64,000 nt of DNA from Monosiga brevicollis MX1 (Eukaryota; Opisthokonta; Choanoflagellata; Craspedida; Salpingoecidae). The notes under the pieces were generated by a model. The model had not been told where the DNA came from, did no database searches, and worked only from the letters and a program-made list of their open reading frames with translations. Each line of letters opens with the position of its first letter. Positions within the stretch are counted from its first letter, which is position 1. This document shows positions 1 through 64,000 of this stretch, piece by piece. Both the position numbers and the translations under genes were made by a program. Location: positions 238,089-302,088 of the forward strand of contig NW_001865067.1 of assembly GCF_000002865.3 (NCBI RefSeq), written 5' to 3'.

Positions 1-644
1 CAGTACCAGGATCCTGAAGATTCGTGGGGAAGAGCCTTGGAGAGTTTTTTTTTTTTAAAAAAAAGGGGGGGCGGACAAGCAGTGAAACAGGCACGCCCGC
101 CCTTGTCCTTGTCAACCAAGGCGCATTGATAGAGCGGCCAAAATAAGGGCCAGAAGGATCGCAAGTCGGCACAATGCCACCGCGGGGGCCAAGAAGAAGG
201 TTCAAACAGTTTCAGATCAGAGCGCGCGCGATTGTACCTGGATGCACGATGAGCCGCTTGCCTCGGTCCTTCTGGGCAGGCGAGCCTGCCCTTACCACGC
301 CAAGCGTATGCTGCCAGAGATACTCTGGTCATTTACCACATGCAGGACTGAGCCAGGAAGGACATTGCGCAGCGGTTCAAGCCTAATAGCAGTGCAGTCC
401 AGCGTCAATCCAGCGCCCGTGTCGTGTGCACTCGAGTATGGTTTCCGCCTGCGACACACGAGGCAGGCAGCCAAGCTAGCCTTATCGTTGCTAAATGCAG
501 AACGAACAGGAGGGGGCTGGGATCAAGCCCTCCATCAAGTTTGCGTCGCTGCTGACCGGTGCACAGTGCAATTGCCCTGACCAAGGTGCAAAGGGTCAAC
601 GGGTTCAGGCCCCCGCTGCCATTTGAAGGAAGAAGAAAATAAAC

Positions 645-663
645 AACACACACACACACACAC
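645..663. repeat. (CA)n microsatellite
   Basis: Uninterrupted CA dinucleotides, visible directly. Confidence 0.9.
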
Positions 664-1012
664 GCAAAAAGTAAAAGCGGAAGAGAAGGAAATCAACCTT
701 GGTCTGGAGGCAGAGAGAATTGGTATGACGGTGAGAATCTCAGAGAAAGCTTGGCAGGGGCAAAAGTACTCAAGCTAAATTGAATATAGAAATCAGAGAT
801 GGATACAGGAAAGTGTCTGATCGAAGAGATGTGTTACGCTTGTTGATACATCTCCAGAGAACAACCAGCTACGCATAATCTTCGCCATCTACGACTTTAT
901 GGACCTCAACTTTAAGAGGCTTTGAGACGAAATCTGCAAGAAAATGCTAAAGTGCGTCTTCAACTCACATGAACCATGAGAAGTTTCGAAGAACAGAAAG
1001 GAGCGAGAGAGA

Positions 1013-1140
1013 TTAAGAGAGACACAGACACACAGACACAGAGAGACAGTGAGACAAACACACGGACAGAGACAGACAGAGATCGACAGAGACACACAGA
1101 GACACAGAGAGACACAGAGAGACACAAGAGAGGCACAGAG
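1013..1140. repeat. GAGACACA-type imperfect microsatellite
   Basis: Degenerate tandem GACACAGA/GAGACACA octamers. The apparent reading frames through it (Arg/Thr/Asp/Glu-rich) are repeat artefacts. Confidence 0.85.
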
Positions 1141-1673
1141 CGCCAGAGAGAGAGAGGGCGGGGAGAGGGGAAGCGTGTGTCAAGCTGCTTTGCTTTCAGA
1201 AAGTGTGCTTCGCAAGGTCGGCAGCGGCCTGCGGGAGAGAGGGCCGGTTGATATTCAGGGACGCACTATATTTACATTTCAATTCTCAAAGGTAAAAGAG
1301 TGTGCATGATGCCCCGAGGCATTTTTTGCCGTCAAGAGAGAACGAGACCCACAGTCTGGGAAAGCAAGCCAGGAGTAAAAGAAAAAGTGCCAGGTGACGC
1401 CTGCGTCGGTCGGCCTAGCCAGCCAGCAGTGGGCCCCTCGAGAACGGCCTCACACGCACACACGCACGCGTGCGCTCATGAGCACATTATGCACACATCA
1501 AACACGCACATCACATCACATCACATATCAGCAACCCGAAGGAAGCTCAACTTAAAGAGAAAAAAGAAAGAGAAGAATAAAACGAGAAACCCAAACAACA
1601 AATTAAGATCAAAAGCCATGGAGACCATGACAGCACAAAACGCACAGGCGCTCAAGGCCATCGGCCCGGGCGT

Positions 1674-4600
1674 TTAATAACGAACAGTCACCTCGGCATA
1701 GGTCAGTTGCGTCTGAACTGAGCTGGTGGTGGGGTTGAGGACCGCGACTGCCTCGTTTGTACCCACGGTCGCAAACACGTCGGCATCCAGGTCAAAAGCG
1801 CCGCTGTTATCATTGTAGAACACAAACGGCACCGCGTTGGCCTGCCAAGCAAGCGGCAAGGTCGAATCATCCACAACCACGGCATGAACCCGGGTCGAGT
1901 TGATGGTCAGGTGCCCCGACACGTTGAACATGTTGCGAGCCTGCTGCGGCGCCAGGCGCGTCACCAGCGTGGCGCCCAACAAGTCCGCGTCACCCTGCAC
2001 TGCAATGCCGCCATCCGCCGCATTCAGCAGGCACGAGCGGCAGGACAAGAGATCAGCCTCAATTTGTCCAAAGCCAGAAATTTCACCGCCCTCGTTGACA
2101 TATGCAGAGCAAGCGCCATCATATGTGACGTCGACGCTGGCGCCAACCAGGTGCAAGCGGCCGCCGTCTTGCGATAGGCAGCTAAAGCGCGTGGCATTGA
2201 ACACGCGCACTGTGCCGCCTGCAATGTGAACGGGCAAGTAGAAGTACTGCATGTTGTCGCTGCCACCAATACACAAGTCATGCTCCACGTCAATGGTGGA
2301 CGAGCTTGAGTAATAGCGCTCAAAGCGAGTGTTGTTGGTCAGCAAATTGCCGGTCACTCGCACAGGGCTGTCCACGGCAAAGCGACCCCCAGTCGTGTGC
2401 ATCGTCCCCTCAATCGTAACCGACATGCCCTGGTCAATGTGGCACGAGCGCGAGCGGGAGGAGCAGGTGACGTAAGCATTACCGTGCAGGCGCAACGATG
2501 CCTGCAGGCAGGGTTGGGACAAAACACCACGGCTGCTGGCCCAACTCGTCTCACAGTTGTCGTTGTTTCGGCCAAAGTAGGGTTCGTTGGCGTAAAACTG
2601 GCCCGTGATGATGCCGTACGTGGTCGTGTACAGATTGCAATTCTCGCAATAAAAGCCACCGGGGGCACCAAGATACATCAGGCCATTGAGCTGCACGTCG
2701 CTGCTTGTCGTCAAGTTGCCGTTGCCCCGTACCTCGGAGCTCGACTCGAAGATGGTGCCCGACGCCAGTTGCGTGGTGCCTCGCATAATGTACAAATAAC
2801 CAGCATTGCGCAGGCCGGCCAACGAAAAGACGTCACTGCTTGCATAGATGGCCAGCGTGCCTGCGTTGAAGAGCGAGCCCGAGGAATATTGACTGATGCT
2901 CGTCGCACCCACTGGGTCCACCACAAAGGTGCCGCCGTTCTGAACCACCACCTTGCCGTAGTAGAGGTAGAGGGTACCGGCGCTGAGCTGCAACGTGGCA
3001 CCATCATCGACAGACAGCGCGCCATAGTTGGAGACGGTTTTCTGGTTTGCCGAGTCCAGCAGCATGCTGCGCTGAATCACCAGCACGGAGTTGATGGTTC
3101 CCGACTCCCAGTGCACAATGTTCGCAGCGTAAAGCAGACCCTTGCCTTGCAAGAAGCCGGCCTCAAAGTTGAACACCTTGGCCAAAGTAGCATTGCCGCC
3201 CTCCAAGACCTCGACGCGCGCCGACGAAGAAGTCAGATCCAAGGGCACATTAAGGACGCCCGACGCCAACACCAACAGACCCGATGACACCTCCACGCGA
3301 CCTTGGCCCCGGATGCTGGCCGCATCTTGCAGAATGAGCTGATTGCTGGCGGCCTGGACGTATGAAGCCACGCTGGTCATCTGGATGATACCCGAGGCTG
3401 CCACAGTAGTGTCGCCCCGGAAGGCAATGGAGCCTGCCGTCGTGATGGTGCCCGAAATGTTCATCGGCACGTCAAAGACAGCGCTGGCAATGCAGTTCTC
3501 CACCGACAGCGTGCCTTGCACCACAAACGAACCCGAACCAGACATACTCGAGTCGGAGGTGGCCACAAACGTTGAGCCGCTCGGCACCGTCAGAGTACCA
3601 CCTGATTGTAGGTAAAGGTAGCCCTGTGTCCAGGTGCTCGTGCCCTGGGCCGTAAAGGCCACATTCTGGATATACTTGCTTGAACCAGATCGGAAAATCG
3701 TCTTGGCCGCAGAGAGCACACGCGCATTTCCAGTACCCGTCACCCGGCCCGATTGAAAGTCGTAGCGAATCGGCACAAAGAGTTGCGTGCGGTATTGTAG
3801 CGCCACGTAGGTTGAGGTTGACTGCTGGCTCAGGCGTGGCACCGTCACGTCCGTGTCCAGCTCGAGGCGACCGCTCGATTGCAACGTGATTGAGTTGGCG
3901 ATGGTAGGCGTGCCGGTCGTGTTGTCGTCAGCCACGGGCCGCAGCACATGCAGAGTACCCGTGATGGACACGGTATGCAGTGACAGCGAACGAGCGTATG
4001 CCGTCAAGGTGCCTGAGACCGTCACTGTGCCGCTCTTCAGCTGGCCCAATGCAGTCACGGTACACGTGCTGGAGCATCGCCACGTACTCAGTGAAGGATC
4101 TGCGGCCACAATCTGGCCGCTGATTTGGCTTTGGCCCAGCGAAAGGTAGGCACCCGCAACAATCGTGACTTGGTTGGTAACATATGTAAATGCCGAAATG
4201 GAGTAGCGATTGTACACAATCACTTCGCCATCAAATACCAGGCGCGGGTCGCCCGACTGTCGGTTCGCGCTCAGGTCACTGTACACAGCAAAGGTGGCAC
4301 CCGACCGCACGTGGAAAAGAGAGCTGTCATACATGTACAGGTAGGCCGAGGTGCCAGTCCAGATGGCAAAGTCCTGGACCTGCAGACGGGCACCACCACG
4401 CATGTACACGTAAGAGGCGCTAATGTTCACACGGCGTGCTTCCACAGAAAGCCCCTCCAGGGTGATTGAATAGCCCAGGACCACGAGCTGCTCAGTCACG
4501 ATCCGACCCGATCCGACCAGCTGGTTATAGAGATAAAGCTCGGTGATGGTGGCCACTGTAGTGGCAGGCACAGATAGAAGACCATTTCGCACGTCCGCCT

Positions 4601-7600
4601 TCTCAATCGCGATGGCGGTGTTCGCGGGGAGCTCAAGCGCACAGCTGCCGCCCGTCAGACTGACTTCTCGCAGGTGATTGCTTGCCATATTGGGAAAGTG
4701 GATATAGCGAGGATAACGTACGGAAGAAGAGCCGCTGCAGGTGAAGGAGTCAAAGCTCAGGTTGGTCGTGTTGAACGTGACGTTGGCTTGGACGTCGCTG
4801 TACGAGTACGAAGCCACCACGGAGACTTGACCATCCACACGACTTGAGGGATTGAGGGTCACCTCCTGGATGCCGGCAAAGTTGAGCTGACCGTTGCGAT
4901 CCGTGGTCATGCGACCATCCGCAATGAAGCGGTCATAAAAGGTCACCTGGGCATTGCTCGCGTAGATTGAGCCCGTGCTTTCGAGAGTCACGTTGGAGGA
5001 CACGCTGAAGCTGCCCGTGTTGGCCACCGACCAGTCACCCGAGATGCGCAAGTCACCGCTGCTAAAGCTGCAACTCACGGTGCAGGACATGGTCGCACCC
5101 TCGGCAATGTGCAACCAAGCTTCATCGTACAGGTATGTTGTGTAACTGGTATCATAGACGACTGCGCCGTGGTAGGTCATGTTGCCGCCACGGATGTAGA
5201 GCGCGCGATAAGAAGTCACCTCCACGCTGCCCAGCACCTCCACGCTGCCCGTTCCTTCCATGTCAATGGTGCCGCCATTCCAGGCGAGCTGGTCATGAAT
5301 GGTGATCGCACCAGGCACGTGCAGATGCACGTAGTAGCTCAACGACAAAGCCTTCCAGTCCAACGTGCTTTGGTCAAAGTAAATGTCGCCGTACGAGTAG
5401 AAATAGAGGTAATCGACCTGCAAAATGCCCTCAAAGTACGCCGTCTCGCCCGAGCTCATGTCTGAGGTCAAGGTCTCTGTTTTAATGACCGAGCCGGAGT
5501 GGGCGCGCACCGGATCGACAAAATGCAGTGCTCGCACGCTTACATTACCGTGCAATTCGGTGTCGCCAGCCAAATACAGGCGGCCCTTACCAATCACATC
5601 GGAGCTGGACGCAAAGGTTGCGCCTTCCGCGACGTACAAAGTGGCCTCCTCTCCAATCTCGAGTTGTCCGTGCAGCGTGAAATGGCTGGTCTGGAGAGTG
5701 CCCGTGACCAGAGTGGCATGGCCATTGATCTCGACTTGCAGGTTCATGTACATTGTACTTGGATAATCGAAGAGAACTTCATCCTCAAAGACGACCTTAC
5801 CCTGACGGCACGAGCTGGATGAGCTCGTGGCCATGTAGTCCTGCACGCGAGCCTTGGCCAGGAAGAACATGGCGCTGTCGGCGTCGACGCACAAAGTCGG
5901 GGTGGTCATCTCCACCTCGCTCATAAAGGTGGCATTTGTGCTGTACAAGTAGAGGCCAGAGTTGTGCCAGTCCACGGGGGTTTCGAACACGACCTGGCGT
6001 ACGCCGTTGCTGCCGGCACTAAAAGTCGCTGTGCTCAAGCGCACGTCCCTTGCACGCACTGTCACGTCGCCATTGCCTGTGATGGTACCGCTGGAGAGGA
6101 GGAAACGCTCGGTGATGACCACGGGCGAATTGAAGATCATGACACCCGACACGTCGATGTGGCGAAGTTCATAGGGTTCTGCTTGGCTGCGCACCTCGAT
6201 GGTTCCTGAGCTGGTGGTACGAATCTCGCTCACGCCCGCCAACTGCACCGCGTCCAGGGTCACGTGTGAGTTGGAATCGTCCACATGGAGCAAGGACACA
6301 CCGAAGGATAGACCCGAACCGATGGTAATGTTGGCTGCATTCTCCACACGCACAATGCCATCGCCGGAAATGCCTCTCGCGAGGATGTGATTGGAATAAC
6401 GGAGACGCAACCACGCTGCGCGGGTTGCAAGCGTGATGTTGCCGTTCACGTGAGAGGCGGCGGTCCTCGAATCCAGGGAGAGCAGGCCCTGATGAATCAG
6501 CACGTCCTTCAGGAAAACAACAGTGCTCGAGAAGCTAATTGAGTGGGTATCGGCGGGCAGCGAGATGGTGACCGCACCCTCAAAGACCACGCTACCATCC
6601 CCATTGAAGGAGTGTCCGGCCACAAAGGAGTGGGAAGCACCCGTGAACCGCAGCTCCGCGCCGGCTGCAATGGAGTGCGAGCCGTAATTGCCGCGCCAGA
6701 CTGCCGAAGAGTTGACGTGAACAACCTTGTTGGCGTCCAGGGTGAATGCAGCCGTCGCGTCGCTGACGGTGTGTACGTAAGCATCGGTGCCGGCGCCACC
6801 AAAATTGGCGTAGCCCTGCAGCTCGCCCAAAATCGTGGTCTTGCCATCCACATCCAGGGCACCGTAATTAGACATGTAAACGCGAACGTTACTGCCAAAG
6901 TGCGCATTGCCAGAGATGACGAGCGAGCGATACAGATTGAATGAAATCTGCCCATGATGGCCCACCACTTGGATCGAGCGCAGCTGCAGCGGCGTCGAAG
7001 ATGAGTCGGTCGAAATGGTGATGGGTTGATTGGCGTTGATGAGGAGGTCGTGATTGGCGCCGGGCACCTCCTGGGGGCTCCAGTTCTCGGGATTCTCAAA
7101 GTCCGTGTTGCCAGCAGCGCCGGTCCAGACCAAGTTGGCCCCAGAGCTGCAGGCACTGACATGACGATCCTGGCAGGTATCATCAATCTCGCACCACATG
7201 CAGGCTGCATCGGCGGTCGTGCAATCACCCATACTCGTGTGGGCCGAGCACGCAAGCGGACACTCGCTGTCAGAATAAGTCCAGCCACACGCGACGCCCT
7301 CCGCGGGGCCCTCAACGCTGCCTGAACGACAAATGTTGGAGAAGGTGTCCCAACCACATTCTGGACGTGCCGCACACGAAGCACAGGAGCCATAATCAGC
7401 GCAAGTGTCATTTTCCTGGTCAATCACGGTCAAGAACCCGGTGCTCTGGCTATTGATGACCACGTTATCAGCGGGCGAATACACCGTGGCATTGACGCCC
7501 AGCAACTGGAAGTAATAGGATGCCGAGCTGCGGTAGGTCAGAGCACGATGCACGTACACGGGCATGGCTGTGCGCAGCGTATTGCCCCAGTACGCTCCAA

Positions 7601-10600
7601 AGTATAAGTCGTCGATGCATAGAACAGCATTGGGATCTTGTGAAGCTAAGATTTCGAGGGTGCTCGAGAAGGAGATGTACTTGTAGTGTGTGACCGACTG
7701 GTCGGCAAAAGGCAGATGATAAACGCCCGCCGTTGAATTGTAGATCAGTGCGTCTGAGCCGAGGCGCAGCGACACGTTGCTCCACAAATCACACGGCTCC
7801 TCACAGCCCACAGCGGAGCTCATGAGGTACAAGCTGCCGTCGTTCTCAAAGGTGAGACTTCCGCCGTTGAAAAACGAATTGACCTGCATCTCACCGCCGG
7901 TGACAGTAATATTACCAAAGTTCATCATGTTGTCCAGCCCAATGTTCGTATCGTCGCTCAATAGCAACGTGCCGTAATTGATGTAGTGGCGGTATGTGTC
8001 CAGCGCCAGGCTCCCCTCAAAGATGGTGGTGCCGTACGTCACAAGTTGTGCCGCGTACTGGCTGTACTCAAGATCCAGCGTAGAACCACGTACATCCAAA
8101 AGACCATTGACGGTTGCGCGGCCCGGACCATAAATTTCAAACGAGCCAGTGGACCAGCTGCGCAGATTGTTGAACGTCAGCGAGCCGCTGCCTTGCATCC
8201 AAAGCTGACCGCCGTGGCCCGAGAAATCTTTGGTGAATTCGACGGGGAATAGGGCGTAGAGACGATCATTGCCTTGGAGCTCAAAGTCGCGATCCACGCG
8301 TGCAGGGCCGCCCAGGTAGTAGTAGGCGTAGTACGAATCCTGATCATACACAAACTCGGCATCCTCGTGTGCCAAAAACTCGGGCAATAGGAGTGCCCGG
8401 CCCTGGCGCAGGATGACGCGGCTGCGCACGTTGTCGCCAATGAGAACCGTGTCACCGTTAGTCTTGTCGATGTACAGGTTGGTGGTGTTGATGAGGCTGC
8501 CGGTGGGGAGTTGAAAATCGCCGCTTCCGCTGAAGACGACGCCATGGCCGTTGAAGACGACAGAAGCGTCCGCTTGGACGCGGTTTGTGATGTTTAGGAG
8601 CGCTGTCTCCTGCACATTGAAAACGGTGTTTTCACCCACGATGAGGGCACCAACGATGACCCAGTCACCATAGAGGGTGACCTGGGTGTCGGGGCCGAGG
8701 ACGGTGGGGCAGTAGAAGCGCATGATGCTCCTAGTGTCCACGGGATTGAATTCGATGGACTTGTTCACCACAAAAGCATTGGCGTTCTCGGTGCTCACGG
8801 AAAAGCCGCTCTCCACAAAGAGACCACCATGCGCATAAAAAATGGCGTCCGTGTAAATGTACAGATTGAGTTCGTTGTCATCGGCATCCACGTCGACGAG
8901 TCCGTGCACGATCAAGCGTACGCCACGCAGATAATGCGACGAAGTGGTGTTGAGCGACACGCCGTTGGCGACCTCGAGTGAAACATCACCGTGGCCACTG
9001 ATGGTACCTGATGACCAGGTGATTTGGTTGGCCTGGGCGCTGACATGAGCCAGACGCACGACACCACCGCCGCGTACGATCAGGCTGCTGGTGTTGAAGG
9101 GTACGGCAAACGACAGAGTACCGCTGAAGACCGTAGCCTGGCGCAGCTGCAGAGGAGTGGTACCATGCACTTGAATGGCACCGTTCGTGGCAACAAGCTC
9201 CCGCAAGCCCTCTAGCGAGTCGGTATCTTGGATGTCCAGAACCGCATTGGAGCTCGTGGTGCGCATGCGCTCAATCTGATGGGCCACGCCCTCGCGGAGC
9301 GTGGTCGTACCCGAGCGCACTTCGAGGTCACCGCCGCCCATCAAAGGGGATTCGATGGTGGCGTCATCCAAGACGGCAAGGGTGGCACCGCTGAGGACTG
9401 TGATGTTGCACGTTGGGCTAGTGGTGAGGCGACCCACGGCAACGGTACCGCAAGCCAAGAGCATGGCGGCGTCCGGCCCCATGGTCACAAAAGGCAGGGT
9501 CACATCAACGCACGTGGAGCTGGACACGCGCAGCATGCCATTGTTGGCAATGTAGCCCGCACCGGAGATACGCACGTTGGCGTCGTGGTCTATGATCACC
9601 GTACCCTCGCTGACCCAACTGGTGTCGCCCTCAACGTAGACGTTGTCAGTGGAAATGATCCACGTCCCGGTCGTGCGAAGGGCTCGGCGCAGGTAATAGC
9701 TGGAGGAGGTTGAGGTGAGCTGCACCATCGGGTCGTAAACGGTGAGCAGGCCCTGCTCGCCCTCAATGTAGCCAGACTGATAGTCTAGATCTGAGAGGAT
9801 GTGGCCCTCGCCGTACAGCTGTAAATGGCCATTGTTGGCGATGGTGGCGCGTGTCGTCGTGAAGTTTTTGACATACAACTGTGCGTAGCCCGAGGAGATG
9901 GAGAGGTGGGATGTCGTGAGCGAGTCCACCTCGACCGTCAAGTACGCGCTGTTTTCAACGGCCACCTCCTGGAAGGCAATGTCACCATCAAAGCTCACGC
10001 TGGCCTTGGCCGAGCTTTGGACTTTGAGGTTGGCCACGCTGAAGACACGTGCGCTGACCACGGCGTCAACCGACGACCCGGTGAACACGACGTCGCCCGA
10101 TCCCTCAACAGAAGAGGAAGGCAGGAAGGAGATATCGTTGGTGGCACGTAGCTCGGCGTCTTCCTCGACGGTGATGGCGCCAGAGATGGAAGTAAACCCG
10201 GACATGACGAGGGTACCCGACGTAACGTGAACCGATCCAGCCACCACGAGATTAGTGTTGATGGAGATGGAATCGCTGCCGGAATACTGCGCCACGCCGA
10301 GATCCAGCGAACCAAGGTGATACCAAGAACCGCTGCCAGATACGGAAAAGGAATTAGTGGCCATACTGGATGAGGACCCGGCCGCCGTGTTGAGGCGAGC
10401 GGCGTTGGTGAGGGAAAGGGATCCTGAGCTGGTCACCCGAAAGCCGGCGTTGGCGTTGAGCTGAACACCCGAGAGGGTGTAGGAGCTGCCGGATAGGATA
10501 ACTGTGCCGAGGGCCTCGACAACGCCGGTGCCCATGATGTCACCAGACACCCAGCTAAAATCACTGCCCACGCGAAGACTCTGCTCAACCATGAGATCGG

Positions 10601-13600
10601 CCGAGTCCTGAAGGGTGAGGGTGTCCAAGTCCAGTGCCTCGGTGATACGAACAACGGCCGAGCCGCTGATGGACAGGCTTTGGATGGAAGCGACGCCCGC
10701 TTCAGTCAGAAGGGAGAGGTAACCGCTGGTGATGGCGGCTTCGACAGCTTCAAAGCGCGAGACGCCGTTGGCCACAACCACACCAGCAGAGACGGTGATG
10801 CTGCGGGCGCGAACGGCCTGGCTGTTAATGTTGCCGTTGGACAGCAGATAAATGTCACCGAGACCCTGACCGGTAATACCAAGCACGCGGGAGGACTTGG
10901 ACCAATGCCAAGCACCCTGTACGCGAAGGACGGCACCAGTAGCCGTGCCCAGGTTGCCTTCCAGCAGAAGGGAGGAGACGGCCCAGGTGCCGCCGTAGAG
11001 TCCAATGTCACCACGCGAGAGGACGCCGCATGAGAAGGTGACGGTGGCGCCCTCAAGCTCGGCGGGCGAGATGTAGACGGTGCCGTCATTCACAAAACCA
11101 ATGGTGCGCGAGCTGCCTGAAAGGGTCAGGCCGCCGTTGCGAACGGTCATTTGCGCACTCTCGGCGATGTGCATCTGCGCGTTGCCCTGCAGGTAGATAC
11201 CGCCCGAGCCGGCCCAATCAGCCAGGTCATTGATCTCAAAGCGCAGGTTGGTGAGGTAGTGCGTGCTCGAACCGCACAAGGTGGCGTTGCCGACGATGAC
11301 CGAGTTGGTACGCACACCTTCCCAATATCCCCCAAGCCAACGAGCGTCGGTGATGCTCAGGTTCTTCTGCGGCTCGAGGTAGCCATTCTGATGAATGAGA
11401 CCCTCAATATGAGCATTGTTGCGGAAGGTGACGCGACCGCCATTCAGCTCCAGGTATCGGATGGTCACGTCCGCGCCCTCAAAGACGATGGTGCCAGAAG
11501 AGAGGATAATGTCTTCGGTAAAGGCGGTCTCACGGCGGAGACGGAAGTTGAGGCCACCCGATTGAATGTTGAGCTGCAGGTTGGGGCTAAAGTAGCTGCT
11601 AGCCACATCAATTGGCAAGTTGTCATTGATGTTGATGATACCGGAGCCGTTAATGGTGCTGTTGCTCGTGAGGTACTTGAGGTAGCCGCAGTCGGCAGAG
11701 GAGCAGTAACTCCAGGACTCAAATGAGAGGGTGGCCTCTTCCGCCACAAACACGGCGCTGTCAAGTTCGACCGCACCATAAAGGCGAAGAGTGCCGCCAT
11801 TGACAATGAGGCTACCCGATCCGGTGCTGTGAAAGCCACCGTAAAAGCTGAGGTAGGACTGTTTGTACTGCGGCGTGAACTCGACGCGGCCGTAGTTGAT
11901 CAAGAAGGAGGAGGGGAAGGTGATACTGCCGTCACTGGTGAAGAAAACCTGGTTGCCTCTAGGCTCAGGGCCCGGATGTACTTGGTCGCTGTGGATTGGG
12001 GGTAGGGGGTGGACCGGACCTTGAGCGTGTAGTCGTTGCGCTGGGCGTTGAGGTAGCCACCGTTCCAAATGAAGACGTCCACCTGCATGTCGTTGCCGAG
12101 GCGCACGTCGCAGTTGGTGCTGCCACGATAGCAAAGGGTGAGCAGGTCCAGGTCAAGGGGTTGGTTGATGTATAAGCTGCCACCGAGGGCACTGATGTTG
12201 CGAAGAGACGACAGGTCCACGGAAGAATCAAAGGTGAGGATACCACCCGTCATTTCCAAGTTGTTGAGACGGCTAGGGTTGGCCGAGGCATCAAGCATGT
12301 GCGAACCGCCCGTGACCAGGATGCGTTCGGGCTCAAAGACGGACGACTGCACGATCAGATCTCCCGAGTAGCCAACAAAGGACACGTTGGCCTCGACGCG
12401 ACAAGTGGGACTGAGAAAGCCCGTGCTTGGACCAAAGAAGAAGTTGGTGGACTGGTTGGCCGTGAGGGTGGCGTCGCTGCACAAAAGATGACCTCCGGTG
12501 AGGCGTACGGAGGGCCCATAGGAGATGAGGGTTGAGCCATTGGCAAGGATGAGGCCCTGGTCAACGTAGATGGGAGCGTCGCCGTGAAGCTCAATGCGAG
12601 CGCCGTCAGCCACCATATCAAAGGTGCTGAAGCTATCACTGCTGTAGATGTTGTCAAAAATCAGGGTTGAGAGGTTGTTGGCGTACAAGGTGGCAGAGTA
12701 CAGCTCAAGGTCATTGTAGGAGCGCTGTGAAAAGTGATATGTGGTGGGCTCGGTTGGAAGGAGCTTGACGGTGCTGCCCGCTTCAAAACTGAAGTCTTGG
12801 TAGGATAAAGGGCTAAAGGTGTCGAGGGAACCGTGCACCACGAGGTCACCGAGAAAGGCACCATAGCGCAAACTGGCTCGGCGGGCAACAACGAGGCTTG
12901 TACCAGCGAAAAAGCGGGGGTTGCTTGCTTGCAACAGGAGGGTACCCACAGTCGAGGGCCGATAGGTGCGGAGCTCGGCAAACAGAGTCAGGACGACGCT
13001 ATCGGTGGCTTGGAGCTCACTGACGAGCTCTGCGTGGTCGACGCGCACCAAGCACTGTTCCAGGCCGGTGCAATTGATGAGGGTGCGGCGCTGTCGGGGC
13101 AGGCGACCAAAGCACCAATGGCTGGCGTTGTGAAATTCACCGTCACCACCACGCCAAACGGCAAGTTCGGGGTCAGCAGCAGCGGGGCTGCAGATGTCGA
13201 GGGAGTCGTCGGGAATCCCAGCACGGATGACAATGTTGTCAATGGCCAGATAAGAGTTGCGATCGGAAGAGGAGGAGCTTTCACTTTGCAGGATGATACG
13301 GAAGGACGTGGCCCCAGTGGGCACGAAGAAAAACTCTTGCACGTTGCGGCTGCCTCCGTTGCGGGAAGCGGAGACAAAATAGTCTGATTTGACCACGGTC
13401 TGGGTCTCGTCGTACCATTCCACACGCATGTGGCAGTTGGAGCAGACGCTCGAGTATGTGTCGGCCTCGAGGTAGATGGCGGTGCTCTCGCAGACTGAGG
13501 TGACGTCGACGGGGGCAGACGTCAGCGTGGCCTGAAATTGAAAGTCAGAGCCCGAGGCGGAGGGAAACTGGTTGAACCAATGGTAGGGGGAGACCATGGC

Positions 13601-13869
13601 AAAGCCGTTGTACGAGTCGGTGGGGACTCGTGCGTAGCTGGAGGTCACGTCACGATGCCAGAGTTGAAAGCCTGTGCAAAGGGAGGGAGGGGAAAAGGTG
13701 AGCCGAAAGAGGGGCACGAGGGCGGGGTCTGAAACGCTGTTGGGAGGGAGGGCGAAGAAGGGGGTGAACGGACCAGCATATTCCTGTGTGGGGGCCGGCA
13801 GCGTGGTAGAAAAGGTGCTGGACCAAGTGGCCAGATCGGAGATGGGCGCCCACAAAGGAAAGGAAGTGC
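1674..13869 (-). CDS. Giant secreted beta-repeat protein (about 4,000 aa), 5' end incomplete
   Basis: I do not recognise a named family. The C-terminal exon runs from 13671 down to the TAA at 1674. A 96-nt exon (13869-13774) joins it in phase 1 across a short intron (acceptor after a pyrimidine tract ending TTTGCACAG). The first exon and signal peptide are not identified and may lie in or beside the assembly gap. In order: a jelly-roll-like region (about 13600-13200, ending in an LAIDNIVIRAG-type strand), then thousands of residues of short Thr/Ser/Gly/Asn-rich beta repeats (GSG, NGTLxV, LxxxTGTIxG patterns) typical of parallel beta-helix adhesins. A PSI-like Cys-rich insert (about 7400-7140; CGW and CMWCEIDD motifs) sits in the middle. 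A WxGGDGxxxNxxxW motif follows the jelly roll, and a related WTGAAGNTDFENPENW motif follows the PSI-like insert. I see no transmembrane segment. The reading frame shifts by one base near 11955 (LSLEA/T to NQVFFTSDG); one extra G in the GAGGC context would give LSLEGNQVFF. This is most likely an assembly or sequencing indel, less likely a tiny intron. Exon boundaries at the 5' end are inferred. Confidence 0.75.
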
Positions 13870-14153
13870 CTAATGGTATCGAGAAGCAGAGGGGAGGGAA
13901 GGGGTAAGGCAGTGGGCATGAGAGCATGAGAGCGGGGCAGGACGGACGAGAAAGGAGCTCTGTGCACTTGCTCGATGGTCCTCGGTGAGCCTTGACTTGG
14001 TTTTGTTTTTGTTTTTTAAAGAGGGGGGGGGGGGGGGGCGGGATAAAATGAATCCCAACCAACCCGTGATGGGGGTGGGCTGCCATGCGTTGTTGCCTTC
14101 AAAGCGCTCTTCAAAAATGATTTCCCCAAAACCTTTGCAAACGGGGCCCCACA

Positions 14154-14819
14154 NNNNNNNNNNNNNNNNNNNNNNNNNNNNNNNNNNNNNNNNNNNNNNN
14201 NNNNNNNNNNNNNNNNNNNNNNNNNNNNNNNNNNNNNNNNNNNNNNNNNNNNNNNNNNNNNNNNNNNNNNNNNNNNNNNNNNNNNNNNNNNNNNNNNNNN
14301 NNNNNNNNNNNNNNNNNNNNNNNNNNNNNNNNNNNNNNNNNNNNNNNNNNNNNNNNNNNNNNNNNNNNNNNNNNNNNNNNNNNNNNNNNNNNNNNNNNNN
14401 NNNNNNNNNNNNNNNNNNNNNNNNNNNNNNNNNNNNNNNNNNNNNNNNNNNNNNNNNNNNNNNNNNNNNNNNNNNNNNNNNNNNNNNNNNNNNNNNNNNN
14501 NNNNNNNNNNNNNNNNNNNNNNNNNNNNNNNNNNNNNNNNNNNNNNNNNNNNNNNNNNNNNNNNNNNNNNNNNNNNNNNNNNNNNNNNNNNNNNNNNNNN
14601 NNNNNNNNNNNNNNNNNNNNNNNNNNNNNNNNNNNNNNNNNNNNNNNNNNNNNNNNNNNNNNNNNNNNNNNNNNNNNNNNNNNNNNNNNNNNNNNNNNNN
14701 NNNNNNNNNNNNNNNNNNNNNNNNNNNNNNNNNNNNNNNNNNNNNNNNNNNNNNNNNNNNNNNNNNNNNNNNNNNNNNNNNNNNNNNNNNNNNNNNNNNN
14801 NNNNNNNNNNNNNNNNNNN
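14154..14819. other. Assembly gap (run of N)
   Basis: 666 consecutive undetermined bases between the divergently transcribed giant protein gene and the teneurin. It is flanked on the right by a TCTCTTC repeat, which probably caused the assembly break. It may hide the first exon of the minus-strand giant gene. Confidence 1.
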
Positions 14820-14912
14820 TCTCTTCTCTCTTCTCTCTTCTCTCTTCTTCTCTTCTTCTCTCTGCTTGAGTAGTCTCTCTTCTCTCTTCTCTCTTCTCTC
14901 TCTTCGTTAGTA
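14820..14912. repeat. TCTCTTC microsatellite beside the gap
   Basis: Imperfect tandem TCTCTTC and CTTCTCT units. The array probably extends leftwards into the undetermined bases. Confidence 0.9.
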
Positions 14913-15253
14913 GTCTCGTTTCTCTGCTCTTGGCATGAGTTTTTGGCGCTGCACACCTGACTTCTCACCGCCATTGGGTACCTTGCTCCCTCTCCATCTC
15001 CCCCTCTCTTCCCGTACCCTCAGCCAGACCATCTCTCCCTCTCTCACTTCCCTCCCTCTCTCTGTGAAAGACAAGAAGTTGCTGACTTCAAAGCAGCAAG
15101 GCGATGTCGCGGGGGATAGGACAGCTTTTACCCCACAACACCCACACCACTTCCCGAACCACCTTCAGAACCTAGCTTCTGATCTTGCAGCCCTTGGGGA
15201 CTTCTCTGACAAGACTCGGCGTGGGAGGTTCATCTCTACTTAAGCCTTGAATT

Positions 15254-15475
15254 TTAAGTGGAGCGTACGGCGGACTGCGCATGGTCTCTGGTCAGCACTT
15301 GCGCCTCGCCTAGCTTCTCTGGCTTGTCGAAGCGCAGAATCGGCGCCAACTCGACGTTGTTTATATCACGCACCATGAACGTGTTGCACTTTGGCGTCGT
15401 TCAAGACGCCCCACTCGCCCCGAGTAAACGAGCCACACGCTCCTTCTCGTTCTGCTGGCACTGCCTTTGCCACAC
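15254..15475 (-). CDS. Probable 3' exons of an unidentified minus-strand gene
   Basis: On the minus strand an acceptor-like CACGCAG is followed at 15475 by a frame reading VWQRQCQQNEKER. A frame ending at the TAA at 15254-15256 reads MVRDINNVELAPILRFDKPE and continues for about 20 more residues. The two can be joined in phase 0 by a 48-nt GT-AG intron (after NEKER, before CNTFMVRD). Composition looks coding and unlike the surrounding low-complexity DNA. No family was recognised and no start exon found. The upstream A/G-rich repeat (minus strand) may be an intron. Alternative: a spurious short frame. Confidence 0.35.
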
Positions 15476-16209
15476 CTGCGTGCACATGCGCAACACCCTT
15501 TACAGCTTGAACCCCATACACAATCGCAGAACGTGTTCACTACAACAACTTGTCAACAATTCTTTTCAATTCTTTTGTCCCACGCCCTCCGCTCCGTCTT
15601 CCTGTCGTTTGTTCTTTTGTTCCCTTTTGTTCCCTTTTGTTCTTCTTTGTTCTTTTTTGCTCTTCTTCCTTTGTTCTTTTGTTGCAGTATCCTTTTGTTC
15701 TTTTTGTTCTTTTGTTCTTTTGTTTAGCGGTTTCTTGCTTTCTTTTGTTCTCTTTCTCTTCGGCAGAAATAATGCTGACGTTTGCTTCCACACACACACA
15801 CATACACGTACACACACGTCAAGGTGTATTTCCTTTAAGTTGAGGTATCGCGCACACATACACTACACACATAAACATGAACGGACAGTGAGAAGAACGG
15901 CTGCCTGGGTCAAAACGGCAGCGCGCGTGTCAAATGCATTCGCTCGATCAAGGGCACACGCGGGAAACTCGTTCCAGGCTTGGTTCAGCCGATGTGCATG
16001 TCGTTGATGGGTGGCACTTTTTTTTTTCTCCACTACAATCGCGCCGCAAACGCCGTTGGTCTGGCTGATCACAACTCACCGGTTTCTTTTTGTTTCCTCG
16101 TGTAAAAGGGCAGCCGATCCTCTCCCGCTCGCTCAGGCGCCCCACCGTACCGGGACCTCAAGACGGTTGGCACACGCCTCGTGCCCCGCGCCACCGCGCA
16201 ACCGCCAAC
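15476..16209. other. Upstream region of the teneurin gene
   Basis: Contains the TTTTGTTC repeat, a short CA repeat near 15790-15805 and a T run at 16018-16027. No promoter motif stands out. The teneurin frame is open upstream of its ATG to about 16090, but that extension is Arg/Pro/His-rich and does not look coding. Confidence 0.5.
15604..15735. repeat. TTTTGTTC/TTTGTTCC tandem repeat
   Basis: Pyrimidine-rich imperfect octamers and nonamers. Read on the minus strand they give a Lys/Glu/Arg/Thr-rich pseudo-protein, which I regard as a repeat artefact. Confidence 0.85.
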
Positions 16210-19200
16210 ATGGACAGCGACGGGGATAACGATGATTACTTGAACGTCTCAGCCGAGCCCGATCCATTCGATGCTGCTGACGATGAAGCCCTCTACGGTG
16301 CGTATTCAGTGACCCTCTTTCGCCTCCCTCCTGCCCCCCTTTCGCCCCATCCGCCATCAGTCATGCTTGGCCTTGATGCGGCTCCCCACCTTCACCATCA
16401 TCCTTACCTTGTTCGTCGCCCGCTAGGCTTCAATAAGCCCTTTGCCATGCCTGCCTCGACAGGCAAGACGGTCGTGTCCAACCCTGCGTACGCATCCAGC
16501 ATCAACCCGCTCTTTGATGGTGGGGATGCTGACGAAGAGGGCGCCTATGCAGACCTTGATGCCCCTTCCGGCTTTGGCGGTGCCGCCACGACCGCCTTTG
16601 GCACCAACAGCGACAACGGCACGTACTTCGACCCCACCCACAACTTTGCCGGGCCCGCCACGCAAAGCGCCGAGTACATGTTTCCTGATGCCAGCCCTGA
16701 CGCCGGTAGCAGCAAGGCCGGCGCCTCGAACAAAGTTGCTCCCTTCCAGATCGATGATGGCATGGACAAATCCCCCGGCACGAATGCCTCCCGCAACGAC
16801 AAGGGTCGCGGTCGCCTCTACATAATCATTGCCATCCTGCTCGCCATTATTCTTGCCCTCATTGTTGTCATTGTCCTCGCCGGTGGTGGTTCCTCCGGTA
16901 ACGCTACCAACGGTACCGCCAGCTCGGCCGGCTCCGAAGGCAGTCAAGCCAGCTCGCAAAACACGAAACCACCCACCACCATACCCCCGCCGACCACCAC
17001 CCCTGCTCCCACCACCACAGGAGACACCGTCCCCTGTGGTACCGGTTTTTGCACGCACGGCATTTGTCACGAAGCCAAGGGCGTCTGCTGGTGTCTCGAC
17101 GGTTATTTTGGCGACGCATGTGACCAGGAATGCCCCGGCCTTTGCACAGACAACTCGCGGGGCCTCTGTGGCACTCAAGGCTCGTGCCTCTGCTTCCCGG
17201 GCTTTGCTGGCGATGCTTGCCAAAACACCACCGACTCGGTCTGGATGCGCTTCCGCGACTCCCTGGGTCCCCTTGAAGACTTTGACTTTGACCAGTTTCT
17301 CGCCAACATCGACCTCCTCTTCCCGGATGACAGCTTCGCCGTCGAGGGGTGCTCCCACAATGATGGCCTTGTCTGCGAAATTAGTGTCTCCACTTCCCAG
17401 GACGCCGGCGCCGTCGTCACCCAGATTTTGAACATGGCCGAAGCTAATAACATTGACCTTTTCAACCTCGGCGTTGAAGCCGTCACCGACTCCCAAGGTG
17501 GCAACTGGTCTTCAGAGCTCTCAGCCCAGTGCCTCAACGACTGCTCGGGCCATGGTCGCTGCCTGGAAACCACTCAATGCGAGGTGCGCGCCCCTTTTCT
17601 AGCCTTTTTGACCGGGTCGCCTCGCATGCCGTGGCTTGCTTGATTTTTGTTGGGGGCAGGCATTTTCAGCCACCCATCCCGTTGGACTGTGCGGCACCAT
17701 CACTTGAAACTCATGCCCTCGTGATGCCCTCTTTTTTTTATCCACCTTTCTTCTTCTTTTTCTTGCTTGCTTGCCTCCTTTTCATATAGTGCTACTCTGG
17801 CTGGGACGGCGAGGATTGCTCCCGTGAAGTTGTGTTCAAGAGCTGCGAGAACGATTGCTCTGGCAACGGCTACTGCTTTGATGGTACCTGCGAGTGTGAC
17901 GAGGGCTGGTCCGGCAGTGCCTGCGACGCTCTGCTCGTGCCTTGCACCGATGATTGCAACGGTCGCGGCACCTGTGATCAAACCACCGGTATCTGCAACT
18001 GTACACAGGGCTACATTGGAGACGCTTGCGAGGAACGCATCTGCTTAGCTGGCTGCGGCGATCACGGCGTCTGCCGTAGTGGCGTCTGTGACTGCGACGA
18101 CGGCTTTACCGGTGAGACCTGCTCGGAGATCAGCTGCACGCTGGACTGTGGTGACCACGGCTACTGCTCCAATAATACCTGCGTCTGCAGCACGGGCTGG
18201 AACGGCGAATACTGTGATGTGCAAGGTTGTCGCAAGGACTGCTCTGGCAACGGCGCCTGTGTACAAAACTCAGAGACAGCCATCTGGAGCTGCCAGTGCC
18301 AAAGTGGCTGGCAAGGTGATGCTTGCCAGGCCGGTATCGAACTCAACTGTAACGATGGCATTGATAATGACAACGATCGCGTCACCGATTGCAACGATGC
18401 TGACTGCTGCTCCAGCCCGGCCTGCCAGGACCACCCTTCCTGTCAAACGGTCCCTGATGCCGACGACGTAGTCACCAAGGTCAACCTCACCGCGCCCATC
18501 GATGAAGTCGATCCCATCGAGGAGGAGTCCTTCCTCGAGCAGTGGTGGCCTCTCGTTGACGGTGACTCGGCCACCCAGATGGAGGTTGACACGAGCCAGC
18601 TGGATGAGGCTCGCGTGGCCCTTGTGACTGGCACCGTTCTTGATACCAACCTCATTCCTGTCACGGGCGTCAAGGTGCAGATCTTGGGCCACCCGGAGTT
18701 TGGCTACACCATGACCACCGCCACCGGCGCCTTCAACATGGTTGTCAACGGCGGTGGCTACCTCAGCATTCGCTTTGCGCGTGACGACTTTATGGAGTCC
18801 CAGCGCACGCCCTACATCCCAGAGAACGAACGCACCATCATCCCGGCTGTGGTCATGCAGCCCGTCTCCAACATCAAGACCGAGGTCGAGCTCGGCACGG
18901 GAAGCAGCGAGGACAGCGTCGTTGCCTCTGGTGATGCGGTGGAAGACGAATCGGGCTCTCGTACCGCCCGCATGCTCTTCTTCGGCAACAACACGGCCAC
19001 CGTGCAGAACATGACGGACGGCACCAACTCCACGCTCCCCTCTATGAACCTGCGCATCACCGAGTTTACCGTGGGCTCGGCTGGCCCCGAAGCCATGCCC
19101 TCCGAGCTGCCCGCCAACTCGGGTTACACTTACGCCGTGGAAATTAGCTTGGACGAGGCCACCGTCAACAGCGACACCAACGTCCAGTTTGGTTCTCCCG

Positions 19201-22200
19201 TCCCCTTTTACACGGAAAACTTTTTGGGCTTCCCGGTGGGTTCGGTGGTGCCCGTGGGCTCCTACAACCGCCAAGCCCAGGCCTGGATGCCGGAATCTGA
19301 CGGTCGCGTCATTGAGATTGTCCGCATTGAGAAGGTCAACGGCGTGGACACGGCCGTCCTGAATTTGCGCCCCAACGCCGCAGACTTTGGTGACATTGCC
19401 TCCGAGCCCATTCTCTCTGCTGACATTGAGGCCGGCTGTGATGACGAGGCCTTCCAGCAGGTCAACGCGCACCGCAACCCCACCGCTGTGGACGAACTGT
19501 CCGACGAGGAACTCGAGAGCCACTTTCAGATCTCTCTTGCCGAGAAGCAACGCCTGGCCGAGCTCTACGGTGCTGGCGCTCAAATCTGGCGTGTCCTGGT
19601 CCCCCACGCCACGCCTTGGGATTGCAACTGGCCTTACGGGCCCCCGCTGGATGGCTGCTCCCCGGCCCAGTGCCCCAACCCTCCGGATGATCCCGAGGAC
19701 AACGATGACAATCCCGAAGACCCGGATTGCGCCAAGGCCGGCTCCATCATCCACCCCAGCACTCAGACCTTGAGCGAGGCCATCAACATTGCTGGCTCGA
19801 ACATGAACCTCGTCTACTCGAGCAACCGCATGCCCGGCTATCACGTGGCCATCGACGTGCCTGCGACTTCGGCCAACCCCCCGGACTCCCTGCTTGGCGT
19901 CATTGTCACGCTCAAAATTGCCGGTCGCGAATTTTCCCGCACCTTTGACTCGGGCAAGCCCAACCTCAAGGCGCGCTTCGTCTGGGACCGCCGTGACAAC
20001 CGCGGCGCGCTCGTGCTCGGTCAGATCGATTATACCGTGACACGCCAGTACACCTACCCACTCACCTACTACCCCTCTCGCAGTAACTTTGCCGCGGCCT
20101 TTGGCCGCTTCTCGGGCAGTGTTACCGTGCCCAGCGGCCGCACCTCAGGTACGGCCAACCAAATGGCCAACCGCACCATTGCCGTCTCCAACGAGTATCA
20201 GGGCACGCTGCAGGGCCGTCGCGACATCCGTCGCCTCAAGATGGGCGGCTGGTCTCTCGATGTGCACCACCGCTACAACCCCAGCACCAGCATGCTGCAC
20301 CGCGGTGACGGCACTCGCACGCAGTTTTATGCCAGCAAGGGCGTGACCACGACCATTCTCGGTGGCAATAACCGCCGCAGCACCAGCTGCACCGAGTGTG
20401 GTCTCGAGGGCAACACCTCCTCCCTCTACAGCCCGACGTCCGTGGCCCACCACCCCTCAGGCTCGCTCTTCATCGGCGACTACAATGTCATCTATCGCCG
20501 CGAAACCAACGGCACCGTCACCATTGCCTACACGTTCCCCCCTGGTAGCGAGCCCACGTCCACCTACTACTTGGCCGTGCACCCGACCTGGGGTGACCTC
20601 CTCGTGTCCATTCCTAGCCGTCGTCAGGTGTTCCGCCTGACCTCGGCCGGCGCGCTCGAGCCCATCATCGGCACGGGTGAGGCATGCGACCCCTCGGACC
20701 TTGTTCAGCAGGCACGGGCATGCGGCGACGGTGGCCTCGCCGTCAACGCTGCTCTCATGATGCCCCGGGGCCTCACGGTGCTCAAGGACGGTGACATCTA
20801 CCTTGCCGACGGCACGCGCATCGTGCACGTGACCCCCGACGGTGTCATTGGTACCCACGTCGGTGCTACCGAGTTTATGCAGGGCATGCTCCCGGCCTAC
20901 GTTCCGGACGTGCCACTGACCGACGCCATTCTGGTGCAACCCACCTACCTGGCCTACAGCGCTGTGGAGGAGTCGCTCTACATCTTGGACGGCGCCTCCG
21001 CCTTGATCTACCGGATCACTTCGGCCAACCTCATGCAGGTGGTGGCCGGGTACCCGCCCAACTCGCAACAACGTGCCGAGCCGTACCAGGACGACAAGAT
21101 TGGCATTACCGAGACCGTGGCCGCCCTCACTCCGTTGCAGGATCCGCGCGGCCTGGCCATCTCTGCCACTGGCACGGTTGTCTTTGTCGAAGCCAGCATG
21201 TACCGCGTGCGCGAGGTCACGGCCGAGGGCATGATCCGCACCCTGGCCGGCTCCACCTCGCTCTGCAGCAGTTCCAGCAGCTCCAGCTGCCCAGGCATTG
21301 GCGGCACGCAGGCCCCCGATGCGGCCCTTTTCAAGGCACCCGCAGATGTCTCCATCCACCGTGGCCTCGTCTACGTGGCCGATGAGGGTAACCGTGCCAT
21401 CCGCTCCCTCGGCGTGCGTGACACTTTTGCCTACGGTACTGAGCTCGCGGTTCCCGAAATGGGAACCACTCTCGTCTACGTGTTTGACAACAACGGGCGC
21501 CATCTGACCACGCGCAGCACAATTACCAACCAGCCCATCCTGACCTTCCAGTACGACGCCACCAACCCCGAGCTCCTCACGGGCCTGACCACGGCCTTTG
21601 GCGATGAGATTGTCTTTGCCCGGGATGCTGCCACGGGTCGCCTGACACGCATTACCGCCAACGGCGTGGTAACGGATGTCGAGATTGATGAATCGGGCTA
21701 CTTGCGCACCATCCGCCAGCCCAACGATCGTTCCTACTACTTTGCTTATCGCATGACCCCCATGGGCATCCCCGACGGTCTGCTCGAGGAACAGATTGAC
21801 GCCGAGGGTCGCTTGCATTCGTACGTGTACAACTCGGAGGGCCGTTTGACCGCCGATTCGGGTCCGCGTGGAGGCACAACCAAGCTCTCGCGGCGCCAGA
21901 ACAACGAGACGGGCGAGTATCAGATTGTGGTGACGCTGCCCGAGCTTCAGGTGCAAAAGCTCTCCTTCGCACCGCTCTCCAGCGCCACGGGCACCCGCAC
22001 AACGGCCACCAACGAGCACGGTGGTGTTGGCATCACGGATGTTTTCCCGGATGGCTCGTGGAATGAGTACAACCCGGATGGGTCCTCCTTGACTGCCCTG
22101 GTGAGCCCTCACCCCGTCTGGAAGGGCCAAGCCCGCGTCGTGACGCAGCAGCGCATGGTCCGGCCGTCGGGCTCTGCGCTCGTTACCAGCTATGCCTACT

Positions 22201-24749
22201 CGGTGACCCAAACCGACGTGACCGACCCCTTCTCGGTGACCAGCCTGACCAAGCAAACGACGATTGCCGGAAGGTTGGCCCACACCGTCACCCGCGACGT
22301 TGTGAACCGCCAGGTAACCTCTGAGGTGCCTGGCCTGGGACAGTTTGTGATGGCCTACGACGGCTTTGGCCGCACCATTACGCAGACGTTTCCGGGTAGC
22401 AACCTCGACGCGATTGAGACCTCATATCACTCCAACGGCCAAGTCAACGAGACGCGTCGCGGCAACTACTATGTGCGCTACACCTACGACGCCTCGGGTG
22501 CCGTCACGTCATGGGTCTCCAGCAGTGGACTCAGTGCCCATTACTCACAGGAAAATTTGGGCTCTGGTCTGGCTCGTCGCAACGTGTCCTACCCCTCGGG
22601 CCGCACCGTATCTTTTGACGTTGACACGCTTGGCCGGCTGCGCCAGGTGACGCTGCCCAGCGGTTCCGCCCACGTGATGGGCTACGCCGATCACATTGGT
22701 GAGGACACGGACACGTACACTGATCCAGAGGACCACGTCATGATGCAGACGCTGCGTCTGGATAACAAGATCAAGTCGATTACCCTGCCCTCGGGCCGAA
22801 CCATCCAGCACGAGTTCAGCGAGGGTGGTCTGGTCACGCGCAAGATTGACGGCGATCAGTTTTTGGACCTGGATTACATTCCCGGCTTGGCGCGCCCATC
22901 CTCGCTGCTGCGTTACGGCACTGGTCACGAGGAAGTGCAGTCGACTTTTGTGTGGGACGGCCCATTGCTTCAACGCTGGACTACGGACGCTGGCTCGGTC
23001 TCGAGCTACTACCAGCTCGATTACGAGAGCTCGTGGCGCGTCCAGGACTACGACGTGTACTACAACAACAACCGCTTGTACAACACGCGTGTGTACCGCG
23101 ACTCGAATGGCTTGGTGTACCAGGTGGATGACTTTCCCCTGACCTACTCGCCAAACCGCGATGAGCTCACCGTGCGACGCTCAGACGGCTTGGGCTACTG
23201 GTCGCTGGACAACAGCTTGGGCCTGCCTGCTGAGCGCAAGGCGTACGTGACCACGGGCTCCACCCCCGTCTTCCAAGAGGAGCTCCTGTACGCGCAGGGC
23301 GACAATCTTGTTTCGGGCTGGCTGCACCAGCTGCCAGGCAGCAGCAACACCGTCAACACGACCTTTGTGTACGACGTGGATGGTCAGCTTACGCAAGTCC
23401 TCGAGGACGGCGCGGAGGTTGAATCGTACAGCTACGACGTCAACGGGAACCGCGTGGCCTGGAACGTGCGCGGTGCCGCGCATTCGGCTACTTATGGTGC
23501 CGACGATGCCGTGTTCACGGTTGATGGCCAGTCATACGCCGTGGACGTGGACGGCTTTTTGACGAGTGTGCGTGGCATGTCCCTGGCCTATTCGGGCCGC
23601 GGTGAGCTGCTCTCGGCAACGCTGCCAAGCGGTGCCGGTACGGTGCGCTACCGTTACGATGGCTTTGGTCGCCGCATCATGCGCATCTCGCCCCTGGAGG
23701 AGGTGACATACTACATGTACAATGACCCCGGACAAATCCATCTGGTGACAGATATCTACATGCCCACGGGCAAGCACATGCGCTTCCGCCACGACCCCAA
23801 CGGCCGCTTGGCGGTGATTCACTACGACAACGTTGACTACATTGTGGTCACGACGCACGTGGGCACACCGCTCGCCGTGGTTGAGGAAAGCTCGGGCACG
23901 GTCGTGCTCGCGCGTACCTATGACGCGTACGGTCACCTGCAGAGCGAGACGGGCACGTTTGACCTGCCCATTGGCTTCGCCGGTGGTATTGCGGATGAGG
24001 CAACGGGCCTGGTCAACTTTTTCCGCCGCGACTACGACCCCGTGGTTGGTCGCTTTTGCGCCAAGGACCCTCTGGTCTTTGGCGGTGGCTCGCCCAACCT
24101 GTTTGCCTACGTGTTCAACGACCCAGTGAACTTTAAGGACCCGCTCGGCCTCTTCTGCATTGGTTTGCAGGCCGGCTTTATCTTTGGCAGCGGCTTTGAA
24201 TTTTGCGCCGACTACGACAGTGACCGCGGCTTTGAGGCGTCTGTCTGTGTGAAGAAGTACGTGGGCTTTGGCGGTGGCGTGGACATTGACCTCTTTGGCG
24301 ATGCCAAGGCGTCCAAGATGAAGGCCTACGGCAAAGTCTATGGCTCGCTTAACGCGGGCCCGGCGCAATTGGGTGGTGAGCTCTCTGGTGGCTACGACTT
24401 TACGCCTGAGAACATGCCGGGCCGCAACCCGTGCAAGGGTGGCTGGAGCGGTGAGGCTGGCGTTGAGGCCCACGTGGGAGGCTATGGCGGCAAATGGAAC
24501 TCGGATGATGGCTTTGATGCCATGTACACCCGTGATATGAATGACTTTGATCGCGACAAGACTGTCAAGGACTGGGGCAAGTTCAAAGCTAAGGCCGGCG
24601 CTGAAGCCGGCGTTGAACGTAAGTTGTCCCCACTGTTTGCCTGCTCATGTCGGTGCGCACCTTGGTTGTGGCATACCGATGTTGACTCACTCTTGTTGCC
24701 TGGCTGCTTGTATTTGCTTGTAGTGTGCGCCGGCAACGGCCAAAACTAA
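16210..24749 (+). CDS. TEN: Teneurin-like type II membrane protein (EGF, NHL, YD/RHS)
   Basis: Exons 16210-16297, 16427-17583, 17790-24618 and 24724-24749 agree in phase (1, 0, 1) and encode 2699 aa. The 129-nt and 105-nt introns are multiples of three, so the frame reads through them and can mislead gene callers. Residues 1-159 form an acidic cytoplasmic part and about 160-182 a single helix (IIIAILLAIILALIVVIVLA), so type II topology as in animal teneurins. Next come a Thr/Pro stalk, EGF 1-2, a roughly 100-aa non-EGF insert and EGF 3-8 with typical CxCxxGWxGxxC spacing. A DNDNDRVTDCNDADCC segment like that before the animal teneurin core follows, then a transthyretin/carboxypeptidase-like plug (VTGTVLDTNLIPVTGVKVQI), NHL-type beta-propeller blades, long YD repeats and an RHS core (GRFCAKDPL, FAYVFNDPVNFKDPLG, about residue 2500). 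About 150 Gly-rich residues after the core form a tip unlike animal teneurin C-termini. One 6829-nt exon carries almost the whole ectodomain. Likely a surface adhesion or prey-recognition receptor (inference). Confidence 0.95.
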
Positions 24750-25649
24750 GCCTCGACCATAAACCGCCCAGCTTGACCCATGTCAAGCCCTTTTTATTTC
24801 TGTCGTGTGTCATCCCAATTTTGTTTTTGTTTTTTGTCGTTGTTGGCTCTCATGCCTGTGTCAAAATACAAGTGTGTGTCTCGCGCCCGCAAGCGAGCTG
24901 TTGACGGCCGCTTGGTCTTGTGGCGCTTTTCAAAATGTTTCCTTGATTTGCTCCTTCTTGCCCCCCGTGTGCTTGTTTGTGTTTTGTCATGCGGACTTAG
25001 GCGTGTCGACGCCCCGCCCGCGACACGATCCAAGCACCCAGGCGGTGTTGAATGGCGTGTGATGTTGTCTTGTTCTCTTGCCGTTCTCTTACCATGTTTT
25101 CAATTGACCCGCTTTGAGCGCTTCCACAACCGGCCAGCAAACACGTTTTTTGCGCGAGAATTGGCAAGGCATCGAGAGGAACCGGATTTACATGTGTCAA
25201 TCCGAATGGCCCAACGGCAGCGCGATTGCACAGAGACGCCACAGACAAGCGCGTAGATCTTCTCACACGACACCACAGAGAGAGGGAGATGCATCCTCAC
25301 CCTCTTGACCGGCTTAGCCGGCTCGTGATTCAGACCCCGCCCCAAAGTTGGCTCAAACGCACGTCCTGCTTGTGATATGTGCTTGTGCCTTGCTCATGAC
25401 GCGGCTCATAACTGCAACAGCAACCCAAAAACCTTCAGCCTCAACCACAAAACATAGCAACAATAACATTACTATTTTATTCACAAACCATGTCCATTCA
25501 TCAATAATAAACCCTATACGGCTCCTTAATATCTTCAATAACTTTTACTTTAAAGTCGATAAGTCTATAGTTGTGGTACAGTATCTTTTACAAGAGCAAC
25601 AATAACTACACTTTCTTCACTTTCTGCTTTTTATAATCTCAGCATCTTC

Positions 25650-25701
<52 letters not shown>

Positions 25702-25940
25702 CGCGCGTTAGAGGTAAGTGGCAGCGCCACCGTGGTAAATGGGGGCAGGAAGGGGCAAGGGGAACGGGCAGGCATTGCATTTGGCGCGGGTAGGGTACTC
25801 ACATCTTTGGCAGCGTTCAAGGATACAGGGTGTGGCATTGACTGTGACTGACTGACGGCGTTTGTGCTTGTGTTGTTGTTGTTGGGGTGTCACAGCTCAG
25901 CAGGGCTCCGTCGTTGAGTGAAATCTGAAACGGCGGTGCC
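24750..25940. other. Intergenic, teneurin to ATG9
   Basis: No coding frame with recognisable content. AT-rich around 25400-25620, followed by a GA repeat and about 230 bases leading to the ATG9 start codon. It presumably holds the teneurin 3' UTR and the ATG9 promoter. Confidence 0.6.
25656..25708. repeat. (GA)n(GC)n microsatellite in the ATG9 upstream region
   Basis: About 21 GA dinucleotides running into GCGCGCGC, roughly 230 bp before the ATG9 ATG. Confidence 0.9.
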
Positions 25941-28900
25941 ATGGGTGGTGGCTCGTCACGCGCTCGGCGCGACACCAACTCAGACCTTACACAGCGCCTG
26001 ACCCAGGCAGAAGGCGCCGATGGCGCTGCAAGAGTATCCATCGCCGATGGCGCCGATGAGCACGATGAAGTCGTGTTCTCAAGCACGTACTGTTGCGGCC
26101 TCCTCACTGCCAACTGGACCGTGCAGTCGGACCTCACCTCCTTTTTCAACCGTATCTACGAGTACTACTGTGGACGTGGTCTCGTCAATATCCTGTTGCG
26201 TCGCTTCACGGACTTGCTGTAAGCCCCATGGTGCACCGTAACCACGATAAATTTTGGGGGTGAGGGTGGCCAGCTGGTGAAGAGTTGGTCGTGTTGCTTG
26301 TTGACGTCGTACAAGCATCACATCTCATACACGCCCACTCCCCTCTCTCAACCCGATGGCACCGGGCATGGGCTGGCGGGTTAGGATTGTGGCCTTTGTG
26401 TTTCTGCTCGTCGTCTTTCTGGCCTTTTGCATCGACTACCGTGGCCTCAACCGCGTCGTCGAGCAGAGCGATCAGGTGGGCGCGTTGAGGCGCGCATTGT
26501 CCATGCCACCACAACCCTGGCCACCCAAGCACCACCTGCTCATTCGCAAACGCCAACGGTGCACGGTTTTGGCAGCCCTGTCCAGATGGCGAGGTCCGAA
26601 ACCCAAAGTTTTTTGAACAGGACTGCTTCGGCCACCGCATCGTTGACTTTGGACGACTCCACCGGTCAGGCCCGCCATCGTTGGTCCGCGCACGCGCATC
26701 TGCTTTCATGTGGAACCCTCATCCATCTTCATGCACGGCCTGGCCGGTGCCCTCAGACTGAACGGATTCTGGTACTTTTTGTGCGCCTGCCTGTTGGCCA
26801 CGTGGACCTATCACCTCGTCGGCTTACTTGCCAGTGTGCCGCGCCTTGTCGAGATCAAGGTGCGTCACTTGTGTCATGAAGCGTGTGCATCGTCTTCTCC
26901 TCCAGCTTGCGCGCACCTGTGTCGACGCGTGTCTCCATGCTCTGCCTGTCGCTTTGTTGCACTTCCGCCCCCCATGATAGATGCTCTACACCAAGGTTCT
27001 ACGTATCTCCGACGCCAGCTTGCAACACATGCCAGTACGTCCCTGATTCACGCAGCACCCTGGCCTGTAGCAGAGGCATGTGAATATAAGGGCGGGTCAA
27101 GAGGCTCACCGCCGCCCACCCCGCGCGCGTCTCTCCCGCAGTGGTCGGACGTGGTGTACGCCGTCGAGCTGGCACAGCAAACTCATGAATTTTGCGCCAT
27201 CAAAAAGTGAGCTATTCCCCGTTTGCTTGCGTGCTCCCCCGGTTGTCTCCTGTTGCAATCAAAGCTGCTGCTCACAGGTATTCCAATGCCGCCGCGCTGA
27301 TAGAAACCTGGACGTAATGGACATTGTGTCCATCATCCTTCAGCACGACAACTTTTTGTTGTGCATGTACAAGAACCAAGTGGTGGATGTCAGCCTGCAG
27401 CTACCCCTTGTGGGCGAATTCGATTTTCTTCCTGCCTCGCTGCAGTGGGCTGCGCACCGAGTGATCAATGGTGTCCTCTACAACAAGCACCGTCGTCTCC
27501 GAGACGAGGTTGGTTTCGGTGTCTCGCTTGGCGGTGTCTGACTTGGCATGAGCCGGCTGCTATGCCTGACGTATTCTGCGCTTTATTGCTAGGTTCGCAA
27601 TGTCCAGAGCCATGACCAGATTGCCGGTGAACTCAGATACTACTTTCGCGTAAGCATGTTTGATCGCTCAGGAGGGCGAGGGAAACTGCCCAGACCTTGG
27701 TCGTGACCGTCGCCTCTCTTGCCTCTCTTACCTTCTGCTTATACCCTTGTGCTGTCTGCTTCTGCGGTGGCTGCTGCTGCTGGCGAATATCCAAATAGCT
27801 TTACGGGATAGCCTACATCCTTCTCTGCCCGCTTTTCTTGATTCATCGCTTCGTCATGTTCTGCTTTGGACACTCTGGTCCGTGCGCACGCTCTTGCCCT
27901 TGCCTTGAGCCGGCCCAGGCACTCGTTTAACATTTTATCTGATTCCCCATGGCACCTCCTGGTTGTGTGCGTAGACCTCATTCAAAAGCAGCCAGGCTAC
28001 TTAGCAGCCCGCCAGTGGACACCGTTTGCGCACTGGGACATGCGCGTGTACAATGAGCTTCCACACTACCTGCACCGCCGCCTCAGCGCGGCCTATGACC
28101 CCACTTGCAATTATTTGCGCTCCTTTGTCTCCCACACCTGGAATATCGTGGCACGGTATGGGAGACCCTGCCTGCTTGCATTCATTTGATCCGACCAGTC
28201 CAAGAGGTCAAAGGCATCGACTTGCGTTTTGCTAAGGATTGGTTGGCCTGCGGAACTGGCCCGTGGCCGTCAATCAGAGGCGCACCCGTCTTCTGTCCTC
28301 ACCTGTGCTGTGTTATTCGTCCGACCGCGCTTTGTCTCCATGCCGGCAGCTTTTTCGTGTTTGTGCTTGGTGGCCTGTTTGTCATCATTAGCCTGTTTGG
28401 TTATGTCCTTGATGAGGATTTGCTGCTTCGCGTTGACTTGACACCCAACCGCTCCATTGCGTGGTGGTTTGCCACGATCGGTCAGTGCCGAAACAACGAG
28501 CCTGTTCCGCGCACTGCTGCATAAGCGCCGCACACTGCCCGCCTCGAAGTGCTTAGCTCTGCTTGCCTCTTACCTGTGATCTTGTTGTGACCCGGTGCAC
28601 AAGGTGGCCTGTTGGCGGTGGCGCGATCGATGGCCCCACCGCAAGTGAGCATCGACGATGTGAACATGGATCCCCGAACGCCGTTTGCTCTGATGAAGAA
28701 GCAATTTTACGATTTTGTCGATCGAAATGTCAATCCGCTCAATGAAAGCACGCGCGTCTACTTTTCCAAGCTTCTGCAACTTCGAGCTTACGTGGTGCTT
28801 GAGGAAATTTTCGGGCTACTCCTGATCCCATACATGCTCTTTGTGCGCTTCCCGGCCTATGCGGATCGCATTGTCGATATGTACCACAAGCAGGAAGCTT

Positions 28901-29634
28901 ACCTTGCTGGTTCGTAGTTGGCCACAAACCCTGTAGCATAGCCCCATGCCTCTGTGCTCACAACCTGGTCCTTACCTGCCATGAAATTGCTGTTTTTTGT
29001 CTTGCTAATTTCTGTGCTTTCCTCGCTGTTCTTGGTGCCCCTTCTTCGGCGCCCATCCTCTCGTTGTGGGTTCAACAGACGAGCCTGCTTTTGGCTCCTT
29101 CTGTAAAGAAGCCATGGACTGCATTTTGCAGAGCAAGTCACATGTTCAAAAGTCCGTGATTGAGCATTCCGATGATGGTGCGCAAGCATCAGCGGCGGCT
29201 TTGCGACCAATTCCAGCCGCCATGGCATCCATGGCGCCCGCTGCCACGCGTGCTGGCCCAGGCGAGCGCTCGCAGTATGCAAATGGGTATGTGTTCTTAG
29301 CTTGCATGCGCTTTGTTTTTTTTATTACCTCGACCTCTTGGATTGTCTTGTGCCGCTGTCGAACGCCCAGGGTGCTGCGCCCGGTTGTTGACTCGTGTTT
29401 TGTTATGCCTGTCGCAGTGAATACGTGGCGCTGGGGATGGATGATGATGTGGCGCCCGCGAGCAGACCCGTACCGGCACACACAGAACGGCAAGCAGCGG
29501 ACCGTGAGCGTGCAGCGCGCGGTTGGGCGCACATGTATCAGTCCTACTATGATCGCTCCATGTGGTCTTCCACTGTGCACGCTTCGCGGCAAGGCTCGGC
29601 GCCGAGCGAGGTACCGCAGCCCGACTGGGACTAA
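25941..29634 (+). CDS. ATG9: Autophagy-related protein 9 (lipid scramblase)
   Basis: ATG9 is the multispanning scramblase of autophagosome precursor vesicles. Fourteen exons with consistent phases give 672 aa: 25941-26218, 26385-26475, 26621-26664, 26757-26859, 26981-27034, 27142-27206, 27304-27508, 27593-27649, 27799-27877, 27975-28155, 28350-28480, 28604-28909, 29079-29286, 29418-29634. Family landmarks in order: NWTVQSDLTSFFNRIYEYY before the first helix; FLLVVFLAFCIDYRGL (TM1); the FWYFLCACLLATWTYHLVGL helix; YAVELAQQTHEFCAIKKNLD and DIVSIILQHDNFLLCMYK; ARQWTPFAHWDMRVYNELPH followed by LSAAYDPTCNYLRSF, matching the ATG9 NELxHxxxxRLxxxYxPxxxYxxxF signature; a later helix (SFFVFVLGGLFVIISLFGYV); and LRAYVVLEEIFGLLLIPYML. 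A variable soluble tail ends EVPQPDWD. The start has good context (GCCATGG) and is preceded by in-frame stops. Exons 3 and 4 (44 and 103 nt) were placed by phase and are the least certain. Converges with TPK1. Confidence 0.93.
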
Positions 29635-29946
29635 GTGTAATAGCTTGGCTGCAAGTGTGAGGGTGTGGTCGTGGACGTGCGTGTTGTTTCTTTCCCGTGT
29701 ACCAAAACATGAGGACGCGGGCCCATGTAGTGTGCCAAGTTAGTACTAGGATCCACATGAAACATCCAGCCTTGTCCGCAGTCAGCGTGGTTTTTTAAAT
29801 TGATCCTTTATCCAACGTAGCCAATGCGATAAACTAAGAGAGAGGGCCTTATCAGCCTTGCTGGTGTGCCGACGGGCAGCCGGCCAGAGAGGATGGGCTA
29901 GTGCAGATGAGCAAGCTGGCAAAGCCGTGATGCTGATGCGGGTTCA
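29635..29946. other. Shared 3' region of ATG9 and TPK1
   Basis: 312 bases between the stop codons of two convergent genes. Nothing further is seen; it should contain both 3' UTRs. Confidence 0.6.
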
Positions 29947-30827
29947 CTAGGTGCATTCGATGGTCCAAAGGAGGGCCGAGGAGGACGTGACGCGCACGTG
30001 TGTGCCGGTAGCGCGGTTGCTGGTGGATAGGAGGCCACCCCAGCGCATCTCCAATTCGTCACAGTCGCTCAGATTCCACTGCAGACCGTGGGTGACGGCG
30101 CGCGCCGAGCCCGCCAAGGGCAAGAGGCCACAGTGGGGGCCTTCGACGGCACGCACCAATCCCAAGTGGTGGTCTCCGGGCGGCAAGACCTCGGCCAAAC
30201 AGTCTTGGTCACGAAACACGATGCGGTGCGTGTTTACGTACATAAGCCCCGAGTTGAGCGACTGGAGCACGTGATCGAGGCGGCCACGCAAACCACCGCA
30301 CACGACCACGGTCCACCGCGCTGCTGGCGTAGCCGGTGCTGCCCGATGCAGGCCGTCTACTTGGGCCACCTGCAAGAAGGTTGAATGCGACCGGTAGGCG
30401 AAGCAGGCGTGAGTAAGGTGTGGAAGGACCGATTGCAAGCAAGGGTGAAGCAGGCGTTGGCTCCTGCTGGCAGGCGCAGCCCTGAGTGACGCACGGTGGA
30501 CCAGCGATCAGTGTCCTGGAGGAAGTTGAGGGCCTTTTGAAGGTCGGTCGAGTCCTGATCCTGCAGATGGAGGATGGCCGCGGGTGGGTCCTGCCGCTTG
30601 TAGTGGTCGAGAGTGGCGGGCAGGACGGAGTCAAAGTCTCCTATGATAGCCGTTAGCTTGAGCTGTGGGTCGTGCTGGTGCAGCCGATTGGCCCCGCCAT
30701 CAAGAGCCAGGATACCCTGAGCGCCACGCAGGAGAGCATCGTGGCAAGGCTGAAGCGGCGTGTTGGACACAATGGCGATGTACGGGGGCAGGTCATTTGA
30801 GTGAATCGAAGGGACGGGCTCGGTCAT
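29947..30827 (-). CDS. TPK1: Thiamin pyrophosphokinase
   Basis: Catalyses thiamin + ATP to thiamin diphosphate + AMP in the cytosol. Exons 30827-30495 and 30369-29947, joined in phase 0 by a 125-nt intron (donor GTGCGT, acceptor CTTCTTGCAG), encode 251 aa, close to animal TPK1 (about 243). Landmarks: ALDGGANRLH (substrate-binding DGGANR), IIGDFDSV (GDxDS, Mg-ATP site), DQDSTDLQKAL (DQxxTDxxK), VVCGGLRGRLDH (GGxxGRxDH), HCGLLPL, GLQWNL and STSN near the end, then a C-terminal ALLWTIECT like the human PLLWTM end. The start at 30827 is preferred; an in-frame ATG 63 nt upstream (30890) would add 21 residues. No organelle targeting signal is evident. Confidence 0.93.
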
Positions 30828-31291
30828 GCTGCCGTTTTTGCGGCCTGTTTGCCAAAGCACGCTGGAGGAAATGACCAAAGTGCCCGTCACCTGCCAGCTG
30901 GCTCCAGAGGTTGATGCTCACCGAGGCGACCACGTACGCGTTGGCGATCTGCTGCAAAAGCAATCGAGCTTTGGGTGAGGAGGAGCCCGTGAGCAAGTTT
31001 GCTCTGCGGTGAGGGTGCGTGAACAGCAAGGGCAGAGCAAAGCGGACATTGCAAGTGATCAATGCCTAGCTCCGACACACAGGCGTCAACTCGGCGTCAG
31101 AGATCATAACGTACCAAAAATAAAAAAAAGAGGGCTCCGCACCGTTCAGAGGATCGTCTCAAACTGAGGAATTGGTGTGAGTAAAAGTTGTAAGGTTTGC
31201 AGAGATTGTACTGGCCGTGAGTTCTTATGAGTTTTTTTAGGTAATTTGCAATCAATTTTTGGTTAATTTTTCTGCTTTTTTTTTTTTAAGC

Positions 31292-31339
<48 letters not shown>

Positions 31340-31778
31340 CCCTCTTCCTACAGGTGCAAAGCTGTTTCTGTACTGTCATGCACGCACCAGCGTCTTGCTT
31401 GCCCGCGCGCCCCGGTCGTGTCGATCTTCGCACTTTCCATCACGAAGCCCTATCATACAGGTCACACAACAAGGCCCCATACAACACATGTCGCAAATGT
31501 CCACGGCCCCCAATCCCTAACCCGCCCTTGCTCACTGGAAGAGCTGTGCCGTGTTTGTGATCAGATCGATCTATTGGCTTTCCATCGTCGACTTCTGCTA
31601 TTAAAGGCCAAGCTGGCAAGTCGCCATGCACGCGACAACACGCTTACGCGTTTCAGCAGTTTTCCGTTTCATCATTCCTTCAGGGTGAAAGGATCGATTA
31701 AAAAGGACAACGGCAACACAAGAAGCAGGCAGACCTAGGTGTCGAGGATCAGGGTCTTTTTCTCTTTTTTAATACATT
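30828..31778. other. Intergenic, TPK1 to BUD32
   Basis: No recognised gene. The plus strand has a modest open frame after the TCTG repeat (to 31738) containing CSLEELCRVCDQIDLLAFHR, which looks faintly coding but has no recognised family and no convincing start. Otherwise poly(T) runs and the microsatellite. Confidence 0.4.
31292..31338. repeat. (TCTG)n tetranucleotide microsatellite
   Basis: About 11-12 perfect TCTG units. Confidence 0.95.
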
Positions 31779-33035
31779 TTAGCCCAGCATGGTTTTCTTG
31801 CGACCGCGGGCACGCACTATCAAGGGGAGCAATGGATGGCGGGACGACATTGAATCAAATGGCGAGGTTGGTCAGCCGAAAGCAAAGGCGTATTGCACAA
31901 ACCGTCTTCGAGGCGTTTGAGAACTAGTTTCGCTTGTTTGCCGGCATTCTGACGGTAGGCTTGCAGGATACGGGCAAACTGATGCAGGGCAGGGCAAGTG
32001 AGTATGAGGCGGGGGATGCAGGGATGCGCACGGCGGAGCGTGTGGCGGGCAGACATACCAAGGGCGCCGAGTTGGGGTGGGTGCTGTCAAGAGCACGCTC
32101 TAGGACGTAAAGATCGACGGCCTTGTCTTCTTCCATCTTAGTGATGGAGGAGAGGCCAAAGTCGATCATGACGAGTTGTGCATTGGGGCGGCGGATCATG
32201 TTGCTGGTGGTGAGATCACCGTGGATTAGGTCGTTGGCGTGGAGGCGACCGACGGCACGACCAATCTGCTCGGCGAGTTCCATTCGGGCTGGCGCTGCCT
32301 CATCCAGCTGATAAAGATAATCGCGGGCGGTCTCTCCATCTACAAATGCGTACCCAGGTGTGTATGGGTTCAGGTGCGAGCCTCCTCAGACGCGGCGGGG
32401 AGGAGTGGGTGTGATCTGGCAGGTGAACCCACCAACGTCTTCTATGTAGAGGCGGCTGGTGGTGATGTCGACGTAGTACAAGGCTGGCACGGAAATGCCA
32501 AGGGTCCGACACTTGGCGAGGGCCCGGCCCTCCTGGACCGTACGTTTCTGTGTGAGCTTGCTATCAAGAGTTGGGTGGCGATACTCTATACGTGATGAGC
32601 GTTCGAGTGAGAGTGTTGCATATGGAGTGCTCCGGAGGTGTGTGTGTGTGTGTGTGTGTGTGGGGTATTGCATGGAAGTGGGAGGGAGTTGGGCATGAAG
32701 CGAGACGCGGTGGAGACAAACCTTTGCGGAAGCGTTCTTTGATGATGCAGCTCTTGCCGCACAAGCTGCCACGGAAGACACGCTGCGAGGCAATGCCCGT
32801 CACAGCATAAGCGAACATGAATCATCGGGCAGCCAAGGGCACGGGAGCGGGGGCCAGGTATCGACGTACGGCTTCGGCACCTTGCTTGATGAGCTGGTTC
32901 TGGTCCTCGTGCTATCACATCAAGGGGTATGAGTGTGACACCGCGTGAGCTCGAGCAGTTGCGCACGGTAAGGAGGCGGCGGCGGGGCGATCGGACCTGC
33001 GTCGCCGCGACGCGGGACTTTGTGGGTTCGGCCAT
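31779..33035 (-). CDS. TP53RK: Bud32/TP53RK (PRPK) atypical kinase of the KEOPS complex
   Basis: Bud32 is the small kinase/ATPase subunit of KEOPS/EKC, which makes the universal tRNA t6A modification with Kae1/OSGEP. Seven exons with matching phases (33035-32997, 32911-32870, 32782-32722, 32585-32433, 32339-32059, 31978-31903, 31816-31779) encode 229 aa, the usual compact size. Landmarks: IKQGAEARVFRG (the family's glycine-poor nucleotide loop), IIKERF (catalytic Lys) followed by YRHPTLDSKL, RTVQEGRALAKCRTLGI, IHGDLTTSNM (catalytic loop), MIDFGLS (DFG), EDKAVDLYVLERA, STHPN, and a basic C-terminus VRARGRKKTMLG as in other Bud32 proteins. The start lies in a 13-codon first exon (MAEPTKSRVAATQ). 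Intron 3 holds a TG repeat (about 32639-32662). The gene is complete. Confidence 0.95.
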
Positions 33036-33335
33036 TGGCGCGGTAATTGCTTGAATGAGGTAAAGCCCCAAGTGTTCAATGCCACGTTGGCTTTGAATTG
33101 CTTCCCTGACGAGGAGCAAGGGCACTGACTGAGTGACTGACTGAGGGTCCGCTGCCGTTTTTTTTTTTTTTTTTTTCAGCTCGTCTGACAGGGATGGGGG
33201 TCACAACCACACAACTGCCTATAATTGGACCCCATGAACCACCCGGAGTTACCTATGCACACTTGATCGCGATGGCTTGACAATAGACGATATGTGTCAA
33301 TTCTCACACTTGTAAAGAAAACCTCTGACAATATC

Positions 33336-33336
<1 letters not shown>

Positions 33337-33388
<52 letters not shown>
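33337..33388. repeat. (TG)n microsatellite, about 26 units
   Basis: Uninterrupted TG dinucleotides. Confidence 0.95.
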
Positions 33389-33389
<1 letters not shown>

Positions 33390-33626
33390 AATGGCAGCGG
33401 CCTCGCCGCCACGGCCGCCGCCGCTGTGCACGACCCATTGCGGTCCACGTCGCTGATGGTAGATGAAGGGCATCAAGCGCCGTTCCACCAGCGGCTGCAT
33501 CAGCAACTCTCATCGAGCCGTCCACGGCGTGTCGTATCACACTCCTCCATCTCCAACCACCCCTACGACCAACATGTGCACCCGCCCCTCCATATCACAA
33601 GAGTCTCTGACATTCTCGGTGTGTGA

Positions 33627-33826
33627 TGTGTGTGTGTGTGTCTCTCTCTCTATCTATCTCTTGTCTCTCTCTCTCTAACTCTCTCTCTAAATTCATCTCT
33701 CTCTGTCTCTCTCTCTCTCTCTCTCTGTCTGTCTCTCTGTGTGTCACTTTGTGACGCTTTGAGGCACACTTCTCTCTCTTGCTGTCTCTCTGGCTGTCTC
33801 TGTCTCTGTCTCTGTTTTAGCCTTCA
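33627..33826. repeat. TCTC/TCTG low-complexity tract
   Basis: Imperfect TC-rich and TCTG-rich sequence interrupted by short unique pieces. Confidence 0.8.
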
Positions 33827-34786
33827 AACTCTGCATCAATCCCTGATGATGGCCAGTACGCCTCCCCTTCCCTCTCAAACTATAGATCCCACAGTCTCCC
33901 TCTCTCCATTGCTTCCTCATTTCTCTCCCATCTCACTCTATACCTTGATTTACACATTGCTTCAAATCCTGCTCCCCACCATCTCTCTTCTTCTCCTCTC
34001 CTGCAACCCCATCCCTCTTCCCCCATCTCCAACCCCAATTCCCATCTCTTCCAAAACCACCACCATCACGCCCCCTCTCTCCTCAATCACTCCCCCTCGC
34101 TCACACTCTCTGCCCCCCTCGGTGCCCACTGCTGCTGATGACGATGGTGGTGGTGCAGTTTTGGACACAACACCCCGCGACTGACCGTGTTGGCAGCTGG
34201 ACGGACGCTGGAGCGCTCGGTTGCTCGTATCATTCGATTGGTCGGGATAGCAGCAGCGTGTGGAGGCGTGTCGGATTGCATTTGACGATATAGGCGAGTG
34301 GCTGTGTACGGGTTGGGAGCTGCTTTCGCCTCGGAACGCAAACGGACGCGAGGCCCCTTGCGCGGACTTGGCGCCGTCCAGCCCGTCAAGCTTGAGCGCC
34401 AGCGACTCGACACCGGGCTTTGGCTTGTACGTAAAGGACTAGCTGCTCTTGACCATAACATCATAACAGATTGGGAACTGGGAAGCGGGAAGCGGGAAGG
34501 TGGGGTTCAGCAGCAGCCTGCTTGGCTGCGTCACCTCGCGCGGCGGCGTGGCCGCCGAGTCAAATTCTCCCTTGCCCTGTTCCCTGCCTGGCGTACTTCC
34601 TTCCTTCCTCATACAAACGCAGCACACCTTCTCCTCTTCATGTTCTGTCTCATCTTGCACGCGTCACCATGTCCTTGTTGCTCTTCGCCTCACCATCGAC
34701 TTCCCCACCCCCACTTAGATATAATACACGCGACACTCTACCCCATGTCGACGCCTGATGGGAATTTGGCGCCGGCCTAAAGCGCC

Positions 34787-37700
34787 ATGGCCGTGAATCA
34801 CCCTTATCATCCTGCTTATGCCGTCCCTGGGTGAGTGTCCCTCACTCGCCTTTTCCGTGACCCCTCTCCTTCGCTTTGAGGCCCGTGGTCATTGTGAAGA
34901 GGAGGAGAGCACTTGCCAACCAATCCTAGTCCCCTCGCAGCCCATCAGCCTTTGGCTCACATCTTGGTTTGCCGGGGGAGGACTCAACAGTCACGTCTCC
35001 ACAAGTAGCACCATGGCGTCTGCGTTACCCACCTCACTCAAGAAAAAGTCCGGACAAGGCAATGATTTGAACATTGACGACTTTCTCAGCCTCTTGCCCT
35101 CTTTTGGCAAAGCTCGTGCCCCAGGTATGCTTCACCCGCCTTCGACCCGTCTCCGCGTCATCGTCTCATAGCTTCAAAGCATCCAACACGCCAACCCGCC
35201 CCACGCAACGCCATGCCCAACCCTCCTTCTTCAATCCCCCCTCCCCTTCTCGTCTCGGAGCCTTAATCCTCTCTTCCTGCACGCGTGAATAGATCCAGAC
35301 CAGGGCGATGACGCCGGGACCGCCAGCCGACGTCTCAGCCGCTCCAACAGCATGCGGTCTGGCGCTGGCTCTCCCGTGCGGAAAACTCCCAGCGGCTGTA
35401 TTACCTACACCGTTCAGGCCAACGATACCTTGCGCGGCGTCGCCGTCCGTTTTGGCATGGCACCCGGGGAAGTTCTTCTCCTCAATAAGCTCAGCGGCTC
35501 TTACGTCTATCCCGGTCAAACCTTGTTTGTCAAAGACCCAGAAAGCCAGGAGGCTGTCAACTACATCCCCGCCACTGCTCCTGACAAACGCGTACGTCCC
35601 AAACTTAAGACACCGAAAACTCAAAAGGAAAAGAAAAGGACAAAAAAAAAACCAACTGCCACAATACTGGCTCGCACCCACCCACCCACACACGGGTGGG
35701 GCAGGCAGCTGGATGCGTGTCCTTGGATGATTGCGCCTCTGACATGTCTCACACTTTCTTCTCTTTACTCTGTAGGTTTCACCTCGCAGCTCAACTGCCG
35801 ATTATGTCCAGAGTCGGCTTCGGCAGCCTTCCATGTCACGGGTTGCACGCCGCTTTGCCGGTCCCAAGATCGACCCTACCCTCGTCTCTATCACCCCCAT
35901 GCCCCAAAACTACCTCGCTGACCTCACCCTAACCCCGATTGAGTACTTTCGCGAAGACGCCGTGCGCCTGCACTGCATGTACTTTACGGACGGGGAAGGG
36001 ATTATTGCCGGTACTCTCTCCATGGATACGCACCTCGTCACCTTTCTCCCCGATGTCAGCGACCTCGTCCGAGAGCTGGGGGCTCAGCGTTTTTCCTTCC
36101 AACTCAGTATGTATTCCCCCTTGTTCCGAGGCGAAGCGCTCCGCACCCGGATTTCCTCTGCCTACTCACCGGTTTCTTTGCGCACCACCGCCTTGGCCTA
36201 TCCCAATGGATCACTTCGCCACATGGCTACGTCGCATGTGTCATTAGACACGGAAGACTTGTTATTACCGCGCTCACAGACGGCTGCGCCCGAGTTTCGT
36301 CCCCATCATTTGGACCCTGCCGGGCGCCACCATGCCCACTTGCAGGAAGACTTGCGACGCACGATTCGATTGCTGGGTGAAGATTCTCCCTACGTTATCC
36401 AAGCAAAGGCAACCCTTGGCGACCCAGAAACCGATGGCGGCAACTTGACAGAGGACGAACCAGACGATTCAGAAGATGGTCAGGACACTGAGGACACAGC
36501 AAACCCAGACGAGGCCCTGGCCAGACTAGACGCCGCCCAAGAAAAGCATGAGCAAGCGATGACTGCCGCTGCCAACGTCTCGCTCACAGCAGTCAGCGAT
36601 CAAACTGAAGTAGCCAGTGTGGTCACGCCTTCCAAGGCTGATTCAACATCGGACAGCCTAGCCACGCCCGCGACCCCAGCTTCCGCTCTTGAAGCAAGCG
36701 CCGAACAGGCTTTGCCGGAGCCGGCGCCTCACGGTGACGCTGCGGCATCAGCTGAGGCTACCGCGTCTGGAGGCGACGCCGCAACCGCCGCCTCAGCCTC
36801 CGCTACTGCTGAGGCCATCGTGGAGGCGGCGGCCTCGGGCCAAGACACAGAGACAAGCGCTGTCGCCGGTGAAACTGCAAAGGCGGCCAATGTCACCGCC
36901 ATGCTCAAAACACCCGCCGCTCGGCCGACTCGCCGGCGGTTGCGCTCCAACGAGGACGAGGACTACCCTCTCTACATCTGCCTTCGTCAGCAACTCGTCT
37001 TTGGTGAGCCCCCAACTGCCGGAACCGTTGCTCAATATTGGCTTGGCGTGAGCCGGGGTCGCCTTGAACCTGCCTTCCAGTATCTTGAGCATACCACCAA
37101 GGTTGCCGTGGCCCACAACAACTCTTGGGAGGTGGTCGAACACGAGGAAATGGCCCCAACGGAACAGCAGCGCCTTAATATGATGCTCAGTGTGCCGAAG
37201 ATCAAGTCCAAGTTCTTGACCCCCGACATGGTTGAGGCCGTCGCCCAGCATTTGCCCAGCTGGCAGCGCCTGTTGGACTGGAAAATGATTTATTCTACCT
37301 ATCGCGATGGCATCAGGTTTGTCCACCGGGGTCAAGCTTCTTGTCGCCATAGAGACTTTTCGTGACCCCGCCCTGGTATTCTTTGTGACCTCGCATTATG
37401 CAAGTTTGCCTGGTTTCTCATCTCCTTTGCTACTGTGTATTTTCCGCGTGCGTTTCAATGTATAGCCTGGGAACTTTGTATAAGAACGCCGATCAACACC
37501 CCGGGGCCTCGCTTTTGTTTGTGCGAGACACAGCTGGTCACGTATGTTCGAGCTCGTCATTTGCCACGTCTGTTGATACCAAGTGATCGCGCCGCCCATC
37601 CTCATGCACATCCGTGCTTTGTTGCTGCATGTAGATTTTTGGCGCGTATACCCCCGACACGTGGCACCCCAGTGAAAACAAGTTTTACGGCTCAGGCAAG

Positions 37701-38035
37701 GCGTTTGTCTTCAAGCTGAAGCCGACCATTGAGATGTATAAATGGACGGGTGCCAATCGTTATATCATGATGGGTGCTCATGATAACATTGTTGTGGGTG
37801 GTGGCGGGTGAGTATCTGCTCAACTATCTCCGGCTAGCATCTTTGACATGTATTCTTACGACTGCCTTGTTTCTTGCCTTTTGTGCTACGTAGCGGCACC
37901 TTTGCTATCTGGATTGACGGCGACTTCAACCGTGGCAGCTCACAGACCTGCACTGCGTTCAACAATCCGCCCCTGGCTAGCGGCGAGCAGTTTGAGGTGC
38001 ACGACGTTGAGGTCTGGGCCTTCAACTCCATGTAA
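34787..38035 (+). CDS. OXR1: OXR1/NCOA7-type protein: LysM, GRAM-like and TLDc domains
   Basis: Family members protect against oxidative stress, and TLDc proteins bind the V-ATPase. Exons 34787-34830, 35006-35124, 35293-35591, 35776-37316, 37466-37541, 37635-37807 and 37894-38035 agree in phase and give 797 aa. Residues about 90-137: LysM (ITYTVQANDTLRGVAVRFGM, then LNKLSGSYVYPGQTLFV). Residues about 185-250: GRAM-like segment (VRLHCMYFTDGEGIIAGTLS). About 380-540: Glu/Asp then Ala/Thr/Glu-rich linker. From about 632 to the end: TLDc (SWQRLLDWKMIYSTYRDGIS, IFGAYTPDTW, FYGSGKAFVFKL, FAIWIDGDF, FEVHDVEVWAFNSM). The order matches long animal OXR1/NCOA7. The first exon is short (MAVNHPYHPAYAVPG); a second ATG at 35013 in the same frame is an alternative start. 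Confidence 0.92.
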
Positions 38036-39056
38036 ATTGCCTCTTGGCTGAGTCCTTTTTTGGCAATATCGCTCAATGAATCATCTCATTGCAAGCCTGA
38101 TGCTTGCTCCATTTCCTGCCCTGGCGGCGTCCCTGTATATTCTGAAGCTGTTGTTCGAAGTGTTGACACCCTGATATCGTGATGTGTGAGTCAAGTACAA
38201 CAACTCTTTCGTTCTGCTTTTTTTTTGTAATAAATTTATGTCGGATATCGTCCAACCACTATGCTGAAGTTTGGGCATGTAAGGCGACGGTTTTCTCAGA
38301 AGCTGTGGATATTGCGCACGATTGACTTTTTGTGCTCCAAACATTTGCAGCACCAAACGTTTCAGCACACATTTCGAAGTAAGGAACATGGAAGCATAAA
38401 AGCATGGAGGCATGGAAGCAGAGTCAAGCATGGTAGGCATCAAGGCATCGGACTGCGCATGTCGGACCCCAAATCACGGCATACAGACAAGGTGACAATT
38501 AATTCTGCACATTTGGGCCGGTACCCACAAATCCTCGACATTTTCAATGGGTACTTCAAGCTTACGCCACGTGACACTTGAGAACGTCACCTACACATGG
38601 GCCGTCTTCGGCCACGTCTACTCTTTTGGGGGGGCACGGGCAATGGGATGAGAACACGCGAAGCATATCACATGCACCGTGATTGTTCTGTGTGGTTTCA
38701 TAGTAACTGCAGAACGTGATCGGGTTGGTAGCGTTATGACTCATACATGAAGCAGGTGCCTGTGTATCACGCGGTATTGCCTTGAACAACAACCCCCTAT
38801 GGGAGTAGACCAAGCAGGTGTGGCAAAAACAACCCCACAAACCCTCTCAGTCCGAAACAGACCAACACACTGCCCACCACCGTGGCCTTCAACATGTCCT
38901 TTGCTCCGGTGGGCACCGGCTGTTGCGTGTCAAAACGCGCAATGCACCCCCACGTCTGGGGCTTGAGCCGCCTCAGAGTATATTTTACACAAACGAACTC
39001 GCGGCTGCCTTTCCCTTTCCTCTTGGGATTACATCCTCCTCCTCGGATTCATCTTC
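38036..39056. other. Intergenic, OXR1 homologue to JmjC-headed receptor
   Basis: No coding frame worth reporting apart from 3' UTR sequence of the upstream gene. Purine- and GGGG-containing DNA near 38625-38640; no promoter motif recognised. Confidence 0.6.
38229..38234 (+). other. Candidate poly(A) signal AATAAA of the OXR1 homologue
   Basis: Exact AATAAA about 195 bases after the stop codon, following a T run. Polyadenylation-signal use here is assumed, not shown. Confidence 0.35.
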
Positions 39057-42000
39057 ATGCGTGTGCTGCAAACAAGGCGTCGGCAAAGCCGACGCCCGCA
39101 AGGCGGTCGGCTGTCATGGTCGAACAAACCGTTGGCATTGCTGCTGGCTGCCTTTGTGACTCTGCTGGCTCCCACCGCCCAAGGCTTCCCCGTGACCGGT
39201 GCCATGTCCACACTGCTGGGATCAAACAGCACCCACTTTGTGCACGAGATTTACGGACAGCGGCACGCCATCTTCCCTGCTCCGCTCGCGCCCGCGGCCA
39301 ACTGGCTTGCTCGCGATCCGCTCTTAAATTCGTTCATGGCCGAGGCCGACCTCAACCGAACGCTGATCACACTGGTCAACCTTTACGGTCGCAGCCAAGA
39401 TGCAATCGCCTTTCGTGACCGTCACGCTGCTGATGTACCACTTGATACGCTTTTGGAGCGCGTGTCCTTGGAACACCTCTACGACTACCTCGTCCAGCAC
39501 AGCTATTCGGTGGTGATTCGTGAAGAGTATTTTCCCGGGTACGCCCAAACAAGCCTTGAAGAGCTGATTCAGACGGCTTTTGGCAGCTCGACAGTCACCT
39601 CGCATGTGTATCTCTCGGGCAGCGAGGCTCATGCTCTCAACCCTCACACCGATCCGTATGTCATCCGGGCACCTTGAACGCGCTTGAATGAATCACCTTG
39701 ACCTGCAATTAACCCTGGTCTCTCAACGTGTTGATAGTTACGACGTATTGGTCCTGCACCTGCATGGCCAGAAGCATTGGACTGTCTGTCATCCGTTGGA
39801 TTCCAGCACCGAGTGGGCCGATGCGTCCCAAGCTCAGCTGGCCCAGCTCTTTGAGATCCAGCGCAAGAGTGTCGACGGTCAGGCCAATGCTTTCACCGTG
39901 TGTTCTTTAGCATCACGTCCTTGAAAATCGCAGCTGACCTCTACCCCACCATTCCCCATGTGTGTGGTAGGCTGCACAAATTTTGACATTGCAGAGACGG
40001 ACAAGATGCGCTGCGAGCATTTCACCCTCAGTCCAGGCGATGTACTCTACCTGCCAAAGTCCACCATCCACTTCGCCACAACATCGCCCAACACAACTAC
40101 CGCGCATATCACCTTGTCCCTGGAGCGACAGGGCCAATCTTGGATTGATCTCGTCCGCCGTGCATGTGCGGTTCTTGACAACCAGGCTTGTACCGTTATC
40201 GAGAGTACCCTTGCCTCGCTTGAGACTTCACCCTCTGGCCTTCACTGGCTTGAGCTGGCCACGTTTCCTACGGACGAGCCGTGTCAGATGGCCCAAAAGC
40301 GTCTTCTTGGTTTCGAAAAGGACTCTCTGCGTACGCTCGTGGCCCAGGACCCACAACTTGATTTCACCTACGTGACCTCCAAGGATGTCTTGGCTACCCT
40401 CCAGCGCTTGGCTAGCTGTACCGCCTCTTTGGGTTGGGATTCACAGGGACGCGAAGTGACTTTTGAGGGCCTTCTCACCAACCCAGTGACCCATTACGAC
40501 GTACGCTCCCTCACATGCTCTTGGCGAGTGACGAACACGCGCACTCACAATTAACCCCTCCGTAGATTGTCGAACGTCACCGCCGCTCGGCTCCCTGGAC
40601 GGCACCTGGCAATTCTCGTGGCGGCTCTTGCAATGGTTGTGTCTACTACGAGTGCACGTATGTTCAGCGCAATCTAGTTTGCCCCCTTTCCAGTCTGAGG
40701 TAGCCGCCTCATGCTATCCTATATTATCTCCTACCACAGCAACCGTTGTAACTCGAACTGCGGCAGCTACGTAAGATTCTTGCCATCAAGCCCTTGCAAA
40801 CCAACCAAACAAACAAACCAAAAAAAACAAAAACAAAAACAAAACCGACATGTCGTTTCATTAGCGTCCTCTGGCTCTCACCAAACTTAGGGCTGCAGCG
40901 GAGGTTGTGACGATGAGTGTGACGATAGCTGTAAATACCTTTTTTTTGGCTGCGATGGCGGGTGGGTATTCGGACCTCTTAAAAGTGGCTAGGGCCTTGA
41001 TGATCGCATCTAACTTTGAAGCCCCGCGCGCCTGTGGCAGTTGTGACAGTGGCTGCGATGACTCATGCTCCAACAACTGCGCCACCTGCACGGGAGGCTG
41101 TGTATGTTTTATGTGTCCAATCCGTCGGCTTTCAAAGCACGTGGAAGAGAAACGACTGCCCTCATCACCGACTGGTCACCATGTAATAGAACTTGGGCAA
41201 GACGCGATGCAACTCCTGCAATTGCCGCGCTGGACACTACTTTCAGGGGGGTAACAGTCATAACATTGCCAACAGTGGGTGTCGAGGTAGGCGCTCGTGA
41301 GATTACGCATGTCCTTTGCATTTCATCATCACGCCTCAATGCACCAGATCTCTCATCTTCTGAACAGATTGCACAGCTGGAAAATATCAAGATCAGACAA
41401 GCCACTTGTCACGCTCTTGCAAAGACTGTGCAGCAGGCACATCCAGTGGTAGCACGTCGCGCACGAGCCCGTGTCCAACCTGCGCCTCGGTGGGTAGTCA
41501 TGGAACGAAAACATTCCCTTCCAATGCTCGAGAGTGTGATTTTTAGCTTCAAGAACGTGTTGGGAGTTTGATTTTCTACCTACCTGTTAATGTCAACACC
41601 TTGCTTACCGGGGTTGACGATTGGTTTTATTCCAGGGTACCTTTCAACCGTCCACGGGCGCCACATCATGCCTGTCATGCTCCGGTAGCGGCACCAAGTG
41701 CAACACGGGTCGCTACACCACTGGTTGTGCAGGCACTTCCGCTGGAAGTTGCACGGCATGTGCAACCAACTACTATCAGTCTCAAAACAGTGTATACAAG
41801 ACGGCCTGCACACGGTGCTCTACTTGCAATGCCGGTCAATTCTACACGTGCAACGCCAACTCAGGACTTGCATGCACGGTTCGTGTTGCTTAGAAAGAGT
41901 GAACAATACTAGCACAGGGGACAGCCTTCACCTTTGCGCGCTTACATCATCTGGTCTCTGTAGGCATGTGGAGGCGGCACATATCAGTCTTCCGACGCCC

Positions 42001-45000
42001 ACCGCAGCACCAGCTGTTTGGCTCAAAACACATGCGGAGCAGGCTCTTATTTTTCGGGTAGCATCTTCTCGGCCGGCTCGTGCACCACTTGCAATTACGG
42101 TACCTACATTGCCACCTCTGCCCACCGCACTACCTCATGCACGCCGTGGCCCACCTGTCCGGCCGGCACCTTCAAGTCTGGAGCCACCACAAGAAGTGGT
42201 GGCTCGTGTGCCGCATGTGGCAGTGGAACTTTTCAAACTACAAACAGTCACATCCTGACGTCTTGCTCTTCTTGCGCCGCCACGGGCAAGGTCTGCGGCA
42301 CTGGCCAGTATCAATCGGGTTGTGCTGGTCCATCTGCTGGTGCCTGCTCCTCCTGCCCAGCCAACACCTATCAAGCCTCTTCCTCGCACCGCCTGACCAG
42401 CTGCACAAACTGCAGAACGTGTGGCACAGGCCAGTATCTTGCCAATTGTGCTGGTGCCACTGGCCCGGGCATTTGTCAAGTGTGCAACTCAGGCACCTAT
42501 CAGAGCCAAACTGAACACCAATCACGCACCTGCCCATCCTGCGCTTCCTGCAGTCCGGGCTATTATCGTGACGGTTGCGGTGGTGGAAGCGCAGGAACCT
42601 GCGTTGCCTGCGCGAGCGGATTCTACCAAAGCCAGCAGGTCGGACTGCGTCAGCCTCTTTCCAAGCCCCGCATAGATCAAGAATCCGCCTTCTCACACCT
42701 TGAATGCCTCTTTTGTGCGTATGTGCTTTCTCCACTTGTCCTCCTCTGCTTCTGCCCCACCACAATCGCAGACATACGCTACATCTTGCTACCCATGCCC
42801 TGGCTGCCCGAGTGGCTACACCCGCACTGGCTGTGGGGGCTCCGCAGAGGGCACCTGCGTGGGTCTAGTCTGCCCCGCTTTGCCCGCAGTCAGCAGCGCC
42901 GTGCTCACGTACAGCAATTCAGAGCGACGCTATCCCGTTATCGCAACGTTTGCGTAAGTGCACCTGCCGGCTCGTTGAGAGGCGTGTTGTCAGTCAGGCT
43001 TGCCTCGCGAGTAGCCTCATGTCGTTCCTCCTGTGTTGATCTTGATCCTGTTCCAGCTGTGTTGCGGGATTCGAGCAGACCGGTGGGGATGCAAGTCGCT
43101 CGTGCACACCGGCGCTGACCTGGGCAGGAGCAGAAATCATTTGCACCCGTGTCTCTTGTGGGGACCTGCCCGCGCTCAGCAATGGCTTTGTGGACACGAG
43201 CGGTGGCATTGATTTTGAGAGCGTAGCCACGTTTTCTTGCAATGAGGGTTATACCCGAAGCGGCCCAGCGAGCCGCACCTGCCAAGCCAGCGGCGAATGG
43301 TCAGGCTCTGCGCCCATGTGCGTGACCTTACCTTGCCCATCCCTGCCCGTGTTTGCCCATGGGTCGGCGACTAGCTCTAGCAGCAACCCGATCGTGGGTG
43401 CGACCCTCACTTACGCATGTGACGCCGGCTACACTCTTTCGGGCAATACCGAGGCCACATGCATTTGGTCTGGCTCCGCCATGATGTGGAATACTGAGGC
43501 ACCGACCTGCACCGCGATTCCGTGTGACCCTCTCGTGGCACCAGCGAACGGTGAATTGGACGTGTCAAACAACGGCATCTTTCCCGCCACTGCAACCTAC
43601 AATTGCCAAGCCGGTTACACGCTGACAGCGGATGGCACGCGCACCTGCCAGACAGATGGCACATGGAGCGGGTCTGTGCCAGCCTGTACTGGTGTGCCAT
43701 GTGAAACCCTCACGGCACCGCCGTATGGTGCCGTGAGCAGCACCCACAATTGGTTTCCTAGCACGGTCACCTTCACTTGCTTTGATGGCTATGAATTGGC
43801 TGGAGCAAGCTCTTTGGAGTGTCGATCAGACGGGAGTTGGAGTGACAGCGCACCCACCTGCAAACCATGCGCCGTCAACATGTTCCGCAATACCTCCACC
43901 TCGGGCCCTCAGTGCGAGTCCTGCCCAGCGTTTAGCTCGACTGGCGGCCTCACGGCACGTGTCACGTGCGCCTGTAATGCTGGCTTTGGTGGTGTGGCTG
44001 GCTCATGTCAAGCTTGTCCTGTAAACACCTCAAAGAGCACAGTTGACAATGCACCCTGCACTGCTTGTGCACCAGGATACATGACCTCTGGCACCAACGC
44101 TGAGACATGTGATGGCGTTCCTTGTGCCATGGTCCCCAGTATTGCCTACGGATCGTTCATTTCCACAAACAACAATCGCTATCCCTCGACTGGCACTTTC
44201 AGTTGCGAGACTGGGTTTGCGCTCGCCAACGACGACAATGGGGTGCGCACCTGTCAGATTGATGGATCGTGGTCCGCCGAAGCCGCCAGCTGCAGTCCCG
44301 TGTGTGGCGACGGTATTCGAGTGTTTGGGGAAGAGTGCGACGATGGCGCCAACAACGGGAACGACGGCTGTGCAGACAACTGCACAATCACTCCTGGCTA
44401 TTACTGCCATACAGAAGGCGAAACCTGCTCAGTTTGCTCCATCAACACTCCACCTTCCGATCTCACGGTAGATTGTGCCGATTACGCCGTCGATTTGGCG
44501 GTGTGGCGCGCAAACAACCTCGGTGCGGTGGCTGACACGCACACCAACTGTGGAGCTCCGACTTTTACCACGACAGCCCTCAATGTATCTGGCCCTGACC
44601 CAGGGTGCAGCGCCCATCTCTTCCGGGTGGATGTTAGCTTTGCCAAGGGAGGCTCCGACTTTTCGCTGGCCAACCTTCGAACGTCAGATACGGTGCCGCC
44701 AGTGTTCACGGCAGTACCCGATGGAGGCCTCACATATCAATGCCACGCATTGCCATCGGCCAGCAGCGGTATTTCCGCCACCGACACTTGTGCGGCCTTT
44801 GTCAACATCACGAGCCGCGATGAAACGATCGCCGGGGCCTGCGCAAACAACTACACGCTGCAGCGAACATGGACGGCTGTGGATGGATGCCAAAATGCGG
44901 TGTCGGTCACCCGCAACTATACGGTCATTGATACGACAGCACCCACATTTCAGGTCCCGCCACAGAATCTGTATCTCGAATGTGACGGCACGCCGCAGGA

Positions 45001-48000
45001 CGCGGCCATTCAGGCCTGGCTTGACAACAATGGTGGGGCCACCATCCGGGATGCGTGCACTGGGCCCGTAACCGTCACGCACAATTTTGCCGAGGTTGCC
45101 CACGGTCTTGTGGCTGGCTGCGCGGGTGTTGTTGGGAACGCAACCGTCACATTTCAGGCGGTGGATGACTGCGGTAACATGGACCAGGCCAATGCCACAA
45201 TTGTGCGCCGCGACACAACACCGCCCGTGTTTGTTGAATTTCCCGATAACGTGACCGTTTCGTGCAGCGCAGCCGAGCCCACCAATTTTACCGTTGCTGT
45301 CACCGACATTTGCACAGGGAATGCAACCGTGGTGCTCGCTCAGACTTGGACCGAGCCCAGCGCAACCTGTGGTCACGCATACACGGTGTTTCGCACCTGG
45401 ACGGCCTCGGATGTCTGCGGTAACAAGCTGAACCTTACACATACCGTGAGCGTTGTCGACGAGACGGCCCCCACGCTGCCCAGCGGCGTACCCACCACGG
45501 TCCTTGAGTGCAACGCTGACTCAACTCGAGATGACGTTACAGCCCTTTTGGAAGCACATGTCAACATTTCAGCAGCGGATGCGTGTGGTGGTAATGCCAT
45601 CACCTGGTCCTTTGATGCCCTCAACCTGTCTTCGACCCTGACCGGCAACTACTCAGCCCAGCTTTACGCACATGATGACTGCGCCAATGCGTTGCCTGTG
45701 GCGGCCCCGATCAGTATTGTAGATACCCAACCGCCGGTGCTCTCCAATCTCTCCGTGGCCATGGCCTATGAGTGCGATGCAGTCCCACAGACCGAAGACG
45801 TTGTCGTCCGTGATGCCTGTGATACCAATGTGCAAGTGGTTTTTGGGGACAACATCACCCAGGGCCAATGCCCTCAAAGCTACACCCTGGCCCGCACGAT
45901 CTGGGCCACGGACAATGCTGGGTGGCAAGACAACTTTACGCAATTCTTGACCGTGGTTGATACCACAGCACCACAGTGGGTTGCCCCACCGGCCGACGTT
46001 GTGTTTGAGTGCGATGGTGCAGGCAATACCGCCAACGTGACCTGGTGGTTGGAATCCTTTGGCAATGGCACGGCCCAGGATGCCTGCTCAAGCAACGTGA
46101 CCTGGCAATCAAACGGCGCCAACGCCACCTGGTCCCAAGGCTGTGGTCAGACGCTGGCAACCTCAGTTCAATTTAGCGTGCAGGATGAGTGTGGCAATGC
46201 TCGGACGCACACCGCGTCTTTTGCTGCTCTCGACACCCAACCCCCCGTGCTGTACTGGGCCAACACCACCGTTGCGCCTGTGTCGACTGCAGCCCCTGCC
46301 TCGATCACGGGTGCAAGCACTTCAAATACGAGCTCGAGTGCTTCGCCCACGACTGGGCCGGCTGTCACATCAGCACCGGCTGGCGATGAGCCAGTGTACT
46401 TGGTCGGCCCACCGCCCAACATGACTCTGGAATGCATCGGTCGGGCTGGCCTTGAGCCCACGCGCCCTGATCCGTATATGGTGATGGCACGGGATGTGTG
46501 CTCGGGCTCAGAATATGATGTTGCCTACGAGGAGACGCGACATGATGGACACTGCATGGGCCTCGTACGCTACGTGCGGGCGTGGACCGCGGTGGACAGC
46601 TGCTCAAACGCTGGCACCATGTATCAAACCGTTGCCATCCAGGATACCACCCCTCCTCAAGTGCAGAGCCCGCCCCAGGATCTCCAATTGGAGTGTGATC
46701 GCGAAAGCTCTGCTGGCCAGCTGCAGCAGTGGCTCGACGCAGCCGGCTACGGGATAGCCGAGGACACGTGCTCGGACGTCACTTGGAGCCACAACCTGAC
46801 AAATCCAATGACTACATTCCACGCATGTGAAGGGATGAGCAGCATGGTTGTGCGCTTTACCGTGACTGATGACTGCGGGAATGCCGCCCATGCTTTTGCC
46901 ACAGTGAATGTGGTCGACACGCAAGCGCCCATCATTACGGCCGTGCCCCCTGCGCACACCATCGAGTGTGACTTGGCTAGCCAGGATGCACAAATTGAAG
47001 CCTGGCTGCTCCAGTCTGGTAACGCTCTGGCTGTCGACGGATGCAGTGATACGCTCTCACGCAACTATACCTCCAGTCAGCAAACCATGTGCGCCAATAC
47101 CAAGGTTGTGACGGCCAATTTCAGCTTCACAGACACCTGTGGCTGGCAAGCCAGCGCCTTGGGTACTTTGAGCGTTCAAGACACGGTACCGCCCACCATC
47201 GTCCTACGCGGATCAAATGCCACCACCACGGAAGCTGGCTTTGCGTGGCTTGATCCGGGAGTGGAAGCGGCGTTTGATACATGCCAGGGCGCCATCAACG
47301 TTAGCATCGTGCAACGTCAGCAAAATGTTAACATCTCCACTCTAGGAGAGCAGGCGATCGAGTACGCAGTGGCCGATGACTGCCAAAACACAGGCAGTAT
47401 CGTGCGACTCGTGACCGTGCAGGACACCCTGAGCCCGGTGGTGCGTGTGCAACACATTGTAACCCGCCGCATTCGTCGCGGCGCCAAGTTTTATCCTTCG
47501 GCCGACGTCACGGCCGAGGACTGGCTGGAAGGATCTATCACAAACTTTTCATTCGTCCCACCCGTGGAGGAACTTAGCGCGTCGGCAAGTGGCATGTACG
47601 TGCTGTCCTACGCTGCGTCGGATAGCTCGGGCAACATGGCCGTTGCTCCGGGCGAACGGGTCATTGTTGTCGACGCTGAGACCGAGGCCAATGTCTCGGA
47701 GAGCTCGCGTGTAACGTTGACCTTTGACACACGACTGGCCACGCTGGCAGTGCCGGCCAGGGCTGTTGCCGTCTCGCTGTATGTCATCCTTCAAGCAAAC
47801 GGCGATGAAGCATCCAGCGCTCGCCAGCTACTGACACAGGCCTATGAACGTCGGCTGGCCGTTTATCGCGAGCCGCTTTGCTGGGCTCATCAGGCATCGT
47901 TTGTGCTCTGCCGCTTGGACATGGTGGAGGCTGCACAGCGACATCTGGAGGCTCTGCTCACACTTGAAGGCTTGGTGGCTATTGCACCTTTTGGCGTCGA

Positions 48001-50921
48001 TGTTCTCGCGTATGAAATTGCCGTCGCCGACTCGACACTGGCCGTGCAGCAAGACTACTTTATGCGAATTGGTGCCATTGATGCCGCGCTCATTGCGTGT
48101 GAAAGCACGAGCTGCCGCTATCATGTTGAGCGTTCGCAAGTCGTCCAAGCTGCCGCACAAGAAGCCGCTTTTCCTCGCGCCGTCTTACAGCTCCGTGCCC
48201 TTTCTTCGTGGAAAGATGCCGACAATGTTGAACAAGATCTCTTGGCATTAGGTTTGTTCCCGCTATTCGTGCACGCCACGGATGCTGCATCAACCTTTGA
48301 GGCCATGGTCCTGGGCGTACCCGAGCAGGATGCCTTGATCAGCCTTTTGCAGGAACGAAACTTGGAACTGAGCGAAAAGGCGGATGTGGCTAGCAACGTC
48401 GTGTTTGCCAGTGGCGTGCGTTTTACGCTCAATACCTCGGAGGCCCCAACCGTGATGGAACTGCTCCACGGCTGTGGTTTGGCAGGTTATTCTATCGTCA
48501 ACAGCACGCATAACAATGCGACAGGGACGCTGGACGTCGTTGTCCAAGTACCTGGCGTTCTGCATTCGGCTATGCTTGCCACCTTGCAGGCCCAAGCAGG
48601 TGTGCTGTTCGTGTCAGACCCGTGGGCAGTGCGGCAAGCTCCCATCCAGGAAGATGAGTTTCCGTTTGCTTGGCAATGGGACCTTGACCTGGATCGTCTA
48701 CCAACGACATCGACGACTCGCTCCACAAGCGCCACTGTCACCTCTGAAAGTGACTCGGCCTCCTCCTCTGCCAGCCCCCTGCAGCGTCGCGATGTGTAAG
48801 TCAAGCTTTGCTTATCAGCCGGTCGTTTGTGAAGGGTTGAACTGGACAACTAGCTTCTTTGTACATGACTGATCAGCGCCCTTTGTTATTGCCGGCCGCA
48901 GGGATTCAAACAGCTCGGTACCGATGACGGCTGAAGAGTATATTTCCGCGATCCTCGACGACCTCAATGCGACGTCCAAAACAGAGTTTGCTTGTGAGGG
49001 CTTTTCCGCCGCCCTTTGGAGCTGCACGCTTCGGACGGCAGCCCATTGGTATCCAGATACTGTGACAACTCTGCTGTCCACCTATCCGGGCGTTGCGTCT
49101 ATCATGGTTGCCAACGACACAAGCATGGTGGGCTCGCTACAAGATGCGGTAGAGGACTGGATTTGTAAGTTTCCACGGCCATCTCGCGTGTCAAAACTTG
49201 GGAGCAGGTTTGGGAAGATTAGACAAAATGATGTGTGTCTGCCATGGGCTAGACCTCTGGGCTGGACTTGTCCTGTGCATGTGCTGATGCTCGTGTGTGG
49301 CTAGATGAAACCCTTGGTCAAGACGGAGCTCCAAGCTTGAGCGTGCATGTTCAAGCCGAATTGACTGGGACAGTGGTCAATGGTCAGCGCAATGCTGTGT
49401 ACACTGTCACGGCCGGCTTTGTCAGCAACCCCAATGCCACGTACAGCCAGCTGTATTCAACGCAGGGTGCCTTTTTGGAGGGTGACTCTTCCTTCACGGC
49501 TTTGAGAGCCAGCATTCTGGCGCTGAATATCGAAACAATCGTGGATGTCGTCCTGTCAGATGATAGCCCTGATGCCGTGCTCTTCTCTACGCGACCACTA
49601 ATGGAAGATGCAGAGGTGATGCAAATTCTCTTGACCAACACGGCTCTCTTTGATTTGGGCAATCCAGGTACAGCTGTGCAAATCTCAGTGTCCAACCCTG
49701 CCTTGTCTGCAACACGCGCGCATGAAACAGCCGAGCAGATGTTGTGCACCTGTGCTTGAGCAGGATTGCTTTATTTTGTGTTGCTTTCGCTTTTTCGTCC
49801 CCCTGAGCTTGCTTGCCTTCCTGCTGGCTTTCACGGCCCTGTACGCAAACTCATTTCAAAAATTGCTGATGTGACGCCCCCTGTAGGCACCAAGGACGTC
49901 GATCTAACGGCTGGTGATGCCGTTGACATTATGAGCTTTGAGTTGAATCGCACAACCGTGGCTGTCACTCTTGAAGGCTATGTATTCTTCCAGGCCCGGC
50001 CCGCCACCTTGCTTCGCAGCGGGTGGGTACCACCTGCAACCACAACAACGCGCGGGCCAGCCAAGCCACAGCCTACGAGCACATCGGACCCCACACACTC
50101 TTCCTCCAGCTCTTCCTCTGCTTCGTCATCCATCTACATTGGTGCGATTGGTGGTATCGTCGGTCTCTTGGTGTTGGTTGCAGTGGTCGTCATGGTCCGG
50201 CGCTGGCAGCGCAAGGGCACCAAGCCACAATTCGATGCCCAAAACACCGATCAGGTGAGTCGTGCCATGACCCTGATGTATAGCCTTTTGGCGAAAGTAA
50301 TTCATGTGAGTATTGAGGAGGCTTTCTGCGTGTCTCACCTCATATTGTTGGGGGGCTCGTAGAACATGAGTGATTTCCGAACCGGCGTTGTCAACCCTCT
50401 CTGTAAGTCATAAAAACTGTGGAGCTTTCCATAGCGCGTGAGATTCGTCGCACTTGTGCACCACCGCAGAATGCTCATGTTCTTGTTTTGGCTGGGATAC
50501 GATAGATGGCGGGGTAGGTGAGGTTCAGGAATCTACTTATGGAGACGCTGATGCTGGTGGGGATGGCGACTATCAAGACCTCCACCATGAAGTCTGGGGA
50601 AAAGGCAACGACGAAGATTTGCAGGCCGATGGGATGTACTCTGACATGTTCAATGAACCAGATAAGGCGGAAGATGATGGGCTTGATGAGAGCGGCTATT
50701 TGAATGTGGGGGGGGACATGGAGACTTCTGAGGATACAGAGCAGCCGGGATTTGGATTTGATGCCTTTGGCCAAAACGATGATTTTGATCAGAATGGATT
50801 TGACGACTCCTACTTTGAGGCCGATGACCTTGATCGAAAAAGCGGTAACGCCGATGAGTATCTTGAAGCCGATGGTTTTGAACAGGAGGACACTGCCATT
50901 GACGATGAAACTGATGAATGA
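39057..50921 (+). CDS. Single-pass receptor with N-terminal JmjC/cupin domain, Cys-rich, Sushi and HYR-like repeats, Tyr-rich tail
   Basis: Eighteen exons with unbroken phase give 3331 aa: 39057-39655, 39738-39877, 39971-40500, 40566-40657, 40740-40770, 40891-40961, 41041-41101, 41190-41250, 41368-41489, 41636-41878, 41964-42638, 42772-42953, 43057-48795, 48902-49164, 49305-49667, 49887-50254, 50363-50402, 50506-50921. Residues 26-43 are a signal-like hydrophobic stretch (PLALLLAAFVTLLAPTAQG). A JmjC/cupin oxygenase-like domain follows, with HTDPYDVLVLHLHGQKHW (metal ligands H197, D199) and LSPGDVLYLPKSTIHF (H280). After about 423: Cys-rich CDSGCDDSC and ephrin-receptor/TNFR-like repeats (CxxCxxGxY), Sushi repeats from about 895, a DGIRVFGEECDDG Cys-rich repeat, and ten or eleven HYR-like Ig-fold repeats (DTTPPVF...ECD). 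A transmembrane helix (YIGAIGGIVGLLVLVAVVVM, about 3140-3162) precedes an acidic tail with seven tyrosines. The ends of exons 2, 6 and 8 have alternatives. An early stop at 40552-40554 would result if intron 3 were retained, leaving a free JmjC protein. Confidence 0.82.
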
Positions 50922-51690
50922 GGTGACCTCGCCACCTGGGTTCTTGCTGCCTCTTCGAAATACCAAGACCTTTGGCATGTTTGATTTTATACCTGCTAGA
51001 GGTCGTCTACGACGCGGTTGAGCTTGCCATATGCAAAGCCGTTGAAGTGCTCGGGCTCTTGACTGTGCTTCTGCTTTTTGATGTTACATTTTTGTTTTCG
51101 TTTCAATCATGACACATATTGTTCCGAATTTTGCTTTCCCTATTCGTGCCAAATTTCACGACAGTTGGACTCAGGTTTTTGACTTTGTTTTGGCCACATC
51201 GCTGCGCGCGATTTTTCCCTCAGACAGCCCTGCACCTGGATTTTCCTGGAGGTTATGTGAATAGGAATGCAAATGGTGTGGCTGTGAGCGGCACCAAAGA
51301 TCAGCATGGTGCATGACTTCGTCTTCTCTTGCATACCGTGACTGAGGAGCAAGGGTTTGATGTTGCTTAGGCTGATGGTGAGTCTTGGGATGTGGTCTTG
51401 GTGTGTCAGCCAGTGAATTGATGCGAGATGACGTATTTTATCATGGCAGTGTGTAGAATGATGAGCAGTTGTATGATGACTCGATAGTGCCGGCTCTTCG
51501 TTAAAGGGTTCTCAATGTCACGCATGAGGAGGAAGAAGATCGAGGCAGAGATTGATGGTAGTCAAGAGATGGGTAATCGATTTGGATCGTAACGTTTCGG
51601 CCACACAGTGGCATCAGCTCCATATCAACACAAGGAAGGAGGGAAGGAGCACGACACTAGCGCATTGAAAAAAGAAAAAAATAAAGAAGC
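50922..51690. other. Receptor 3' flank and diverged relic of the tandem-unit end
   Basis: No gene is seen. From about 51385 to 51690 the sequence is clearly but imperfectly related to the last part of the repeat unit (about 54900-55331). Shared pieces include the ATGACGTAT...TTATCAT segment, GAAGAAGATCGAGGCAGAG and GTTTCGGCCACACAGTGGCAT. It is an older copy of the unit boundary, left of the nearly identical units. Confidence 0.7.
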
Positions 51691-51834
51691 CTGCCATGGA
51701 CTCGGGCTGGCAGGAGCAGGTTGATACTAGGATGTCATCATCATTATAAACATAATAATATAGGACTGTAATATGATGTACACAGGTTTCTCTCGGGTTG
51801 GGAGAGTGTCGACTCGGAGAAGACGGATACCCAA

Positions 51835-52221
51835 CTAGACGGTGGAGCAGATACCGACCCGGTTGGCCGAGGCCAGGACGGAGCGGCGGCAGGGCCGGAC
51901 CACAATGTGGCTGGGCTCGACTTGGTGCAGAGGCGGGGTGACGAGGTCGGTCTTTGCCGAGGCAACGGGCTTGGTGTGGCTCAAGGGGCTGGCCGATCGT
52001 CGACGGTGGGCCTCAAACTGGGGAACAGTCATGCGTTCCAAGCAGGCACCCTCCTGGGGGTCCTCGAGGAAGGTGTGCTGGAGGTGGCGCCAGAACTGCG
52101 ACTGCTGGACCGTCTGTCGGAGAGCCATGCGGTCTTGTTGCTTGCACATTTTGATGTTCTTGTGGTAGGCCATGCGAACGACATCGGCCAGAGTGGTGGC
52201 GGTGGGGGAGGAGGAAGGCAT
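51835..52221 (-). CDS. FWRHLQ-domain protein, array copy 1 (128 aa)
   Basis: Family not recognised. The ATG at 52221 is chosen because the frame upstream of it crosses a CA microsatellite (Cys-Val run) and an ATG/CAT repeat (Ser run). Visible parts: an N-terminal TLADVVRMAYHKN helix-like motif (about residues 10-22), a basic/Gln-rich link, QSQFWRHLQHTFLEDP (about 38-53), and ERMTVPQFEAH (about 60-70), then a Ser/Thr/Pro/Arg-rich tail ending GICSTV. No signal peptide or membrane helix, so probably intracellular. The same three blocks recur in the two diverged genes to the right, which supports a real protein domain. Single exon. Confidence 0.65.
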   Translation of the reverse strand: MPSSSPTATTLADVVRMAYHKNIKMCKQQDRMALRQTVQQSQFWRHLQHTFLEDPQEGACLERMTVPQFEAHRRRSASPLSHTKPVASAKTDLVTPPLHQVEPSHIVVRPCRRSVLASANRVGICSTV

Positions 52222-52286
52222 GGCGGTTGTTGTGATGGGCACTAAGTGTTGATTGATGCTGCTGGCTGCTGCTGCTGTTGATGACG

Positions 52287-52317
52287 ATAATGATGATGAT
52301 GATGATGATGATGATGA
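52287..52317. repeat. (ATG)n trinucleotide repeat inside unit 1
   Basis: GATGATGATG run, with a (CA)n run at 52397-52421. Identical runs occur in units 2 (from about 55928 and 56038) and 3 (from about 59502 and 59612), which suggests very recent duplication because such runs normally change length fast. Confidence 0.9.
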
Positions 52318-52497
52318 GGCCAAGGGGGAGATGAAAAATGCCACCGCTTGGACCATGAGTTCAAGTTGTGCCCCCCCCTCGAGACATCGTACCTCGCACA
52401 CACACACACACACACACACACGCATTCGTTGGAAGGAGTTGGAATGCATATTATGCTTTATGTCTCTGCTTCTGCTTAAAAGGAAGCGCACCACCAA

Positions 52498-55331
52498 CAG
52501 GCTTTCTCGCCAATCTAGGGGAGTAAGCGGGAAAGCTGGGTTAAGGCAACACTAAGGCAGAACGAACCAATCCATAGGTTGGAAGTATGTACAAAAAGCA
52601 TTGGTGTTGGTGACACAAAATTGCTCGACAACCTCGTGTGCTCGTGTTCGTTGTGGGTGACACATGGGTGTTCGTTCGAATCTCTGCGATTTTCTGACAA
52701 TAGGGTGCATCTCACTGCGCAGGTGATACGGCTGTCTGCAATCAGTCATCTACACACCACGAGGCAGTCACTGCTCTACCCTACTTTTCAGCTGCCTGTT
52801 CTTGGGAAGGCGGATAATTCTCAGCAAGTGCGCGCCCCCACATGTGCAACGGACATGTGCCGTCTTCAGTTTTGTTGGTTTAGTCCCTATCCTGTATTTT
52901 GGGAGAAGGTTAGTTAGCCTACAGCCTTTTTTCCCACGAAAAATTTTCTGATGAATGGGATGACTCTTTGGATTTTGGCTTCTCGAGGGGATGCCAACAG
53001 CTCGCTCTGCCGAGACCATCCTCACGCCGTACATGAGCGGCTTTGACACTAGCTCAAATTCAAGGCCAAGGGAACCTCGCGTTTCATCGACTCGTGCAAA
53101 GGCTTGGGTCAGTCGTCGTTACTACTCTTACCATCATTCATTGCCTTTTCGTTGTGACCGTTATTTCAAGAGGGGAGGAGTTTCGGTGGCATGTGGTAAC
53201 ATCATAACGCCTGCGACCAAAGGCTTGCCCCTTACAAGCCTTCATCATGGAGGCTTTGACCCTCACGAGGCCTCATCATGGTGGCAAAACGGGGGTGACA
53301 GCGATATCAGCAAGGTGTGCAAGGGGGTTCTGACCCGTGTCAAATCTGACGTTATGGTGGGTTGGGGCTCACGGATGCCTACGCTCTGACGCCTGAAATG
53401 GTTGGGGTCCTGACGTGGAGCATCCGTCGTAGCTCAACGGGTTAAGGACACGAGCGTCATCTCCACTACCATGAACCCGTGGGCCCGGTTGGGTTAGGGG
53501 TGGGCATCGGGGTTTGGTGGGGTGCGCAGAGCGAAGATGGTCATTTTCCCTTTTCCCCCGCACACGACCATTGACCACACGACAAGTTCAAGCAGGGAGA
53601 TGCGTGTGAGAGGGCATCGGCAACGGTCCCCACACGCCACGAGTCGGCTGACCCGGGATCGCAGGCTGAGGGGCAGCTTGCCCACTTGGGCAGCCGGTAT
53701 CGGGACGAGTCGACCGCGAGCGCATGTGCCGATGGGCCACGCTCCCCACGAGCGCGAGGTCATAAGCTCGGTGCTTGGGGCGAGGGCTATGAGTGTGCCT
53801 GCATCGACTGCAGCGCACAGGGCCGATTCTGGACGAAGATGGGCGGGGCAGCGACATGCGTCGGCGCGCCAGCCACGATGACTGCCATGACAGCGGCGCC
53901 TTTGTTGTCGAATGAATCGAGCGACGAGGCTGTTCGTCGGCAGGCCCAAGTACGTGCGTTTCTGGGCTAGCTGGTGCGCCAGCTGATGTCGCGCCATGGC
54001 GCAGCAGCAGCAGCAACAACGGCGGCAGCAAGGACGGGAGCAAGGACGGGAGCAAGGACGGGAGCAACGACGGGAGCAACGACGGGAGCAACAGCGGCCA
54101 CCCCGGCCACAACAACAACGCCAGCAGCAAGAGCGACTGTGTCGGCAGCGCATAGGAGCGAAGACGGAGGCCCGGTGTACGGCCATCATGCACCGAGGGA
54201 ATGCGCAGGCTGTGCTTCTTGTGGTCATTCCAGACGGCATACTGAAGAGTTGGACCACGTGTCTGTGGTGGCGGCAGATGATACCGCTGCAGCTGGCAGG
54301 GATGTTGATCAGAGAAGCGTGCTCCGTCGGGGCGAGGGAGCTGGCGGTGTGGTGGTGGTACAGCCGCGCCGCCTAGTTGTGGCGCCCGAGCTCCCTCCTG
54401 CGTTGGGAGATGGTACCACGAGCTTTTTTTCCTCCTCTTCCTCGGTTGATGCTGGAGGTGGAGCTGGAGCTGCCACTAGCAATTACTTGGGTCTAGTCAA
54501 GAGAGGATCGAGCTTTCAGACGCACGGGCCCTGTGTACGGAGCAAGGTCCCACCGGTGCCACGATATCGACGACTGAGGCGCCGACCACGGTTTCGACGA
54601 GCTGTGAGCCAATATTCTGGTCACGTGTGGCGGCAAGGGTTGAGCCGAGGGATTCGGCCTCTGTGAGCAGTGGCGCCGAATAGGAGGGTGGGTTTTCCCA
54701 TTTGGCATCTTTTGCTGTATGCCGTGGCTGAAGGGCAGGGATCCTAAGGAGTAATGGGTCACGCCCAGCCATAAATTTGAGAAATGTACAGTGCTCCACA
54801 CTAGTGTTTCTTGCCATCTGCATGTACATTTACAATGTACAATGCATGGTATTTTCTTCTGTTTCAATTATTATCTGATGGTTGCTTTGGATTAACGGGT
54901 GTCCTGGTGTGCGAGCCCGCGAATTGACGACATGACGTATGTTATCATGAGAGAGTGTAGATTGATGAGCAGAGCGGCGCTGGCTGTGTGATGGTTGGAT
55001 TGTGCCAACTCTTGACAAAGAGTAACAGAACAGTGTTATGTGTCTTCCCTCCTGCTGGCACCGGTAGTTTGAGGGAATGAGGCAGTGAGAATGCAAAGTG
55101 GCTGAGTCTAGGAAGAGAGTGGTCTTCAAAGAGTGATGATATTTTTTGTTTATAATGCGGAAAGGAGGAAGAAGATCGAGGCAGAGATTGATGGTAGTCG
55201 AGAAATCGGTAATCGATTTGGATCATAACGTTTCGGCCACACAGTGGCATCGGCTCCATATGAACACAAGCAAGGAGGGAAGGAGCACGTCACTAGAGCA
55301 TTGAAAAAAGAATAAAAAAAAGTAGAGAGGC
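52498..55331. other. Remainder of repeat unit 1: possible plus-strand coding pieces, unresolved
   Basis: Open plus-strand stretches include 52991-53389 (132 codons, no family recognised) and a segment ending SDEAVRRQAQ before a GTACGT donor at 53950. The latter could splice into the Gln/Arg-rich frame near 54004-54376 (QQQRRQQGREQGREQ), which is partly a minisatellite. Overlapping frames are open on both strands, so I do not commit to a gene. The 67-base indel relative to unit 2 is not a multiple of three and argues against one continuous frame across 53500-53950. The same content repeats in 56139-58905. Confidence 0.4.
54028..54092. repeat. 12-bp minisatellite GCAAGGACGGGA (about 5 copies)
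   Basis: Three GCAAGGACGGGA and two GCAACGACGGGA units. The same array occurs in unit 2 at about 57602-57666. Confidence 0.9.
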
Positions 55332-55475
55332 CTGCCATGGACTCGGGCTGGCAGGAGCAGGTTGATACTAGGATGTCATCATCATTATAAACATAATAAT
55401 ATAGGACTGTAATATGATGTACACAGGTTTCTCTCGGGTTGGGAGAGTGTCGACTCGGAGAAGACGGATACCCAA

Positions 55476-55862
55476 CTAGACGGTGGAGCAGATACCGACC
55501 CGGTTGGCCGAGGCCAGGACGGAGCGGCGGCAGGGCCGGACCACAATGTGGCTGGGCTCGACTTGGTGCAGAGGCGGGGTGACGAGGTCGGTCTTTGCCG
55601 AGGCAACGGGCTTGGTGTGGCTCAAGGGGCTGGCCGATCGTCGACGGTGGGCCTCAAACTGGGGAACAGTCATGCGTTCCAAGCAGGCACCCTCCTGGGG
55701 GTCCTCGAGGAAGGTGTGCTGGAGGTGGCGCCAGAACTGCGACTGCTGGACCGTCTGTCGGAGAGCCATGCGGTCTTGTTGCTTGCACATTTTGATGTTC
55801 TTGTGGTAGGCCATGCGAACGACATCGGCCAGAGTGGTGGCGGTGGGGGAGGAGGAAGGCAT
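55476..55862 (-). CDS. FWRHLQ-domain protein, array copy 2 (128 aa)
   Basis: Predicted protein identical to array copy 1, 3641 bases to the right, with identical flanking microsatellites. Intact. Confidence 0.65.
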   Translation of the reverse strand: MPSSSPTATTLADVVRMAYHKNIKMCKQQDRMALRQTVQQSQFWRHLQHTFLEDPQEGACLERMTVPQFEAHRRRSASPLSHTKPVASAKTDLVTPPLHQVEPSHIVVRPCRRSVLASANRVGICSTV

Positions 55863-58800
55863 GGCGGTTGTTGTGATGGGCACTAAGTGTTGATTGATGC
55901 TGCTGGCTGCTGCTGCTGTTGATGACGATAATGATGATGATGATGATGATGATGATGAGGCCAAGGGGGAGATGAAAAATGCCACCGCTTGGACCATGAG
56001 TTCAAGTTGTGCCCCCCCCTCGAGACATCGTACCTCGCACACACACACACACACACACACACGCATTCGTTGGAAGGAGTTGGAATGCATATTATGCTTT
56101 ATGTCTCTGCTTCTGCTTAAAAGGAAGCGCACCACCAACAGGCTTTCTCGCCAATCTAGGGGAGTAAGCGGGAAAGCTGGGTTAAGGCAACACTAAGGCA
56201 GAACGAACCAATCCATAGGTTGGAAGTATGTACAAAAAGCATTGGTGTTGGTGACACAAAATTGCTCGACAACCTCGTGTGCTCGTGTTCGTTGTGGGTG
56301 ACACATGGGTGTTCGTTCGAATCTCTGCGATTTTCTGACAATAGGGTGCATCTCACTGCGCAGGTGATACGGCTGTCTGCAATCAGTCATCTACACACCA
56401 CGAGGCAGTCACTGCTCTACCCTACTTTTCAGCTGCCTGTTCTTGGGAAGGCGGATAATTCTCAGCAAGTGCGCGCCCCCACATGTGCAACGGACATGTG
56501 CCGTCTTCAGTTTTGTTGGTTTAGTCCCTATCCTGTATTTTGGGAGAAGGTTAGTTAGCCTACAGCCTTTTTTCCCACGAAAAATTTTCTGATGAATGGG
56601 ATGACTCTTTGGATTTTGGCTTCTCGAGGGGATGCCAACAGCTCGCTCTGCCGAGACCATCCTCACGCCGTACATGAGCGGCTTTGACACTAGCTCAAAT
56701 TCAAGGCCAAGGGAACCTCGCGTTTCATCGACTCGTGCAAAGGCTTGGGTCAGTCGTCGTTACTACTCTTACCATCATTCATTGCCTTTTCGTTGTGACC
56801 GTTATTTCAAGAGGGGAGGAGTTTCGGTGGCATGTGGTAACATCATAACGCCTGCGACCAAAGGCTTGCCCCTTACAAGCCTTCATCATGGAGGCTTTGA
56901 CCCTCACGAGGCCTCATCATGGTGGCAAAACGGGGGTGACAGCGATATCAGCAAGGTGTGCAAGGGGGTTCTGACCCGTGTCAAATCTGACGTTATGGTG
57001 GGTTGGGGCTCACGGATGCCTACGCTCTGACGCCTGAAATGGTTGGGGTCCTGACGTGGAGCATCCGTCGTAGCTCAACGGGTTAAGGACACGAGCGTCA
57101 TCTCCACTACCATGAACCCGTGGGCCCGGTTGGGTTAGGGGTGGGCATCGGGGTTTGGTGGGGTGCGCAGAGCGAAGATGGTCATTTTCCCTTTTCCCCC
57201 GCACACGACCATTGACCACACGACAAGTTCAAGCAGGGAGATGCGTGTGAGATGCCCACTTGGGCAGCCGGTATCGGGACGAGTCGACCGCGAGCGCATG
57301 TGCCGATGGGCCACGCTCCCCACGAGCGCGAGGTCATAAGCTCGGTGCTTGGGGCGAGGGCTATGAGTGTGCCTGCATCGACTGCAGCGCACAGGGCCGA
57401 TTCTGGACGAAGATGGGCGGGGCAGCGACATGCGTCGGCGCGCCAGCCACGATGACTGCCATGACAGCGGCGCCTTTGTTGTCGAATGAATCGAGCGACG
57501 AGGCTGTTCGTCGGCAGGCCCAAGTACGTGCGTTTCTGGGCTAGCTGGTGCGCCAGCTGATGTCGCGCCATGGCGCAGCAGCAGCAGCAACAACGGCGGC
57601 AGCAAGGACGGGAGCAAGGACGGGAGCAAGGACGGGAGCAACGACGGGAGCAACGACGGGAGCAACAGCGGCCACCCCGGCCACAACAACAACGCCAGCA
57701 GCAAGAGCGACTGTGTCGGCAGCGCATAGGAGCGAAGACGGAGGCCCGGTGTACGGCCATCATGCACCGAGGGAATGCGCAGGCTGTGCTTCTTGTGGTC
57801 ATTCCAGACGGCATACTGAAGAGTTGGACCACGTGTCTGTGGTGGCGGCAGATGATACCGCTGCAGCTGGCAGGGATGTTGATCAGAGAAGCGTGCTCCG
57901 TCGGGGCGAGGGAGCTGGCGGTGTGGTGGTGGTACAGCCGCGCCGCCTAGTTGTGGCGCCCGAGCTCCCTCCTGCGTTGGGAGATGGTACCACGAGCTTT
58001 TTTTCCTCCTCTTCCTCGGTTGATGCTGGAGGTGGAGCTGGAGCTGCCACTAGCAATTACTTGGGTCTAGTCAAGAGAGGATCGAGCTTTCAGACGCACG
58101 GGCCCTGTGTACGGAGCAAGGTCCCACCGGTGCCACGATATCGACGACTGAGGCGCCGACCACGGTTTCGACGAGCTGTGAGCCAATATTCTGGTCACGT
58201 GTGGCGGCAAGGGTTGAGCCGAGGGATTCGGCCTCTGTGAGCAGTGGCGCCGAATAGGAGGGTGGGTTTTCCCATTTGGCATCTTTTGCTGTATGCCGTG
58301 GCTGAAGGGCAGGGATCCTAAGGAGTAATGGGTCACGCCCAGCCATAAATTTGAGAAATGTACAGTGCTCCACACTAGTGTTTCTTGCCATCTGCATGTA
58401 CATTTACAATGTACAATGCATGGTATTTTCTTCTGTTTCAATTATTATCTGATGGTTGCTTTGGATTAACGGGTGTCCTGGTGTGCGAGCCCGCGAATTG
58501 ACGACATGACGTATGTTATCATGAGAGAGTGTAGATTGATGAGCAGAGCGGCGCTGGCTGTGTGATGGTTGGATTGTGCCAACTCTTGACAAAGAGTAAC
58601 AGAACAGTGTTATGTGTCTTCCCTCCTGCTGGCACCGGTAGTTTGAGGGAATGAGGCAGTGAGAATGCAAAGTGGCTGAGTCTAGGAAGAGAGTGGTCTT
58701 CAAAGAGTGATGATATTTTTTGTTTATAATGCGGAAAGGAGGAAGAAGATCGAGGCAGAGATTGATGGTAGTCGAGAAATCGGTAATCGATTTGGATCAT

Positions 58801-59049
58801 AACGTTTCGGCCACACAGTGGCATCGGCTCCATATGAACACAAGCAAGGAGGGAAGGAGCACGTCACTAGAGCATTGAAAAAAGAATAAAAAAAAGTAGA
58901 GAGGCCTGCCATGGACTCGGGCTGGCAGGAGCAGGTTGATACTAGGATGTCATCATCATTATAAACATAATAATATAGGACTGTAATATGATGTACACAG
59001 GTTTCTCTCGGGTTGGGAGAGTGTCGACTCGGAGAAGACGGATACCCAA

Positions 59050-59436
59050 CTAGACGGTGGAGCAGATACCGACCCGGTTGGCCGAGGCCAGGACGGAGCG
59101 GCGGCAGGGCCGGACCACAATGTGGCTGGGCTCGACTTGGTGCAGAGGCGGGGTGACGAGGTCGGTCTTTGCCGAGGCAACGGGCTTGGTGTGGCTCAAG
59201 GGGCTGGCCGATCGTCGACGGTGGGCCTCAAACTGGGGAACAGTCATGCGTTCCAAGCAGGCACCCTCCTGGGGGTCCTCGAGGAAGGTGTGCTGGAGGT
59301 GGCGCCAGAACTGCGACTGCTGGACCGTCTGTCGGAGAGCCATGCGGTCTTGTTGCTTGCACATTTTGATGTTCTTGTGGTAGGCCATGCGAACGACATC
59401 GGCCAGAGTGGTGGCGGTGGGGGAGGAGGAAGGCAT
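59050..59436 (-). CDS. FWRHLQ-domain protein, array copy 3 (128 aa)
   Basis: Identical predicted protein in the partial third unit. The unit ends about 410 bases upstream of this start codon (beyond 59846), so its distal upstream region differs from copies 1 and 2 and its expression could differ. Confidence 0.65.
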   Translation of the reverse strand: MPSSSPTATTLADVVRMAYHKNIKMCKQQDRMALRQTVQQSQFWRHLQHTFLEDPQEGACLERMTVPQFEAHRRRSASPLSHTKPVASAKTDLVTPPLHQVEPSHIVVRPCRRSVLASANRVGICSTV

Positions 59437-59846
59437 GGCGGTTGTTGTGATGGGCACTAAGTGTTGATTGATGCTGCTGGCTGCTGCTGCTGTTGATGAC
59501 GATAATGATGATGATGATGATGATGATGATGAGGCCAAGGGGGAGATGAAAAATGCCACCGCTTGGACCATGAGTTCAAGTTGTGCCCCCCCCTCGAGAC
59601 ATCGTACCTCGCACACACACACACACACACACACACGCATTCGTTGGAAGGAGTTGGAATGCATATTATGCTTTATGTCTCTGCTTCTGCTTAAAAGGAA
59701 GCGCACCACCAACAGGCTTTCTCGCCAATCTAGGGGAGTAAGCGGGAAAGCTGGGTTAAGGCAACACTAAGGCAGAACGAACCAATCCATAGGTTGGAAG
59801 TATGTACAAAAAGCATTGGTGTTGGTGACACAAAATTGCTCGACAA

Positions 59847-60969
59847 CAACCTTCTGTGGTCGTTGTGGGTGTGCTTTTGGTTTTCTTTCGAATTGATTCA
59901 TTTCCCATTATTTTCTTACAATAGATTACGTTGGGCCATGCACACCACCCCGGTCATCATAACTGCCGTCCCCTGGGTGCCTTGGCTACATTCATTCCTC
60001 TAGTACTTTCTGACATTAAAACGCATCCAATTGCGCAGGTCCAGACGACACCACCCTTGGTCAGTCAGTCAGTCAGTCAGTCAGTCAGTCGCACGGCGTT
60101 GGTATCCTGGCCCTTGGGGGCGACCTCGTGCTCGTGTCCTCGCTCCTTGCTTTGGCCTGCATCGGTTTGGTCCGGAGAAGGCCTTGGCTGTACGTTGAGA
60201 AAGAGGATGTGCGCCAATCCATGGCCCATGGCCATACCACTATCTTTCGCATCGTGCTCACGTGCCCTGCAAGTTGGCTGTTGCTCATTGCTGGTCCAAG
60301 GAAACGCAGGAGCTGTTATTGCTGGGTAATGTTATAACCGGACTCTTCTTCAAAGCTGCCTGTTGGAGCCTGCGTGGGTTTACAATGACTTGCACGGGGC
60401 TGTGGATGCTTATCAATATACTCGTCGCTGATTTTACGAATGGCTCAACTGGAGATGAAATGCGGGGCCAAGGTTGAGGAGGTGCAAAGTTGAGGACGTG
60501 CAAGGCGGAGGCACAAAGGGGCATCAGATTGAACATTGAGATATGGATGTAAGCCGGCATTGTTGAGGTGTTGGATTGAGATTTGACGAAGGCAAAGCTC
60601 TTTACAGTTGTACATGCGCATGATGTTGGATATTGTTGGTAAGCAAAAGTGTTCAATTTCTCGTCTACATGTTAGGACATCTCGGGGGCTGCTTCGTCCG
60701 CATTTCAAAGTAGCGATTCGTCAGAACAGCGGGAAGCCATCGCTTGGGCGCAGTATGTGTAGGATCTATTGTATTATAAAAGACAAAACAAAAACAAATT
60801 AAAACAAAGATCACGGAGATCGATGGCCGGCGCGCGGGCAACCCAAAAAATGAGTAAATTGGGCGAGGGTGAGGGTTCTTTTATCGCAGATCAAGGTGTC
60901 GGGCGAGGATGTTTCTCAGAAACAAGCCGCCGCCATTTTCAAATGGCTGGCCCATCAAGCTAGCCCGCT
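59847..60969. other. Region between array end and diverged family member
   Basis: No gene recognised. Holds a CAGT tetranucleotide run and otherwise unique sequence. Short open frames show no motif. Sequence is AT-richer after 60600. Confidence 0.5.
60061..60090. repeat. (TCAG)n tetranucleotide microsatellite
   Basis: About seven perfect TCAG units. Confidence 0.95.
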
Positions 60970-61449
60970 TTACACGATCGCGATTAAAATGGCGTAAGAG
61001 CAACGTTTCCGTTGACATGTGCCCCCTTGGCAGGACTTTGTCTCCGTCGGTGATTGCGAATGGGAATCTTCTGATGAGCGTCGAAGGGCAGGTTTGGTCG
61101 ACGGGTTGGATGGTGATTTGGGATGGACATCTGCCATTCGAGCACGGCAGTAGTTCTCGTATTCCAGGACGGTCATGTTCTCGAAAAGGGCTGACTCGGC
61201 CGGATTAGTAAGGAAGGTGTGCTGGAGGTGGCGCCAGAACTGCGATTGTTGCAGTACGTGATGCAGACCGCGGCGTCGGCGCATGTTTCGCTTGTTCTTG
61301 TTGTGAGCAGTGCGAACGATGTCGCCCAGTGTCGAGCTCGCAGATGATGGTGGGCCTGAGGCCTGAGCTACAGGTGTGGCCGCCAAGTTGGTCGTGCTGT
61401 TTGATCCGGACAGCCGTGTGCTGGTGCGAGGGCAGTGAGCCATAGCCAT
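60970..61449 (-). CDS. FWRHLQ-domain protein, diverged member (159 aa)
   Basis: Shares the family blocks in the same order: STLGDIVRTAHNKN, a basic link (RNMRRRRGLHHV), LQQSQFWRHLQHTFLTNP, and FENMTVLEYENYCRAR. N-terminal extension rich in Ser/Thr/Ala; C-terminal tail Ser/Pro/Lys-rich and unrelated to the array copies. About 35 bases encoding the QFWRHLQHTFL block (around 61207-61241) are identical to the array copies at the DNA level, although the rest has diverged. Single exon, no targeting signal seen. Confidence 0.6.
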   Translation of the reverse strand: MAMAHCPRTSTRLSGSNSTTNLAATPVAQASGPPSSASSTLGDIVRTAHNKNKRNMRRRRGLHHVLQQSQFWRHLQHTFLTNPAESALFENMTVLEYENYCRARMADVHPKSPSNPSTKPALRRSSEDSHSQSPTETKSCQGGTCQRKRCSYAILIAIV

Positions 61450-62219
61450 GTTGCCTGATTTGAACAGGGCTAGCTGATGCGTGCTGTGCTGGGCCCGAGC
61501 GGCCGTGAAAAAAATGCACGACGCACGGCACGAGCCTCAACTTCCATCACTCTTTTGAGGTCCAGATGTAGCATGGAAAGGGGGCTACTGATGATGGCCC
61601 TACGCTTGGAGAGGACACGTTGGGGAAGCTTTGTTGAACCCTGCGCCAACTCGGAATGGGGTGTACCAGAACCGATGTCTCTCAGTTTCGGGATTTTCGC
61701 AGGCGTTGCTTCCGCGCAAGGTTTGCTAAGGTTCCGCAAAAACCCAAGCAAGGTTTGCTAAGGTTCCGCAAAAACCCAACAGCAGCCCTTCTCGTTTCGA
61801 CGCCCTTTGGAATGGAATTGGGGGCCTGACGCAAATTGTCAGACGTTATTGTCAATTCGACACCCTTTGATTTGACGCTCAAGATTGGAAACCGCGAAAG
61901 GGGGCTGTGCTTGTTTGAGGATGTGGATCGAATGGCTGGCTGGTTATGGGCGTGGGAGACGTCGCTCAGGATATTGGATTGAGGAATGTTCGAGGCAAAA
62001 GAGGAAGGTTTGGCGGCTGTGTTGTTGATCAATTGGTCGAGTTGCGAGAGGCATTAGTATTGTACACACGGAGAGGTTGGAACGATTTCGTCTATGATGA
62101 TATTATTCTATCCGGATGTATGTTATCATAAATGTGAGGAAGATGGCCACCAGGGGATGAGCAAGAAATCAGGGTCACCCCGACTGGTCATAGCTGAGAC
62201 CAGCCAAAGGGCATGATCG
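61450..62219. other. Region between the two diverged family members
   Basis: No gene recognised. Contains a direct tandem duplication of about 31 bases and otherwise unique sequence. Confidence 0.5.
61716..61779. repeat. Tandem duplication of a roughly 31-bp segment
   Basis: The segment GCAAGGTTTGCTAAGGTTCC plus CGCAAAAACCCAA occurs twice head-to-tail. Confidence 0.9.
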
Positions 62220-63080
62220 TCAGCAGATAAAGGATCGAGCCTGCAGCGAGGCGTGTGCAGTGCCAATGGAGGACTGGGCTGAGACATTGCCACGAGGTAC
62301 ACTCTCCACGTGTGCCAGCTGGGTAGAATCGTCTCGGAGATGATGGCGGTCGTCGGAGCAGGCTCGGGATCGGGAGAAAGATCGGCGCTGACGGGCGTGG
62401 TGATGACGCGCCAGGCGAGGGGTACAGCGCACCAAGGTCTGCAGTCGTGTTGGTATCGAGTCGTTGTCGTCGTCATCAATCGTGGGCTTGTAGTTCTCAA
62501 TAACATTTTGTTTGATGACATTGATAGGCTTGTTCATGGTTGTCGAGCGGGAGGAGGTGGCAGCGGCGACGTTGGTCTGCACACGAGAAGAAGGAGGAGA
62601 GGCCGCTGTGATTGTTGTAATAGCTGTAGCAGCTGTGGCAGCGGTATCAAGCGTGGTAGCAGCAGCGAAAGTCGGGATGGCCATGTCGGTGTGAGGCTCT
62701 GTCACATTCGTTGCCTCGATCCCCACGACCATTGCTGCTTCCAAGATAGAGGCTCGGTGCTTGGCCTGAACATACTGCTCGTACTCGGTCACGGTCATGC
62801 TCTCGTAGAAGCTGCACTCATGCGGGTTGTCGAAGAAGACGCGTTGCAAGTGACGCCAGAAGCAGGTCTGCTGCAGCTTGTAGCAAAGGATCGATCCGTT
62901 GTGGCCAGCGGCAATGCCAGGAATGGCTTGAGAGTAAGGGCTGCGTCGAGCTTGGCTGCGCGCGTGCGAAAAGGTGGTGGCTTGAGTAGTCAGGAGGATG
63001 TTCTTGTTGTAGGCGTGACGCACAATATCCGCCAGGGTAGGGGGGGAAATAGGCGCTGGGTTGGCAGCAGCAGCGCACAT
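62220..63080 (-). CDS. FWRHLQ-domain protein, long diverged member (about 286 aa)
   Basis: Blocks in order: PTLADIVRHAYNKN (about residues 13-26), a longer link of about 40 residues than in relatives, LQQTCFWRHLQRVFFDNP (about 65-82), and YESMTVTEYEQYVQAK (about 86-101). A long Thr/Ala/Ser-rich low-complexity tail follows, then IDDDDNDSIP and an Arg/His/Ser-rich end. The ATG at 63080 (MCAAAANPAP) aligns the N-terminus with the relatives; the frame stays open to 63308 but that extension has no family similarity. Whether the long tail is all coding is uncertain, since it may include an unrecognised intron. Confidence 0.55.
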   Translation of the reverse strand: MCAAAANPAPISPPTLADIVRHAYNKNILLTTQATTFSHARSQARRSPYSQAIPGIAAGHNGSILCYKLQQTCFWRHLQRVFFDNPHECSFYESMTVTEYEQYVQAKHRASILEAAMVVGIEATNVTEPHTDMAIPTFAAATTLDTAATAATAITTITAASPPSSRVQTNVAAATSSRSTTMNKPINVIKQNVIENYKPTIDDDDNDSIPTRLQTLVRCTPRLARHHHARQRRSFSRSRACSDDRHHLRDDSTQLAHVESVPRGNVSAQSSIGTAHASLQARSFIC

Positions 63081-64000
63081 GGCTCTGGGTGAGGAGGGAC
63101 GGAACAGGTCCTGGGTGTCGGGCTGATTTTGTCTGGGTCGAGGCAAAGCGGGTTGAAAATGGAGGGAGGGACCGTGCTGGTGCAGTTGGCGTGAGGAGGC
63201 GGGTGTTGCAGGGTGCGGGATGTATAAAATGAGCCATGGTGATCGCGAGTGCAAAAACTTCTTGGACTTTATTTGCCGGCTGATAGGATCGTTTGCGGCT
63301 TGGATCAAGCACAGGCTCGTATCGACAGCTCATTCAATACGATATGACCCCACGACGTAGGGGGCAGTGTGTGACGCTCAGCAGGATGATACTCTGGCTG
63401 TAAAAGGTTGAGGGGCAACTGGGCTCTAAAGCCTTTCGTTGGGTCGCCAGTGCCAACACACAGCATCTTTCTTTCACACCATATCATGGTGCTACCCTTT
63501 TTGTCAGGTAGGCAACTGTGCTGGTACTGAGTGACAATCAACCAGAGCAACACGTGAGCTGCTTCCTCGCTGGCCCAGTCCCCACTGCTGTTGAATGGAG
63601 GAGATGTTGTTTGAGATCTGCCGTCTGATAGCCCCATGTAGACCCAACCTACGCAGTCGGGCAACATGCCAGTCACGCACATGTCCTGACAAAAGCCTTG
63701 CCGCACTTGTCCTGACAAAAGCCTTGCCCTTTAGGGTTTTTTTGAGTAGCATTGAGCACCCCAAGCAGGGAGTGGACCCAAACACAGTGTTAACTTTGGG
63801 GTGCGTTAGGGAATCTGCACTCGTTGGTTGATGCTGACCCCCGGCTCCCCCGTGTCTCTCATGCATAAGAAATCCGCATGCCTTGTCATCATGCTGTACG
63901 CAAGGTCAAGCATTCCATCATCACCGTCATGGTCATGAGAAGGAGAGAAGGAGAGAAGGAGAGAAGGAGAGAAGGAGAGAAGGAGTGAAGGAGAGAAGGA
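63081..64000. other. Right end of window
   Basis: No gene recognised. It includes a 21-base direct repeat (63682-63702 and 63708-63728) and a terminal microsatellite. Confidence 0.5.
63939..64000. repeat. (GAGAAGGA)n microsatellite running off the window
   Basis: Tandem GAGAAGGA octamers continuing to the last base. Confidence 0.95.

Follow-up and report, generated by a model that had tools for sequence, protein, structure and literature searches.

Does the gene at positions 39057 to 50921 of the window (the whole 64,000-nucleotide stretch of Monosiga brevicollis DNA analysed here) encode one protein in which a JmjC domain is carried at the head of a receptor, or do a JmjC gene and a receptor gene lie side by side? 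The species, a unicellular relative of animals, belongs to the choanoflagellates, which are a common reference for the origin of animal receptor tyrosine kinase (RTK) signalling. JmjC oxygenases are known as intracellular or ER-luminal proteins, and a fused gene would put them on receptors.

Gene model of the locus

Splice sites were picked by hand from GT-AG ends, phase and comparison with near copies, giving a predicted model on the + strand (39057..50921; all its features share this strand) that starts with the ATG at 39057 and whose stop codon ends at 50921. Its 18 exons agree in splice phase, as the initial annotation had held, and were assembled without an internal stop into 3343 aa, in an order that is intact in the copy on contig C34. 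For exons 2 and 3 the splice pair 39877/39971 was kept among the enumerated choices because a related locus, L025, reads the same stretch intron-free.

Residues 1-423, the JmjC head, are encoded by exons 1 to 3 (39057-39655, 39738-39877 and 39971-40500). They begin with a signal-like N-terminus (39057..39191), whose hydrophobic core LLLAAFVTLLAPTAQG was called by hydropathy. In keeping with the JmjC/cupin-like domain first read from the letters, Pfam matched the 423 residues to JmjC_2 (PF08007, E 2.8e-18, 66.1 bits against a curated cut-off of 22) and to Cupin_8 (E 1.7e-8). The JmjC_2 domain covers residues 167-298 across three exons (39555..40125, by arithmetic) and holds K212 together with the metal triad H197, D199 and H280, which had been placed correctly from the start, coordinates included. 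After the junction intron (40501..40565) come nine exons (40566..42953: 40566-40657, 40740-40770, 40891-40961, 41041-41101, 41190-41286, 41368-41489, 41636-41878, 41964-42638 and 42772-42953) with CDxxC and TNFR/ephrin-receptor-like Cys-rich repeats, for which Pfam gave TNFR_c6 (1.2e-11) and Ephrin_rec_like (1.9e-6) over 41967-42692. The long exon 13 (43057..48795) adds five Sushi stretches, DUF4215, HYR_4C and an Ig-like domain (PF16403, Bact_surface_Ig-like), all matched by Pfam on 43046-48799, and a stalk. Two further stalk exons, 48902-49164 and 49305-49667 (48902..49667), lie in frames without a Pfam match.

Exon 16 (49887-50254) contains the predicted membrane helix, residues 3154-3174 (50138..50200 by arithmetic; hydropathy 2.84 over 19 residues). 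A Protocadherin match on the frame of the helix, at 22.0 bits, fell under the cut-off of 26.3 and was rejected. The cytoplasmic tail (50201..50921) is spread over three exons (to 50254, 50363-50402 and 50506-50921) and has 162 aa with 7 Tyr, no Cys, 31% Asp/Glu and an NPLY motif; this acidic, Tyr-bearing tail with NPLY is common to the window and C34 copies. Pfam found no intracellular kinase in the frames past the membrane helix. The ectodomain has 162 Cys and 45 N-x-S/T. The ephrin-receptor-like, Sushi and HYR-like repeats, the signal-like start, the helix and the tail of the initial annotation were all recovered by Pfam or hydropathy, and by these two measures the gene has the features of a type-I single-pass protein: signal-like start, extracellular domains, one helix and a tail.

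One fused gene

Two near copies of the gene were found, on contigs C34 and C44. The C34 copy, spliced by fit to the window protein, is stop-free over 3342 aa and has the same whole domain order; the fit gives it 19 exons, with a further split in one exon of the window model. The C44 copy is N after 43439 and informs on the JmjC part, the first Cys and Sushi exons and part of the tail only; its apparent divergence past 43439 was dismissed on this ground. The exons flanking the 40500/40566 junction are 98.5% and 97.8% identical to C34 and gap-free, against 70% identity with 10 gap columns for the sequence between them, a comparison in which this gap behaves as an intron. Its acceptor is TAG in the window and CAG in C44.

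The alternative is two adjacent genes, one encoding a secreted JmjC protein that stops at 40554, the other a receptor on its own. The window copy does hold an in-frame stop at 40552-40554, inside the junction intron, but this stop is absent from both C34 and C44, where the frame is read straight through. In exon 40566-40657, three of the four variable sites seen by eye leave the residue of the fused frame unchanged and the fourth alters it, which again speaks for the fused frame.

A separate receptor would also need its own start. The initial annotation had stated that the Cys-rich exons lack a Met or signal peptide of their own. The first part needs qualifying, since three nested ATGs (40913, 40955 and 41000), among 15 in window 40300-41250, read unspliced into exon 41041-41101. 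The second part held in the window, where their hydropathies of 1.93, 1.73 and 1.62 are all below the signal threshold of 2.3. The same test on C34 gave no in-frame Met upstream of that Cys exon, and on C44 five in-frame ATGs, at positions unlike those of the window, one of which (MAVVTVAVTIAAAFG) is hydrophobic. No separate receptor start is therefore conserved across the copies; in single copies there is a small chance of one, and C44 alone leaves room for it.

The strongest evidence for fusion is the uninterrupted frame of another locus, L038, in which 1298 aa unite the C-terminal part of JmjC_2 (4.2e-7) with Ephrin_rec_like (6.6e-31) and TNFR_c6 (3.7e-11). Chance agreement of splice phases is ruled out by the near copies, the junction intron and the L038 frame. 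With the domain order kept in C34, the 40552 stop unconserved and the single frame in L038, the original proposal of a receptor-like protein with a JmjC domain at its head was borne out: head and receptor are almost certainly one fused gene, and a pair of adjacent genes is very improbable.

Between the window and the C34 copy (L021/L022), identity of the introns ranges from 47% to 99% (16 of 17 compared), a patchiness that suggests gene conversion. At 40891-40961 the window reads through while C34 and C44 hold extra, apparently intronic sequence, possibly a recent intron loss.

A family of probable JmjC-headed receptors

In the genome (39.47 Mb, 57 contigs) an Unc18 exon agrees at 44 of 44 residues with chain A of PDB 2XHE, the Munc18-syntaxin complex of M. 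brevicollis (PMC3693963), and the RTKB2 peptides described below point the same way, so the DNA is taken to be from M. brevicollis or a very close strain. We searched this genome with the 423-aa head and obtained at least 47 matches, 43 of which were grouped into at least 22 loci; four weak ones, with E between 1.2e-3 and 1.4e-2, were left out (two on C39 and one each on C50 and C43). Twenty of the 22 loci were read, the two outside that set being C38:694500-703300 and C47:793800-803200. HxD...K...H is kept in all 20 (in L047 by eye), and JmjC_2 was matched in 14 of the 14 members scanned, a set that excludes the near-duplicates L021, L023, L026, L030 and L033, and L047. Downstream of the head on the same strand, searches placed TNFR/ephrin-like Cys repeats at 14 of the 20 loci (nine by tblastn, the window gene, L025 and L027 by Pfam, and the two near copies by DNA match), and by eye they are present in the translations of five more (L026, L031, L039, L040 and L047), so that the tally spans all the loci read except L030.

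A hydropathy rule with threshold 2.3 called a signal-like start ahead of the head in 18 of the 20 loci; the rule was silent in L037, and the L047 start, MIGRAQAVAATSLWILAAITHA, lies under the threshold. On random stretches of the same loci the rule fired in 112 of 600 cases on the same strand and 58 of 600 on the other (10-19%). Judged by sequence features, the family very probably consists of JmjC-headed receptors of type-I surface topology, the window gene being a member.

Two close pairs occur, L025/L026 and L030/L031, the members of the latter being separated by about 10 kb on C41. Ephrin_rec_like and Big_5 were matched in L025, and only a weak Big_1 in L030; membrane helices were seen in L025, L030 and L031. 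A bacterial origin of the head, sought with one peptide pattern on genome contigs, was set aside with one of 26 candidate stretches confirmed, and a viral origin with none of two. The sole bacterial locus confirmed (L048 1501-1791) is a JmjC relative in a Polyangia bacterium MAG, at 31% identity.

Kinase and SH2 domains downstream of the head

This is a multigene family that extends to tyrosine-kinase and SH2 receptors, which the initial annotation, confined to the window, had not seen. A kinase domain follows the head on the same strand in at least four of the 20 loci: L036 (Pfam E 9e-17), L037 (1.9e-14), L039 (3.5e-21) and L047 (PF07714, 9.1e-35 and 2.1e-37). As 135 of 686 candidates were scored in the genome kinase search, the kinase-bearing loci are at least those listed. 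By eye, L047 keeps HRDLAARN and DFG, and its kinase stretch matched one EGFR chain in the PDB at E<=1e-25. L036, L037 and L039 are, by eye, without the usual HRD and VAIK lysine and look like pseudokinases. Three of the nine RTKB kinases are without key catalytic residues according to PMC3584944, and the three loci may be these.

SH2 domains lie downstream of the head on the same strand in three of the 20 loci. In L035 one 1303-aa frame (5223-9131) runs from HYR/Ig-like domains through a membrane helix to a tandem SH2 (1.3e-18), and this receptor may bind its own phosphotyrosines or those of a sister receptor. The SH2 of L038 is about 11.5 kb past the head, in frame (by arithmetic) with its Cys-rich exon, and that of L040 about 7.7 kb past it. 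The loci outside the set read gave an SH2 match about 7.5 kb past the head on C47 and a kinase match about 6.3 kb past it on C38. In L035, L038, L040, C38 and C47 the head is linked to the signalling domain by position, not by exon-by-exon tracing. L035 also holds repeated YEEPVVQAQEGDR motifs.

L047 is RTKB2

RTKB2 was the first unicellular RTK studied biochemically (PMC3584944). Its published site EEVYEAI, sought as a DNA pattern, has a single genomic occurrence, at C51:10325-10345, and the reversed control pattern has none. SEEVYGAVVD, from peptide RTKB2-1, shares that frame; where the synthetic peptide RTKB2-2 begins with A, the genome encodes C. The frame of the RM2 peptides continues from the L047 kinase. 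By these RM2 peptides L047 is RTKB2. The published domain map (PMC3584944) gives Cys, HYR, SCR, EGF, membrane, kinase and six RM2; L047 likewise has Cys-rich, Ig/HYR-like and EGF domains, a membrane helix and a kinase. The map shows no JmjC, and neither JmjC nor cupin occurs in the paper's text. The window gene, for its part, is without a kinase.

The published kinase construct spans 1450-1724 (PMC3584944). In a rough L047 gene model that begins at its signal-like Met, the kinase falls at residue 1465, a number that is approximate (the model was trained partly on L047, with one 3-base exon and a long frame partly cut). The JmjC exons account for about 356 residues, and without them the kinase number would be near 1100. 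Because 1465 is close to 1450 and 1100 is not, we infer that the JmjC domain is most likely already part of the published RTKB2 model, unrecognised. This agreement in numbering also argues against two adjacent genes.

Another M. brevicollis receptor, RTKC8, resembles the window gene in its Cys-rich and HYR ectodomain and tyrosine tail and differs in having a kinase and a CAP-Gly domain; the word JmjC does not occur in the text of the RTKC8 paper (PMC10263333). No JmjC receptor was named in the titles and abstract openings searched; an earlier mention in King 2008 or Manning 2008 is possible. In 2013 a ligand was known for no Monosiga RTK (PMC3584944). An oxygenase domain recognised as the outermost part of RTKB2 and of many sister receptors offers something concrete to test about what they might sense or modify.

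The head as a probable oxygenase

Nineteen heads were spliced by fit to the window head, in an alignment that leans towards that head and includes near-duplicates (window/L021/L023, L025/L026, L030/L031 and L032/L033). The Fe(II) triad H197, D199 and H280 is invariant in all 19, as are K212, Y185 and T294, which we take, from their alignment with MINA53, to be the 2-oxoglutarate-binding Lys, Tyr and Thr. H183 and H292 are also present in 19 of 19 heads, and so are the cysteines C217, C248 and C261, with C320 in 18 of 18 and C312 in 18 of 19. Between the window and C34, dN/dS is 0.12 over residues 147-300 (7 silent and 3 replacement changes), 0.31 over residues 46-423 (15 and 15) and 0.27 over the whole protein, ratios from one copy pair that are rough because changes are few and the patchy divergence suggests gene conversion. 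From this pattern of conservation the head is probably an active oxygenase. The invariant active site and extra cysteines would fit a lumen-adapted enzyme, turnover being unproven by them.

Outside cells, free Fe(II) and 2-oxoglutarate are in short supply, so the conservation of these residues may mean cofactor binding for folding or sensing and not turnover. The head might then be a cupin that binds Fe(II) with 2-oxoglutarate, oxygen or a small acid at the surface and relays this to the kinase, SH2 or tail. Such a sensor would need invariant cofactor-binding residues for binding alone, and the head is kept on receptors with unlike interiors (kinase, SH2, tyrosine tail). Nevertheless, the catalytic set is complete in every one of the 19 heads, as in active hydroxylases, and a JmjC receptor with this kind of sensing is not known to us. 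We regard a non-turnover head as rather unlikely.

A 14-head profile matched, best among 16 sequences of solved structure, MINA53 (RIOX2, 7.9e-20) and NO66 (RIOX1, 4.6e-18), followed by bacterial oxygenases at 1.8e-6 and weaker. Within the JmjC_2-type domain, the residues that align with MINA53 are H-x-D, a Lys placed 15 positions beyond the first His, then the second His and H-x-T, a set shared with NO66. MINA53 (structure 2XDV) and NO66 (structure 4DIQ) are intracellular enzymes, and in ribosomal oxygenases the JmjC core is followed by dimerisation and winged-helix domains. The heads described here differ in being N-terminal, of secreted type, fused to receptors and richer in conserved cysteines, and the sequence that separates the two matched blocks does not align. 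The pocket may differ too: where these heads have the invariant H183, MINA53 and NO66 have Asn. JMJD8 is comparable in that it carries a signal peptide and resides in the ER lumen, and it has been called the first JmjC protein found there; it has the JmjC domain only, without a receptor part (PMC5684140).

MINA53 and NO66 hydroxylate ribosomal proteins, and M. brevicollis is a bacterivore. An active head might act on a bacterial or environmental protein, either at the surface of the cell or within the food vacuole, and the diversity of the family (at least 22 loci) would suit this. Its substrate is, however, purely conjectural and the scarcity of cofactors outside cells counts against it, which makes such a role distinctly improbable.

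Proposed mechanism

On balance we lean towards a proposal in which JmjC-headed receptors hydroxylate receptor ectodomains in the secretory pathway and act in phosphotyrosine signalling. The head would fold and bind Fe and 2-oxoglutarate like MINA53 and NO66, be stabilised by family-specific disulphides, and hydroxylate a protein side chain. Our best guess is that this would take place inside the secretory pathway, on the ectodomain of its own or a partner receptor, much as ASPH hydroxylates EGF domains; action on receptor ectodomains in the lumen is plausible but tentative. The tail of the window receptor would recruit SH2 or PTB proteins, and the sister receptors would signal through their own kinase or SH2 domains.

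A further reading, which we consider unlikely, is that JmjC-headed receptors, RTKB2 included, directly link a reaction or binding event outside the cytosol, dependent on oxygen, iron and 2-oxoglutarate, to tyrosine phosphorylation inside. It would amount to an oxygen- or metabolite-gated RTK system in a close animal relative, one that has no relation to the HIF pathway.

Elsewhere in the window, there is a run of 666 N at 14154-14819, and a 529-aa open frame lies upstream of the gene on the same strand, at 35776-37365.
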